A stretch of DNA of 64,000 nucleotides, from positions 879,333 to 943,332 of the forward strand of contig NW_006767433.1 in the NCBI RefSeq assembly GCF_000264995.1. The letters run 5' to 3'. Both the position numbers and the translations under genes were made by a program. Positions 1 to 64,000 of this stretch are shown in pieces (position 1 is the first letter of the stretch; each line of letters opens with the position of its first letter). This DNA comes from Punctularia strigosozonata HHB-11173 SS5. Its lineage: Eukaryota; Basidiomycota; Agaricomycetes; Corticiales; Punctulariaceae. Below the pieces are notes generated by a model that searched no databases, had not been told where the DNA came from, and saw nothing but the letters and a program-made list of their open reading frames with translations.

Positions 1-63
1 CCCCCCCCGGCGCGCCCCTCCTCCGTTCAACGAGTTATCGTAACCCCCCTCTGAGCGACGCGT

Positions 64-2362
64 TCAACCCGGGGCACCTCGAGACCCGCCGTCGGGACTT
101 TTCGCATCGGTGAGGACGAGCGGGCGGACGACGCGATCCCAGTTCTCGGACCAGCTGGACCAGACCCAGTCCTCGGAGCCGGGCTCGAGCGCGCGCGGCG
201 GGCCCTGGGGGGCGGCGGCGGCGGCGGCGTCGTCGGTGAGCGACGAGCGCAGGGCGTCCAGCGTCCAGTTCGGATTCGGGAAGCCGGAAAGCAGGGTCTA
301 GAAAAAAAAAACATGGGGGCGAACGTGAACAAACGTGCCGAGGCGTCGAGGTGGAAAGAGGCCAACACGTTACCTCCAGTTGCGTCGCGAGCTGCGAGGC
401 GTCCCGGAACAGGAGGCCGTTCACGCCGTCCTTGACGAGTTCGTGTAAACTGCGTTCCAGGCAGGGGGGGACGGGCGTCAGTATAACCGGCGCGTGACGA
501 ACCGGGCGAGAACACGGCCTTGGGGGGGGGGGTTACGGTACGCACCACGAAAAATCGAGCGCGCACACGGGCAAGCCGCAGCCGAACATGTCGACGACCT
601 TCATCGGCAGGTCGAGCGCGCTGCTGCTCGAGTGGAGCGAAACGCCGACGTCGGCCGCGCCGAGCAGGACCGGGTAGTCCTCCGCCTCGAGCCACAGGCT
701 CACGCAGCGCACGTACTCCCACGCGCCCTGCACCTCCTCTTCCTCCTCCTCCGCGACCGTCTCTTCCCGCCCTTTCCCCTTCGTGGAGGAGGAGGAGGAA
801 GAGGGGAGGGGGCGGTCCCCTCCTGCAGCTCCCGCACCCGGGTCATGTAGTACTCCTTCAGCGGCCCTTTGCCCGTGACGACCATCAGCACCTTCGGCAG
901 CCCGCCGACGGGCGGCGTGCCCCGCCCCGCGGCGCGCGCGCGCGCGAGCTGCCCGGCTTTGCGCGCGGCGCCCTCGTACCGGCGCAGCGCGGAGAGGAGG
1001 ATCGAGAAGTCTTCGTCGGCGGTCCAGGAGGTGGAGGAGACGACGAGCGCGGGCCGGTCCGGGCGGAGGGTCGGCATGTTGAGCTCCGGGGGCGGGGTGA
1101 GCGGGATCGGGATCGGGACGGCCTTGGTGGCGTTGTCGCCGTCGGGGAAGGCGGGGAAGGCGGCGAGGGTGGGGGAGGAGGAGGAGGAGGAGGGGGCGTT
1201 GGTGGGGGTGCGCGGTGGGACGGGGTGTGCGGCGGTGATGTGGGTGAAGGGCGTGCTGTAGGGCGCGGAGTAGGGCGGGAGGAAGGAGGTGAGGGAGGGG
1301 GTGGGAGGGAGGAGGGATTGGAGGCGGAGGAAGAGCTGGGGAGAGGAAGGGGCGTGAGACGGGAGGAGGAGAGAAGGCAGGGGAGGGGAATACGCACTTC
1401 GTGGACTTCGCTCGGTTCTGTGCGCCGGAAGTGCGCTGGCGGTCGGTCGTGCAGGACGGCTTTGTGGCCTCTGAAGAAGAGGGTCGATGAACGGGTTGGC
1501 CAGATACAAGGGCCAGGGTGCTCACCGCAGATCCCATTGCTTGACAAGGTACTCTCGCATCGCGTTCGTCACGAAGAGATGCGCGTAGGCGGTGCGTCCG
1601 AAGAAGGATTCGAACCTAGAGATATGGCCGATGTCAGTTCGATCTCTAAGGGGATAGATATAGTTCCGGGTTGCTCACTTTTTTGCGACCTTGACCAGCG
1701 GGTGGCGCATGCCGAGCTTAAGGGCGAGGATCGTGTAGCCTAGGTTATGCCAGTCGATGACGATCTTGGATCCGCGCAGCCGGCTCCACGCCCATACAAT
1801 CGCAAGGGTAGGGATACTCGGCGGGTTCTTTCTTAGAGCCAGCGGTGAGCATCACCTTTCGTAGTGTCAATGCAATCTCAGGGAGGGGACGAACCTGGAC
1901 GACGACGTATTCCGGGCAGTATGGTAGGTTCGAGAGCGTTACGTATATGGACGTAATCTGGTGGATGACCTTGATAGGCGCGAGGAGGATCCACGGGAGC
2001 CCTCGGAACGCCCTGGGGACGTCGTGCAGATACACGAGGCGGAGGAGAGACAGCTCGAGTAGTGACGGCGCGGGCTTGGAACCTATGTGCAAAAGCCCCC
2101 ACGTTAGCCGTCCGTCCATGTTTCACAGGCGCGTATACAGAAACGTACCTTTGTATCCTATGAGGTACGTCCAAAAGCCGCTCGTCGCAAAGCTCTCGGC
2201 ATGGTACATCATGCGCGGGCTGCGGCCGATGTCGCCCAGGACGAGGATCGCGACCGTGCGCCGGGTCGGCTTGGGCGGGTCGTAGAGGACGAGCTTGATG
2301 AGGATGAAGGCGGCGGCGAGGAGCGCCATGACCTGGATGTCGACGGTGACGCCGTCGTCCAT
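64..2362 (-). CDS. ALG1: ALG1, chitobiosyldiphosphodolichol beta-mannosyltransferase
   Basis: This enzyme adds the first mannose to the dolichol-linked GlcNAc2 precursor on the cytosolic face of the ER, the first mannosylation step of N-glycan assembly. The start is at 2362. An N-terminal hydrophobic anchor ([15 protein letters not shown]) is followed by the ALG1 signature [20 protein letters not shown]. Later exons give [53 protein letters not shown] and [20 protein letters not shown], and then [13 protein letters not shown]. The C-terminus carries [16 protein letters not shown] and stops at 64-66. Introns include about 2086-2147 and one between CALDFS and CLHELV near 450-520. All joins checked use GT-AG sites and keep the frame. 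The gene shares an upstream region of about 270 bp with the divergent copper-fist gene. Family identity is very secure; minor exon limits are not all fixed. Confidence 0.93.
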
Positions 2363-2633
2363 CGTTGCTGCCGACGACGACGAAGAGACACGCGAGGAGA
2401 TTAAATCGGAAGATGAGAGGCGCTGGAGAACGGTGCAGCGAGTGGGGGAGGCCCGTGATTTCTCCGCGCAAGCGCATCAGCGACAGTAGTGCCGCCGCTT
2501 CGGGCAGGCGCCCCTAGGCCTGGCTGGGAAGGCGACCCATCGTGAGTACGCGGGTACCCCCACGGCCTCCGAGTCCTGTGCAGACCAGAAAGCCCTGAGG
2601 TTGAACGTTGAACGCCTCCACGTAGCTCACGAG

Positions 2634-4251
2634 ATGGTGAGCAGCGCGCAGGAGCACCCGTCGCCCCCTCGACCAACGAACAGCTGACGGGTTTCTTTAC
2701 AGGTCTTCGTCAACGGGCAGAAATACGCCTGGTGCGGCATTCCCTCTTCCCGCTCGTCCTCTGAACCTTATCTTACCCCCCCATCGTGCACAGCGAGGCG
2801 TGCATCAAGGGACATCGGTCCTCCCACTGTGGCCACAACGAGCGCCCGCTGTTCGAGGTCAAGCGCAAGGGCCGGCCCGTGTCCCAGTGCGAGACGTGTC
2901 GGCACCTGCGGAAGACGAAGAACGCCCACAACCGGTGCAAGTGCAACGATCCTCCAGGCCCTTCCACGTCGGCGGTGCCGCAGCTGCCGCCTGGTGCGAA
3001 GAGTGCGTCGCCGTTCCGTTTCTACTCGCTATGTGCTATATGCATAACGCTGGGGGCTGACCCGACGGACCTTTGTTCCGAGTTAGAGCCGCGGTTTAGG
3101 CCTATCGCGCCGGCGCTGCCAAACGGACTTCGTGACATCGCACCTCAATACCCATCCCCTCTATCATCGAATCCGAAGCAACGAGGTACGCCGATCCCTT
3201 TCGTATCAGTTCGGTGCTATACTAAGTATCAACCGATACGGGTATTCTAGTCGATGGACTCCTGAACCCATGCCGATGCGGCGACATCCACGACTGCCGA
3301 TGCGATCTTTCCAGATCTTCGTCGGCCTCAGCTCCTGCCACCGTCTCCCGCGCCATGCAAGGATTAATCTCGGCGGCAGCACAAGAAGTCGACCGTGACC
3401 ATGGCCTGTCCCTCGCCTCGCTCGCTCACGCCGCCGCCCTATGCTGCACCGTCGACACCACGATGGCGGACGCCCGACAACCCGCGCCCAAGCGCTCCGC
3501 CGCCCGGCGGTCCCCCACGCCTCCGCCCGTCCCCTCCTGCTGCTCCGCCAAACCCTCTCCCCAGCACGACCGAGAGGAGCGCGCCAAGAAGCCGAAACAC
3601 AAACATACCCCTTCCGCCACCTCCGTCCCCGTCACTCTCCCTCCTCTCCTCTCCACCACCACCACCTCCGCCTCCTCTTCCCCCTGGGACCCGACCGGCT
3701 TCCCCTTCCGCCTCCCGCAGCTCAGCTCGATCGCGTCCATCGCCGGCTCCGGCTGCCAATGCGGCTTCGCGTGCGTCTGCCCCGGCTGCGCCAAACACTC
3801 TCACCGCGCGCCGGGCTCGCCCGACGACGACGACGACGACGACGACGCGGATGAAGAGGAGACAACGACAACGGCGACGGCGGCGCTCAGGAACGGCAGC
3901 AAGAACGCGGCAGACTCGTGTGCGGAGGACTGCATGACCTGCGTCGACCACGAGAGCGGGATCGCGCTCAGCCTCCCGCCCGCCACCTTCGACGCGAGCG
4001 CGAGCACGAGCACGAGCATCATCGACGAGTTCTTCGCGCACGCCGCGGCGCTGCCCCCTCCGCCTCCCCCCCAGCCGCTCGACTCGCTCTCGCCCCCCGC
4101 GCCGGTGCGGCTCCCCAAGCTGCAGTGCTGCAAGGGCCGGTGTCGATGCGCCGAGGGCCGGTGCGCGTGCGGGGACGCGTGCGATGGCTCGTGCGCTGGC
4201 AGAGACAAGGACGCGGAGTCGATGGGTCGGCGCCGGAGTTGCTGTTCGTAG
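2634..4251 (+). CDS. CUF1: Cuf1-like copper-fist transcription factor
   Basis: Nuclear copper-sensing transcription factor of the copper-fist family. The model is join(2634-2636, 2703-2731, 2794-3002, 3087-3185, 3251-4251), 446 aa, in frame throughout. The first coding exon is only the ATG; after splicing the protein begins MVFVNGQKYACEACIKGHRS, the canonical copper fist, followed by HCGHNERPLFEVKRKGRP and the CxC-type NRCKC end. Intron 2 splits the first zinc-ligand Cys codon (TG|C). Beyond the fist come CRCGDIHDCRC (121-131), CQCGFACVCPGCAKH (282-296) and a Cys-rich tail at 406-428 with eight Cys. The middle motif has the spacing CxCx3CxCx2Cx2H, the copper-sensing module described for S. 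pombe Cuf1. A run of Asp near 3823-3850 is low complexity. The exact limits of the small exon 3087-3185 are inferred from splice sites and frame. Confidence 0.88.
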
Positions 4252-4804
4252 CGTTGGCGCTTTCGCGTTGACGGTGAAGCAGACGGCCTCTTGATTTCTC
4301 TACTTTTAAGATTTTCGGGCTACGGTGGTTTACGAGCCATGGGCTCATGTCGGTGTCGACGTGTCGACTGTAATCTAATTTCTTTTCGCCTTCGTCTTCG
4401 TTGTACTTACTTGCCTATACTTGTGTCGGACGTGCATCCAATTAAGTATCGATTTTTCCGTAGGGTTGACTCGAATCACGTGACGTCTCCTCCGTTTCCG
4501 TCGGCGTTCGGCGCGTCTGATCCGACGGAATTTGCCGGACCCCACTTTGCTCTACCCCGCTGCTTATCGGCACGAAGCTGGCTCCAGCTCAGTCCTGATC
4601 CCGACCACCCCGTACGGACCTTGTCCTTCGAGGATCCTACTCGGCATATACCTCCTCATTCCTGTCTATTATACCCTAGAATCTCACTCGCCGGACGTCC
4701 TTTAGAAAGAGTCCAATAGACGGTCAGTCAGACATTGCGCTCGTGTCCATTCCATCGTTGCGCTCGAAGCTGACGTTTCTAGACAGCGGGCCGTAATAAT
4801 TACA
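4252..4804. other. Intergenic, no gene seen
   Basis: Presumed 3' UTR of the copper-fist gene and 5' region of the F-box gene. No conserved ORF, RNA gene or repeat was recognised. Confidence 0.6.
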
Positions 4805-6460
4805 ATGACCTGCGAGCTCCGTACTGCCACAGACCAGATGCTGGCCAACCAGCAGCGCATCGGGGTTCAGATCGAGTCTCTGCTCGACCAAGTCCGCACA
4901 CTACGCACGCAACACAACCACTGGGCGCCCGTCTCCCGCCTCCCGCCCGAGCTCCTCTCCCTCGTCTTCCACCACTGCGTCTACTCTCCAGCCGACTACC
5001 CCCGTTGCTCCCCGGGCGGCTCCGGCCCCGCGACCCCGTCGCTCCCGCTCTCGACGCGCCTCTTCCCGTTCATGGAGGTCTGCCGTCACTGGCGCGCCGT
5101 CGCGCTCAACTGCGCCCCGCTCTGGTCGAACGTCGCCTGCATCGACGCCTCCCTCACCGCCGAGCTGCTCTCGCGCTCCAAGGACGCCCCGCTCGACATC
5201 CTCGCCTACGGGCCCTACGTCGCGCCCACGCGCCTCGCGCTCTCCGAAGTCCGCCGCGCGCGCCGGCTCCAGTTCCTCGCCGTCGACAACCTCACCTCCG
5301 CGTACGCCGACTCGGGCCTCGTCTCGCGCCCGGCCCCTCTGCTCGTCTCGTGCGCGATCGCCGCGAGCCGGTACGCAGATACGCACCCCCGAATCCCGGG
5401 AACGTTGTTCGCCGGGGAGGCGCCCCGCCTGCGCCAGCTCCAGCTCTCCTACGTCGACCTCGCCCCGCGCTGGGACCAGCTCGCGAACCCGTCCTTCGTC
5501 GGCCGCCTCACCCACTTCACGCTCCAGCTCGCCGGCCCGGCCCACGCCGACGGCGCGTTCCCGACCGTGCGCGAGATGGTGCGCGCGCTGCGCGCGATGC
5601 CGCGCGTGCAGGAGGTCGAGATCGCGGTGGACGATCTGCCGGTGTTCGACGTCGCGGACGTGGATCCGCCCGCGGACGGGGAGGGGGAGGGGGAGGCAGG
5701 GTCGGCGCTGGCGACGCTCGCGTGCTTGGAGACGCTGCGCGTCTCGGGCCGCGCGATCTACGTGCTCGAGCTCCTGCGGCGGCTCTCTACCCCGCGCGCG
5801 ACGGCCGTCGACGTCCGCCTCCTCTACCCCGGCCGCTACCCGGACCTCTCCGGCCTGTGCACCTTCCTCTCCCGGCTCTATCCCGCCACCGCCGCCGGCC
5901 ACTACCAGGACCAGGACCAGGATCAAAGCCAGGACCAGGACCGGCGACAGCAAGGTTTCCACCGCCTTTCCCACCACAACGGGCCGTCCGGGCTCGAGCT
6001 GCTCGCCATGCGCGCCGGCGCGTCGCCCGCGCGCTTCGCGCTGCACACCGCCGCGACCGTCCCGCTCGGGAACGCGCCCGAGCTGTACGCGCACCTCCCG
6101 CTGCACGCGCTCGAGTACCTGTCCGTCTGCGACGGCTCGCTCGCGACGGACGGCGCGCGCGGGATGCTCGAGCGCTGTCGCGGGCTGCAGGCGCTCGTGC
6201 TCGAGGGCGCGGAGGCGGCCGCGGCCTTCGGTCCGCTCCTCGCGCACGGGACGCTGCTGCCGGCGCTGAGGAAGCTGTACCTGGTGCACGTGGGAGGGGA
6301 GGCGTACGGCGAGCTGAGGCGCGTGCTGGAGGAGCGATGGGATGCGCTGGGCGCCGTGCCGGACGTGGTGACCTCTGGAGAGGAGGGAGAGGAGACGGTA
6401 CAGCTTAGGAGCACGATCAAGAGGCTCAGGGAGGGTGCTGCGGTACTGTACGCGTCGTGA
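4805..6460 (+). CDS. F-box protein with LRR-like C-terminal region
   Basis: Single-exon gene, 551 aa. Residues 1-40 form a short coiled coil (TDQMLANQQRIGVQIESLLD), followed directly by an F-box-like motif, WAPVSRLPPELLSLVFHHC (about 39-58), and then MEVCRHWRAVALNCAPLWSN. This coil-F-box-WRAVA layout is the standard architecture of the large Agaricomycete F-box family, which supplies substrate receptors for SCF ubiquitin ligases. The rest is Leu-rich with irregular LRR-like spacing and a short Asp/Gln-rich insert (QDQDQDQSQDQD). The start is the first ATG ahead of the coiled coil. Substrate unknown. A very long antisense ORF over the same interval is a GC-content shadow. Confidence 0.85.
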   Translation: MTCELRTATDQMLANQQRIGVQIESLLDQVRTLRTQHNHWAPVSRLPPELLSLVFHHCVYSPADYPRCSPGGSGPATPSLPLSTRLFPFMEVCRHWRAVALNCAPLWSNVACIDASLTAELLSRSKDAPLDILAYGPYVAPTRLALSEVRRARRLQFLAVDNLTSAYADSGLVSRPAPLLVSCAIAASRYADTHPRIPGTLFAGEAPRLRQLQLSYVDLAPRWDQLANPSFVGRLTHFTLQLAGPAHADGAFPTVREMVRALRAMPRVQEVEIAVDDLPVFDVADVDPPADGEGEGEAGSALATLACLETLRVSGRAIYVLELLRRLSTPRATAVDVRLLYPGRYPDLSGLCTFLSRLYPATAAGHYQDQDQDQSQDQDRRQQGFHRLSHHNGPSGLELLAMRAGASPARFALHTAATVPLGNAPELYAHLPLHALEYLSVCDGSLATDGARGMLERCRGLQALVLEGAEAAAAFGPLLAHGTLLPALRKLYLVHVGGEAYGELRRVLEERWDALGAVPDVVTSGEEGEETVQLRSTIKRLREGAAVLYAS

Positions 6461-6664
6461 TGTTCGCTCTTGCATAGATACGGGTGTACTAGATGGATTT
6501 GCTGGGATAATAGTTGGTTATATTCTTCAACATTACATTGTGTGCCGCGCTGCGACGACCGCAAACGAAAAAAAGGGATGCATTGTGTTTCCATCTCATA
6601 GCGCAGCAGCAAATCGGGACGCTCAAGGCATATCTCAAACCACCTGGCGGATCTGCTGATGACG

Positions 6665-7404
6665 TCAGCGAGCCATCCGAGACAACCGCGATCGGGAAGC
6701 CATTCTGACCTTGCCCGTCTCGACCTCGTACACCCACCCGCTCACCGTCGTCTCCGGCAGCACGAGCGGGCTCTCCTTCAAAAACGCCACGTCCTCCTTC
6801 ACGCTGCCCTCTAGGTCGTCAAACTCCAAGAAATCGATGCCGTCCACCTGCTTCGCGACCTCGGCCGATGTCGACTCGGGCGCGGACCGTTTGACGATGT
6901 CGCGCAGCTGGCCCGAGTTGAAGGTGAGCATGCCGCAGCCGGTGTGGTGGAAGACGGCGATCTCGCGCGTGCCGAGCAGGCGCTGGGAGATCACGATGGA
7001 ACGCAGGGCGTCTCGTCTGGTACACGTGGTTTTGGGATGAGTTGACTGTGAGAGTGAGAGATAAAAGTGGGGGGGGGGGAGGAGGAAGAGACGTACGCGC
7101 TACCGCCGGCGTTGCGGATGATGTGTGCGTCGCCTTCTTTCAGGCCCAAATGTTGGGCCGGGCTGCAGGTCGTTTCAGATATCGTGGTCAGGCCGGCTTT
7201 CTTCGCGTTTCACTCACTCGATCCGAGCGTCCATGCACGTCACTAGGATGGGTCCGTCGGTACAAGCGATGCAGAGATAGCCTATGCCCAGGAATGCTCA
7301 CCGACGGTAAGATGCTTCGCGGGCGGCAGAGGCAGATCGCCCTTATCTCCAAACGTGCTCACATACGCGTCGTTCGCGCTCTTGAACTCGGTGTGGGCCG
7401 GCAT
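6665..7404 (-). CDS. beta-carbonic anhydrase (copy 1)
   Basis: Interconverts CO2 and bicarbonate; a small fungal plant-type beta class enzyme. The model is complement of 7302-7404, 7218-7242, 7097-7162 and 6665-7016, 181 aa, fully in frame. Zinc ligands are Cys37 in VTCMDARID, His89 and Cys92 in FHHTGC; Asp39-Arg41 is the catalytic dyad. GDAHIIRNAGGSA and SQRLLGTREIAVF are also canonical. The length fits the short fungal clade. The last residues after VETGK are less certain because GTCAGA could be a donor there. A TATATAA box lies about 65 bp upstream of the ATG. The exon pattern matches the second copy at 40733. Confidence 0.93.
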
Positions 7405-7468
7405 GGTGGTCGCTTTCGCGGAAAAGGAGCACGCGGCGTGCCCGCGCTTCTGCTGCTGCCGCCACCCG

Positions 7469-7475
7469 TTATATA
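7469..7475 (-). promoter_or_regulatory. TATA box of beta-carbonic anhydrase copy 1
   Basis: TATATAA on the minus strand about 65 bp upstream of the ATG at 7404, a plausible core-promoter distance for a fungal gene. Confidence 0.5.
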
Positions 7476-8439
7476 CGCTTTTCCGGTTATCTGTATACCC
7501 GGGGTCCGCCGCGCGAGATCGGGGGCTGCGAGTATGTGAAGTCGATACGGATGCGCGAGAGAGCGAGTGGAGGGCGTGAACATGGCGCGTCTTGGGGCAG
7601 GATGGCGCCATGGGCACTAGAAGCGTCGAGGGTGGTCGCATGGTTCTGTCTGCTGGGGGTGATTGAGATCTTGAACTCAAAGAGAGCCAGGCAGAGGAGC
7701 GAGGAGAGGGTCGGGCAATCCAAGTCGAATCGGAGCAAGAAGGGCGGGGAAGAAAAGCGTTCGCTAAGCTCGTCCTTTTCCCCCAAGGCCCGAAATTTCG
7801 AGAGGGCCCCGTCGCGCCATTGGGAGCAGAGATTAGGGCGGAAATTTTGAACGTGACGTCGGGGTTAACATATCTGGCCCAATTTCGACTCGATCCAGCG
7901 CCGACTGTCGCAGGCCCAGGACCTTCCGTTATCGCTGGCAACCCTCGGCGCGTGCGGGGAGGGATTCCGGGCGATATCTGGAGGGCATGGGGACGGGTTG
8001 GAGGAGGTGTGGTGGCGGGCGGAAGCAAAGGGTGTCCACTACAAATATCTTTTCGCCCACTACAAATTCGAACCGCTCCATGGTGCCGGACAGGTTCGGA
8101 CAGGTCCTCGACAAGGCTCGACTTTGCCTGCCACGTGGTGTGCCGAATGCGCCGCCGACCTTTTGAGCGTGGCGCAGCGGGCAGCCTCTTACTCTCAATC
8201 ATGATTCATAAGTACTCACAGCGATTCATCGTAGCAAGCTTGAGAAATAAGGAGAAGAAAATCACTATCATTAGAGAGATGCGTGGGGAATTTCAGCTCA
8301 AAAAACCCCGATCGTACGAGTGCCTGCTACAGTCACTCTGGACATTGGCATTGAGTATCGCAGCGTCGGACAGGATATCGCAGACTACCTACTGGATCTA
8401 TACTGTCCACTCCTTCGAGACATCGCTCATCGCCGCATA
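7476..8439. other. Intergenic, no gene seen
   Basis: Upstream region of the carbonic anhydrase. A long minus-strand frame crosses it but shows no family resemblance and ends inside the carbonic anhydrase first exon, so it is taken as chance. Confidence 0.55.
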
Positions 8440-8596
8440 CAGCCACTGCGACTGCTGATCCAGCCACTCCCACCGGAGTAAATCGCAAGGCTGCGCCCTC
8501 GCTCGGGCTCGTGCGTTCGCGGTCAGAGCTCCTGCCCAGTTAAGAGGAATGGCGTCGTGAGCGAGTACCAGTGCATCAACACCTCGATGAACCTTG
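8440..8596 (+). pseudogene. Relic of exon 4 of the CPL1-like secreted gene
   Basis: About 157 bp align base for base with the start of exon 4 of the CPL1-like gene (13071-13230). Shared stretches include AGAGCTCCTGCCC and CGATGAACCT, and the match begins at the same intron-exon AG. In the frame equivalent to the parent it reads ATADPATPTGVNRKAAPSL-like sequence and soon meets a stop (the parent TCTACAAA reads TTAAGAGG here). Both flanks diverge at once and the remaining exons are absent. It is a decayed partial copy lying 4.6 kb upstream of the intact gene on the same strand, most simply the remains of a local tandem duplication. Confidence 0.8.
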
Positions 8597-8976
8597 ATCG
8601 CTAGCTATCTCATTTGGCACTTGCTGAGCACGTCTTAGGGGAAATGCACAGTACTCATTCGGAAAGATAGGTAATTTTCGCCGTACGCACGGAACTACAC
8701 TACGTGTGTCAAGAAATACAGAAGTGCAGTATCGAACGATGCTAAAGTCGCCTTGGTAGAAGTAGACAAGATAGAAACAAACAAAAAAATGTAGCTTATG
8801 GCAGGTACTCATGAGCGTGGGCGTCAAATACCGAAACGTACACAGAGACCAGCACTTTCTCCAGTAAACGGCATCCTTACCGATAGTCGGAGGCTTTGAA
8901 CGAGTCGCCGAGCCGCTGAGACGCTTAAAATGCAAAGAGTCAGCTACAGCATCTCTCAGCAGTCCATCACTCACCG
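8597..8976. other. Intergenic, no gene seen
   Basis: Sequence between the CPL1-like relic and the stop of the 270-residue ORF; presumed 3' UTR. Nothing else recognised. Confidence 0.5.
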
Positions 8977-9789
8977 TTATGAGTCGATCGCGATAACACT
9001 GACTGGACCGAAGTCGACGCTGCCGCCCAAGATGGTGGTCACGTGCGCCTCGAGATAGACTTCGTTGCCGCGAATGGTAATCACGGCGCTTGCCGTAACG
9101 AGCCAGACGCTGAGGCTCAACCTGGCACCCTGGCTCTGGCTGAACGTGGAAGTACCAAGGTTGTAGCCTAGGACGGATGCGGACATGCTTCCCTCGAGCT
9201 TGTCAGTGTCCCACGAGATCGTGATGTGGAGAGGACCGATGTCAAGTTGCTGAGTAATGTAGGTGGCGATCTTGATGGTGGTGACGGTGTGGCGATAAAG
9301 CAGGCCGTCGATGGCGCGCTTGTAATTGTCGATCTGGGCGTGCTGATCGCCGGCGTCCTTGTCAGTGAGCGAAAGGTGGGAGAGGCTGCCCGACAGGCTG
9401 GAGGTGAAGACGACCTTCGCCAAAGCCTCCGAAGTGACTATGACGTTCGGAGCCGGGTCCTCGGTGGACTCCGCGGTAAGACCCTGAGGAGGGCGCTCGC
9501 CGTCCAATGTCGTGAACTTTTCCACCTTGCCGTCGACGCGAAGAACGAACAGGGTGAGCGCCTTGCCATCTTGAACGATGGACACGATGTCGCCCGGGTT
9601 GGTGCTGATTTCGCCGGAGAAGCGGTAGACGAAGCCCCTCTGCAGGATCCAATCCTCCCTGCCGGTGACGACCTTCTGGCCATCACGCTGGATGAACGTC
9701 GAAGGCCACCCCCCCACGTCGTGAATGGAGATGTCGCCGCTGGAGCGGTTGGCAACAGTGGTCTCGTTGAGCAGCAATAAAGCGGCCAT
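8977..9789 (-). CDS. Unrecognised 270-residue protein
   Basis: Single uninterrupted frame of 270 aa starting MAALLLLNETTVANRSSGDI. I do not recognise the family. There is no convincing signal peptide, transmembrane segment or metal-binding motif. The composition is rich in Val, Thr, Ile and Ser with alternating hydrophobic residues (ISIHDVGGW, VSIVQDGKALTLFVLRVDG, SAVITIRGNEVYLEAHVTTI), which suggests a mostly beta-sheet soluble protein. A TATAAAAGG element lies about 160 bp upstream, which favours a real, possibly strongly transcribed gene. The antisense frame 9226-9780 is a shadow. Structure prediction is the obvious way to place it. Confidence 0.6.
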   Translation of the reverse strand: MAALLLLNETTVANRSSGDISIHDVGGWPSTFIQRDGQKVVTGREDWILQRGFVYRFSGEISTNPGDIVSIVQDGKALTLFVLRVDGKVEKFTTLDGERPPQGLTAESTEDPAPNVIVTSEALAKVVFTSSLSGSLSHLSLTDKDAGDQHAQIDNYKRAIDGLLYRHTVTTIKIATYITQQLDIGPLHITISWDTDKLEGSMSASVLGYNLGTSTFSQSQGARLSLSVWLVTASAVITIRGNEVYLEAHVTTILGGSVDFGPVSVIAIDS

Positions 9790-9946
9790 GATCGGTAGTT
9801 CTAGTCAGACGGGGGATGTGAGCTACGCGTCATGGCAGTTTCTGCAACGTCGCTCACATATGATAAGATGTGCTGTGATATGTAGGATGGGCTGGTTTTC
9901 GAGGGGGGCTTGAGGACGGCATACTCTCGCGCCGGCGGTCGACCTT

Positions 9947-9955
9947 TTATACACC
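9947..9955 (-). promoter_or_regulatory. TATA box upstream of the 270-residue ORF
   Basis: TATAAAAGG on the minus strand, about 160 bp before the ATG at 9789. It is a near-perfect TATA element; the distance allows a 5' UTR of roughly 120 nt. Confidence 0.5.
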
Positions 9956-12231
9956 CCAGCCCTCACTTGTATGTGGGCGATGGTCGTAACGGTAGCTTGG
10001 CTCGGGCACACGTCGGTCCTGAGGTACACACCACAGCCGCCATGGTGCGGATGACAAACACCGAGCCCCCCTGGCCGATGGACTAAAAGCGTAATTCTTC
10101 ATTAATCATGGAAGGCTTGCTAGCACGTCGGCTCGCATCGAGCTATCGACATCCGCGTAGATCAATGGCTCCATTCTCTAACGTCAGATATAGCCACGGA
10201 ACTCACCAGCATACGACCTAGGACGTGACTCCAGAGTTATCGCCCAGTTCAAGTCATTTGAGCGGGCTCTTGCACAGTGATTGTCAGACTGACATGCATA
10301 CAGCGATATCAGCCCTCAGGCATAACACGGTGAAGCCCTCGGAAGAAATTGCCTAAAATCAGTGTTTCCCAAACAGTATCAAAGCGAGAAAAGGAACGCC
10401 AATGACATACCGACTGCCACAATTACGGATGACATGATGAAAATGAGTCGTGATCCGAACTCGGCATTCAGACCAAGTCGGGTGTCCGACGCCTCCGATG
10501 TGGAAGATGGGAAGAGCCGCGACGCCGAAGTTGGGAGAAGTCATAGAGAGCCCAACGTCAAACTAGAGGTTCCGTGCTACTCCGATTGGGTGATTGAACT
10601 CCGGAATGTCGAATTCAGTAGCCGATGCTACACGGATCGAACATGAATGCGGAACCTCACGACCTCAGCTGGGTTGAATGGCAGAGCGTGTTGCTTCTTG
10701 CTTCTTGCGCACGTTCGGGCTATTTACTGTGAATTCAATACTTGGGGACAGCTCGTGCTGGCGGCGCTTATACCTCGGTCAACTATCCGTTCGATTTCGG
10801 GAGGGGAGACCTTGGATCGCGTGCGGGAAATTGAAATGTTGTGATGCAGACGAATATTGCGGATCCGGAGGGCGTATCGAAGGGTGCTCGGGATGAAGAT
10901 TATACCCTCGGCACCGGTGGGCATGTGCCGCTTCGGAACTGTCAATATGCGACCAAGTTCTTTCAATGTCCACATTCGCGCAGAGACGACTTACTTTCAT
11001 CGTCGAGCAGACGCGCGTTCAATTGCTGACGAGCCATCAGAATATCTCCAACAATTGTCTCCCGTTACACAACGTACTCCTCATTTGTGGGTGACGCATG
11101 AGAGAATTCGCCAAGCCACCATCCCATGCCACGACGGCGCGAGACAAGCGCCGGCGGTGGCATCAGCTAGAAGCAAGCGTGCCGATGGTGTAATTTCGTG
11201 TGAGCGGCTAAAGAATCTCGGAGCACTCACAACAATACCAACCGCTTCCAGTCCGACGGAATATCGAGAGTTGCGCGATTCGTTCATTTTCTGAGCAGGC
11301 TGGAGAATTCATGACAACCATACGTGTACACCGTGCATCGCCTAGATACTGGTCGCAAAGACGTCAGCCTACGGCTCTCTGGCTAACCTCAAGATCGCCC
11401 CACCTCTCTGTGTCATACCGGCGTGCCCATCTTATGTTCCATTTCTTCCAGTCCTTGCACCCTTGACCCTCCTGCTGACGCTTGTCCTCTTTCTTGGCAT
11501 GTGCATTGCGGACCGTATCGCCCTCCTTCCTCCACTCGTTTCGCTCCTATGTACACGTCTCAGTTCAAACACGCCAAGCCACTATTAACAATGTGCAGCG
11601 AGATCAAAGGCTGTTCCGCCGTCAGAGCAGCGATGCCAACACGAAGGTGGAGGAGAACTGCAGTAAATATGTAAAACCGAGCCAACTTGCATTCGCGGCG
11701 CGAGACTCGGCGTGGTCGCGTCACGAGTTCAGACGGACCTCCTCTCTGCTCTTGCGATGACTACCGTTGTACCAAGTGCAGCTCGTTAATTAATCGCTAA
11801 ACTTCAAGGAGCTCTACCATGTCAAAAATGCGATATCGTTCTGGTCAACCTCCGACTGACCGCTGGACGAGATGGCGGACCGTGCAGATGCATGCTTTCC
11901 GAGCATCGTTCTGGCGGTTTATTACCGCCCATTCCTCATTCCGATCGGACAGCGGATAGTTCACCCTTATCCCGCTGCAGGAACGTTCTCGAGTATCTTC
12001 GATAATGCTCCTATTCTCCCTCCTTGACCGACGGACCGCGAACGGAACGGCTGCTTCCCTCTGGCATTAATCCGCCGCGGAACAACGTCCCTTGCCGCTC
12101 GCGCGACGACGACCTCATTCCGCCGCCCCTTCGCCAGCCAGGAAATAGAGGATAATCTGCATCAAGCGTGCTCCAGGGATTGATTGCTAGAGTATATCCA
12201 TTATATGCCCCTGTTCTCCTCGTCGGTCGTG
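9956..12231. other. 2.3 kb gene-poor interval
   Basis: Only short frames without family resemblance or consistent splice sites. No repeat, RNA gene or transposon ends were recognised. Confidence 0.55.
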
Positions 12232-12238
12232 TATAAAA
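12232..12238 (+). promoter_or_regulatory. TATA box of the CPL1-like gene
   Basis: TATAAAA 59 bp before the ATG at 12297, followed by a pyrimidine-rich CATCCATCCATC leader, typical of a strongly expressed basidiomycete gene. Confidence 0.65.
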
Positions 12239-12296
12239 CCTCGCCCATCCTCGCCTTGGTCCTGTCATCACTCACCCATCCTCACATCCATCCATC

Positions 12297-13530
12297 ATGC
12301 AGACCCGTGGACGTTCCCTCAGCCTTACTCTCGCCTTGATTGCGCTAGTTCCTGCCACGCTGGCGCAAACGGCTTGCCCAGCCGGAAGCTACAACACCGA
12401 GACCGGCGAAGATCCATGCACCGCATGCCCTGCTGGCCAGTACCAAGACCGTGAGTTGAGATCTCTTCACGGGCTCTCTTCACCGCCTCACGTGTGCTTC
12501 AGAAACTGGTCAAACTGCGTGTATCAACGCCCAGGCGGGGTATTTCGTCGCCGACACGGGCGCCACAGCACAGACCATCTGCCCGGCGGGTTCCTACAGC
12601 GCGACGGAGGGCAGCACGGAGTGCACCACTTGCCCGGCAGGGTCGTCCTGCCCTACGGAGGGTGAGACGGCTCCTGTGTCGTGCCAGCCGGGGCAGTTCC
12701 AAGACCAGACCGGCGCGACGACCTGTAACGACTGCGCAGCGGTGAGCACATTCTTCTGCTACAGCGCGTCGGACACGATCTGATCTCGTCGCTGCAGGGC
12801 TCCTTCAGCGACCTCTTTGGCGCCACGGCGTGCTGCACCTGCTGCTCTGGGTTTTATCAAGACCAGACGGGTCAGACGTCGTGCACGGTCTGTCCCGCCG
12901 AGGGAACCTTTGCGCAAGGCTACTCGGACCCCGGCGCGACGAACGTCGAGCAGTGCACTGCGCAGTCCGGCGCCGTCGCCACTTGTGACCAGGACACCTC
13001 GACCGGCACATGCCGTGAGCATACACTCTCTCCTCCATTCCACATGAGGTCGTACTGACGATTCGTTCTCAGCCACGACGACCGCAGATCCCGCTACGCC
13101 CACCGGCGGAACGCGCAAGCGTGCCCCGCTCCGCCCTCGTTCCGGGTCGTGCGCACGCGGCCAGAGCTCCTGCCCGGTCTACAAAAACGGCGCCGTATCC
13201 GGATACGAGTGCGTCAACACGTCGATGAACCTCGAGCAGTGCGGCGGATGCGTCACCAGCGGAGGCGGCCTTGACGGCGCTCGATCGCTCGACGGCGGGA
13301 GGGACTGCAGCGCGATCCCTCAGGTGGACGAGGTCAGCTGTTTCAAAGGCGGCTGCCACATCAGTGAGTCTCGTTTTGCAAGCCCGATGTTGCTCGGTAA
13401 GCTGACCTTTGTGTGCACAGAATCTTGCCGCGCTGGCTACGAAGTTTCGGAGGATGGCGAACGCTGCCAGGCTTCGAAGACTACTACTCGCAAGCGTACG
13501 CAGAGCCGCAAGAACAAGAGGACCGTCTAA
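12297..13530 (+). CDS. Secreted Cys-rich protein with CPL1-like domain
   Basis: The model is join(12297-12450, 12503-12741, 12798-13014, 13073-13363, 13421-13530), 336 aa, all GT-AG and in frame. A clear signal peptide ends near LVPATLAQ. Residues about 24-190 hold repeated ephrin-receptor-like modules of the type CPAGxYxxxxG...C (CPAGSYNTETGE, CPAGSYSATEGS, CQPGQFQDQTGA, CCSGFYQDQTGQ). After a basic TRKRAPLRPRSG linker comes the C-terminal domain seen in Cryptococcus Cpl1 and many Agaricomycete proteins: SCARGQSSCPVY, ECVNTSMNLEQCGGCV, GRDCSAIPQVDEVSC, CRAGYEVSEDGERC. It ends in a basic KTTTRKRTQSRKNKRTV tail. Likely a secreted or wall protein; the molecular role is unknown. TRKR could be a Kex2 site separating the two halves. 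An exon-4 relic lies at 8440. Confidence 0.9.
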
Positions 13531-13784
13531 GCATTCTTCTTACGTTTTGCTACGCATTGGAGGTCTCGACCCCCGCTGCATGTGTATGAAAGCATGTCCG
13601 TGTGGTGTCTTTATTCCCGTTCTGCAATAACAATCGGATCATTTCACTACTCCCGCGCCAACCGTATATGAACGTTGCAGATCAGCGAATTTGTGGTGCT
13701 TATAAACCCGTCGGACGTTCACAATTGATAATGTGGGGCTAAACATCGATGCGAAAGGTTCCATGGGCGAGAAACGGACGTAGC

Positions 13785-13804
13785 GATAAGATAAGATAAG
13801 ATTC
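13785..13804 (+). promoter_or_regulatory. Tandem GATAA cluster
   Basis: Three GATAA units in exact 5-bp tandem, ending about 46 bp before the ATG at 13850. GATAAG is the recognition core of fungal GATA factors (nitrogen and iron regulators). Whether it is functional or a microsatellite cannot be told from sequence. Confidence 0.35.
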
Positions 13805-13849
13805 ATTGGTAGAGCGCGGAGGTTTGGAGAGTCAAGTCCGTTCTCGTCC

Positions 13850-15044
13850 ATGTCCTCTCCCTCATCCCGCGGCGAACCCACCGCCCACCCTCATACCGAG
13901 GACCGCGATGCCAATGAAACGCTGCACGACATATCAAACTCAGCTCATGGGCGCGTCATTGCCGTCGACTTGGACGATGTCCTCAGCATGACGAACCAGG
14001 AGGCTGCCGACTGTCAGTACACCTAGCACAACCCATGAAGGCTCTGTCGCTCATCCTGGAGGACTCACGAGGGGCTGACGATCGGCATGGTCAGGGCATA
14101 ACGAGACGTATGGCTCGGACATGAGCGTCAACCAATTCTACTGCACGTACCATGTTCCCGCTTCAGCCTGTGAACGTGCGACCGGGAACTCACATACACA
14201 TACAGATTATCATTGGTGGAAGAACCCTCACTGGGGTAAACCTCGCGACACGATTCACAAGGTCAAGCAGATGTACGCGACGGGGCGCGTGTACGCCGCG
14301 TCGCCCGTGCTCGGCGCGGCCGAGGGCCTGCAAAAGCTGAAGGACATGGGATACCGGCTCGTTGTCGTCACCGCTCGCGAGCGCGCCGAGCTCCCGCCGA
14401 CGGAGGAGTGGCTGGAAAAGTACTTCCCTGGTAAGCCACCGCCTCCAATCGTCCAATGACGCGTAGAGGTCGGTCGAGCACGTTGAGGAACGAAACTGCC
14501 AGACGTCTTCCACGACATCGTGTGCACCGGCAGCTCGTTCACGTTCGTCGGAGAGGGCGGGCATCAGATCACGACCAAGATGTCCAAGGTTCAGGTGAGC
14601 CAGTCGCCCGCGTTCACGAGCCCGCGACGAGAGGGCAGGATCGGCTCACGCCCCTCATAGGCCTGCCAAGACCTCGGCGCCCAGGTCCTCATCGACGACT
14701 CGATCGAGAACGCGCTGATCGTCGCGGGCGCCTCGCCTCCCATCCCGGTGCTCCTCTTCGGCGAGCACCAGTGGAACAAGCGCGTCTCCGAAGTGCGGTC
14801 CTCTGCGCCCTCTAAAGCCGACGGGTCTTCGGCCGGTTCGGGGCAGGACGAGTCGGAACTGGACGTGACGCAGATGAGCTTCGAAGAGCGGTTGCAGCGC
14901 GAGGGCGGGCACGAATGGTGGAAGGACGAGGAGGCGTCCGCGCAGGAACAGATCGCGCAGCGCCCGATACACAGGGTCAAGAACTGGGACGAGGTCGTGC
15001 GATGGGTCGAACAGAACCTTCAACCTAAGGACTCCTCAGGCTGA
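13850..15044 (+). CDS. HAD-superfamily 5'-nucleotidase-like protein
   Basis: The model is join(13850-14012, 14095-14142, 14206-14430, 14503-14594, 14661-15044), 303 aa. The HAD nucleophile motif is VIAVDLDDVLSMTN (about 38-51), the form seen in deoxyribonucleotidase (NT5C)-like proteins. Motif II is LVVVTARE. The acidic motif is VLIDDSIENALIV. Between them is the conserved WHNETYGSDM...FYYYHWWKNPHWG segment. A cytosolic phosphatase is expected; the true substrate is unknown for this fungal family. Intron 2 begins with GC rather than GT: only the GC donor at 14143 with the acceptor at 14205 rebuilds FYYYHWWKNP in phase, although the frame also happens to read through it. The C-terminal third is charged and ends in NWDEVVRWVEQNL. 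Confidence 0.85.
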
Positions 15045-15448
15045 TCTCGCGTTAATTGTGAGGCTTGCAGCAATACACCCCACACCACAAGAAATATCGT
15101 GTAACGTCATGATATATTCTAGCCGTCATTTTGGAGCCGTACATGAAACAAGAGTGATAATGATATACACACAGCACTGATCCAACGGGGGTCCCCGGTA
15201 TGGTAGAAAACACAACAATAGGTGGGGTAATGTCAACGGAGCGCGCCACAGGCGCGCCTTTAGCCCGTGAGCCGAAAAGTGCAGTACAGAGCCAAAAGGA
15301 AGGCGCAATAAGTAGAGTAAAGTTGAGGCAATCAGGCCTGGAGATGGATATGTCGTCGGTTGATTATGCACAATGCGTCGGTGGGATGGGGGTGATGGGA
15401 TGATGGTGTTACAAGACGTGGGGAAAAGAGAAGGGGGGGTGGGGTTAC
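15045..15448. other. Convergent 3' region, no gene seen
   Basis: Short interval between the converging nucleotidase-like gene and the OPT transporter; presumably 3' UTRs of both. Confidence 0.55.
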
Positions 15449-18316
15449 TCAGTTCCAGGTGCTAGGGCCGAAGGTCTCGTTTGCGGCGAGAGTGTAGAAC
15501 GGCGCGCCTTCCGCGTCGAGGTTGTTCATCCAGCCGGTGTTGCCCCACCACGCCTGGATGGTGTTCAGGCCGATGGTTCCGTTCTTCGGGAATTGCAGGC
15601 TGCAACAAAGGTCCATGTCAGCCTCTCCAAAAAAGAGCGCGTCCGATATCGCGCGCGAAGAGTCTCTGTAACTCACCAGAAGAAGATGACGATGAGCGCC
15701 AGCGACACGCCCGAGTCGAGCGCGGCGGAGAGGATGTAGTTGTACCGCATCCACCAGCGGAAGTGGAAGCGGCGCATGAACCACTGGAACACGAACCCGA
15801 CCGCGAACCAGGACGCGTAGTTGATGCCGCTCGCGGGGGGGATGAAGGCGACGCCGTTGAAGAACACGGGCATATTCACGTACCGCCAGAGCGAGCGCGG
15901 GTACTTGCGCGCGAGGAAGTAGAACGGGATCGGGGCGATCGCGCCGATGAGGAAGAAGAACACGAGCGGGTAGTAGATCGCGCCCTTGGAGAAGATCCGC
16001 GAGGGCCCGATCCCGCCCCAGAGCAGGGAGGCGGAGGCGAAGGTGCCCGTGGACGGGCAGATGAAGCCGTTCTTCTGGTCGTCGGTGCACATCCCCTCGA
16101 TGTTGCCGAACATCCAGGACTGGACGCCGACGACGACGAAGCAGGAGAGCACGGTCGCGATCGACTGGGACCAGAACATGATGCGCGGCGGGACCTTCAT
16201 GTAGTGCCCGAGCTTGAGGTCGCCGGCGAAGGCGAGACCCTGCTGCGTTGCGATGAAGCCGTAGGTCTTGAAGATCATCATCGCGATCGGCCGGCCGGGG
16301 AGCGCGTAGCCGATGATGAGCTCGACGAGGACGTTGAGCGGCACCTGCTGGTTCGTGATGGCCTGGATGATACCGCACGGGACCATGAGCACGAGGGAGA
16401 TGAGGAGCGCGAGGACGTAGGCCCAAACGGGGAGTTGCGTCGGCCAGTGCTCGATCGCGACGATACCGAGGACGAAGGCGACGACGAAGAGGAGGAAGTA
16501 CCAGTAGTGCGGAACCTCTGGGTAGGCGGCCATGAGACGCGCGTGCACGTCGCGCTCGTCCTTGAGCGAGCGGCGGATCTGGCGCATGATGTCGTGGCGG
16601 TACCACAGGAAGACGTGGACGATGACAGCGGTGAAGGCGGCGAAGGAAACACCGTAGGAGAGCGCGAACGTCGTAGAGATGAAGACCGGCGAGTAGGCCT
16701 TGTACTTCTCGACGTCAAAGACGCCGTTGCTGACGATCCTGGTGACGTCGTAGGACGCGCCCGTGTTGTCGTACGTATCGAAGCCAGAGATGGGGAGGAA
16801 CTTGGCGAAGAAGACGTTGCGGTAGTAGAGGATCGGGGTGAGGACCCAGAACCACAGGACGAACGACACGAAGGTGTTCGCCTCCGCCCACCACTGTGCA
16901 AGCATAAATTGAGACATTGTGCTTCATAGAAGAAGGAGAGCTGAACGTACCGGGACTACGAGAGGACTGCCGATGTACGCGATCATAGACCAATCGAAGG
17001 TCAGGATACCCATGCCAAGGCCGGTGTTGGTGCCGAACAGTTGGTTGACGACGATGTTGTTCGGCTTGATCCAGCACACCCAGTTCATGACGCTGAGCCC
17101 GGTCCAGAGGTATCCGGGCACCCAGTACCACACGAAGCTGGCGAGGAGCGCGAAGCAGAAGAAGCGTTCGCGGGTCATGTGTCCCCGATCGCGGCGGCCA
17201 AAGTTCTTGTGGAGCGTGTTGAACAGCGCGGCGTTGACGAGCGCGCCTGGCCAGATCATGCTCGACGGCCAGACGAGGAACTGGCGGACGAGGCCGCCGA
17301 AGGCGTAGCCGATGAGCTGGGACGAGACGGTGAGGAGGATCTGGTACGCGAACGGCCAGTTCTGGCCGTAGAAGACGCGCTGGGCGGCGATGACCTCGGT
17401 CGCGTACGCGCCGCCGACGACGACGTTGGCCATAACAGTGATGACGGTGTGCTCCTTCACGTTGAACGGCGAGCCGTCGTTGAGGGTGAAGCTGATAGAA
17501 CGGCCGCGGAAGAGCGGAATGCGGATGCGGTGGCGGGGGAGGATATACTCGAGGCCTTTGCCGAGTGGGAGCGCCGTCAGCTGGGCGACGAGACCGGTGA
17601 TCTGCACGCTCGGGTCTACATGGAGCGCCGTCAGCGTGGTTCGAGGGCTATAGAAGCAAATACGTACAGCGCAGACCGAAGAACTGGTTGAGACCGGAGA
17701 TCAAGATCGTGTAGAAGATGCCGAGCACCCACCTATCGAAGTCGGTCAGAAACGAAGACGCTTAGGCGGGCAGAAAGGAAAAGCTCACATCCTGAAGGTG
17801 CTGACCGGCATAGAGGGGTCATCGATGTTAGACACCGCAGCGCGCACTTCAGCGTACGGCGACTCGCTGATAGGAAAACAGATCAGGAAACTGCAACGCG
17901 CGGACCAGGAGCCCGAGGCCGACTCACTCGTTGTAGTCCTGCTCAGGGACCGCGGTGGACTCGGTGCGCGAGGCCGAATCGAACCTCGTCGTGGAGTCGT
18001 CCGTCTGCTCGAGCGACTTGCCCGAGAACGACTCGGGCCTACCGAGCTTCTCGGTGGAGTACTTCGCGCCGAGCGTGCGTTTGTTGCCCATCTCGACGTC
18101 GGTCGCGCTCGACGTCTCGGAGACGCCGTCGCCGTTGCCGTGGACGTGGGTGCTGTCCATGTCCCAGTTGGGGTCGTTGAAGTGCGCGAGGTACGGGTCT
18201 TCCTCGACGTCCTCCGGCACGTCCGCGGCGCGGCGTTGGCGGAGGAAGGAGGGCAGGGCGATCCCGTACGCGGTGGTGGTGGCGGCGCCATCCGTATCGT
18301 TAGCCACGTAGGCCAT
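15449..18316 (-). CDS. OPT-family oligopeptide transporter
   Basis: Proton-coupled small-oligopeptide transporter of the plasma membrane, OPT family. The start is at 18316 (MAYVANDTDGAATT). A hydrophilic N-terminus of about 130 residues, rich in Ser, Thr and Asp, leads into SPYAEVRAAVSNIDDPSMPV, a motif that opens the OPT core. Membrane segments then follow to the end: VQITGLVAQLTALPLGKGLE, QLIGYAFGGLVRQFLVWP, GHYMKVPPRIMFWSQS, SASLLWGGIGPSRIFSKG and FFNGVAFIPPASGINYASW are all family-conserved. The C-terminus ANETFGPSTWN stops at 15449. About seven exons are joined by short introns (for example YN(D)-ESPY at about 17888-17930, and near 16920, 17660 and 17740). The copy looks complete. Two GATA-type sites about 690 bp upstream could place it under nitrogen control. 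Confidence 0.93.
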
Positions 18317-19174
18317 GGCTGTGTTCTCGAGGGGGGAGAAGCGCGCCGAAAGAGCAGGTTAAGATGAGAAGAGGAGGAAGGTAGTTGTAGAAGGGGAGGG
18401 GGGATGTGGGTCCAAGCACTCGCTGGCCGCTGCGGTCTCGGCGCAAGGGAAAGCAGCGGGCAGGGGAGAGGGCGGGGGAACAGATAGGTTGTAGGACCTG
18501 AGAGACGCGCCGCCCGCCTTGCTTTTGTAGCAGTCCGTAGGGCATGGAAGTCTGCCGAGCGATATGCCAGAAGTGGCCTACCGCCTGCGCTGCTTTGGTG
18601 TTCGCCAGGTACGCATGACATGGCGAAGGGGCGACACACAATAAGAGGGGTGAGATATCCGGAGGGCTCAAGCGCGTCTCATACAATAAGGCTGGGTACC
18701 CGAGGCCGCGGGTCGAGCGTTCCGGTCTCAGACCGACTCATCTCGCATAGCATCAAGATTCGAGGCCATCCTGCGCGTTTACGATACGTATTTTCCTGCC
18801 AGCACGGCGTTCAAGCTCCCAAAAGCGACGTTGTAAAGCGGTCGATTGGGCAGGACAAGGCGCACGAGTCGGACCGGAAGCGCAGGGGCATGGACGAGAA
18901 GCGGAAATGCGGAGGGTCGAAGGCCGGTCTTCACAATAAGACAATGGTCGTCGAAGGTAAGACACCGACACAATAAACACGGACCTTCCCGCTCGGCAGA
19001 TAAGATCGCACGCAACGTCCCACCATCTTATCTTAGATGGGCACAGCCACATGCCGATCCCAAAGCGTGCGCGTGAACTCGCTCGACGTCCAGGCTCGTT
19101 GGAACAACAATTGCATCTCTCGTACATGCTCCACGGTCTATAGTACTCGATACAACAGAATATTCCTCCGTGCC
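18317..19174. other. Upstream region of the OPT gene
   Basis: No gene. It holds the putative GATA sites listed separately and polypyrimidine tracts next to the OPT start. Confidence 0.5.
18998..19033. promoter_or_regulatory. Inverted pair of GATA-factor sites upstream of OPT
   Basis: AGATAAGA at 18998 and CTTATCT at 19027 face each other about 22 bp apart, roughly 690 bp before the OPT start. Paired GATA sites are common in nitrogen-controlled fungal permease promoters; function here is inference only. Confidence 0.35.
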
Positions 19175-21261
19175 TTAATGCTTCCGAGCCGAGTTGAGCG
19201 AAATAGCCTGTGGAGAAAGCAAAAATTGGCACGTCAGCCCTCGCAGAGCCCTCACAACCATCCACAAAAGAGCACATCACAAAAGGGTGGAGCAAAATGA
19301 TGATAGACACTTACGTCGCTTCCCCCATCAGATCGCCCCCCGTGGGCTGCTTCGCCGACAGCATTCCCGCTCGCGCGCTTGCGACTCGCGGGCTTTCCGA
19401 CAGAGACCATGCCGAGGAACACCATGAGGACGAGCGCGAGCGCGGCGACAGCGAGCGAGACGAAGGCGCCAATCACGCCCGCCTCCGCATTAGTGAGCGA
19501 GCCGTGGTGGTGCGCGGAGGCGAGGGCAGACGCGGACGCCTCGGCGAGCGCCGCGCATCCGCGGTCTTGAGTGTTGGAGCAGAGGGTGCACCACTCTGCG
19601 GTGCTGTTGATCGCGGCGGGCTGCATACGGAACGGACATGAGCACAAAATAACCCCGGTACGGTGCGCGAATCGCTTGTTGAGATTATTCACCGAAAGCT
19701 TGTCCACGAAGGATTGCAGCGGCACGTCGGCCTCGCCGAACATGTCGTACTGCGTGAAGCCGACGTCGGTCCCGTTCTTGAGCAAGAAGTTGACGACGGG
19801 CCCCGATCCGCTCCCGGATCGCACCTCGAACGCTGTCACGGCGGCGTAGTTCACTGTGACGTCGCCACGACGTCAATCACCATCCCCATGTCTCCGGTTC
19901 TGGTGTTCAAAGAGACGAGGAGCTCACCGATACCGGCCAGCTCGGGGTGGCCGACCGTGACCTGGGTCATGTTGAACAGGCTGAGGAACGGCTTGTAGGA
20001 GATCTCCTCGATGTACAGCTTGAGCGGGTCGGAGCCGTTGGCGATCCGGGTGAGGGCGGTCGTGATCGTGGGCAGGATCGTCCGGCCAGCGACTGGGGGG
20101 TACCTTGATCAATATCGGGAGTCGACCGAGCGGGAAAAAAGGCGGAGACGTACTGTTCCCGATTCCGTCGAGGCTGGGGTCGGAGAAGACGCCGTACTCG
20201 TGCCAGTTAGCGAGGTCCTGCACACGTTGGTGGACGGTCAGGTGGGGGGGGGGGGTCACAGAAAACGAGATGTTACTGACTCGAGCCTGCGCGAGGAAGG
20301 TAGGAGGTAGATTGTTCTTGAACGTGGAATTATACGTGTTCTGGACGTTCATATAGTCGAAAATCTATCCATGGAGACAGTCCGAATCATTCAGTTCTTT
20401 TGGTCGCATTGTCGCTGTACAACGTTTATCTCACGTTCCACTGCAAATCGCGCGTAAGCATTGGGTGTGAGAGGGAGAAACAGAGCATGGAAACGTTACC
20501 ATGTTCTTGAGACCGACGCTGCGACCATCAAGGTAAGGCGGAAGCGCGGTCAGGAACGGCGCTGCTTCCTTGGCCTTGGCCGTGAACTCGGACGAGTTGT
20601 AGAACGCGTCGGTGCTGGTCGTGAAAGGAGCGCAGTCGAGCCAGCCCTCCAGTGTGATATCGTCCTCCAGGACGGATTCGACTACGATCGGAACGAGATC
20701 AGCGTCGTCTTCCTCTTAGATCAAGATGAAACAAGGACAAGCGTACTCTGTACTAACGACCGAGGGTAGCTGACGGAGGACCCGTTCGCAACTTGGACGG
20801 TCATCGTCTCGTTCCATAATCCGGAAGCGAGCGCCGCGGCAGAGTCCCAGATCACGGCTCCCTCGTCGGCTGAACATTGAAAAGAGAATCATACGAGATA
20901 TGAGAACCGCAGACCCTAAGTGATGGTGAAGAAACACTCGCCAGAGTCCGCCCGGATGTAAAACTGATCCGGGTCCCAAGCGTCGGTGGTCGCGTTCTGG
21001 ATGTACGTGGACGACGAGGCGTCGAGGTACCTCGCTTTGAGAAGCGTGCCCGTCTCCTGCTCCTCGATCTGTGACAGTGAACGTCGTTTTGAGAGTTGTT
21101 AGCACGTACGATGCGGGTGAGGATGATACGGAACGTACCGCTCCGAGCGCGGTCAAGCTCGTGTCCGATGCGGTGTAGCTATCCGGGTCCTGGTAGAAGC
21201 CTCTCCGGTCTCCGTGACGGATGAGAAGGACGACGCCCAAGAGATCTCCGTTAGAAGTCAT
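19175..21261 (-). CDS. Histidine acid phosphatase-like membrane protein
   Basis: The start at 21261 gives MTSNGDLLGVVLLIRHGDRR, with the histidine-phosphatase motif RHGxR almost at the N-terminus. Further exons give ARYLDASSSTYIQNATTDAW, WDPDQFYIRADSGECF, GAVIWDSAAALASGLWN, VLEDDITLEGWLDCAPF, DLANWHEYGVFSDPSLDG and a long C-terminal region of the family, then one transmembrane helix (AGVIGAFVSLAVAALALVLMVFLGM) and a short basic tail. About nine exons with introns near 50-65 nt. The end is uncertain: a strong GTAAGT donor at 19314 joined to the acceptor at 19208 ends the protein at 19175; reading on stops at 19252. No signal peptide is evident, which is odd for a protein with a C-terminal anchor. 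I did not pin down the second catalytic His motif. Confidence 0.8.
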
Positions 21262-22307
21262 CGTCGCACAGAGATTGCAACGCCGTGAGGAATCGTGGGT
21301 GGGTATAAGGCCAGATGCGGAGGCGGGGGAGCGCAACAGGTTCGATCGACAGAGGGAGTCATGTTTATATCTCTCAAGCCCGCATGCAGTATGGCAGCTC
21401 TTCGAGAAGGAAGTAAACCTGAGCAAAGATGAAGTGGGTATCACATTGATGATATCGTGCGCATCCGTTCACGGGCTGGCTCAAGGATGTCAAGGACAAG
21501 GTTGGGCCACACCAAGCGGGGTTAAGTATGGCCACGTGCCATCGTGCCGTCCGCCGGCATCACACCGCGTTCATGAGGTTCTGAATGTCACCTTGCCCCC
21601 CAATTTCTTCAAGTACTTACGTGTGTTACGGGCCTACGGGACGGCGAACTGCAGCCACAGAACTCGACCAACGTTTGACACCGTACGGCCCCGAGTTTCT
21701 CTTTCGCTATGTGCCATGCGTCTCTTACTGTGGATCGAGCGATTCCACAGACCCGGACCTGGAAGGGCCGGGCAGGAATGCATGGAAGAAGCAAGTAAGG
21801 CACCCGATCTTTGCCACTGAAAACCTGCACACAACTCGCTCAAGCAGGTTGCTTACCTATATACCCTGATGCGCCCAGAGAGGGTCCACTGTGCAGACAC
21901 GCGGCCGCTCGCTATAATTACCTCCTCCGTGTGTGTTTTCGGGCGCGCTGCGGTCCATGCGACACGGGGAAAGGACACCAACGTGTACGCCGCTGTGGTC
22001 GCACATACGCCCCCGAATTTTCCAAAGAGTCGTCAGCTACGGACATTGTCATTATGATGTCGAGCGACGGACGCCCTCACGACGGTCAACTCGGGGCGTT
22101 CATTGAGTGTTGAACGGATGGCCTAGGGTAGAGCGGGGCATTGCTGTAAGACGATCGTTTGACCTTCGTTCTCGCATGGCGTCAAAGCCGCTGTCCAGGC
22201 GACAGTCTTCTTATGAGCGACTTTCCCTTCCATGACCAAGCTGATCCGCATCACGATACAGTACACTGCATGATTTTACACATCTAGGTTCCGCCGACCA
22301 ACCGAGC
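21262..22307. other. 1 kb intergenic, no gene seen
   Basis: Upstream region of the phosphatase-like gene and 3' region of the dioxygenase. A GATATAAACA element about 100 bp upstream of 21261 on the minus strand may be the phosphatase TATA box. Confidence 0.5.
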
Positions 22308-23759
22308 TCAGTCATCCAACTTCAGACTCTCGAGCGCAGGGATCGGCCTCTCCGCTTGCGGGGTGATCCGCGCGCCGTGACGGCGCTCCTTCGTCTCGGC
22401 GAAGTCCAATATCGCAGACTGCGGCGGACGTTGATCAGAACACGAGAAACGACGACGGAGCAAAAGCGCTACACACATGAGCGGTGATACGGTTGTCCCT
22501 GAGAGGTTCAGGGCGAGCTTTAGCACGAACGGTCGCCAGGTACGTGAAGTGTTCCAATACTCACCAGAGGACAACCGTGTTAGGCTCCCACCTGACGCGG
22601 GCCTGGCAGTCAGCGCTCTTGTCGATATGGTCATACAAGAAGTTGAGGATGTTATCTGTGCACGAGCACCGTCAGCACCCCCGATACGCCTTCCACGGAA
22701 CTGAGGTGCCACGAAAAGCAACGCACCAGACTCCTCCTTCTTGAGGCCCACGATCCGGCGCGTGAACTGCCTGTTCACGTACAGCGCCTCCTGGCCCGTG
22801 ACGGGGTGCCGGCGCACGACCGGGTGCACGTTCTCCACCGGCTCGCGCCTCACCATCCCTCCCCGCTTGCCCGAGCGCGAAAACTCGGCCTGCTCAACGC
22901 CGGAGTGGACGGCCTTGAGCGTGCGGAGGAATTCGACGAACGGGGGAGAAAGCTTGCTCAAGGTCGAGACCTGGGACGTGAAGAGCGTGTCGCCGCCGCT
23001 CTCCGGCTGGGCGAGGAGGAAGAACGTCGTGAGCCCGGGAGGCTGAAGCTCGTACGAGACGTCCGAGTGCCAGGTGGTGGACGTGATTCGGTCCTCGCGT
23101 TCGAAGTTGAACGTGGAGTTTTCGTCGCGGTAGACGAGGTGGAGCTCCGGGTAGTTCTGCGATCAGTTCGGTGAGCTCTGGTCGGCAGGGACGCAGACAG
23201 GGACGCAGGCACCTGCTGCGACTTACCCTCGGATGGCCGGAGGTCGGGTGGATGTGCAGCCGACCAAAGTACCGACCCCACTCGAGGTAGGCGTCCGGCC
23301 CAGCGTCAATAAAGTCTTGCTGGTTCCTGAAAACCATCAAGCCACGACGAGCGACCTACCAAGCGTGAGATTGAGCCGAACGTGCTACATGGAACCCATG
23401 TAACGAACCTCGAGCGCAAGCTGGTCGCGTCCCGAGCTATCCAGCTGGGCCAGTTGAACCCCGGTCACCACGGTACCGAGCCGGGGGGTGATATGGGCGA
23501 TACTCGTCGCCTGGTCGAGGAAAGCGCGAGGGTTGGGCAGTGACAAGGCGCGGTGGCCTGGGTCGACATGCTCGAATGGAACGAGCGGAGGGTAATGCTC
23601 CGAATGATCGAGGACAGGCGCCAGATGAGCGTACTTATACTCCTCCAAAGGTCCCTGGCCCCGCTCGCGGGCCGCCTGCTGCTTCTTGTCGTCCGAGCGC
23701 AGAGTGAGCGTTGGCAAAGCGCGCTCGATCTCAGTGGTTACAGTTTGCGTCGCGGACAT
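22308..23759 (-). CDS. TauD/TfdA-type Fe(II)/2-oxoglutarate dioxygenase
   Basis: Non-haem iron dioxygenase related to sulfonate/taurine and alpha-ketoglutarate dioxygenases (yeast Jlp1 type). The start at 23759 gives MSATQTVTTEIERALPTL. HITPRLGTVVTGVQLAQLDS opens the fold and RRGLMVFRNQQDF follows an intron. The iron ligands His and Asp lie in ITSTTWHSDVSYELQPPG; the distal His is in VLWDNRITAH, and RRHGARITPQAERP supplies the 2-oxoglutarate-binding Arg. The C-terminus ALESLKLDD stops at 22308. About five introns. All catalytic motifs are present, so it is likely active; the substrate (sulfonate, sulfate ester or other) cannot be read from sequence. Confidence 0.9.
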
Positions 23760-24163
23760 GGTTGATCAGACGCTTCGAGAGAGATAAGGACAGTGTAGAT
23801 CCGTCAAACGAGTGCGCGCCATTACGGTACATCATCGCGAGTATAAGAACAATGAATGTAGTCGCCATCGGACCTTCGAAATACGCCATCGCGAGCAAGC
23901 AAGATAAGATTAGACCTCGGCCGGTGCGGGAGCTCCATAGTTGATGCTGCGCAGAAATTCGTGATCTGTACAGTCGATTAACAAGGGTGACGCGAACATT
24001 AGAAATGTTAGTAGGCTGCGTGGGCACGAAATGCACTAACCGGTCAAGAGCATAGGTCACGTGAAACACTCCCTTCCGAACGAGTTCCTGCGTAGCATGC
24101 ACCTCTTGGAGAAAAGACGATCACATAGTCGGGTCTAGATCGAATTATGAGAGACGGATCAAG
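23760..24163. other. Intergenic, no gene seen
   Basis: Promoter side of the dioxygenase and 3' side of the acidic protein. An AGATAAGATTAG motif near 23908 resembles a GATA site. Confidence 0.5.
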
Positions 24164-24622
24164 CTAATAGTCTTCGTCGGCTTCATAATCATTCTGGTCC
24201 GGATCGTCGTAGGCGTCGTCGTCGAACACGCTATCCTCGTTCGGGTCGTATTCGCCATATCCTCCCTCGTCTGGATCGTAGGTCGCTGCATCGCTGGCCG
24301 CATCCGTGGCGAGCCCATCTGACACCATTTCTTCCTCCCGAGCTGGATCCGCACCAGCGTACACACCCGCATCCTCGTAGCGATCGTACTGCTCAACGTG
24401 CTCCCCCGACCAATGATTGCCGGTGTCCCCGTCCCGGCTTTGGTGGTACTCGTACTCGTCTGCATCTTTGAACGCCTCTGCGATCGCCGAAGCTTCCTCT
24501 TCTTCACCAGGCTTCAGACCATAGGACGCCATGAAGTTATTATGCCCTCCCCAAGATTGCTCGATCGAGTAGGTGGACGGACGGACGAACTCATCGCCCG
24601 AATTCTGAGGCTGAGAGGCCAT
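24164..24622 (-). CDS. Small acidic hypothetical protein
   Basis: Single frame of 152 aa, MASQPQNSGDEFVRPSTYSI. It is not recognised. More than a third of the residues are Asp, Glu or Tyr, with repeats such as YDPDEGGYGEYDPNED and DDPDQNDYEADEDY at the C-terminus; no domain, signal or membrane segment. Probably intrinsically disordered. It starts 139 bp downstream of the Myb/C2H2 gene on the same strand. A real gene is plausible from its length, clean frame and coherent composition, but a homology search is required. Confidence 0.5.
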   Translation of the reverse strand: MASQPQNSGDEFVRPSTYSIEQSWGGHNNFMASYGLKPGEEEEASAIAEAFKDADEYEYHQSRDGDTGNHWSGEHVEQYDRYEDAGVYAGADPAREEEMVSDGLATDAASDAATYDPDEGGYGEYDPNEDSVFDDDAYDDPDQNDYEADEDY

Positions 24623-24761
24623 GGAGGGTAACGATGAGGGCCGCGCGAGGTCAAGTCGAGAGTAGTGCTGTTCTGCCTGCCGTCGCCGTCTAGGCCAAGT
24701 AAAGGGGCCTTGCGCTCAGGGGCAGGCGTGACGTCATACCCTCGGCCGGAAACGCGCGGAT

Positions 24762-27145
24762 TCATCGTGCGCTTGCAACCTTACGGGCCAGAGTCGGAGG
24801 AATATCGTTCAATTGCACCGGCATAGTGTGCGCATGTGTCTTTAGGTAGCCAGAAGTCAGAGGCAAAGGCAGCGGCACCGGTGAAGGGTGATGGAAAAAG
24901 ACCCACATGGTCCAGGTGATATCTAAGCCCACTAAGCTGCTTGTACTGGTTCGGGCAGCCGGCGTGTGGGCATGGATGCAGCTTTCGTTTCTTCTGTGTT
25001 CTGTCAGGGGCACGGGGGGCATCCGTTTCGGGCTGTCCTTCGCCCTTGCTGTGCGAGCGGGCGCCGACAACGGCAGAATTCAAGGCCTGCCGGAAGTGCG
25101 CCTTCGATCTGCGGGTGCGATCAGGAGGAGGTCGCCGCCGGCATGAAACATCTATGGTATACGTACATCTGCAGGTGGTATTGCAAACCATTGACGCTCT
25201 GCAATCTCCATGTCAGTCCGGCGCCGACACCGGCAACGTGAAACAACAGACTCACCGCCCACGCTTTGGCACACCCATCCAGCCCGCATCTATAGAGCTT
25301 CGCAGCGCCCGGTGCGTGACCAGGATGGTCAGCTCGGAAGTGATTCACCAGCTCTCCGGATGTGGCATATTTAGCCAGGCTGGACGCCGCACCATCTGGC
25401 CAACAGTCGGGGTGTCCGCAAGCATATCCGGTTACAGACGTACTGCAAATCGAAATGACACCAGGCCCAGTCTTCGCGTTAGACATGGAAGGATAACCAT
25501 ATCCCGCAAAGAATTGACGCACTCTCCACTGACAGCCAACGCCGAAGACAGCCTTGGTACCTGCACCACCCTATCGGGCCGTCCAGTTGTACCAGCGTTC
25601 GACTGATAGGCACCGGAGAGAGAAGGAACGGGCACCTCATGCTCGTGGCGCTCAAGCTCGGTCCTCAATTCAGTGTTAGAAGCTGAAAGGTGTAATGCTT
25701 CCGGCTCCGGGGTGGCCTCGGCCGACGGCGATTCAGGCGTGATAGAACCAGCGCTGGCGTGGTGTCCTATTGTATTTGGCGCCATATTCTGGTCCATATG
25801 AGCGTTGACACCCGGACCGGTCATACCTGCGGAATAAAGAGCGGGGGTTGAAGCATGTCCACGATCGATCACGAGATCGACCAGATATTGCATCGATGAC
25901 GGTGATGTGCCATCGTCGTGAGGGTGCGGCGTATCGTCAAATTGGGAAGGCGAAGAAGCATTCTCGGCGTCAGGCACGGAGGCATTTGGCTGGGAAGGGA
26001 GAACGGACCGGCCGTGCGCGCGCGGATTCAGGGGAGGGTGAGAGAAGTCGTTTACTGAAGAACTCTCTTCAGGCACGGGTTGGGTATGCCTCAGAGAAGA
26101 TAAAGTATGGTGGAAAGGTGAGTCAACGGGAGACGTGCCGTCTACTTCCGCGGAAGCGTCCGAGGGCGAGAACGAGGGAATATCCAATTCGGGACCCTTT
26201 CTACCATTGTCTTGTAAACTTGTATGTCCCGATGTATAGGCACCGTATTCTCCGGGCCCGAACTGTGGATACGGGCGCAGTTGCGACATCCAGTACTGAG
26301 GGTCGAGCATTGACATGTCTTCCCATGAATACGAAGCTCCTGTGGCGTCCGCGTTTGTTCCTTGCCCAGGGGTCGATTTGGATTGCTTCCTTTGAAGTAG
26401 CCTCCATCTACACGGAACGTATGCAGTCTGAGTTAGGGTGTATTGCGACGGGTAAATGCGTGGCACGCACCTATTGCGACATGCAAGTCCGCTTCTCTGA
26501 AGGCTCTGACCAACCTGGCTCCATCTACCACCTAGACGAGAGTATGCATCCAGCAGCCGATCGTCCTCTTCAGACGTCCAGTCGTCCTTCCGTTCTCATC
26601 AGCCCTAGGACGGGGTTTCACCAAGAATTTATAATGCACCTTCTTTAACGCAGGATCCAATGCCTCGCGGTAGCGTTTAGAGCATGCATCGTCGGTCCGT
26701 CCAGGAATACTCCGAGCAATAAGCGCCCATTTCGTGGAGTGAACGGCATACAGCGAGAGCAAAAGCGCGTCCTCTTCCTTCGTCCATGCCGTTTTCTTCA
26801 CGGACGGTGACAACGAATGCAGCCAACGCTTCCATAAGGCATCGCATGAATACATTGGAGGATTTTGACATTGATCATCACCATCCTTACCTTCCTGCAG
26901 GCTTTGTTCGTCCTCCCGGGAACCGAGAGCGCGATCGTCTTCCACATGTCCGTCTCGCCATGAACGGCGACGGCCTGTTTCAACAATTCATCCTCTTCAG
27001 TTGTCCATGGCCTTCCGACCCTCTCCATCCCCCGCGTAGGACCCGCGAACTTGCTCGAGAGAAACACTGAGCGCGCGATAATAACGATTGCAGAAAGAGG
27101 AGTGAGAACGGTGGCAGTGTCATCCTGCTTCGTCTTGCCAGTCAC
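24762..27145 (-). CDS. Three-repeat Myb protein with C-terminal C2H2 fingers
   Basis: Predicted nuclear DNA-binding protein. Three SANT/Myb repeats run in series: RPWTTEEDELLKQAVAVHGE...VPGRTNKACRK, then TAWTKEEDALLLSLYAVHST...IPGRTDDACSKRY, then DWTSEEDDRLLDAYSRLGG...LACRNRW. An intron at about 26406-26468 splits the last repeat, and the joined frame continues RLLQRKQSKSTPG. A Ser/Pro-rich middle of about 250 residues follows. The C-terminal part has YACGHPDCWPDG...LVNHFRADHPGH, YRCGLDGCAKAWA...LQYHLQ and LHPCPHAGCPNQYKQLSGLRYHLDH, which look like C2H2 or near-C2H2 fingers. It ends TMPVQLNDIPPTLARKVASAR at 24762. The start is either 27145 or the ATG at 27028 just before repeat 1; the stretch between reads poorly. 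Divergent from PRP17 with 120 bp between starts. Confidence 0.75.
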
Positions 27146-27265
27146 TTGGCGTCTGCACCGTGCAGCGCTCAGTCACAAGGACCTCGCATCCCAGTCGACT
27201 CAGTGGTCGAGACTCACTCATATCACTCTTTATAAGAGTGTTACCCTACCTTAATACTCTGAGCC

Positions 27266-29435
27266 ATGTCGCTCATACAGGGCTACTCGTCTGACGAGGA
27301 TGCTGGCTCGCCACCACCGACTGGCGATGTCTTCGGCCTGTCTGCCATCCATGCGGCCAAGAAACCTCGGGTATTGGTGCAAGAGAAGGGAATCATTGCT
27401 CCAGCACCAGCCGACTCTGCGCCTCACGTCCTGGCGGAGGTATATTTCGCTGCTACAAACCTCTCTAGCCACACGGACGCTAAACGCGGGCATGTCTAGG
27501 ACCCGCTCAAGCAAACATCACTGGTTACGCGGCCTACGGACACGCAGATGAACGTCAACATCCCCTATCAAGACATGATGCTCCCCATCCAAGGCCCCGA
27601 AAACCCTTTCGGTGACCGTAACCGCTTCATCAACCAAAACGCGCTCGCCGGGCATGTGGAAGAGCAGGAGATGACGGAGCACGCGTTCCGGCAGCAACAC
27701 CTGACGTACCACATCCTGGGCTACTCCGCGAACCCTTCCATAGATCCCAACGCTCCCGCGATCATCGGCAACATGGAGGTGGCGCGGGCGAACGGCTTCC
27801 GGACGGTGGACGGGGTGCAGGCGAGCCGGTCGCAGAAGAAGGAGTTGAAGCGGAAGCGGAAGGAGAAGGGGGACCTGGAGGTCGTCGATGGCGAGGGGGC
27901 ATACGTCGGGCCGTGGGGCAGTTGGGACGGGGACCAGCCGAAGAGCGTGTTGCCGGACGGCGTCGACCCGAATGCCGAGCCGGGGGAGGAGGAGGTGTCC
28001 GAGGAGGAGGAGGAGGTGCAGACGAAGAAGGCCAAGCCGAAGAAGGGCGCGCCGGGGCAGGAACACTCCGTCTTCCACGGCAAGTCCATGACCGACTACC
28101 AGGGCAGGACGTACATGTCGCCACCGGTCGGCGAGGCGCCGCAGCTGCAGGCCGAGCCAGGGTCGCAAGACACGTTCATACCGAAAACATGCATCCATAC
28201 TTGGACCGGTCACACACAGGGCGTCTCTGTCATCCGGACGTTCCCTCAGACGGGTCATCTGCTGCTCAGCGGGTCAATGGACACCAAAATCAAGGTGGGT
28301 GCATGGCGCCAATCTACCTATACCGAGACCCGTACTCACTAAGACGGGTGCGCTTATCAGCTCTGGGATATATACACGCATGGCAATTGTCTGCGTACGT
28401 TCCACGGGCATGTGAAGGCCGTCAAGGACGTCACGTTCTCCAACGACGGTCGCCGATTTTTATCCTGCGGCTACGACCGACAGATGAAGCTCTGGGACAC
28501 CGAGACCGGGCAGTGCATCAAACGATTTAGCAACGGCAAGATTCCATACGTCGTCAAATTCCACCCCGACGATGATAAGCAGCACATCTTCCTCGCTGGG
28601 ATGTCCGACAAGAAGATCATTCAGGTATGGCGCTTCGGCCATTATTGATGCATCGGCGCCGCCGTCTGACCGCGCGCTCCCACAGTACGACATCAACAGT
28701 GGGGAAATAACGCAAGAATACGACCAGCATCTCGGCCCGGTCAACACTATCACGTTCGTAGATCAGAACAGACGGTTCGTAACGACCTCTGATGACAAGA
28801 CGATTCGCGCCTGGGACTTCGATATCCCGGTGGTCATCAAATATATCGCCGAGCCTCACATGCACTCCATGCCTGCTGTTACACTCCACCCTTCCCGTAC
28901 GTCCGCGTTGACCACGCCTGTCACTTTCGGTCAATAGGCTCGGCTCACACGAACCCGCTATGCATAGTCAAATACTTCGCAGCCCAGTCATTGGACAACC
29001 AAATCCTGATCTACAGCACCGACAACTTCCGCCAGAACCGGAAGAAACGGTTCGCGGGCCACTCCGTCGCGGGTTACGCCTGCCAGGTCGGCTTTTCGCC
29101 GGACGGAAAGTGGATCAGCAGCGGCGACTCCGGAGGATATATGATCTTTTGGGACTGGAAGACGGGGCGGATCAAGTCGCGTCTGAAGGCGCACGACAAG
29201 GTCGTTATCGCGCACGAATGGCTGCCGCATGAGACTGTGAGTGTCGTGACGTCGTCTAATGGCCTTCTGCGCCGCGCGGTACGGGTTTTTTTTTGACTGA
29301 TGATGATGTGTATCTAGTCGAAAGTCATCACCGCCTCCTGGGACGGATTGATCAAGCTCTGGGTAAGAAAAATCAATCATAATCTCCATCTTTTTCGGCG
29401 TTTCTCACGCTCTTTCGCGGTCGCAACAGGACTAA
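27266..29435 (+). CDS. PRP17: PRP17/CDC40 pre-mRNA splicing factor
   Basis: WD40 splicing factor needed for the second transesterification step. The model is join(27266-27439, 27500-28294, 28361-28624, 28686-28896, 28938-29236, 29318-29362, 29430-29435), 597 aa, all in frame. The N-terminus [12 protein letters not shown] and the central [34 protein letters not shown] and acidic/Lys-rich linker are typical. Seven WD repeats follow, with [13 protein letters not shown]-type sequence, [57 protein letters not shown] and [13 protein letters not shown]. The last exon codes only for Asp plus the stop and rebuilds the conserved KLWD end of the family. Confidence 0.96.
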
Positions 29436-30823
29436 GCAAGGCGCGTCGACGGACGATGACATCATAGCCGCGGCCGATGGCACGGAGAGATGGATCGTGG
29501 TTGCCTCTCCCCCCTTCCCCTTCCCCTCTCCCGACTTGGGGCCCCTCTTGCGGGCGGGGGGCAATCTGGCTCCGCCGCCGGTTCCTCCTCGGCCCCTCTT
29601 TCCGCGTTCGTCACCCACTTTGTCGCGGACCCAGGACGCGGGCCGATGCTCTTTTGTCACCTGCCCAACGCAAAACCCCCCCTGTGCCCTGCGTGGCAGC
29701 TTCCCTTGTAAAAAGGAGAGACCATGTACCAAGATAGCAGCACCTTGTGATGATGACGCAGTCATGGGACGGTAATACTTGCATTCCTGGGTTCCAACCT
29801 TGAGTAGTAATTTGGCCTTCGCCAATTATCGGGGAGAACGCAAACCACCGCTGACCAAGCGTGATATTATCGGGCGTTGCTTGCTAGAGGCCGCTGGATA
29901 GAGTTCAAGATAGCTGCATACGATGCTTGATTGATTGTCGTGCTATGAGCAATAATATCAAGGCACTCTACTGCATGCGACGGTGCTAGCATGATGTTTT
30001 TTTGTTATCAGGCCCGTATTATTCGCTCTCTTGACAGATGACGATTTCTATGTAGCTACGTGCATATGTATGTGCCACAAGGGGCTAGCCGGAAGGAAAC
30101 CCGTGATCATCGGTGGTGATCTGCGTTAACGGCGCCGACCGCATGGAGGCGCAATCTGGGAGGAATCTGCGAGGGGATGCCATAATCATCATATTGACCC
30201 GCGAGGAGAGTCCGGCCATTTCCAGATCCTTCCCCGACCTGGGATGGAAGCAAAAAGGCCTGAAGAGGGGGAAGAGGGGGTGGGCGGCGGCGCGCACTCC
30301 AAATTGCCCTCGAGTGAGGTATCCACGAGGTTGGGCTCGAGCGCCGCAATCAAGATCCGTTATCTCGGGCACTTTGTCACAGGGCCCACCCTTTCGTCGC
30401 AAGATAAAACCATCCTCGCGCGGCACGTCGGCCAGAACGATGTATGGCTTGATGGAGGATTCCGGTTTACGGTGGCCCAAATGAACCGTCAGAAAGCGAG
30501 GAACGCCGTCTGCAGCGGATGGGCATCTCCCCAAGAGACGATTGCCACAATGATCTGCGGGTGGCGCGCCGAATGCGGCGAGGTCCGGAGCTAGACCCGC
30601 TCGACCGCCGATGGAGAGATGCCGGTGGCCAATGGCATCTTCCAGGAACGGAATTAGTTGATCTGATGGACGTGCCTGTTTTTGTATCGTTCCCACGTGA
30701 GCGATAGGTGGTACCCAAATCCGGCCGGTCCATAAAACCACCTGGGCTCCGCCGGGTTTCGGATCCTCCCAACGACACAACCCCGCCCACACACAGACCA
30801 TACCCTGACTCGCCGCTACTCCA
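29436..30823. other. 1.4 kb interval upstream of the repeat-peptide gene
   Basis: Long frames occur on both strands (one of 275 codons at 30085-30912 on the minus strand) but none shows a domain, biased third positions or family resemblance. CATAAAA near 30730 may be the TATA element of the following gene. Confidence 0.5.
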
Positions 30824-31312
30824 ATGTTCTTCTGGAGGTGTTGCGCGCTTCTGTTGCTGCTGCTCGTCACACTCAGCGTCGCCGTCCCCGTACGTCGTCT
30901 CCGTCGCGCCATCGTCTAGAGTCCTGGTACTCACTTCCGCGCTTTCATCATCAGACCGCCGCGGTGGAGCGTGATGCCGTATTAGAAGAGGTACGTGCCT
31001 CCATTACGACATCAGCTATCTATTGCTTACCGGTACCGGCGTCATCTACAGCGGGGCGATAACGCTGACGGGGGCCGGGGGAGACCCATATGGAGGAGAG
31101 GGGACAACGCGGACTGGAAGAGGGGCGACAACGCAGATTGGAAGCGGGGAGACAACGCAGACTGGAAGCGGGGGGACAATGCGGATTGGAAGAGGGGTGA
31201 CAACGCCGACTGGAAGCGCGGCGACAACGCTGACTGGCGCCGCGGCGACAACGCCGACTGGAAGCGGGAACCCCACGCACACGGCCACGAGCGACAACCC
31301 TCTGACTGGTGA
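30824..31312 (+). CDS. Secreted Kex2-type repeat peptide precursor (GDNADW x7)
   Basis: The model is join(30824-30889, 30955-30990, 31052-31312), 120 aa; both introns are GT-AG (65 and 61 nt), all junctions are phase 0. Exon 1 codes a 22-residue signal peptide, MFFWRCCALLLLLLVTLSVA-VP. Exon 2 codes a short acidic propeptide, TAAVERDAVLEE. Exon 3 starts RGDNADGGRGRPIWR (a degenerate copy) and continues with seven identical GDNADW hexapeptides, each preceded by KR or RR; the tail is KREPHAHGHERQPSDW. This matches the known layout of fungal Kex2-processed repeat proteins: dibasic sites would release GDNADW in the Golgi, with carboxypeptidase trimming of the KR tail. Codons for Gly, Ala, Asn and Asp differ between copies while the peptide is identical. 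The role is unknown; candidates are a signalling peptide, a surface peptide or a RiPP core. Confidence 0.8.
31052..31290 (+). repeat. 24-nt coding minisatellite in the peptide precursor
   Basis: Eight imperfect tandem 24-nt units coding for (K/R)RGDNADW. Differences lie mostly at third codon positions. It lies wholly inside the reading frame and keeps it. Confidence 0.85.
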
Positions 31313-34096
31313 TCCGTCTTTTCGTTTCGTTGCCTGTTGTATTCTTAGCATCACTCGGTTCGGTGAGTCCTCGTCGCTCTTCCGCGTCCTCGCTTCCCGT
31401 TGCTGATCGCCGCCGGCCGTCCTACGCAGTTTGGTTGACCACGAACGCGGCCACTATCCCTTCACATTTCTACACCCTATGGAGCGCGTTCTTGTATTGG
31501 TCCATTGTAACATTTCTCGGAGCGACGAGCAGCGCTAGGCTCGGTTGGTGGGACATCCGCAACGGTCCTTTCCTCCATTCGTCGCGACACATTAAAAAAC
31601 TTCAGCACACTATTGTTATGGTATTTGTCGCGATATGCATTGTTACACCACACGTACAAATGGGTCGTTAGTACCCCCCCACGTAATTGGCACTGTACGC
31701 ACCTCCCGAAGTTATTCAATTGGACACGATCGTGGCGCGTCTCAGCGCCGTGTCGTCGTTTGTACTAAACACTGTGCACGATCCTTGCGTTAACGCAGCA
31801 GAATCCAACGCTCGTCCCGTTCCCTGACACGGCGTACATAAACCCAGAGCACTGGTATATTGTGCGACGGCGCCGGGCATCCTCCACGTCCGTGGCTCGG
31901 GCGAGCTGCGCGATCCGCAGCCAGGTGTGGGCACCGGCCGAGGGACGTCGGGGCTAAACGTCGACATCATCGCCTTTCCCGCCCACGCACGACCACGACG
32001 CGCCAAGCCAAGCGGGCCAAGTCCAGGCGACCGAGACGAAACCGCGCTCAGCGTGAAACAGCCCGCGTTTCCGTTGAGACTCACTTCGGCTGAAACCGCG
32101 TTGCATGCCGTGTTCTCCGCCCAACCCCTCCTCGATGCGGTAAAAAGTAACCACTCTCCGGGCGCCGTACGTGCCTCTGCGCAAGAAAAGTCCGCGAAAT
32201 CGTCGAGATCTCGCCTACCTCCGCGTTTGCGAAAAGGATGGCCCTCGAGCTCCCGTCGTCTGCGGGCTTATGGTATACACTACTTAGGCGAACAGTTTCT
32301 CTCTCCCTGCCTGATCCCTGATCCCGGGGGTCACGCTAAAACTGCGGATCTCATGTGCTCACGCACGACGCGAGGGGATGGGAGATGGAACAAAAAGTTG
32401 CTGAATCGAGTGCGCGGCTTGCGGATCCCCCGGCCGGCTGAGACAGCCGCTTTGGCTTGGTACGACGAAGGAGAACGACGTTGTAAGAATGGAGACTCCC
32501 TCGAATGGCACTTGTGGCGTGCGGTTTTGCACTCGCGGAAGCACCGTAACCTTTGACGGGGGGGGCAATTGAAAAACCTCGCGCCCGTTTGGCTGATTTA
32601 TTGTTTCGCCACCCCCCCCCCCGATAGAGTCGCGTGTGGGGGGTTTTAGGCAAACTTCAACAAAGGGAAACGCTGATACTGCGGAGGTGGGAGGTGGGAG
32701 AGGCTCTCCGTGCCCACGGTGGTATGAATAGAGTGAGAGAGGCATAACGCGCCGTTCGCGGCTTGGCCGTAAAGTTGGGTAAGTACGGGGGGACTCAGGG
32801 GACGAAGATACGTGCCGGGTCGGCTGCGGGGTTTGTCAGATAGGCTTGACTTGCCCTGTGCGGCGTTGTGGGCCAGATTCGCCCCACTCGTCCGTCGGAC
32901 CTCGGAAGGGCGGGATGAATGCATCGAGCTGTCACTGGTTTTAGGCTCACCGCGGGTGTCGATTAATCGCCACTGAAGTTACCTCGGGTGGTTCACGTCA
33001 ACGGCGGACCTCCGGCTGCCGAATGTAATGGCGGTGGGATAGTCCATTACCGTTCTAATGACCGGACGTCCAATAGAGGTTAATGAAAGTGTCATGTGTG
33101 CGAAAGCAGTTGAGGGAACAGAAGTCCTCGGTTCGGCTTCGCCATGTTCGGGGAGGGGAGGCGAAGGGCATACACGAGGCTGGTGGATGGTGTGCCTGGG
33201 AAGCAAACACAGAAGCAGGAGCAGGGTCAATGCAATAGCAAGCTTGATGGTACTGAGGGAGCTCGCGGTCTAGGGCCGACGCACGGCGCCACCGCCTTCT
33301 GGAAGAGAATAACGAGCAATAAGCTCCACAATCGGTTATCGGAAGCTGAGCTTACGGCTCCTCGCAGGGCTTGTGCTATCAGGCTGCAGACAGGCAATCG
33401 ATTTTCGATAGCAGATTCGCGCATACAGTAGACTGATTTGATTCGTGAGTGCCAGCGGAGAGCGTTGCATTCCGATAACGCATCCCGTACGTACGCGCGC
33501 AGCACCAGTGTAGGTTTGCTCCTCGCGCACGGCGGAGATGAGAACGAGGCGCGGGCTCTTGCGCGAGACGGCAATGCCTGCGACACTCTCGATTGGTACG
33601 CAGACACATACGTATATCGGAATGGGCGTCGATAAGCTATCTCCGGTGCAGAAGGAGGTCGTGCTAAAGCCAAATGTCGGGCGGCCTTCATACGATCAGG
33701 TTTTTGTTTTTCTGCTTGGTGGAATGAGATCCCGTCAAATGGATATGCTACCAGCCATCATAGTTGTCGGAAGTTCAAGGCGAGCATAGATGAGACGCAT
33801 CTCCGGATCTGCAGAGTACCGAGCGTTTTCCAGGTGGTTGTCTTGTACCTTCCCGCATACCCCGACCGCGGAGCTTGGAGCCTGAGCCAGATGTTCAACC
33901 ACGCTTCGAAATTCGTACTCGCTGGTAGAAAGGAATTCGATTTTTCTTCGTGCAGAGATCATAGGATCAACTGGTCGAGAACGAAGTCGCGAAGAAAGAC
34001 CGGAAAACGACTGCGTGACGATATATGCGGTGTGACGAGGTGTGACGCGTCGCGTAAATTGCTCTCTGTTCCCTCCACGACACGCGTCTGTCCGCC
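31313..34096. other. 2.8 kb interval, no firm gene
   Basis: Scattered frames only. A coding-looking stretch at about 33621-33990 (LSPVQKEVVLKPNVGRPSYD, then GAWSLSQMFNHASKFVLAGR) is discussed under findings but could not be joined into a gene. Mononucleotide C/G runs occur near 32558 and 32612. Confidence 0.45.
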
Positions 34097-36904
<2,808 letters not shown>

Positions 36905-37106
36905 TCAGCTGTCTGTGCTCGGTGGTTTTGTGTTCGCACTGTTTCCCCTTCTGTATGTTCTCGCTGTCGATAGTGTACTCATCCTGTTGTGTATTGTGTG
37001 AGCATACCCATGTATTTATTAGTGTCAATCATAGAATCAAAGCAACAACATGCCCATCATTCCAACCGTCGTGCGAACCCCTTTACCACCCTGGCGGGTT
37101 CAACGT

Positions 37107-40100
37107 TCAAAGTTCACAATCTGACCGTGTTCGGAGTATCTGGCCGACCTCCTCCCGGCTCAGTTCGCTGAAGCCAACCACGCCGGCCACCAACTCCTCC
37201 CACTTCTCATCCTCGTGTGCTCCGAACGTCATCAGCATAACCTTCCTCCAGTCATCACCGACAAGGCCGAACAACCTCCCGGCTTCCAGCAGTCTTCGCC
37301 ATGGGCCCTCCGTCCTCGCGGCAGTCACACCTGGTGTGCCGGCAAGAGCGGAGCGTGACGTTTCGAGCCACAGCTCGCACTCGCTATGGATAGAGGCGCC
37401 TTCTGCGGGCAAGATTCGACCCCGTCCGCGATATTGAACCTGCCGCTGGAGTATGTGCAAAGATAGCCTGGAGGCGATTGAGCGATAGAGGGCGAGTACG
37501 GTTGTGTGCGGCAGTGTGGACTTGAGGAACGTCAGGTGTGAGGAGAGAAGGGCTATCGACCCAATCAACGTCGGTGAAACCCCAACGTCATCCTCGGTCT
37601 GCTGCATCTGCGGACTCGACCTGTAGTGAGGAGTCATCAGCTTGCGCCCGAGGAGACAGGCAGGGTATGCCTTACGATATGGCCGCGGCGAAGTGCGCGC
37701 GTAAGGCGCCCTCAATTTCCCCCAAGACGTGATGGACAATCATCTCTTCTGCGCGTGATGCCACCTTGTTGTACTGCGCGATGAGCTCCTCGAATATGGT
37801 CGAGTCGGGCACGGTCTTGTCATCGTTCTCTGGGTCAGGGAGAAGCGGATTCTCGCCCGCTCGCGCACGAAGGGATGCGCGGCGGTTTATCTCTGACCAC
37901 AACTCCAAGAAGAACTGGACCGCAGTATCGTGAGCTGGATGTATCATGCACGATAGCGTAACGGAAGGAGGTGGCTTACCAGATCCTCACCCCAGGTCTC
38001 CATCGCGTTCGCGATGTATCTTGCGCTGACCAAAGCCTTGCACAACCTTTGATCGCCCTCCACACCGCCAGTCAGTCTCCGTGTGTCACCTCCCCATCTT
38101 ACGCCCTGCTCGCTGCCGCTGCCGACTCCGCTCGCACCAACGCCGAGGGCGCCAGGGACCGCACGCACAAGGGAGGAAGAGAGTGTTTCGAAGGCATCCA
38201 ACGACGCAGATATGCGCGAATGATATTGCTCCAAAATCGGCAGCTGGACAGAAATGAGGAAACGGGTACGGTGCGTGAATTGTGGGAGTGGCGAGTAGCG
38301 ATCCGTGACCTGCTCAACGAGGGCCTTGACCCTCCTCGCAGAATTCGTCGGTCGGAGCTCGCTCGGAACGCCGTCGTCGCTCTCGTCGTGAGCAATCGTC
38401 CACGCGTCAGGCGCGCTGATGATCTCGATGTACTGGTCTTCCGCGACTGCGCAAACAGGTCACCGGACGGACGATGCAGGCTGATTGAAATCGACGTACA
38501 TTTGCGCTCGCCTTCCAGCCATACATCGAACCACTCCTTCCTGCCCAGGATGACTTCGCTCACACCCTCCCACTCTTTCTCCTTCGCCTCGTCAACTTTC
38601 GAGGTCGTAGCGCGCGAAGTACCTGCTAAGCCGAAGCCTTCCTCCCTAAGGGCCCCGTCGAAAGCGAGCGCTTGGTAGATTGTATGCGCCAAAAGCGGCG
38701 GATGGCCCAAAAGCAAAGGCATCGTGCGCCGAAGCTTGCGAGAGGGCAGAGGAAGAAGGAGATAAGTGAATTCGCGCTGGTGGAGTTATGTTAGCATACA
38801 GAGCCTGCATATATGCGCGAAGGTGCGGTAAATACCCAAGCTACGATATGCTTGAACGACGATATGGAGGATAGTAAGGGCTGGATAACTGCTTCCAAAA
38901 ATGGTCGTTGATCGTGAGCCACGTTGAGGATGTGCGTGAAGTACCACTCAGGCTGCGGCATGGTGAGCGCCAGACAAGCCTTAGACTGAAAGAGATTGAT
39001 GTCACCTTGTCAAGTTTGTTGGTCTGCCGCGTGCCCTCGAAGTGATACTTGAATCGGAGCGAAACAGGTTGCACCAGGGCTTGCAGGGGATATACGCCGT
39101 CTTTCTCGGACTGTTCGCCTTCGGGAGGAGTTGGGTGTATCGATTGACCACTACGCCGGGGAATAGTCAAGCAACGTTCGATGCAGCGAGTAGGGAGGTC
39201 GCTTACAGCTCCTGGAATTTGAGCATGCTCATAAAGGCATCTTCAAAGGCTTTGCGGTCCTGCGGCTTCGCGGCAATGTAGTCCACCTTCATCGGCCAGC
39301 CAAGCTTCTCAGCAGCTTCTAGCAATGGTCTACGAGCCGTGAACGTCAGTGTCAGGTCGTTCAGGACTAGCTAAAGGATTCGACGATACGTACGCGGCAA
39401 GAACGTCTTTGATTTCACTCCACGTCCGCCTCCGTAGGTGTTCCAGGAATTTCGTCAAATGCAAGCTCTGGACGCCCGTGCTATCCAACACTTCCTCGCA
39501 CTTTTCTGACACCGACGTCACGAAAGATTGAAGCGTGCGATATTCGGAAAGAGAAGACAAAGAAATTGGCGCGCCAGCTCGCTCACGGAAGTTGCTGACC
39601 ACGCTCTCGCTACAATAAAACGCGTCAGAGCGGAGACGATGGTATAGTAAGAGTGACACTCACCTGAGCTTCAGTCCGTGTTCGACAACCTGCACATAGG
39701 TCTTGACACTCTGCAGCTCCTTCAGGTTGCGATGCAGCGTTTCGACGTCTTCCAGCAATGTTGGCTCCCGCTGTTCGTCAACCTGTGACGACACCAGTTC
39801 CTCGGAAAGGTCGTTGAGCTCATCCGCGAGCGAATGTCGAAGAAGCGAGAGCTCCTGGGCCGTGTGTAGCTGTTCAGACGCAGCTTCGGCTGTAGAAGTA
39901 AGTAACGCATCCAAGGCTGATTGAGAGGCGTTTAGCTGAGCTACGACGGAGGTCGGTCAGTTGCACTTTCGCTCGTGAACGCGCAGTGATACCGGTATAC
40001 ACGCACTCTGTCATGTAGATCGTCACGGCGGTGCTGGGAGTCGGCCAACAGGCTCGACAGCGCGTCCCCTTCCTGCAATGCATCCCATGAAACGAACCGC

Positions 40101-40183
40101 GCGTTTAGTTCCTGTAGGCATTGTTCCTCGGCCGTCTGCGTGTCCGGGGGTGCCAGCAAGTTCCTTATGTCCTGAGATATCAT
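37107..40183 (-). CDS. RINT1: RINT1/TIP20 family vesicle-tethering protein
   Basis: Subunit of the Dsl1/NRZ tether that captures Golgi-derived COPI vesicles at the ER. The start at 40183 gives MISQDIRNLLAPPDTQTA. An N-terminal coiled-coil region follows (ELNARFVSWDALQEGD, then ELSLLRHSLADELNDLSEEL and TLHRNLKELQSVKTYVQVVE). The middle shows the family motifs PLLEAAEKLGWPMKVDY, PEWYFTHILNVAHDQRPFLE, HTIYQALAFDGALREEGF and GRKEWFDVWLEGER. The C-terminal part has FETLSSSLVRAVPGALG, LCKALVSARYIANAMETWGE, FFLELWSEINRRASLRA and WRRLLEAGRLFGLVGDDWRK; it stops at 37107. About nine exons. Exon limits near 39990 and 38780 were not all resolved. Confidence 0.85.
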
Positions 40184-40732
40184 AATTCGCCAGTATGACC
40201 TCGATCCACGAATGACGGAGGGGAGTCGGGACCCTGGAATGGGGTTGTGGCGTCGCCGTGTCGGACAACTTGGGCTCAGATCCGGAGTTGATGGGTCCGC
40301 TCAGTGCTCGTCCTCCCATCTATCACCTTCTTGGAAGACAGCTTTGCAGGATGGATCTGCTACGATCGTTATGGGCCACTCAACGGCTGACCCTATGGAC
40401 AGCTTGCCTGAGTGCACATTGCAAGGGACTGGTGTATCCACTAGTACTTGTTCTATAGTTCAGAGATGAACGGAACTACCGCCTCTCGTCATAGGTAGAT
40501 GCTATACTGTCCACTGCTGTCAAGCGCGCCCTGTAGGATGATATCGATGATCCTCCTCCTACCTTGTTACTTCTGCTGACCAACATCAATTCCCTTCTCG
40601 TCAGTTCGTGCGGGTCAGTATAAGTGGGTCAACGCTGCATCAGCGTCCGTACATGCCATGTCAAAAGACATTTTCGTAGGTTCCTAATTATACACACCTC
40701 TCCTCATCACGTACCTCCACACCAAGAGCAAT
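40184..40732. other. Intergenic between RINT1 and carbonic anhydrase copy 2
   Basis: Divergent promoter region. AGTATAAG near 40617-40624, about 110 bp before the carbonic anhydrase ATG, is a possible TATA box. No gene seen. Confidence 0.5.
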
Positions 40733-41481
40733 ATGTCGAGCTATTACACCGAATTCGAGGCTCGCAATGCACAGTATGCCAGTACTTTCGGGGCAGGCAA
40801 GAGCCTGAGCATGATGCCCGAGAAGCGAGTTATCATAGGTATGTTCCGCTTTCAGCACTACTGGTCCGCATTCAAGGCATGTTCTCACTCCGCTGAACAG
40901 TGTCTTGCATGGATCATCGCGCCGAGTATACTATATAGTTTCCTGCATCTGCGCTCTAAGCACCGATGCACTGACTACATTCCCAGCCCCGCTCACTTCC
41001 TCGGCTTGAAACCAGGCGAAGCCGTGGTTATTCGCGTCGCCGGCGGATCCGTGTACGTTTTCGGGTCATCTCATATGCCACCACTTTTTGTGTTCTGACG
41101 CTCGAGTTCGGTCGCAGCCGCGAAGTCGTTCGCTCGCTCGTCATATGTCAACGATTCACCGGCGCCAAGGAGATCGCGCTCTTCCGTCATACCAACTGCG
41201 GCGGCCTGACCTTTACCGCGGAAAGCCTTCGCGAGCTGATCCTTTCGGCACACCCGGGCGACAAGGAGGTCGCCGAGGCGGTCGAGAAGGTGGATTTGTC
41301 AGGGGTCACCGATGTCGAGGACGCGCTGAATGCCGACCTCAAGTTTTTGCACGAGCACCCGCTGGTGCTCAAGGACACGCTCATTACAGGGTGGATCTTT
41401 GACGTTGAGACTGGCAAGGTTTGGGATATCCATGCTGCTGGCCCTTCGCATCGTTTGCTTACACGTCCGTATCTATCATAG
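40733..41481 (+). CDS. beta-carbonic anhydrase (copy 2)
   Basis: The model is join(40733-40838, 40901-40925, 40987-41052, 41118-41481), 186 aa. Zinc ligands: Cys38 in VSCMDHRAD, His90 and Cys93 in FRHTNC; Asp40-Arg42 is the dyad. FLGLKPGEAVVIRVAGGS and CQRFTGAKEIALF match the family, and the N-terminus SYYTEFEARNAQYASTFGAG parallels copy 1. Exons 2 and 3 are exactly 25 and 66 nt with the same phases as copy 1, so the two genes share an ancestor. Differences from copy 1: CMDAR is CMDHR and IIRNAGG is VIRVAGG. All metal ligands remain, so activity is likely but may be altered. The C-terminus after VETGK is uncertain because GTTTGG could be a donor. Confidence 0.9.
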
Positions 41482-44400
41482 ATTCGCCGATCGTTGTGAC
41501 GGAGCTCTGCTCGATCTCAGAGGAGGCTGGCACCACAAGAGACTGGTCTATGTCACACACGCTATGGAAGTTGAACGTTAAACCACAATGTGCGTGCACG
41601 GTGGAGGAAGCACATAGCACCTCTTCCTGAGTAGCGAAACTCTTTTTTCAGATCATCTCTTCGAGACGGATGCGCCGGCATGTGCATATTGTGCTCATGA
41701 TTATAGAGGAGACAATACATGTGGCAGAAACAAACAACCTCGGTTATGGAGGGAGAAAAGAAGATCACAGGTGAATTAGAAATATTGTTCTGTGTCTAGA
41801 GGGCCCTCTTGCTCTCGTGGCTTTAGGAGCGTCCGCGAGTGGTCTTCAAAGCTTGGCAACGGTCGTGTTCCATGCACAGATCCGGCTTGGACCATGGACA
41901 GCGGAGTCGATGCTAGGCGGATCCTTGTTACGCAGGATTGACAAGAGGTATTGCAACCTCATCTTTCTTGCTGTATTGTATGCGTGAGCTAATCCGCAAA
42001 CAATCGTCATGGACGGTGGCCGCTGCAGTTTGCGCTTGAATGGGTTCTCATCCTGCTTCTCGCGCCACCAGTTACACCATACTTATACGCGTGCGCAATT
42101 GGGTGCATACTTCCGTGGTTTCCGGAGTAAGGGCTTGGGAGAGTTCGGATTCGGCCCGCAAGATGATGACAGATGATGACCGGAAGTGGAGCTGGGCACG
42201 TTTAACGCCGTATATATGCCTGCGATTGCATTCGGAGAGCATGCCCGCTCATCCTCACAATGGCCGATTGGCCAACTTCACATTGTCGCGAACGTTTTTT
42301 CCGTGACTCGTTTCTATCGGCCATGGACGGTACCAGCAGCCCGGGACAGTGGTACGAAACAGGCTTCTGGATCGTCAATACTCTGTTGGTCCTGGTGCGA
42401 ACATAGGCTTATTATCATCTATACCCTTGTTGAACATGGCGTAGGAAATAGGGGTTTTCTGTCATGTTTTGAGGCGGCTGCGCATGTGAGTATGCTTTTT
42501 CTCTCTGTCCTTCGGCTGACATTAAAGTATACGGGTCACGGAAGGTGTGATGTACCAAAGTATTCAGACAGACGTCGTATGTGAGTGTTGTCAGCTTCTG
42601 CACGGGCATGACCATCCATAACATCTCGCGTACAGACTTCCTATCCTTTATCTTCCGCTTGTTGGTGGTCTCTCGACATCCGTAGGGTATGCTGGCCTGA
42701 TGAGACACGCCGACCTGAACAACATCGTGCTTGTTGCCCAGGTGAGCTTTCGTTGGTCTGATATGCTACGAATTCTCAGTCGCGTCAGATGATGGCCTTG
42801 TGCGCTCTTCTGTAAGTTTCTACCGGTGTCTCGTCATGTACCCAATATCCGACATTGGATGCTTGCTCAGGGCTCCAGTCTTGAACATTGTTCCGCTGAA
42901 AGACGAGGTACGTGCATTGATGACCGTGTCGATGCCAATCGGCGGGTGGTGATGGCCTTGAATTTTTCAGGGCGAGTCCTCCGTGAGACGCCGCACACTC
43001 AGATCCTGGACAACCTGCACGTTGATAGCATTTCTGGTAACATCCTGGGGTGAGCGCCGGGTTTGGTCTATCCAACAACCCAGACCACGAACCAAGTAAC
43101 ATCGATAGACTACGATGGACTCTTGGACGCGCTACTTGGAGGCCAACTCGAGTCCCCACTCCATAACTACATACAACCTATGATAACATAGTCTGCGCAA
43201 ATCCCTTCTTCCACCATGGACTTGAGCACTGATCGAAATATCGCTGTAGCTTCATGTTCATGGTCATCGCCTTCAAGTACTGTCGTTTACATCTTCAGTC
43301 ACCGGATTGGCGGATGTACAAGGAACACCGGGTGATCTATGTGACAATTGTGTTCCCTACCCTCCATCGGCTGCTTGTGGGTGCTACTTGCCGTGTCTGC
43401 TTCCTGCCAATGGGCTTACCTATTTGCCAGATGTACTTCAAGTTTCCTCAGGTCCTGCCGTCCACAGATTGTACCCGAAATGCATATGGAAGCGATGGTC
43501 TTGATACTGTTCTCACTGCTATAGAGGTATCCAGCCATAATCATCCAATATAACCGGTAATCTTCTGACATCGCGGTAGATGGCCGTAGCTTCCATTTTC
43601 ATGCTCGAAGCCTTTAGCCCCAAATCATATGTTGACGATATCTCCGATGCGGACAAACTACCCACTGTTGCAGCGAGCTCGTAATGCCTTGATCCCGGGT
43701 TCCGATGCCCGTCGTTGTACTCGATGGGCCACATATTGAATTATGCTGTGTAACTTGTCGTCGACGCTGCTCGAGTGAAGTGTTAGCAGACACTTCGCCC
43801 CCCAGGGGAGGTGGCGTTACGGCTACCCGGAAAGCCTTGTATCTTGTCCCCAACTCCTGTGATTGCCTGGAAGAATGATTTTGTACGAGTGCTCAGCGTC
43901 ACGCAGGGGTATCTCGCTGCATATTGCAGACGGATAACACACTGGATCAGACGATCACTTGCGATCAGGGAGGACCATTTCGTCCGATTCGTTCCACACA
44001 GTGCTCGGGCGCTTTGCCAAAGTGAAAAGAAGAAAAGTACTTACGGCATTCTTTTGCCATATCTGCATCCTGAAAACCGCATTACCCTACGGAAGCGTTT
44101 ATGGTTGAGCATTGGATGAGCTCGGAGACCTCACATAGACAATCATGTCATGGTGTGTATAAGTGGAAGCGAGTGTTAGGACTCGACGAATTGTTCTTCA
44201 CGATGGAGCCGTAAGGCATCAAGGCGGCTCCCTCAGAAGGCATGCCGAGAGTTCGCAATACATCTGCCAGACTATTCAGTGTGGAGACCTGCCATCTGGA
44301 CCACCAGCCGGATAGGATCCTCAACGAGCATTATAATGGACAGCAAGCTTAAGGGATAGGGTCATCGCCGTCATCATTAGAGATCCATGTTTTAATAATG

Positions 44401-44613
44401 CGATCGGTAATATGACCTTCTTTCCTTAAAAGCGCGATCGTGTCGTGAAACGACTCCCATGCGTCTGCAGCGTTCTCGCGTCCACCGAAAGCAAGCAAAA
44501 ACAGAACTAAACCGAGCTACGCTCCGCCGCCCCGCCCCAATCCCATCTGACTGGCTCTACAAAGATACCATCAGCAACACTGTTCACGCCAGCAGGAGAT
44601 CATGTAAGGACGC
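41482..44613. other. 3.1 kb gene-poor interval with possible decayed membrane protein
   Basis: No firm gene. Between 42323 and 43552 several short exon-like pieces (MDGTSSPGQWYETGFWIVNT, LVGGLSTSVGYAGLMRHADL, RVIYVTIVFPTLHRLLVG) resemble parts of Agaricomycete multi-pass membrane proteins but could not be joined; see findings. The rest shows nothing recognisable. Confidence 0.4.
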
Positions 44614-45822
44614 TCACAGGTCCCTCAAACTCGGATCGGCCATGAGCTCGGCCATGCTCGGCATGCCGCCGCCACCCTGCATGCGCTCCATCATGTTCGC
44701 CACGGCGGGGTTGGACATGAGGCGCTCCATCCCGCCGTTGGCCATCATCTGCTGCGCCATCTGCATCATCATCGGGTTGTTCATCAGGCCCGCGAGGTCG
44801 GGCATGCCTCCAGCGCCGCCTCCTGCACCTGCCCCGCCTTCCGGAAGAAAATATCAGCGTGAGGAACTACATGTGAATGGAAGCAGAACGTACCACCGAG
44901 TCCGCCCATGTTGCGCAGCATGTCGGCCATGCCGCCCGCACCGCCTGCGGGGGGAGGAGAGCGGGACGAGGTTGCAGGGGTCGCAGAGGGAGCGTCCAAG
45001 TCCAAATCGGAAAGGCGGGTTTCGGCAGCCTTGAGGTCGGTTTTCATCGAGGAGTTGGATGGATCGATCTCGAGTCCACGTCGGTAGGCTGCCGCGGCCG
45101 CTTTATAATCTCCGAGAGAGTATTGTGCGTGTCTGTACAACGAAGCCGATCAGCATTTCTGACCCAGTCTGGAATATGGAGTGGGGCCATCTCGAGTGAT
45201 GTGCGATCGTAAGAGAGGAAGGGTACATACCCAAGCCGCGAGTATGCCCTGACGAAGTTGGGGTCGATCTCGATCGCCTTCTCGGCGTCAAGAACAGCTT
45301 CAGCGTACTCCTGCTTGCTTATGTGCGCTGCCGCGCGGTTCGAGTAGTAGACCGCGTTCGTCGGGTCAAGGGTAATCGCGCTCGTGTACGAGCCGATCGC
45401 GTCGTCGTACTTCTTCGCGGTCATAAGCTTGTTTCCCGCCGCTTTGAGCTCCTCCGCCTTCGCCTTGTCTTCGGCGGTGGGCGTCGACGGCGTGACGGGT
45501 GCGGGTGAGGGAATCGGAACGGACGCCGATGGTTTGGAGGTAGCGCGGTCGCGGGTCTTGAGGAAGACATCGAAGATGGAGAGCAGGGAGGCGGGTTTGA
45601 TGCTCAGCTTTTCACGCTGGGACTCGTCCGCAGGGTCGACGCCAAATGCCTCACCGATGCATTGAACTGGTGCGCGATGGTGAGGTCGGGGAAGATAGAA
45701 TGACGCGGAGGAGATTACCTACTAGCAACCTCTAGTGATTCCTTGTCGTCCTCCTTGACCGAATCCGATGTCCTCAGGAAGTCTATGATGGCGAGCACGA
45801 GCCGTTGCTCTTTCTCTGACAT
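44614..45822 (-). CDS. SGT2: SGT2/SGTA small glutamine-rich TPR co-chaperone
   Basis: Co-chaperone that binds hydrophobic tails of tail-anchored proteins and passes them to the GET pathway. The start at 45822 gives MSEKEQRLVLAIIDFLRTSD, the SGTA dimerisation domain. A linker rich in Pro, Ser and Thr leads to three TPRs: AEELKAAGNKLMTAKKYDDA, NAVYYSNRAAAHISKQEYAE, then HAQYSLGDYKAAAAAYRRGL. The C-terminal hydrophobic-client domain is Met/Asn/Gln-rich (LMNNPMMMQMAQQMMANGG, NPAVANMMERMQGGG), ending MADPSLRDL at 44614. Three introns of about 50-100 nt. It is divergent from PRP19 with 169 bp between the starts. Confidence 0.93.
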
Positions 45823-45991
45823 GATTGCGCCCAAGAAATAGAAATCGAGGGATATTAGATCGAATAGAAACTGCAGAGGAGAAGTCGTAAGCGTGGGAAT
45901 TCCGTGCGCGCTCCCTCAACTCGACGCCTCTTCGTCGTCACCTGTGTCCGTCTTGCAGGCCGTCTCAGACTCAAACCGAAAGACCACCAGG

Positions 45992-47682
45992 ATGTTCTTT
46001 TGCTCCATCTCCGGCGAGCCGCCGCAGGATCCGGTTGTTTCCTCCAAGTCAGGGCACGTCTATGAGCGCCGGCTCATCACCAAGTACATTACGGACAATG
46101 GCACCGACCCCATCACCGGCGAAAAACTCGAGGAGGCCGACCTCATCACGGTCAAAGCCAGTGCGTACCTTTCAATCTTACAACAGTTTTTCTTGGTATG
46201 CCGCTCGTACTCATCACTGCGTTTGCGCTACCATAGACCCGAAGACGGCCGCGCCACGTCCGCCGACGCAGACGTCCATCCCCGCGCTGCTGCACACACT
46301 CCAGAACGAGTGGGACGCGCTCGTGCTTGAAACGTTCGCCCTCAAGCAGCAGTACAATGCGACGCGTCAGGAGCTCAGCTACGCGCTATACGCTCAGGAC
46401 GCGGCTACTCGCGTCGTCGCCCGTCTCATCAAGGAGCGCGACGCTGCCCGAGAGTCAGTCTTCACTCCCTTCTCCCTCCCTTTCCCATTCAAAAGTATCA
46501 AATATGTCCTCAAAAACTGACCAAATCACTGTCGGTTATAACAGGGCTCTCGCCAATGTTCAGGCCTCCCTCGGCGTTTCCGCCCCTGCCAACGGTGCCT
46601 CGGGCGACGTCGAAATGTCGGACGACGGCGCTTCCTCCGCAGCGCTTCCCGCTGAAGTTGTCGCGCGCATTGACGAGACCCACCAGACGCTCTCCGCCGG
46701 TCGTCGCAAGCGCAAGGCACCTGCGGGCTACACCACCCCCGAACAGGTCAAGTCCTTCGCGTCGGTGCACACCATCCCGTCCCTGCACTCGCCCTCTCCC
46801 GCGGGCATCACCGCGCTCGCAATCTCTGCCGCGAACCCGGGCCAGTTCCTGACGGGCGGGAACGACAAGACGGTGCAGCTGTACGACCGCGGCTCGGACA
46901 AGGTGCTCGCGAGCCTAAAGGGCCACACGAAGAAGGTCACGCACGTCGCCTTCCGCGAGAAGGAGGGAGAGAACACGCTCCTGCTCTCCGCCGGCGCGGA
47001 CAAGATTGCGAAGGTGTGGTCGCACGACGCCGTAAGTGGCGAGTACGCCCCTCGCTCGACCATCCGCACCCACAAGGGCGAGCTCACCGGGCTCGCCGTG
47101 CACCCGACCAAGACCCTCCTGGCCCTCGCATCGCTGGACAACACCTACTCGTTGCACGACCTCAACACTCTCACGCAGGTGTTCGTCTGCGCGCCCGTGG
47201 ACGCCGCGCTCACATCGCTGAGCGTGCACCCGGATGGCACGCTCCTCGCGCTCTCCACTCCCGGCGGGACGTTGCACATCTTCGACGTGCGCACGGGCGC
47301 GATCGCGGCTTCGCTCACGCCGCCCGATGCGCCGCCGTTCGCGATCCCAAGCACGTCCTTCTCCGAGAACGGATACCACCTCCTCTCCCCCGATTCGTCG
47401 TCTTCGGTCGCCATCTGGGACCTCCGCAACCAGTCGCGCGTGCACTCGCTCCAGTACGGCGACGGCTCGCACAAGATCAACAAGGTCGCGTATGACTACA
47501 GCGCCAAGATGTTTGGCGTTGCGGGTGGGGACGGTGTGCGCGTCTACGCGCACAAGAGCTGGGAGGAGCTCGTCCACCTCCAGGAGGGTGAGGATGTCGC
47601 AGACTTTGCGTTCGGTGAGTTGGGACGCGAGATCTGGGGCGCTGCTGGACGTGAGGTGCGGATTTGGGGCGCGCCTTCGTAA
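45992..47682 (+). CDS. PRP19: PRP19 spliceosomal E3 ubiquitin ligase
   Basis: Core of the NineTeen complex that remodels the spliceosome on activation. The model is join(45992-46160, 46237-46453, 46545-47682), 507 aa, in frame. The U-box is at the N-terminus ([48 protein letters not shown]). The tetramerising coiled coil follows ([20 protein letters not shown]...[19 protein letters not shown]). The C-terminal half is a seven-bladed WD40 domain ([54 protein letters not shown]). Length and order are normal for the family. With PRP17 at 27266 it is the second late-acting spliceosome WD40 protein in the window, though they are 17 kb apart. Confidence 0.97.
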
Positions 47683-47852
47683 AAGGGGGTCTCTGGCACT
47701 CATTGTGTATACCTGACCGTTTCTATTGTTTGACCCAAGATATGTGCTGATGTGATTATCACGTGTTGCACGAATACCTCGATTCATAATGCATAGTCGC
47801 TCAGGAGCGCCTAAGCCCCCGAGGTCAAACAGCAGACGGGGTGTTTACTGCA

Positions 47853-49311
47853 CTAGGGTTCTACGCAGGAGGGACATTCACAATCGTGCAGCGAACCATC
47901 TACTTTCATCACGTTGACCACTTCTTGCACGCCTGGACGAGCTGCAGGGTCAGCGTCCCAATAGCGTTGCATCGTAAGCCAAACACCGTCTGACAGGCCG
48001 AGCTGCGTCGCCTGGGTCGGACGAGGAGGACGATTCCCGCGGATGGAGACTTCGGTAACGACAGGACCGTCTTGCATGTTCGGAAAGGGTATGCTATTGG
48101 AGAATATCTGTCGCAGAGGAACCCCGAAGACATCACTTGGATGCACACTTGATAGCACCTTCGGAAAGCGCATCTCACCTCGAGAATGACCATGGCGAAC
48201 GAGTACATGTCGCTCTTGAATGTCGACTTCACACTGGCTTGCAACAGCTCCGGGGCCATGTAGCGCCATGTGCCGTACGTCGATATGGACGTAGCGAACG
48301 ACGTGGATGTTGTCGGATCGTGCGTCACGGCGGCCAAACCGAAGTCCGCGAGGCAGGCGTGGTGATCCGCCTTGACGAGGACGTTAGCGGACTTGAGGTC
48401 GGCGTGGACGATGCCCTTCTCGTGAAGATATTGCAACCCATTAGCTGCGCAAATGCCCCTGTCAGTGGTTTGATCCGTCTCCGCTTTCGTCGGTAGTACC
48501 TACCTACGTCTCGAATCTGCGCGAGGAAGAAAGCGTCAGTCCTTTCGGAGTCAGGGTGAATGGGAGACCTCACCAGTCCGGGACGGTTCGCTTCTGGGTG
48601 TTCACAGACGTAATCGAGGACGTTGCGGAACGGATGCCACTCGCTGACCATGCACAGAGGGAACAAATTCGGAGGCGCGACTCCATGATAGACGAGAATG
48701 TTCCTGTGCGAGAGACGCTTCCATAGCGACGCTTCCTCGCAAAATTTCTGGTATCGAGTTCGTCAGGCGCCTCAACGTAGAGGCGATCCTCGATACTTAC
48801 ACTTGCTATCTTCTGGACGCGATCAACGTGTATGCGCAGCACTTTCATCGCTACACGTTGGGATCCGAACCGACCTAACCAAACGTCCGCCGAGCCTCCT
48901 GTGGCTACTGCCCCATCTCCCAGCTTGACGAGATCACCGTGAAGCATGTGCGACGATGGCAGGCATTCGGATTGGCTGCATAGGCGACGAAGGAGCCTCA
49001 TGCATCGGTGAGGGGAGCCGATCTCGATCTTCAGTGCCTATAGGAACCCGTTGGGAAACAAAGCAAAACATGAAGCACCGGCGACGAACCTCGTCTATGA
49101 TATCCATCAGACAACATGCGTCAGCCCGGCTCAGACTTAGCAGAGCTGATACGTCCGGCTGGCTATGAGGCCAAGTCTGCTCAACCCTATTCGCCCGTTG
49201 TGTTAGATATGCTTCTAGTAAGCTGTGCAGGGACGATTTATGATCGACACTGCATATGCCACCCGCGCTCTCGAGTGACTGGCGAAATCTCAGATCACAG
49301 ACACCTCTCAA
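47853..49311 (-). CDS. TKL-like protein kinase
   Basis: Kinase of the tyrosine-kinase-like group that is greatly expanded in Agaricomycetes. The N-terminal helical region (LLSLSRADACCLMDIIDE joined to ALKIEIGSPHRCMRLLRRL) is typical of these proteins. The catalytic domain begins VKLGDGAVATGGSADVWLGR; the VAIK-type Lys is in RVAMKVLRI, HRNILVYHGVAPPNLFPLCM follows, then VHADLKSANVLV, CLADFGLAAV, TWRYMAPELLQ and KSDMYSFAMVILE. The end is CECPSCVEP at 47853. Asp in HAD, Lys, Asn and DFG are all present, so it should be active; the usual HRD Arg is Ala, common in this group. The upstream limit is uncertain; 49311 is the earliest ATG in the first recognised exon. Confidence 0.85.
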
Positions 49312-49347
49312 AACAGAGCTATTGTCATCTCACCCACGATATTATGG

Positions 49348-51567
49348 TCAATAGGCATTCGCAGTCCCTCTTGCTGGCCTGGATGTCGACGACATTTTGC
49401 TTTGAAGCACCGGAGCCAACGAACGCGGCACCCAACGGAGGACGGCCGGTGCGACACACTGGAACCTGCATGGATTGTATCGGTCAGTTATTACTCTACG
49501 GTACCAACGTCGAGAAAGAGATCCCACCGAGATGGAAGAGGCCAAAGAGTCGGTAGATGGGTTCGATCGTAGCCCGCCTACTGCCGGTGACATCGAGCGC
49601 GGGGGAGAAGGAGTGTAACGACTCGTAGGAGATGAGTCAACATAGCTCTTCCAGGAGTTGTGGAGCGGCCTGCCCGTAGTGATCATACATCGGTCGGCAT
49701 CGTACGTGAGACCATGGACAGCTTCCGGACCAATTTGCCTTGACGCGGATGAAGCAGAAGACGTGAATATTCATAACAGAAATGACATATGATGCGCTCA
49801 CCTCACGATGGCTTCCGACTCCGTTCTAGTCAGTCAAGCAACATGAGTACCGGGATCTGAAATAAATACTGCACTGCAGCTTACCTGCGCCATGGAGAGA
49901 TTAGGATCTCCACCATGGTTTCTAACTTGATCCCCGATTCGAGAGCACATGTAACAACAACGAAGAACAGCTTATACTGCACGTTTCTCAGCGCGCTCCG
50001 ATCAACTGTCATCAAGGGCGGATCTGTCATAGGTACAGCAAGTTCCATATTAACGGTGTGGTCCGCCCCGCCTTTGATGGAGACATTGGCGGGGCCTTGC
50101 ATCTTGATGATATCTCCTCCCATTCGGCCCCAAGACATCGAGACCAGCTTGGCTTCGACGACTTCAACCCGTAAAGTGCTTGCGGACTCCGACTGCAGTG
50201 TGGCCGTGACTGATATGGCGTCTTCCGGGCCATAGCATTGTCGATCTGTTTGAACTTCTAGCAGAACACCGTTTCCGCGTGTTGCACAAGAGGCCGGCCT
50301 TGAATACGCAGGCCAGGCCGCATGGAGGTCATATCGCTCAACCGTCATCCCATATAGTGCTGAGGCCATATCCAGCGTAGCCCCTACTCTTTTACTGTGC
50401 GAAACGAGCATTAACGTAGGTACTATCGGGAAACATGATATTCGACAATCACCTCCGTTTAAACTGAGCACGAGCCATGATGAAGTAGGAGATCCCAGAG
50501 TATCTTGCAGCGCCGGGATCAATCGACGGCTCAACCTCCGAGTCGACGCCACGCAGCTGCTAGACGAGGAAGCAGGCGATGCCAAGTTGTGAGGAGGTGT
50601 TGGTTTTGTGAGGTCCCGAATACTAGTACTTACTATCGACCGTGCCACGGAGCATGTTGGAGGTAAGTTATCCGGGAGCATAACCTTGAATGGCACTGAG
50701 AACTAAACAGCCTGTGAGGGTGCGGTACATTGACATGCCCGTCTTGTCAAGGGTCATTCTTACGGTGTCTACGGAGATATACATGCTGCCTTCAGTTTGT
50801 CCATTCAGGTTGAGATATTGACGCAGAACGAGTTCATCATTGCACCAAAGCTCTATGCAAAGAGACTCCATCCGCCAGCGGAGAAAACCGGAGAGCGTTA
50901 TGGTCTGGGTAGGGAAGGTTGAGATGCTCGGACCGGAATATGTCTCACGGATTTCATTGTGCTTACCCCTTGCATTGTGGCCTTGGGGTGAACGGCTTCG
51001 TTTGATATCCCAGGATACCCTATGTTTGGAATGTCAAGTGACATTGCAACCGTTATCTAGGTTAATCACCATCTACGAAGCTAACCAGCCCTTCTGCATG
51101 TGCGATCGTTCTGCATAACACCATTCTAGTGAGCTCCCTTCGAGTGCCATGCATACGTATCGTCCAAGTAATCTCTTTGCCTACGAACATTTTGTCCGTA
51201 ATGATAAGTTCGTGAGACTTCTTTGCGCCAGCGTTCCGTTCCGAAGTTCTCGCTAGCGGACCGACATCAAGGGTTCCCATAGGCAAGATGAGGCAGCAGA
51301 GATAGTTCAAGGGATTCCACGGATTCCAATCTCCAGGCATGGCAAAGTCAATGATCACCAAGGAGTGCAGTCGTGAAGGGCAAGGTTAGGCGCTCAATCT
51401 CGGACTGACATGAGATCCCGCGTTTTCACCGCCTGCGCCTCGTGGACAGTCAATGCCTCGGAGGCTCGGGAACGGAAGTGGCTTTTCATGCGACCTGCAT
51501 CGATTCTGGTGTATTCCTTCCCTGTGATAGACACTGGCGATGCGAGTTCGAGGCGAAGCGATAGCAT
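49348..51567 (-). CDS. Arrestin-like protein (uncertain model)
   Basis: Best read as an arrestin-fold protein. The clearest part is the C-terminal arrestin domain at 49890-50400: GNGVLLEVQTDRQCYGPEDA, ISVTATLQSESASTLRVEVV and then ELAVPMTDPPLMTVDRSALR followed by NVQYKLFF and ILISPWRR. A Ser/Pro-rich tail may follow (SYVDSSPTSRYTPSPPRSMS, near 49560-49690). Upstream exons at about 50670-51567 (ELWCNDELVLRQYLNLNGQT, ERNAGAKKSHELIITDKMF, SLRLELASPVSITGKEYTRI) would form the N-terminal domain. Fungal arrestin-like proteins recruit ubiquitin ligases to membrane transporters. The exon chain was not fully resolved and both ends are tentative. Confidence 0.45.
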
Positions 51568-51805
51568 GCTTTGCGCTGTCGTTGACGTGAGTGCTGTGGA
51601 AGCTCATGACCAGCTCGAAGTTGACTCGCACCTTTGAAAGAGTCGTTTCCGTGGTCCTACTCATCTTGTTGCATGTATGCGATTTGACGACCGGGGCCAA
51701 GACTTTGAATTTGAATTGAAGCACTAGATTGGTCAAATCAACGCGGCGCCTGCTCCGACAAGCATATCTTTGGTACGCAGTCAAAGCCAGCTCGTGTTCA
51801 TTGAC

Positions 51806-52722
51806 ATGCTGGACTCTATGGCATGGTTCTTCGCACTGGATTCTGGAGCTGATGTTGAGCAAGGACAGGTTAAGGTCAATTTTGCGAACTATGGGTAAGG
51901 TCTAGCCGCCGTCCATGGTGAACAGAACGTTCTCATGCTTTTCTCTCACTCTGCACAGGTCGGCCCTTGCTCGTTGGCTCGGTAATTCCACAAAGGCATC
52001 TGATCTCTATGCATCCAACTTCACATCACACATCGGGGGCCACAACGGCCTCCGGAAGTCGTATCGCTGGGGGCTTTATTCCTTTTGCGGGTTTCTGGAA
52101 CACAATCGGGGATCATGCTCGTCAACGCAAGCTGCACATAAGTTCCAGCCGTTCCAAGCAACGATGTCAGACATTCCGGCCCAGTACCAAACAGATACAA
52201 CGGAGATTTTTGCCAACTTTACGGGCTTCCAAAGTTTCCGAGACTCGAGAGCTTTAGGTAGCTTCACCGAAGGTGCCTATGTCATGATCATTCTGGGTAC
52301 GACGTGTACAGGACTCTCCTTGTGGCTGTCAGTCTCTCTGTTTATTGCTCTGATCCCCACCATCGTACACTCATGAATCCACAACAGAGAGCTGCGGTTT
52401 GGCAAGAATCACCTGGCCTTTCTTATGAACGCGCTGTTATCGGTGTTTAGCAGCGTGTTCCTCCTGATAGGCGCTGCCATATGGACCTCTATGATTCATA
52501 ATACCGCCAAGATCAACTCGTCAACATTTCTTGCCCGCGATGGGACATCTCAGTCCTTTGGCATCCATGTATCTCGCGGCCCTGGCCTTGGACTTCTGTG
52601 GGGCGCATTCGGGGCTTCCGTGCTCACAATACTCCCTCGTCTAGTTATGTGAGTGCATCACATCGCAATTGCTACGTCGTGCTTATAGAACCCGAACAAG
52701 GTGCTGCACATATCGGGGCTGA
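51806..52722 (+). CDS. SUR7-like four-pass membrane protein (copy 1)
   Basis: SUR7/PalI-type protein of the plasma membrane, where such proteins mark static eisosome-like patches. The model is join(51806-51894, 51959-52327, 52388-52648, 52701-52722), 246 aa. The extracellular loop has KVNFANYGSALARWLG, the conserved YRWGLYSFCGF and KFQPFQATMSDIPAQYQTDT. Then three hydrophobic helices follow (AYVMIILGTTCTGLSLWL, LMNALLSVFSSVFLLIGAAI, GLGLLWGAFGASVLTILPRL) and the end VMCCTYRG. The last exon has 22 nt as in copy 2. The first transmembrane helix expected at the N-terminus was not found upstream, so the start is uncertain or the gene is 5'-truncated. Confidence 0.7.
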
Positions 52723-53348
52723 GATTTGTGTGTGTCAAGCAGGCCCGTTTGTAACGTTTGTGTTCCATAAGACGCACTCGTACCATTCACTCAAGTCCCT
52801 CTGCCGTGGTAGGACCATGGATGTAATTAGCTACGTCATGATATGAAATCTCCTTCTATCTCGTGCAATAGAGGCGTTTTCTATGCCGAAGATGGCCAAC
52901 GTGGTGCGTTGAATTGGGGGCAGGTTGGCAGAGAGGGTGAACGGCCGTGAAAGATGTGGCGATGCGAGGTAGCGGTTCGGCCGTTGACGTTGTCGAGACC
53001 GTCGACGGCTACTTTCCTGCAGAAACTTGCCGTACGGCGAGCGTTGCCAGGCTGCTGCAAAGCGTTCCACGCGCAAGCGCACTCAGATCCGCAAGAGGGC
53101 CCTCTGAGGCATCACCCGGGACCTCCCTTGTTCCTTGAAACAGGATTCACAGTGCTTATAAACTCATGATACGTCTCCGCTTCATGAACCACATGTTTTC
53201 GTAGCAATCCTTTTGACCCTTGACACCAAATATGTGACGCGCGAATCCTACCGTCCAAGATACACTTCTTGTGCTCGACCATTCGGTCTCTGAGTCATCG
53301 CCGACCTCACACGAGTCCATAGGTCTGCGCAGGTACAAAGATGGGTTG
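52723..53348. other. Convergent intergenic region, no gene seen
   Basis: Between the stops of the SUR7-like and F-box-like genes. No repeat or RNA gene recognised. Confidence 0.5.
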
Positions 53349-54497
53349 TCAGGCTGCTGTTCCGGTCTGACACTTGCTCGAATCACGATCAAAGAAGCGA
53401 CTGAGGGCGGTCGGGGAGATCTCTATGTCGCACCACCGGTCCTTAGCTGCGCGTGACCATGCAGACCCCATCAACACTAGCTCTTGCAGGAAGGTGGTCA
53501 ACGTGGACGTACCGCTCTTGGGCGTGGGGTTACTGGCCACGAACGCTGCGAGGACGTTGTACAAGTCCGGCATGCCGCGGGCGTGACAATTCCACGCCCA
53601 GTCGACGCGACCGTGAGGGCGCAGGCGGTAAAACACGAGCCGAGGGTCCGTCACCTCGTCAAACACCTCGAATACGCGGCGGTCATCCGTGTGAGACGCG
53701 TTCATCCCGAGCACTTCCATGCGTGGACTGTTCTCCAAAATATCCATGACCGCGTCCTTTACTGCGATCAGGCACTGTCCTTCCGGCCTCAGATCCGAGT
53801 ACAGGCTCAGATAGGTCAACTTGGGCAAACCTGCCAGCCCACGCCAGTCGAGCCAAACGCGATGCGAGTCGACGATCTCCAGATGGGTCACACTCTGAAA
53901 GAGCGGCGCGGACCAGTCGACCTCGTCGCTCTGACGAAAGAGGCCCCAAAGCCGGATGCTGAGCTTCTCTGGCGCGTGCTCGTTCAGCGCGGCCCAGAGA
54001 TTCTGCATGTCCCCCGAATGCTCCTTCTTGATCCAGCACGCAAGGGACTGGAGCTTGCGGTACGAGCGAAGGAAGACGATCGCGTCCGGAATTTTCAAGT
54101 TGTATGGGATCATGATGGACCCCACGTAGAACTCGGGAGGCGGGTGCTTGCTGACGTCGCGCATGAGCTGACGGACGCTTCGATCGTAATCCGGGGCATC
54201 AAGGAGGACGTGTTCCTTCACAAATGGGGAAACCCTGCATAGATTGCGAGTGAGCAGCTGGCCGACCGGGTAATGGAGCTGTAGCGACCATATGCGCACC
54301 CGTTGGGCAACCTGGCTTAGCATTCTCGCGTGCCGGACGTCATCTTGACAGGACATCTCGAATACGTAGCGTTCGAGTTCCTGGGGCAGCCGAGATAGTA
54401 CGTAGTCTCCATAAGATGGACGATGAGCGACAGTGGTGGCTTTCTGCGTATCATCTGTCTTGAACCAAGGGAACAACCTGAACCGGGTGGACGACAT
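53349..54497 (-). CDS. F-box-like protein
   Basis: Single-frame gene of 382 aa, starting MSSTRFRLFPWFKTDDTQ. Residues about 35-75 (VLSRLPQELERYVFEMSCQD...RMLSQVAQRVRIW) look like a divergent F-box of the type common in Agaricomycetes, followed by the hallmark leucine-patterned body with HLEIVDSHRVWLDWRGLAGL and PKLTYLSLYSDLRPE, which reads as LRR-like. No other domain. Presumably an SCF substrate receptor, but the F-box match is weaker than in the gene at 4805. It starts 363 bp from UTP5 on the opposite strand. Confidence 0.7.
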   Translation of the reverse strand: MSSTRFRLFPWFKTDDTQKATTVAHRPSYGDYVLSRLPQELERYVFEMSCQDDVRHARMLSQVAQRVRIWSLQLHYPVGQLLTRNLCRVSPFVKEHVLLDAPDYDRSVRQLMRDVSKHPPPEFYVGSIMIPYNLKIPDAIVFLRSYRKLQSLACWIKKEHSGDMQNLWAALNEHAPEKLSIRLWGLFRQSDEVDWSAPLFQSVTHLEIVDSHRVWLDWRGLAGLPKLTYLSLYSDLRPEGQCLIAVKDAVMDILENSPRMEVLGMNASHTDDRRVFEVFDEVTDPRLVFYRLRPHGRVDWAWNCHARGMPDLYNVLAAFVASNPTPKSGTSTLTTFLQELVLMGSAWSRAAKDRWCDIEISPTALSRFFDRDSSKCQTGTAA

Positions 54498-54860
54498 GAA
54501 GTGAGACAGCGAGCTGACTTCTATGCCGGAGGTTGTGATCTTCGTGTCGCGTTCACGGTGGGTGTTGAGGAGAGGACAGCACAGAGTGCAGTGGTGGCGT
54601 TCATGGGTCTTCTATCTGGGCCACTGGAGACGTTCGAGGACGCATTTACGCCAAACCAGGCGAAACCGCGAAGGGCGGTAGCAATGCCACTTGATATTCC
54701 TCTAGTTAAGCCTCGCAGGGATACCTTGACTGTAACAGAGCGGTAAGAAGTACTCTGAAGTAGGACTCCGACGCTTGAATCAAGACCCGATTATTCGCGC
54801 ATCACGTGGCGTCGATTTCCCTCTTCCAAAATTTGTGAAAGTAGCGACTCTACGGTAGCC

Positions 54861-57348
54861 ATGGATGGACACAAAACAAAACGAACACGGACGAGACCTC
54901 CTCGCAAAAGGCCCGTATCCACTGCCGGACACTCCCAACCGGCACCCGAGTCCTCGTCCTTGTCTCCCTCTCTGTCCGCCTTCTCCAGCACTGGACAACT
55001 TTTCGCGTTAGTCTCCCTTTCCGTAGACAAGCATCGTTTACGGGTATACGATGCATCAACTGGACGCTGTACATCGGAGTACTCTGTGGATGCCGCGCGG
55101 GTCACCGCCTTGCGGTGGGCGCACCTGAAGGAGGCCGTGGGCGGCGAAGAGCCGACCAAGAAAAAAAGGAAACAGCGGGAAAGCGCAGGGGCATCGTCGT
55201 CTACTGCGAATGAGGTGATATTACTTGGTCTCGCGAACGGTTCTGTTGTTGTATTCTCCCCCGCCCATGGACGCGTGCTCAGCACGCTCAGCCATCCCGC
55301 AAGCACTTCCTCCATCCTTTCCATCGCAGTCTCGCAGAAACAGCACAGGATATGGACTTCAAGCGCAGACAACGCTCTCCGCTTATGGGACCCCGTCAAG
55401 GGTATCGTAATAGGCACCTGGAAATCAGGTGGTCACATACCCTACTCCTGCATAACCGTTCGGCCACCATCAGCAGGTGATGATGAAGACGACGCAGACA
55501 CCGAGCTACTGGCCGCGAACCATGCTATTCAGCTTCTCTCCCTCACTCACGAAGACGTCTCTTCGTCCATCGAGTGCGATGTCCTCGCCTCCGTCACGGG
55601 CCACGCATCTCCAGTCACCTCCCTCGAACCCTCCACTACCTCACAAACCCGATTTTTCTCCATTGCCGAGTCGGATCGCTTCGTGAACGTATGGGAAATA
55701 CCGGAGGACCTCGAATCCGAGTCCACCGTCGAAGGCAAGCTTGCCGCATCCATCCCGCTTGACGCCGAGGCACGACATATCGCCCTCTCACCACCCGCCC
55801 CCGGATCCTCCGCCGAAAATGTCCTCCTCGCCGTGTCCGCATCCGGGAAAATCACGATCTACCCCATTCCTGCCGAGCTCACGGACCCGGCAATATCGAA
55901 AAAGTCGAAGCAGAAGGTGCCGACGCTCGTCCCGCGCTCGACCATATCCGTTTCGCAGAAGAAGGGACAGCAGACGCCGGCACAGGTGCTCAGCGCCGTT
56001 TTCGTTCCAGGAAAACGTCAGGCGAGGGTGATTAGGCTCGTCGGCGGCGTACGGCCAATCTTCGAGGATGTGGTACGCCTCCGTCCTTTCCATGTGACGG
56101 ACGAGCTGTTGATTGGCGGTTATATCAGGCTTACACGAACGACGCGGGCCAATACGTCGCGGAAGTGACGATCACACCCGACGATACCGCTTCGGCACCA
56201 AGTCAAACAAATACTGTAAGCGTTCACTACCAAAGGCTCTTCATGCGCTAAACATAGAACAGGGCGCGCCGACGCACAGATACGCGGAACCGTCATCATT
56301 GGCAGTACGCTCGGGTCTGGCGCTCGGCCAAGACGAAGCCCACGACGACCCAGCGCTCCGCGCCGCCGACGGCGCCCTCGATACCGATCTCGCCGAGCTT
56401 ACCCTCGGCGAACGTTTAACGGCGCTCAAAGGCGCCGACGACCCCTTCGGCGCGCCCGTCGACTCGGACTCGGACGCCGATGCCCAACCCGGGCGTACCA
56501 AGCCCCCAAAACGCGGCGGCGAGGCCGTGCCGGCGAACTCGCTCACGCGGACGCTCATCCAGGCGCTGCACTCGTCTGACGCGCGCCTGCTCGAGACCTG
56601 CCTCGCGCACTCGGACGCGGCGCTCGTGCGGAATACGGTACGTCGGCTGCCGCCGCAGCTCGCGGTGCCGCTCTTGGACGCGTGCATGGAGCGCCTCGGG
56701 CGTGGCGCTCGTGCGGCGAACTCGAAGGGCGGCGGAGGGGGCGCGAGCTCGCAAAGGGGGATGGGGCTCGTGAAGTGGGTGAAGGCGGTGCTGGCGGTGC
56801 ATAGCGGACACCTTATGACGGTTTGTTGTTCTTTGACTTACGGGCGTCAGCGTGATCCTGAAGCGCTTTTCTCGCAGATGCCGGACCTCGTGGCGCGGTT
56901 GTCGGCTCTACATCAGACGCTCACGGCAAGGCTCGCGCTACAGGAAAGCTTGCTGTCCTTGAGCGGTCGTCTCGACATGGTGCTGTCCCAAATTGAGATG
57001 AGGGCCTCGGTCGCGCCGGCGCCGTTGGCGATGCCTAAAGGCGCCAAGGCGAACGCTCGTGCGAAGGGACCGCAGAAGGAGGTGAGGAAGTATGTGGAGG
57101 GCGAGAGCGAAGACGAGGAGGAGAATGAGGATGAGATGGAGGTCGAGGTGGAGAGCGGCGATGACGAAGGGAGCGTGGAGGACATTGAGTTGGGAGAGGA
57201 GGACGAGACCGACGAGGAGGATGAAGACGAAGACGATGAGGATGAGGATGATGAATCAGACGACGGCGAACCACGCATTAACGGCTTCATCGACGACGAA
57301 GCGGAGGAGTACAGCGGAGATGAGGATGAGGACGACGAGAGTGAATGA
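54861..57348 (+). CDS. UTP5: UTP5/WDR43, small-subunit processome protein
   Basis: t-UTP subcomplex protein needed for pre-18S rRNA processing in the nucleolus. The model is join(54861-56072, 56129-56215, 56263-56820, 56878-57348), 775 aa, in frame. The N-terminal half is a WD40 domain (VDKHRLRVYDASTGRCTSEY, VILLGLANGSVVVFSPAHG, IWTSSADNALRLWDPVKG, FFSIAESDRFVNVWEIPED). The C-terminal half holds the UTP12 domain: LTRTLIQALHSSDARLLETC, LVRNTVRRLPPQLAVPLLD and GLVKWVKAVLAVHSGHLMT, then MPDLVARLSALHQTLTARL. The last 100 residues are a very acidic Asp/Glu tail, usual for nucleolar factors. Confidence 0.93.
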
Positions 57349-57509
57349 TTAGGCTTCGCCTGCATTCCACGACATTGAAGATAATGTTATTCACTCATGA
57401 ACCGTCGCTGTAGAGTGCGGTACAAAGATGCATTCCCTTGCATATCCGGGCTCACTGATCGAGGGTGTATCCTCAGGTCGTCGTGATGCAAAATGGAAGC
57501 GCTTTACCG

Positions 57510-60500
57510 TCATTCGACCCCGCTCCCAGTAGCGGCGCTGCGGGTCATGATCTCCCATCGATCCATCAGGAAACGTGCGGGCCTCGAGGTGCGAATAGCA
57601 GTGAAAAATTGGTTGAACCATGGGTGAGCGGAATCCCAGACGTTGATCATGCACCAGATCGTGAGTGAAAACCCTATAGAACAGACAATACCTAAAGGGA
57701 TCCATGTTCTGATGTCGGTATTCTGGAAAAAGAGCAAACAGCATGCCACGGCGAACGAAACCATGCTGAGGTTCGGGTGGGCATGCGTATGGTTGAGACA
57801 GCATGCAAGATGCACGCACCCCCACATCATAAGTGCGTATGGCAGAGAATAGAGGATGGCTGGGATGACATGTGAGATGGAGCAAATGTCGATCTCCGGA
57901 ATCCTCACCGAGCGTCTCTATGCCATATACCGGATGTTGTTTAGCAGCAAGCGCATTTGCCTGGGTATAGCCGTCAATACGTGGCTCGAAGAAGACACAT
58001 GATCTAAGCTAACCGCTTCTCCAGCTGTCATGCGATGACTCCTTCCATAATGCCTATCCAGCAGCAGACCAATCTTCGAAAGACGAATCAGGCACCACTC
58101 TCAACGTGCTAGTAATGGCACATACAATGATGGTTCCGGTGGAGGAAGCGGTTGAGATGTACGACGCAAGTTGTGCGAGAGACGGTGCCGGACTCGCGGG
58201 ACTAGGAGTGAGCGCTGACAAGATCTGGAGGTTCGTGGCTTGGTTCGACTGAACTACACTCGGAATTGCCAGAAAGGCTAGCTGGAGAACAGGTTCAGAG
58301 ACTACCAGGCTCCGATGCGACAACCGCGTACATTGACCGAAAGCAGAACTGTGGCCTAAGGGGAAGAGGGTAAGATTTCGCGTATCGACTCAAATGTTGT
58401 TTGAACAGACCGGGATGAGATACTTTTCCCACTCCCTCTCGATGTTATCGACGAACTGCTTCCAGGCAGATTCCACGATGATGCTGTCCACCCATATACG
58501 CTTGAGGTTCCTCATATGAATGTCCGGGGCAAAAAACAGGAGCGGGGATAAGATGGTTATCAGCAAAGTTGGAGCTCCCTCAGCGTCTTCGTAGATAGAT
58601 TCCCAACTGCTGAGTCTTGCCTCTCGTTGACCATACAAGTTGAGGAACCTTGTGTGAACTGAAGAACCGTCAACATCCCGTCTCTCGTAGAAGGCCAACT
58701 TCAACGTACGGATGAAGTTCATTACTCGCCCTTGCAATCCATGCCAGCATCAGTGAACGTTCCGTTGACAGTCTGTGTGACCTACCGACAACTTGAGCGG
58801 AGTATCCATGTGCGTTCTCTACGACTATTCTATGATCGTGCTAGTCAATTATGAGGCGGAGGATATGTCCTTACAATTGATATTCTTGAGCAGTTCCACG
58901 AGCATCATCACCTTTTCGATACCGTATGGGAATGTCGAGTTTCTCGAGGTTGCCTGATCTGACGGTCCTTCAACGCAACGTTGTTGCCAAAGAATTTTCA
59001 GCATACCAACACCACCATGCACCATCATACCGATCAACTCCTGCAGCAAGTCTGGAGCCACCGGTCTATCGAGTGGAAACAGCTCCCAGTGAGTCCTGGT
59101 TCGGACGTTAACTAGGCTCATGAACCTTATGCAGAGTGAGTCTTTTGGTCTGATTTGATTGATGAGCAACGATACTTACCTAGCGACATGTCGGCATACC
59201 AATACAGAGCTTCGAGCTCGATCTCTGACAACGCGTTCAGCGTACAACACACGATTGAGATAGCAAACCGCTCATACTTGCTTGGGACAGCTCAGTGATT
59301 CCCTTCACTTCCCTGATAGTCCATCCGATGTTCATCTTGTTAATCCAAAATAGTGTTCGCGCGTCCGGATTCGCGCAATAGTAGTAGCATTCGGCATCAT
59401 CTCCGGTGTCAGGGAGCTCAAGCATGATTTCTGCGTTGGTTGGAAATTCCTCGCCGAGACTGCATTTAACAGTTTCGAGACGCCTTGCGCTCTTCTCTAT
59501 GCGTGCTAGGACTTCCTTGTTGTAGAGATCTGCTCCTGTGACCATGCGCTAGTGACCGCGTAAAGCACATGTCACTTGCAATTCGTATCGAGATGGTGAT
59601 GCAGCGAAATAAGACGCACTCTTTTCGGATCCCAGAAGTAGATGCATCCGTCGGGATGAATTTGGCGAGTCCACCCGTCTGGCGCAGGTCCGCTGAGTGA
59701 TTGCGTGAGAGAATGGCTTTGAACGTGCAATACTACGTACTACTCGATTTTGATCGTCATGGGCGGAACTTCACACGTCGATTCGCGACGAGGTCTATCG
59801 GCATGTAGAATGAGATCCATGATACATCCAGCGAGGCACCACCGTCGCCGCTCACATTTTAAGGCCGCGCACATATTTCTTGACGTAGTCGGTATCGACA
59901 GGTAATATTGCCCAACTTCGCAGGTAGTCATTAGGGTATTCTTCACGATGCGGGCCTAGCGTCAAATCTGGTTCTGCGGGCGTAACGCCAGCTGGAGTGG
60001 CTACTACTGGAGAATGCTATATAAAAGCGAGAGGGAGTTCAACGATTTGGGTCCTGGCTAAGAGTATGGACTGACTGATGCAGTGTCGGCAGTAGTTGCA
60101 AGAGCTGAAGCAGCGTGCGAGCGAGGATTTGCGACTCCCGTAGTTAAATCGTAGCCCCTCGTTCCGCTATCGTCACCGCTGGGGTCCTCCCACTGCGGAC
60201 TGAAGGAGTCTCGAGCTCCTGCTTCATGTTCGAGTGGAGACGTTACCGATACTATGATGGAACTTGGGCGGGTGATTGAATGGGACGCATTGCAGGAGCC
60301 GGTGGGGGAAGCGGGAGGCATGCCCAGAGACTCAGCTGACGGGAGAGTGACTCCCTCAAGGGGAACGCTAGGCAGAACGATGTTGATGGACGACGGATTC
60401 TGTTCTTTATTCTCGCACATTGGGGCGAGGACGTCAGACGAGAGAGAGGCTTGACTGTCCATGGGAGACCTCGCGCCAGGAACCGCGAGCAAATTATTCG

Positions 60501-60843
60501 TTGACCGGGAGGACATGGCAGAAACGTTTGTCATGTCAAGAGCGATGTGTTCGGGTTTCTTCGATTTGCCGCGCTGGAATAACGAGACCTTGGGCGTCCG
60601 AGAAGCTAGAACTACATCCTTCGTCGTAGAATGGCACGTCCCAAGGCATGATGACGCGTATAGCCCCTGTAACCCATCAGCGATAGTCCTCGGGTGTGTG
60701 TGGTGGCTCCCTCCACGTCGAAAGAGCATGCGCAACAATCCGCCGAGTACATGCCAAATACGATGGACGCGATGCTGTCGAAGATAACAGCGAAGCAAGT
60801 CGAGTAGCTGTCGCAGTAAACGGGGAAAAGATGTCTTGAGCAT
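57510..60843 (-). CDS. WW-domain membrane protein of an Agaricomycete family
   Basis: Member of a large Agaricomycete family with an N-terminal hydrophobic/basic region, a WW domain and C-terminal membrane helices. The start at 60843 gives MLKTSFPRLLRQLLDLLRCY. A Ser/Thr/Pro-rich region follows. The WW domain lies near 59620-59700 (PDGWTRQIHPDGCIYFWDPK) and is followed by ADLYNKEVLARIEKSARRLE, CYYYCANPDARTLFWINKMN and HWELFPLDRPVAPDLLQELI. The exon at 58390-58737 carries FLNLYGQREARLSSWESIYE and LLFFAPDIHMRNLKRIWVD. The C-terminal membrane part is LQLAFLAIPSV, SLAQLASYISTASSTGTIIV and SLPYALMMWGCVHLACC. The exon chain is only partly resolved and the gene may carry damage; role unknown. Confidence 0.65.
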
Positions 60844-61152
60844 ATGGAGGCGAGAAGGCAGAAGTAAGTGTAGAGATCATCGTGTACTGCGTATATATAT
60901 ATATGCTGGCGGTGTTGCGTGAGGCTCGACAACACACGGAAGAGGCGAGTTTGAACTTGGCTGTGTTCGGCATAGCAGTTCCATGCCTCGTTCTTAAGAC
61001 TTGGGTCGAGCTCCAATGAACCGTAGTGATGAAAGGAAGCAGATAGCACATGAGACCCCCAATGAAACCTACTTGAGCATATCGAACCGTCGAGCAGCGT
61101 AAGTACGGGCCGGGCCGGTCGCGTAATACACGTGGATGCACGCATATAGATA

Positions 61153-61399
61153 CTGTACTTTTACGACCATAAGTTCAAGCGGACCCCTTGGGGACAGGGG
61201 ACACGCTGTAAGTTCGGACCCGTGGGAAGTTCATGAACTGATATCAATCAGATTGCTTTGTTCTCACAGTAAGTATCAACAGCTCCCACGGTCAGTAAGG
61301 TTCGGCCGAAATGGGAGGGGACAGGGGACAAAACCCTGATTTAGGTTCAGTTCAAGGGTAGGGGGGAACGGGGACGAACTTATGGTCGTAAAAGTACAG
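61153..61399. mobile_element. 247-bp MITE with 24-bp TIRs and TA target-site duplication
   Basis: The first 24 bases (beginning CTGTACTTTTACGACC) are the exact reverse complement of the last 24 (61376-61399). Both ends are flanked by TA (61151-61152 and 61400-61401), the target duplication of Tc1/mariner-type transposases. The interior codes for nothing and contains a 14-bp direct repeat GGGGACAGGGGACA at about 61189 and 61317. The perfect ends suggest recent insertion or selection for mobility. The parent transposon is not in the window. Confidence 0.85.
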
Positions 61400-61610
61400 T
61401 ATGCCCTTCTGGATAATCGCAGGCTCGTAGGGGCGTGGCGTCTCGTAAGCATCGTGCACGTTCGAGAAGAAGACCCGGTAGATCCGCTCTTGGAGGGGAA
61501 GATGCCAGGCAGGTCGATAACTTGAAAGAGATGCATGTACGGCTGGTACATATCTGTGTCATGTCATGAGTTGCCATGCATAAGCCGCTCATGCACTGCG
61601 GCAAACAGGC

Positions 61611-61845
61611 TGAATCTGGGCAAAATATATCGAAAATAATTGCCAAAATAATTCAGAAAAGCTACGAGATAAGTTGACCCAAATGATGTCAAACTTACTG
61701 CAAAGAGACCGGGAAAGTATTCATATTTTTGACATATATCTGCATCCTTGAGATAAATCTGTCATAACTTCAGACTAGCTTAGCTGCAAATATGTCAGTA
61801 ACAACCATAGTTATTATAGAATAATTTTGTTATATGTTTTCCCCA
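61611..61845. other. AT-rich island
   Basis: A stretch of roughly 230 bp with clearly lower GC than everything around it, including AAATATATCGAAAATAATTG and TTATTATAGAATAATTTTG. An imperfect inverted repeat (TTGACATATATCTGCA near 61728 against TGCAAATATGTCAG near 61782) lies inside. No gene. It could be a transposon remnant, an origin-like or matrix-attachment element. Confidence 0.5.
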
Positions 61846-62674
61846 GATTCCAGGGATTTCCCGCTGTGTCAGCGCACGCCTGCAAGCAACCAAGACGCAA
61901 ATGCGAGTTCAAGGCGAGCCCGTGCAGAAAGGAATCCGGAGCGTCCCGGGGGAGCCCGGAGACCACTGAGGACCCGACTCCCTTCTATGGTAGTTGTCGG
62001 TCGGGATTTCGCGAACATTGGAGGGGGGAGAAGGGGGGGAATTCGTATGTAGCGAATTCATTTACATAGATATATATTCGGCAGGCCGTTCCGATTACGT
62101 TCTATACATTCGTGTTCGTGGTTCGCATGCGTGTATCAATGTAGCATCATGAGAGCTCAGGCGATGCCACGTCGTCAGTTTTTGGTGGTACAGAAAAAAA
62201 AAGGGGGAAAGGAAAAGAAGATTGTTTTTGTTCGTCGATTCGTATCGTGAATATAGGCGTTCCCCCGGGGGGGGGGGTGGAGTGATGGCTCGGAACGGAT
62301 GGGATGGGGTGGCGCAAGATGGTCAGTATGTGTGTGAGGAGAGAGAGGTGTCCGGATTCGTTGAGGTTGAGCGATAATGGCGATGGAGCAAAAAAAAGTA
62401 AAAAGTAAAAGAGCAAGTAGGGGGGAAAAAGAAGAAGAAGAAAGGATTCGTCCATGTCCGGATGGAAGGGTGTAAAAGGTTTGGAAAATAAGTACGAAAA
62501 AAGGGGGGAGGAGGAGGGAGGAGGAACGTGGAAGTGGATCGTGAACGGAACGGAACGATTTGTTTCCTTTTTGTTTTCTTTTTTTCTTTGGCTTGTCCAT
62601 GACCGGATGGACGACGGTTCGCGGGTCTCTTCCTTGGAATGGTGTATAAAAAAAAGGCGAATCGATTGCATCCT

Positions 62675-62791
62675 TTATCCTCGGAACGTGCAGCATCTGT
62701 GGATTGACAAGAGACATTGCGCCGATCAGAGCTTCCGCGTGTACAAGAGAAGACAGACGGAGAGGGAGGGAGATAGAGAGGGAGATAGGGA

Positions 62792-62853
<62 letters not shown>

Positions 62854-64000
62854 CAAAAGACGCACGAGACGAGATAAGGTCCGAGGCTGGCGAAGAGCGT
62901 GGCGAAGGCGGCCCAGAGGATGAAGAGTCCGTTGCCGGCGTCGAGGTGGATGCCGAGCGCGATGGCGGGGGCGGCGTCGGGCCGGGTGAGGTGCAGGGCG
63001 TTGACGGAGCGGGCGGAGGCGAGGGCGGCGGTCCAGATGGCGGCGGCGACGAGGAGGAGTAAGGAGCCGACGAGGGCGAAGAGGGTGGAGAGGAAGAAGG
63101 TGTAGGTGTGTCGGAGGATGCCGCTGCGAGAGGGAAAGAGGGAAGAGGGAAGAGGGAAGAGTTAGTGAGGTTACCGGTGATGAGGTGGAGAGGGGTAATG
63201 GCGGGAGGCTGGGAAGTGTGGGGAAGAAGCGAGGGAGATGAAATGTGTGGAGAGGGTTTAATGGGACGGGTCGGATGGGACCCGGAAATGTCGGGGGAAG
63301 GAAGGAAAAGCGTGCACGGAAGTTTGGGGGAAAAAAAGGAACGGGGAAGGTGTTGGTGGTGGTTACGTACACGAAGAAGGCGAGCGCGGAGCAGATGGTG
63401 CCGAGGAGGATGAGATAGTACGCGGGGGTGGTGAGCGAGCCGAGGTAGTTGGAGTCGTCGAAGCGGGTGGAGGCCTGGGCGAAGATGTTGTCCGTGAACT
63501 GGGTGTAGTTCGCGATCATGTCCGCGGTGAGCGCGCGGTAGGGCTGGAACTTGCGGGCGACGGTCGAGTTGGAGCATTTTCCGTGCAGCTTCTTCTCTCC
63601 GTCGGAGGAGGAGGAGGTGGTGGTCAAGTTGGAGGAGGAGGTAGAGTTGGTGGTGGAGGTGGTGTTGGGGGAGAAGGCGCAGTAGGAGTAGAGGCCCCAG
63701 GAGTAGTGCGTGCGCAGGCCGGTGCCGTTGGAGAGCGGGAGGGAGGTGTTGGTCGTGTAGAGGCCGTGGATGGGGTCGTTGAACTCGGCGGCGAGGGCGG
63801 CGCCGTAGTTGGAGGTGTTCACTTTGGCCTGTGGGTGAGCTCGGGATGAGCCGATAGAAAATCGAGGGTTTTTATGGGTAGGGCTGCGAACTGACCATGG
63901 AGATGCTTCGAGGGACGGTCGAAGTGCTTATTTGGCCGACCTTGCGCATCGTCAGGCACCAGGTCCGGCCGGGCACGGAGGATAAGGAGCTTACATGGAG
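62675..64000 (-). CDS. SUR7-like four-pass membrane protein (copy 2, 5' end outside window)
   Basis: Same family as the gene at 51806. The 5'-most visible exon ends VGQISTSTVPRSISM and joins AKVNTSNYGAALAAEFNDP after an intron; the first helix lies beyond the window edge. The extracellular loop has the conserved YSWGLYSYCAF, a Ser/Thr/Asn-rich insert with many N-glycosylation sequons, and KFQPYRALTADMIANYTQF. Helices follow: AYYLILLGTICSALAFFV, FFLSTLFALVGSLLLLVAAA and LFILWAAFATLFASLGPYLV. The last exon (62675-62696, 22 nt) gives SCCTFRG, parallel to CCTYRG in copy 1. The last intron (62697-62865) contains a long GA repeat, and the intron near 63126-63368 is unusually long for this genome. 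Confidence 0.8.
62797..62850. repeat. (GA)n microsatellite
   Basis: An uninterrupted GA run of about 27 units, bordered by imperfect GAGGGAGA repeats from 62758. It sits inside the last intron of SUR7-like copy 2 (as CT in the transcript), where it lengthens the polypyrimidine tract. It is the longest simple repeat in the window. Confidence 0.9.

Follow-up and report, generated by a model that had tools for sequence, protein, structure and literature searches.

Background

The locus considered here, at positions 30824-31312 on the plus strand of a 64,000-nucleotide stretch of the genome of Punctularia strigosozonata (hereafter referred to as the window), raises the question of whether a fungal gene encodes a secreted precursor from which one and the same hexapeptide, GDNADW, is released several times over and, if so, to which class of peptides the product belongs and what its role may be. 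The preliminary description of this DNA had proposed a secreted Kex2-processed repeat precursor, and had named mating peptides, signalling peptides and the cores of dikaritin-type RiPPs as products of the same architecture.

KEX2-processed repeat proteins (KEPs) are recognised by at least three repeats between KR, RR or KK sites; Le Marquer 2019 admits cores from three residues upward, and a conserved XSDW repeat is described there in KEPs of the Basidiomycota (PMC6339444). Umemura 2020 counted 7878 KEPs under a detection rule of at least eight amino acids per repeat, outside which a six-residue core such as GDNADW may fall (PMC7329392). Mass spectrometry has detected KEP peptides with a common -AADW end, among them SGTGEASAADW in Lentinula and forms of SGVAADW in Pleurotus, and knockouts of six kep genes in Coprinopsis are reported to show no phenotype (PMC9769878). 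A search of the literature, judged by titles, found no publication dedicated to the function of the -DW peptides.

Methods

Gene models linking a hydrophobic ATG start to the repeat array were searched for with up to two introns, each 45-90 nt in length and having a GTRNG donor, a YAG acceptor and a branch-like site. A purpose-written gene finder was also run, with codon scores taken from the other genes of the window, this locus being excluded, and with generic splice weights; the ends of the neighbouring genes given below come from this programme and are approximate.

Results and discussion

Gene structure and predicted precursor

The spliced reading joins three exons on the plus strand (30824-30889, 30955-30990 and 31052-31312) and translates into a precursor of 120 amino acids. 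Exon 1 encodes the signal-peptide-like segment MFFWRCCALLLLLLVTLSVAVP, in which the Kyte-Doolittle value of a 12-mer reaches 3.07 at residue 6, while the remainder of the precursor does not exceed -0.93. Exon 2 encodes a short acidic propeptide, TAAVERDAVLEE, and exon 3 carries the repeat array, the tail and the stop codon. Both introns are in phase 0 and run from GTACGT to CAG, intron 1 (30890-30954) being 65 nt long and intron 2 (30991-31051), which lies directly 5' of the array, 61 nt. The two segments named above are followed in the precursor by RGDNADGGRGRPIWRR, by seven GDNADW units with their KR or RR sites and, after the last KR, by the C-terminal tail EPHAHGHERQPSDW (31268-31309). Read without splicing, 30824-31312 runs into in-frame stops. 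A Pfam scan of the predicted protein matched no domain. The coordinates, the three in-phase exons, the stop and the seven identical units were all found as originally proposed.

The search for models with up to two consensus introns returned a single one connecting a hydrophobic ATG start to the array; among 1500 random anchors, any such model was obtained for 4 at a threshold of 3.0, for 8 at 2.6 and for 13 at 2.2. The gene finder gave the identical three exons, with a low score (17). Since it also produced many long unsupported models on both strands, some of them scoring far above 17, only the agreement of the exons is used here, and this match is an agreement with the gene model and not a proof of it.

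The repeat array and its silent variation

The seven identical units occupy 31100-31267 on the plus strand, six of them followed by KR and one by RR. At the third codon positions Gly and Ala show all four bases, Asn is encoded by AAC or AAT and the second Asp by GAC or GAT, while the codon of the first Asp is GAC in every unit; the dibasic sites, too, are maintained through differing codons. At least eight base changes are required among the seven units, all of them at third positions and all silent, and the probability of such an outcome, had the changes fallen freely, ranges from 6e-7 (kappa 1) to 6e-6 (kappa 4). When all six frames of the window were scanned for sets of three or more near-identical fragments bounded by dibasic sites, this array was the sole piece recovered, and 60 windows of equal length simulated with a first-order Markov chain yielded no comparable array. 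The output of the tandem repeat finder includes a 72-base row hinting at a duplication of three units, a possibility that was rejected as the differences between units by lag give it no support.

The opposite strand of the array (31100-31267, minus) is also open in long frames, and its frame -1 retains a repeated QSALS, because the wobble positions of that frame oppose those of the sense frame. Silent variation by itself is thus no proof of the strand. It is the signal-peptide-like start, together with the splice sites and the dibasic sites, that favours the plus strand as the putative coding strand, and the antisense frame was set aside as a coding frame on the same grounds.

Decayed units at the edges of the array

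Alignment to the intact units revealed a decayed copy on either side of the array. The head unit, GDNADGGR, at about 31055-31078 on the plus strand, no longer has the Trp or the dibasic site; its alignment score of 34 was reached by none of 1000 shuffles and by none of 2989 background 25-mers. The tail unit (31291-31309, plus strand) aligns to an intact unit with an insertion of 2 nt, which puts its GDN part out of frame (the reading there is RQPS), and DW returns to frame before the stop. Its score of 25 was reached by none of 1000 shuffles of 31288-31312, by 3 of 1000 shuffles of the whole tail and by 2 of the 2989 background 25-mers. The segments in between gave no signal of further decayed units, the score of 31079-31099 being reached by 654 of 1000 shuffles and that of 31268-31290 by 856 of 1000.

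The decayed edge units are a new observation, and with them the array was formerly longer than seven units. An intact centre with decayed edges would be consistent with selection acting on the core and, in addition, with some homogenisation. With respect to the preliminary description, the variation at the DNA level under a constant hexapeptide was borne out, with the addition that the first Asp codon never varies; its proposal of selection on the hexapeptide gains from the at least eight changes that are all silent and from the decay of the edge units; and its account of the extent of the array holds for the seven intact units but had overlooked the decayed head and tail.

Classification among the KEX2-processed repeat proteins

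Seven identical GDNADW units between KR and RR sites place the precursor within the KEP definition, and the predicted signal start is a further feature that it has in common with KEPs in general, along with the minimum of three repeats and the KR/RR sites. All seven cores end in ADW and hence in the form [A/S]DW. On account of this shared -ADW end the precursor is classed here with the KEPs and compared to the -[A/S]DW group. With the Lentinula edodes KEP 2599, the Pleurotus ostreatus KEP 1091723 and the XSDW proteins it shares a secreted precursor, repeats bounded by dibasic sites and the [A/S]DW end, and KEP 2599 is likewise reported with a 7-fold repeat (PMC9769878). The -AADW KEPs, however, have cores of 7-11 residues as against six in GDNADW, and the Pleurotus precursors carry a STE13 signature which the GDNADW precursor lacks. 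The likeness is one of motif: GDNADW resembles the -AADW peptides in three residues of the predicted core. The PSDW of the tail does not add independent support for this likeness, because it is derived from a repeat unit.

The GDNADW string, for which the preliminary description knew of no described peptide, was not found in the literature searched, the supplementary tables of published KEPs lying outside that search, and by this absence its core is set apart from those of KEPs in general. The pattern R-G-D-N-A-D-W followed by a dibasic pair had no match in a viral and no match in a prokaryote collection, results that carry no information on fungi since neither collection is fungal. The earlier reading as a secreted Kex2-processed repeat precursor is thus upheld by the predicted signal start and by the KR/RR-bounded repeats; its class placement was right as regards the KEPs and had passed over the known basidiomycete -AADW peptides and the XSDW motif.

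Genomic neighbourhood

The precursor gene stands alone between a WD40 gene (27266-29435, plus strand, WD40 by Pfam), which presumably resembles PRP17, and the MCM3 gene (from 34097, plus strand, Pfam and PDB matches). Farther away lie genes for a Myb protein, a TauD-type dioxygenase, an OPT transporter, RINT1/TIP1, an SGT2-like TPR protein and Prp19. The PDB matches of MCM3 and of a carbonic anhydrase in the window do not discriminate between phyla; the peptide motif and the richness of the genes in introns point to a basidiomycete.

The window contains several other features. A carbonic-anhydrase-like gene at 6738-7016 (minus strand) has a Pfam Pro_CA match just under the cut-off, and another at 40727-41418 (plus strand) matched carbonic anhydrases of the PDB (E 1e-17) with no Pfam match. 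The gene finder predicts a cysteine-rich protein with CPAGSY/CPAGQY-like repeats at 12205-13530 (plus strand). A long open frame at 4814-6436 (plus strand) weakly resembles an F-box domain, its match of 23.1 bits falling short of the cut-off of 24.3, and a GAGA tract of about 23 copies of the 4-base unit lies at 62760-62850.

Proposed processing and role

Rather probably, the gene encodes a KEP precursor that yields a linear, secreted, acidic hexapeptide with a C-terminal Trp, which would probably act as an extracellular signal. By analogy with the class, the predicted signal-peptide start would direct the precursor into the secretory pathway, a kexin would cleave after each KR or RR of the array and a KEX1-type carboxypeptidase would remove the basic residues, so that each precursor would give rise to seven secreted copies of linear GDNADW, their C-terminal Trp being free. 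Trimming by STE13 is not expected, because each unit begins with GD and not with XA or XP.

It is quite possible, though put forward tentatively, that the signal is addressed to the fungus itself or to its mates, with the C-terminal A-D-W as the part recognised, as may also hold for the -AADW peptides of Lentinula and Pleurotus. The lack of a phenotype in the Coprinopsis knockouts, which concern six other KEPs, does not favour an essential self-signal (PMC9769878). The main rival to self-signalling is a role of the peptide towards other organisms, be they bacteria, animals, plants or rival fungi, with the same KEP processing. This is rather unlikely, though it deserves serious consideration: a role in the biotic environment is favoured by the authors of PMC9769878 because the kep knockouts were without phenotype in axenic culture, whereas the same source reports that synthetic KEP peptides were inactive against the bacteria on which they were tried, and a small, acidic and soluble hexapeptide would be unlike a membrane-active peptide. 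A structural function at the surface, of the kind known for the peptides of Rep1 of Ustilago, appears extremely unlikely. The peptides of Rep1 are long and hydrophobic, whereas GDNADW is short and acidic. What the two precursors would share is processing by Kex2 at repeats, which in Rep1 leads to peptides that form amyloid-like fibrils (PMC9769878). Equally slight is the chance of an alpha-type mating pheromone as found in ascomycetes. Alpha pheromones share the secretion route and Kex2 cleavage (PMC6339444), and their precursors contain Kex2-cleaved repeats that are released as linear peptides, as is predicted for the present one. However, the mating pheromones of basidiomycetes are described as a-type, and a six-residue core lies below the 9-24 class of the alpha pheromones (PMC6339444); all seven units start with GD, so that the XA/XP signature of STE13 is absent after the Kex2 sites. 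The GDNADW precursor thus differs from the ascomycete ones in this signature, in its shorter core and probably in phylum, and the mating-peptide reading of the preliminary description is weakened by the a-type nature of the basidiomycete pheromones and by the missing signature. The locus might also be silent or a decaying gene, with the repeat as a relic. The decayed units that flank the array on both sides would agree with this, as would the antisense frame, which is likewise open and repetitive; but the seven core units are intact with silent changes only, the spliced frame is open with consensus introns and the dibasic sites are maintained through different codons, which makes a relic very unlikely.

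A dikaritin-type RiPP, in which UstYa-type DUF3328 enzymes cyclise or oxidise the cores once Kex2 has released them, was considered in view of the matching precursor architecture (PMC9769878), which the GDNADW gene has in common with the precursors of ustiloxin, phomopsin and asperipin. In 4 of 7 cases, Trp-containing KEPs of type P-3 are reported to have a DUF3328 gene as a neighbour (PMC7329392), and UstYa-like genes are numerous in mushroom genomes, 16 in Pleurotus (PMC8893723), so that such an enzyme might act from elsewhere. On the other hand, a DUF3328 (UstYa) enzyme is class-defining for the dikaritins (PMC12048977), and DUF3328 accompanies 103 of 1680 basidiomycete KEPs (PMC7329392). 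Neither DUF3328/UstYa nor tyrosinase was among the Pfam matches of 12 six-frame strips over 16000-46001 (E up to 0.001), a search that intron-split genes can escape, and neither DUF3328 nor tyrosinase was found in 39 ORF pieces of the window and the precursor (E up to 0.001), these pieces being what was scanned with Pfam outside 16000-46001. That a gene can be missed in this way is exemplified by the carbonic anhydrase piece at 41095-41418, which has no Pfam match yet matched in the PDB. The HxxHC motif of UstYa has seven matches in the window, and by their positions no two of them share an open frame; the closest pair (minus strand, 40764 and 40897) is separated by 133 nt, falls in two different frames and runs antisense to the carbonic anhydrase gene predicted there. 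A tyrosinase pattern has no match in the window. The dikaritin kinship suggested earlier is therefore not supported, because DUF3328 and tyrosinase are not among the matches in the neighbourhood and, in contrast to the dikaritin precursors, the core is without Tyr, and this reading too is to be regarded as very improbable.

The OPT oligopeptide transporter gene of the neighbourhood (15449-18316, minus strand, Pfam PF03169) lies 12.5 kb from the precursor gene. By analogy, GDNADW might be a quorum- or hormone-like signal that this transporter re-imports, the A-D-W shared with the mushroom peptides serving as an address. A comparison is offered by Qsp1 of Cryptococcus, which carries a C-terminal Trp and occurs in a single copy. 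Qsp1 is a secreted signal cut from a precursor, matured extracellularly by Pqp1 and imported by Opt1, its action requiring the OPT transporter (PMC7537855). As a secreted basidiomycete peptide released from a precursor, GDNADW would resemble Qsp1 (PMC7537855), a likeness of kind, but Qsp1 has 11 residues (PMC6339444) as against six. Proximity of an OPT gene is weak evidence for import, because the OPT genes form a family, with three clusters in Laccaria (PMC4282482), and re-import by the transporter is accordingly held to be very doubtful.

Conclusions

The locus looks like a real and fairly ordinary new representative of the known class of fungal repeat-peptide precursors. The gene carries an internal control, the intact core units standing next to decayed edge units, and this contrast points to selection on the hexapeptide. 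With GDNADW the basidiomycete -DW peptides, some of which are made in edible mushrooms, would gain a core that is very short and repeated without variation, and such a peptide would be cheap to synthesise and an easy target for mass spectrometry.
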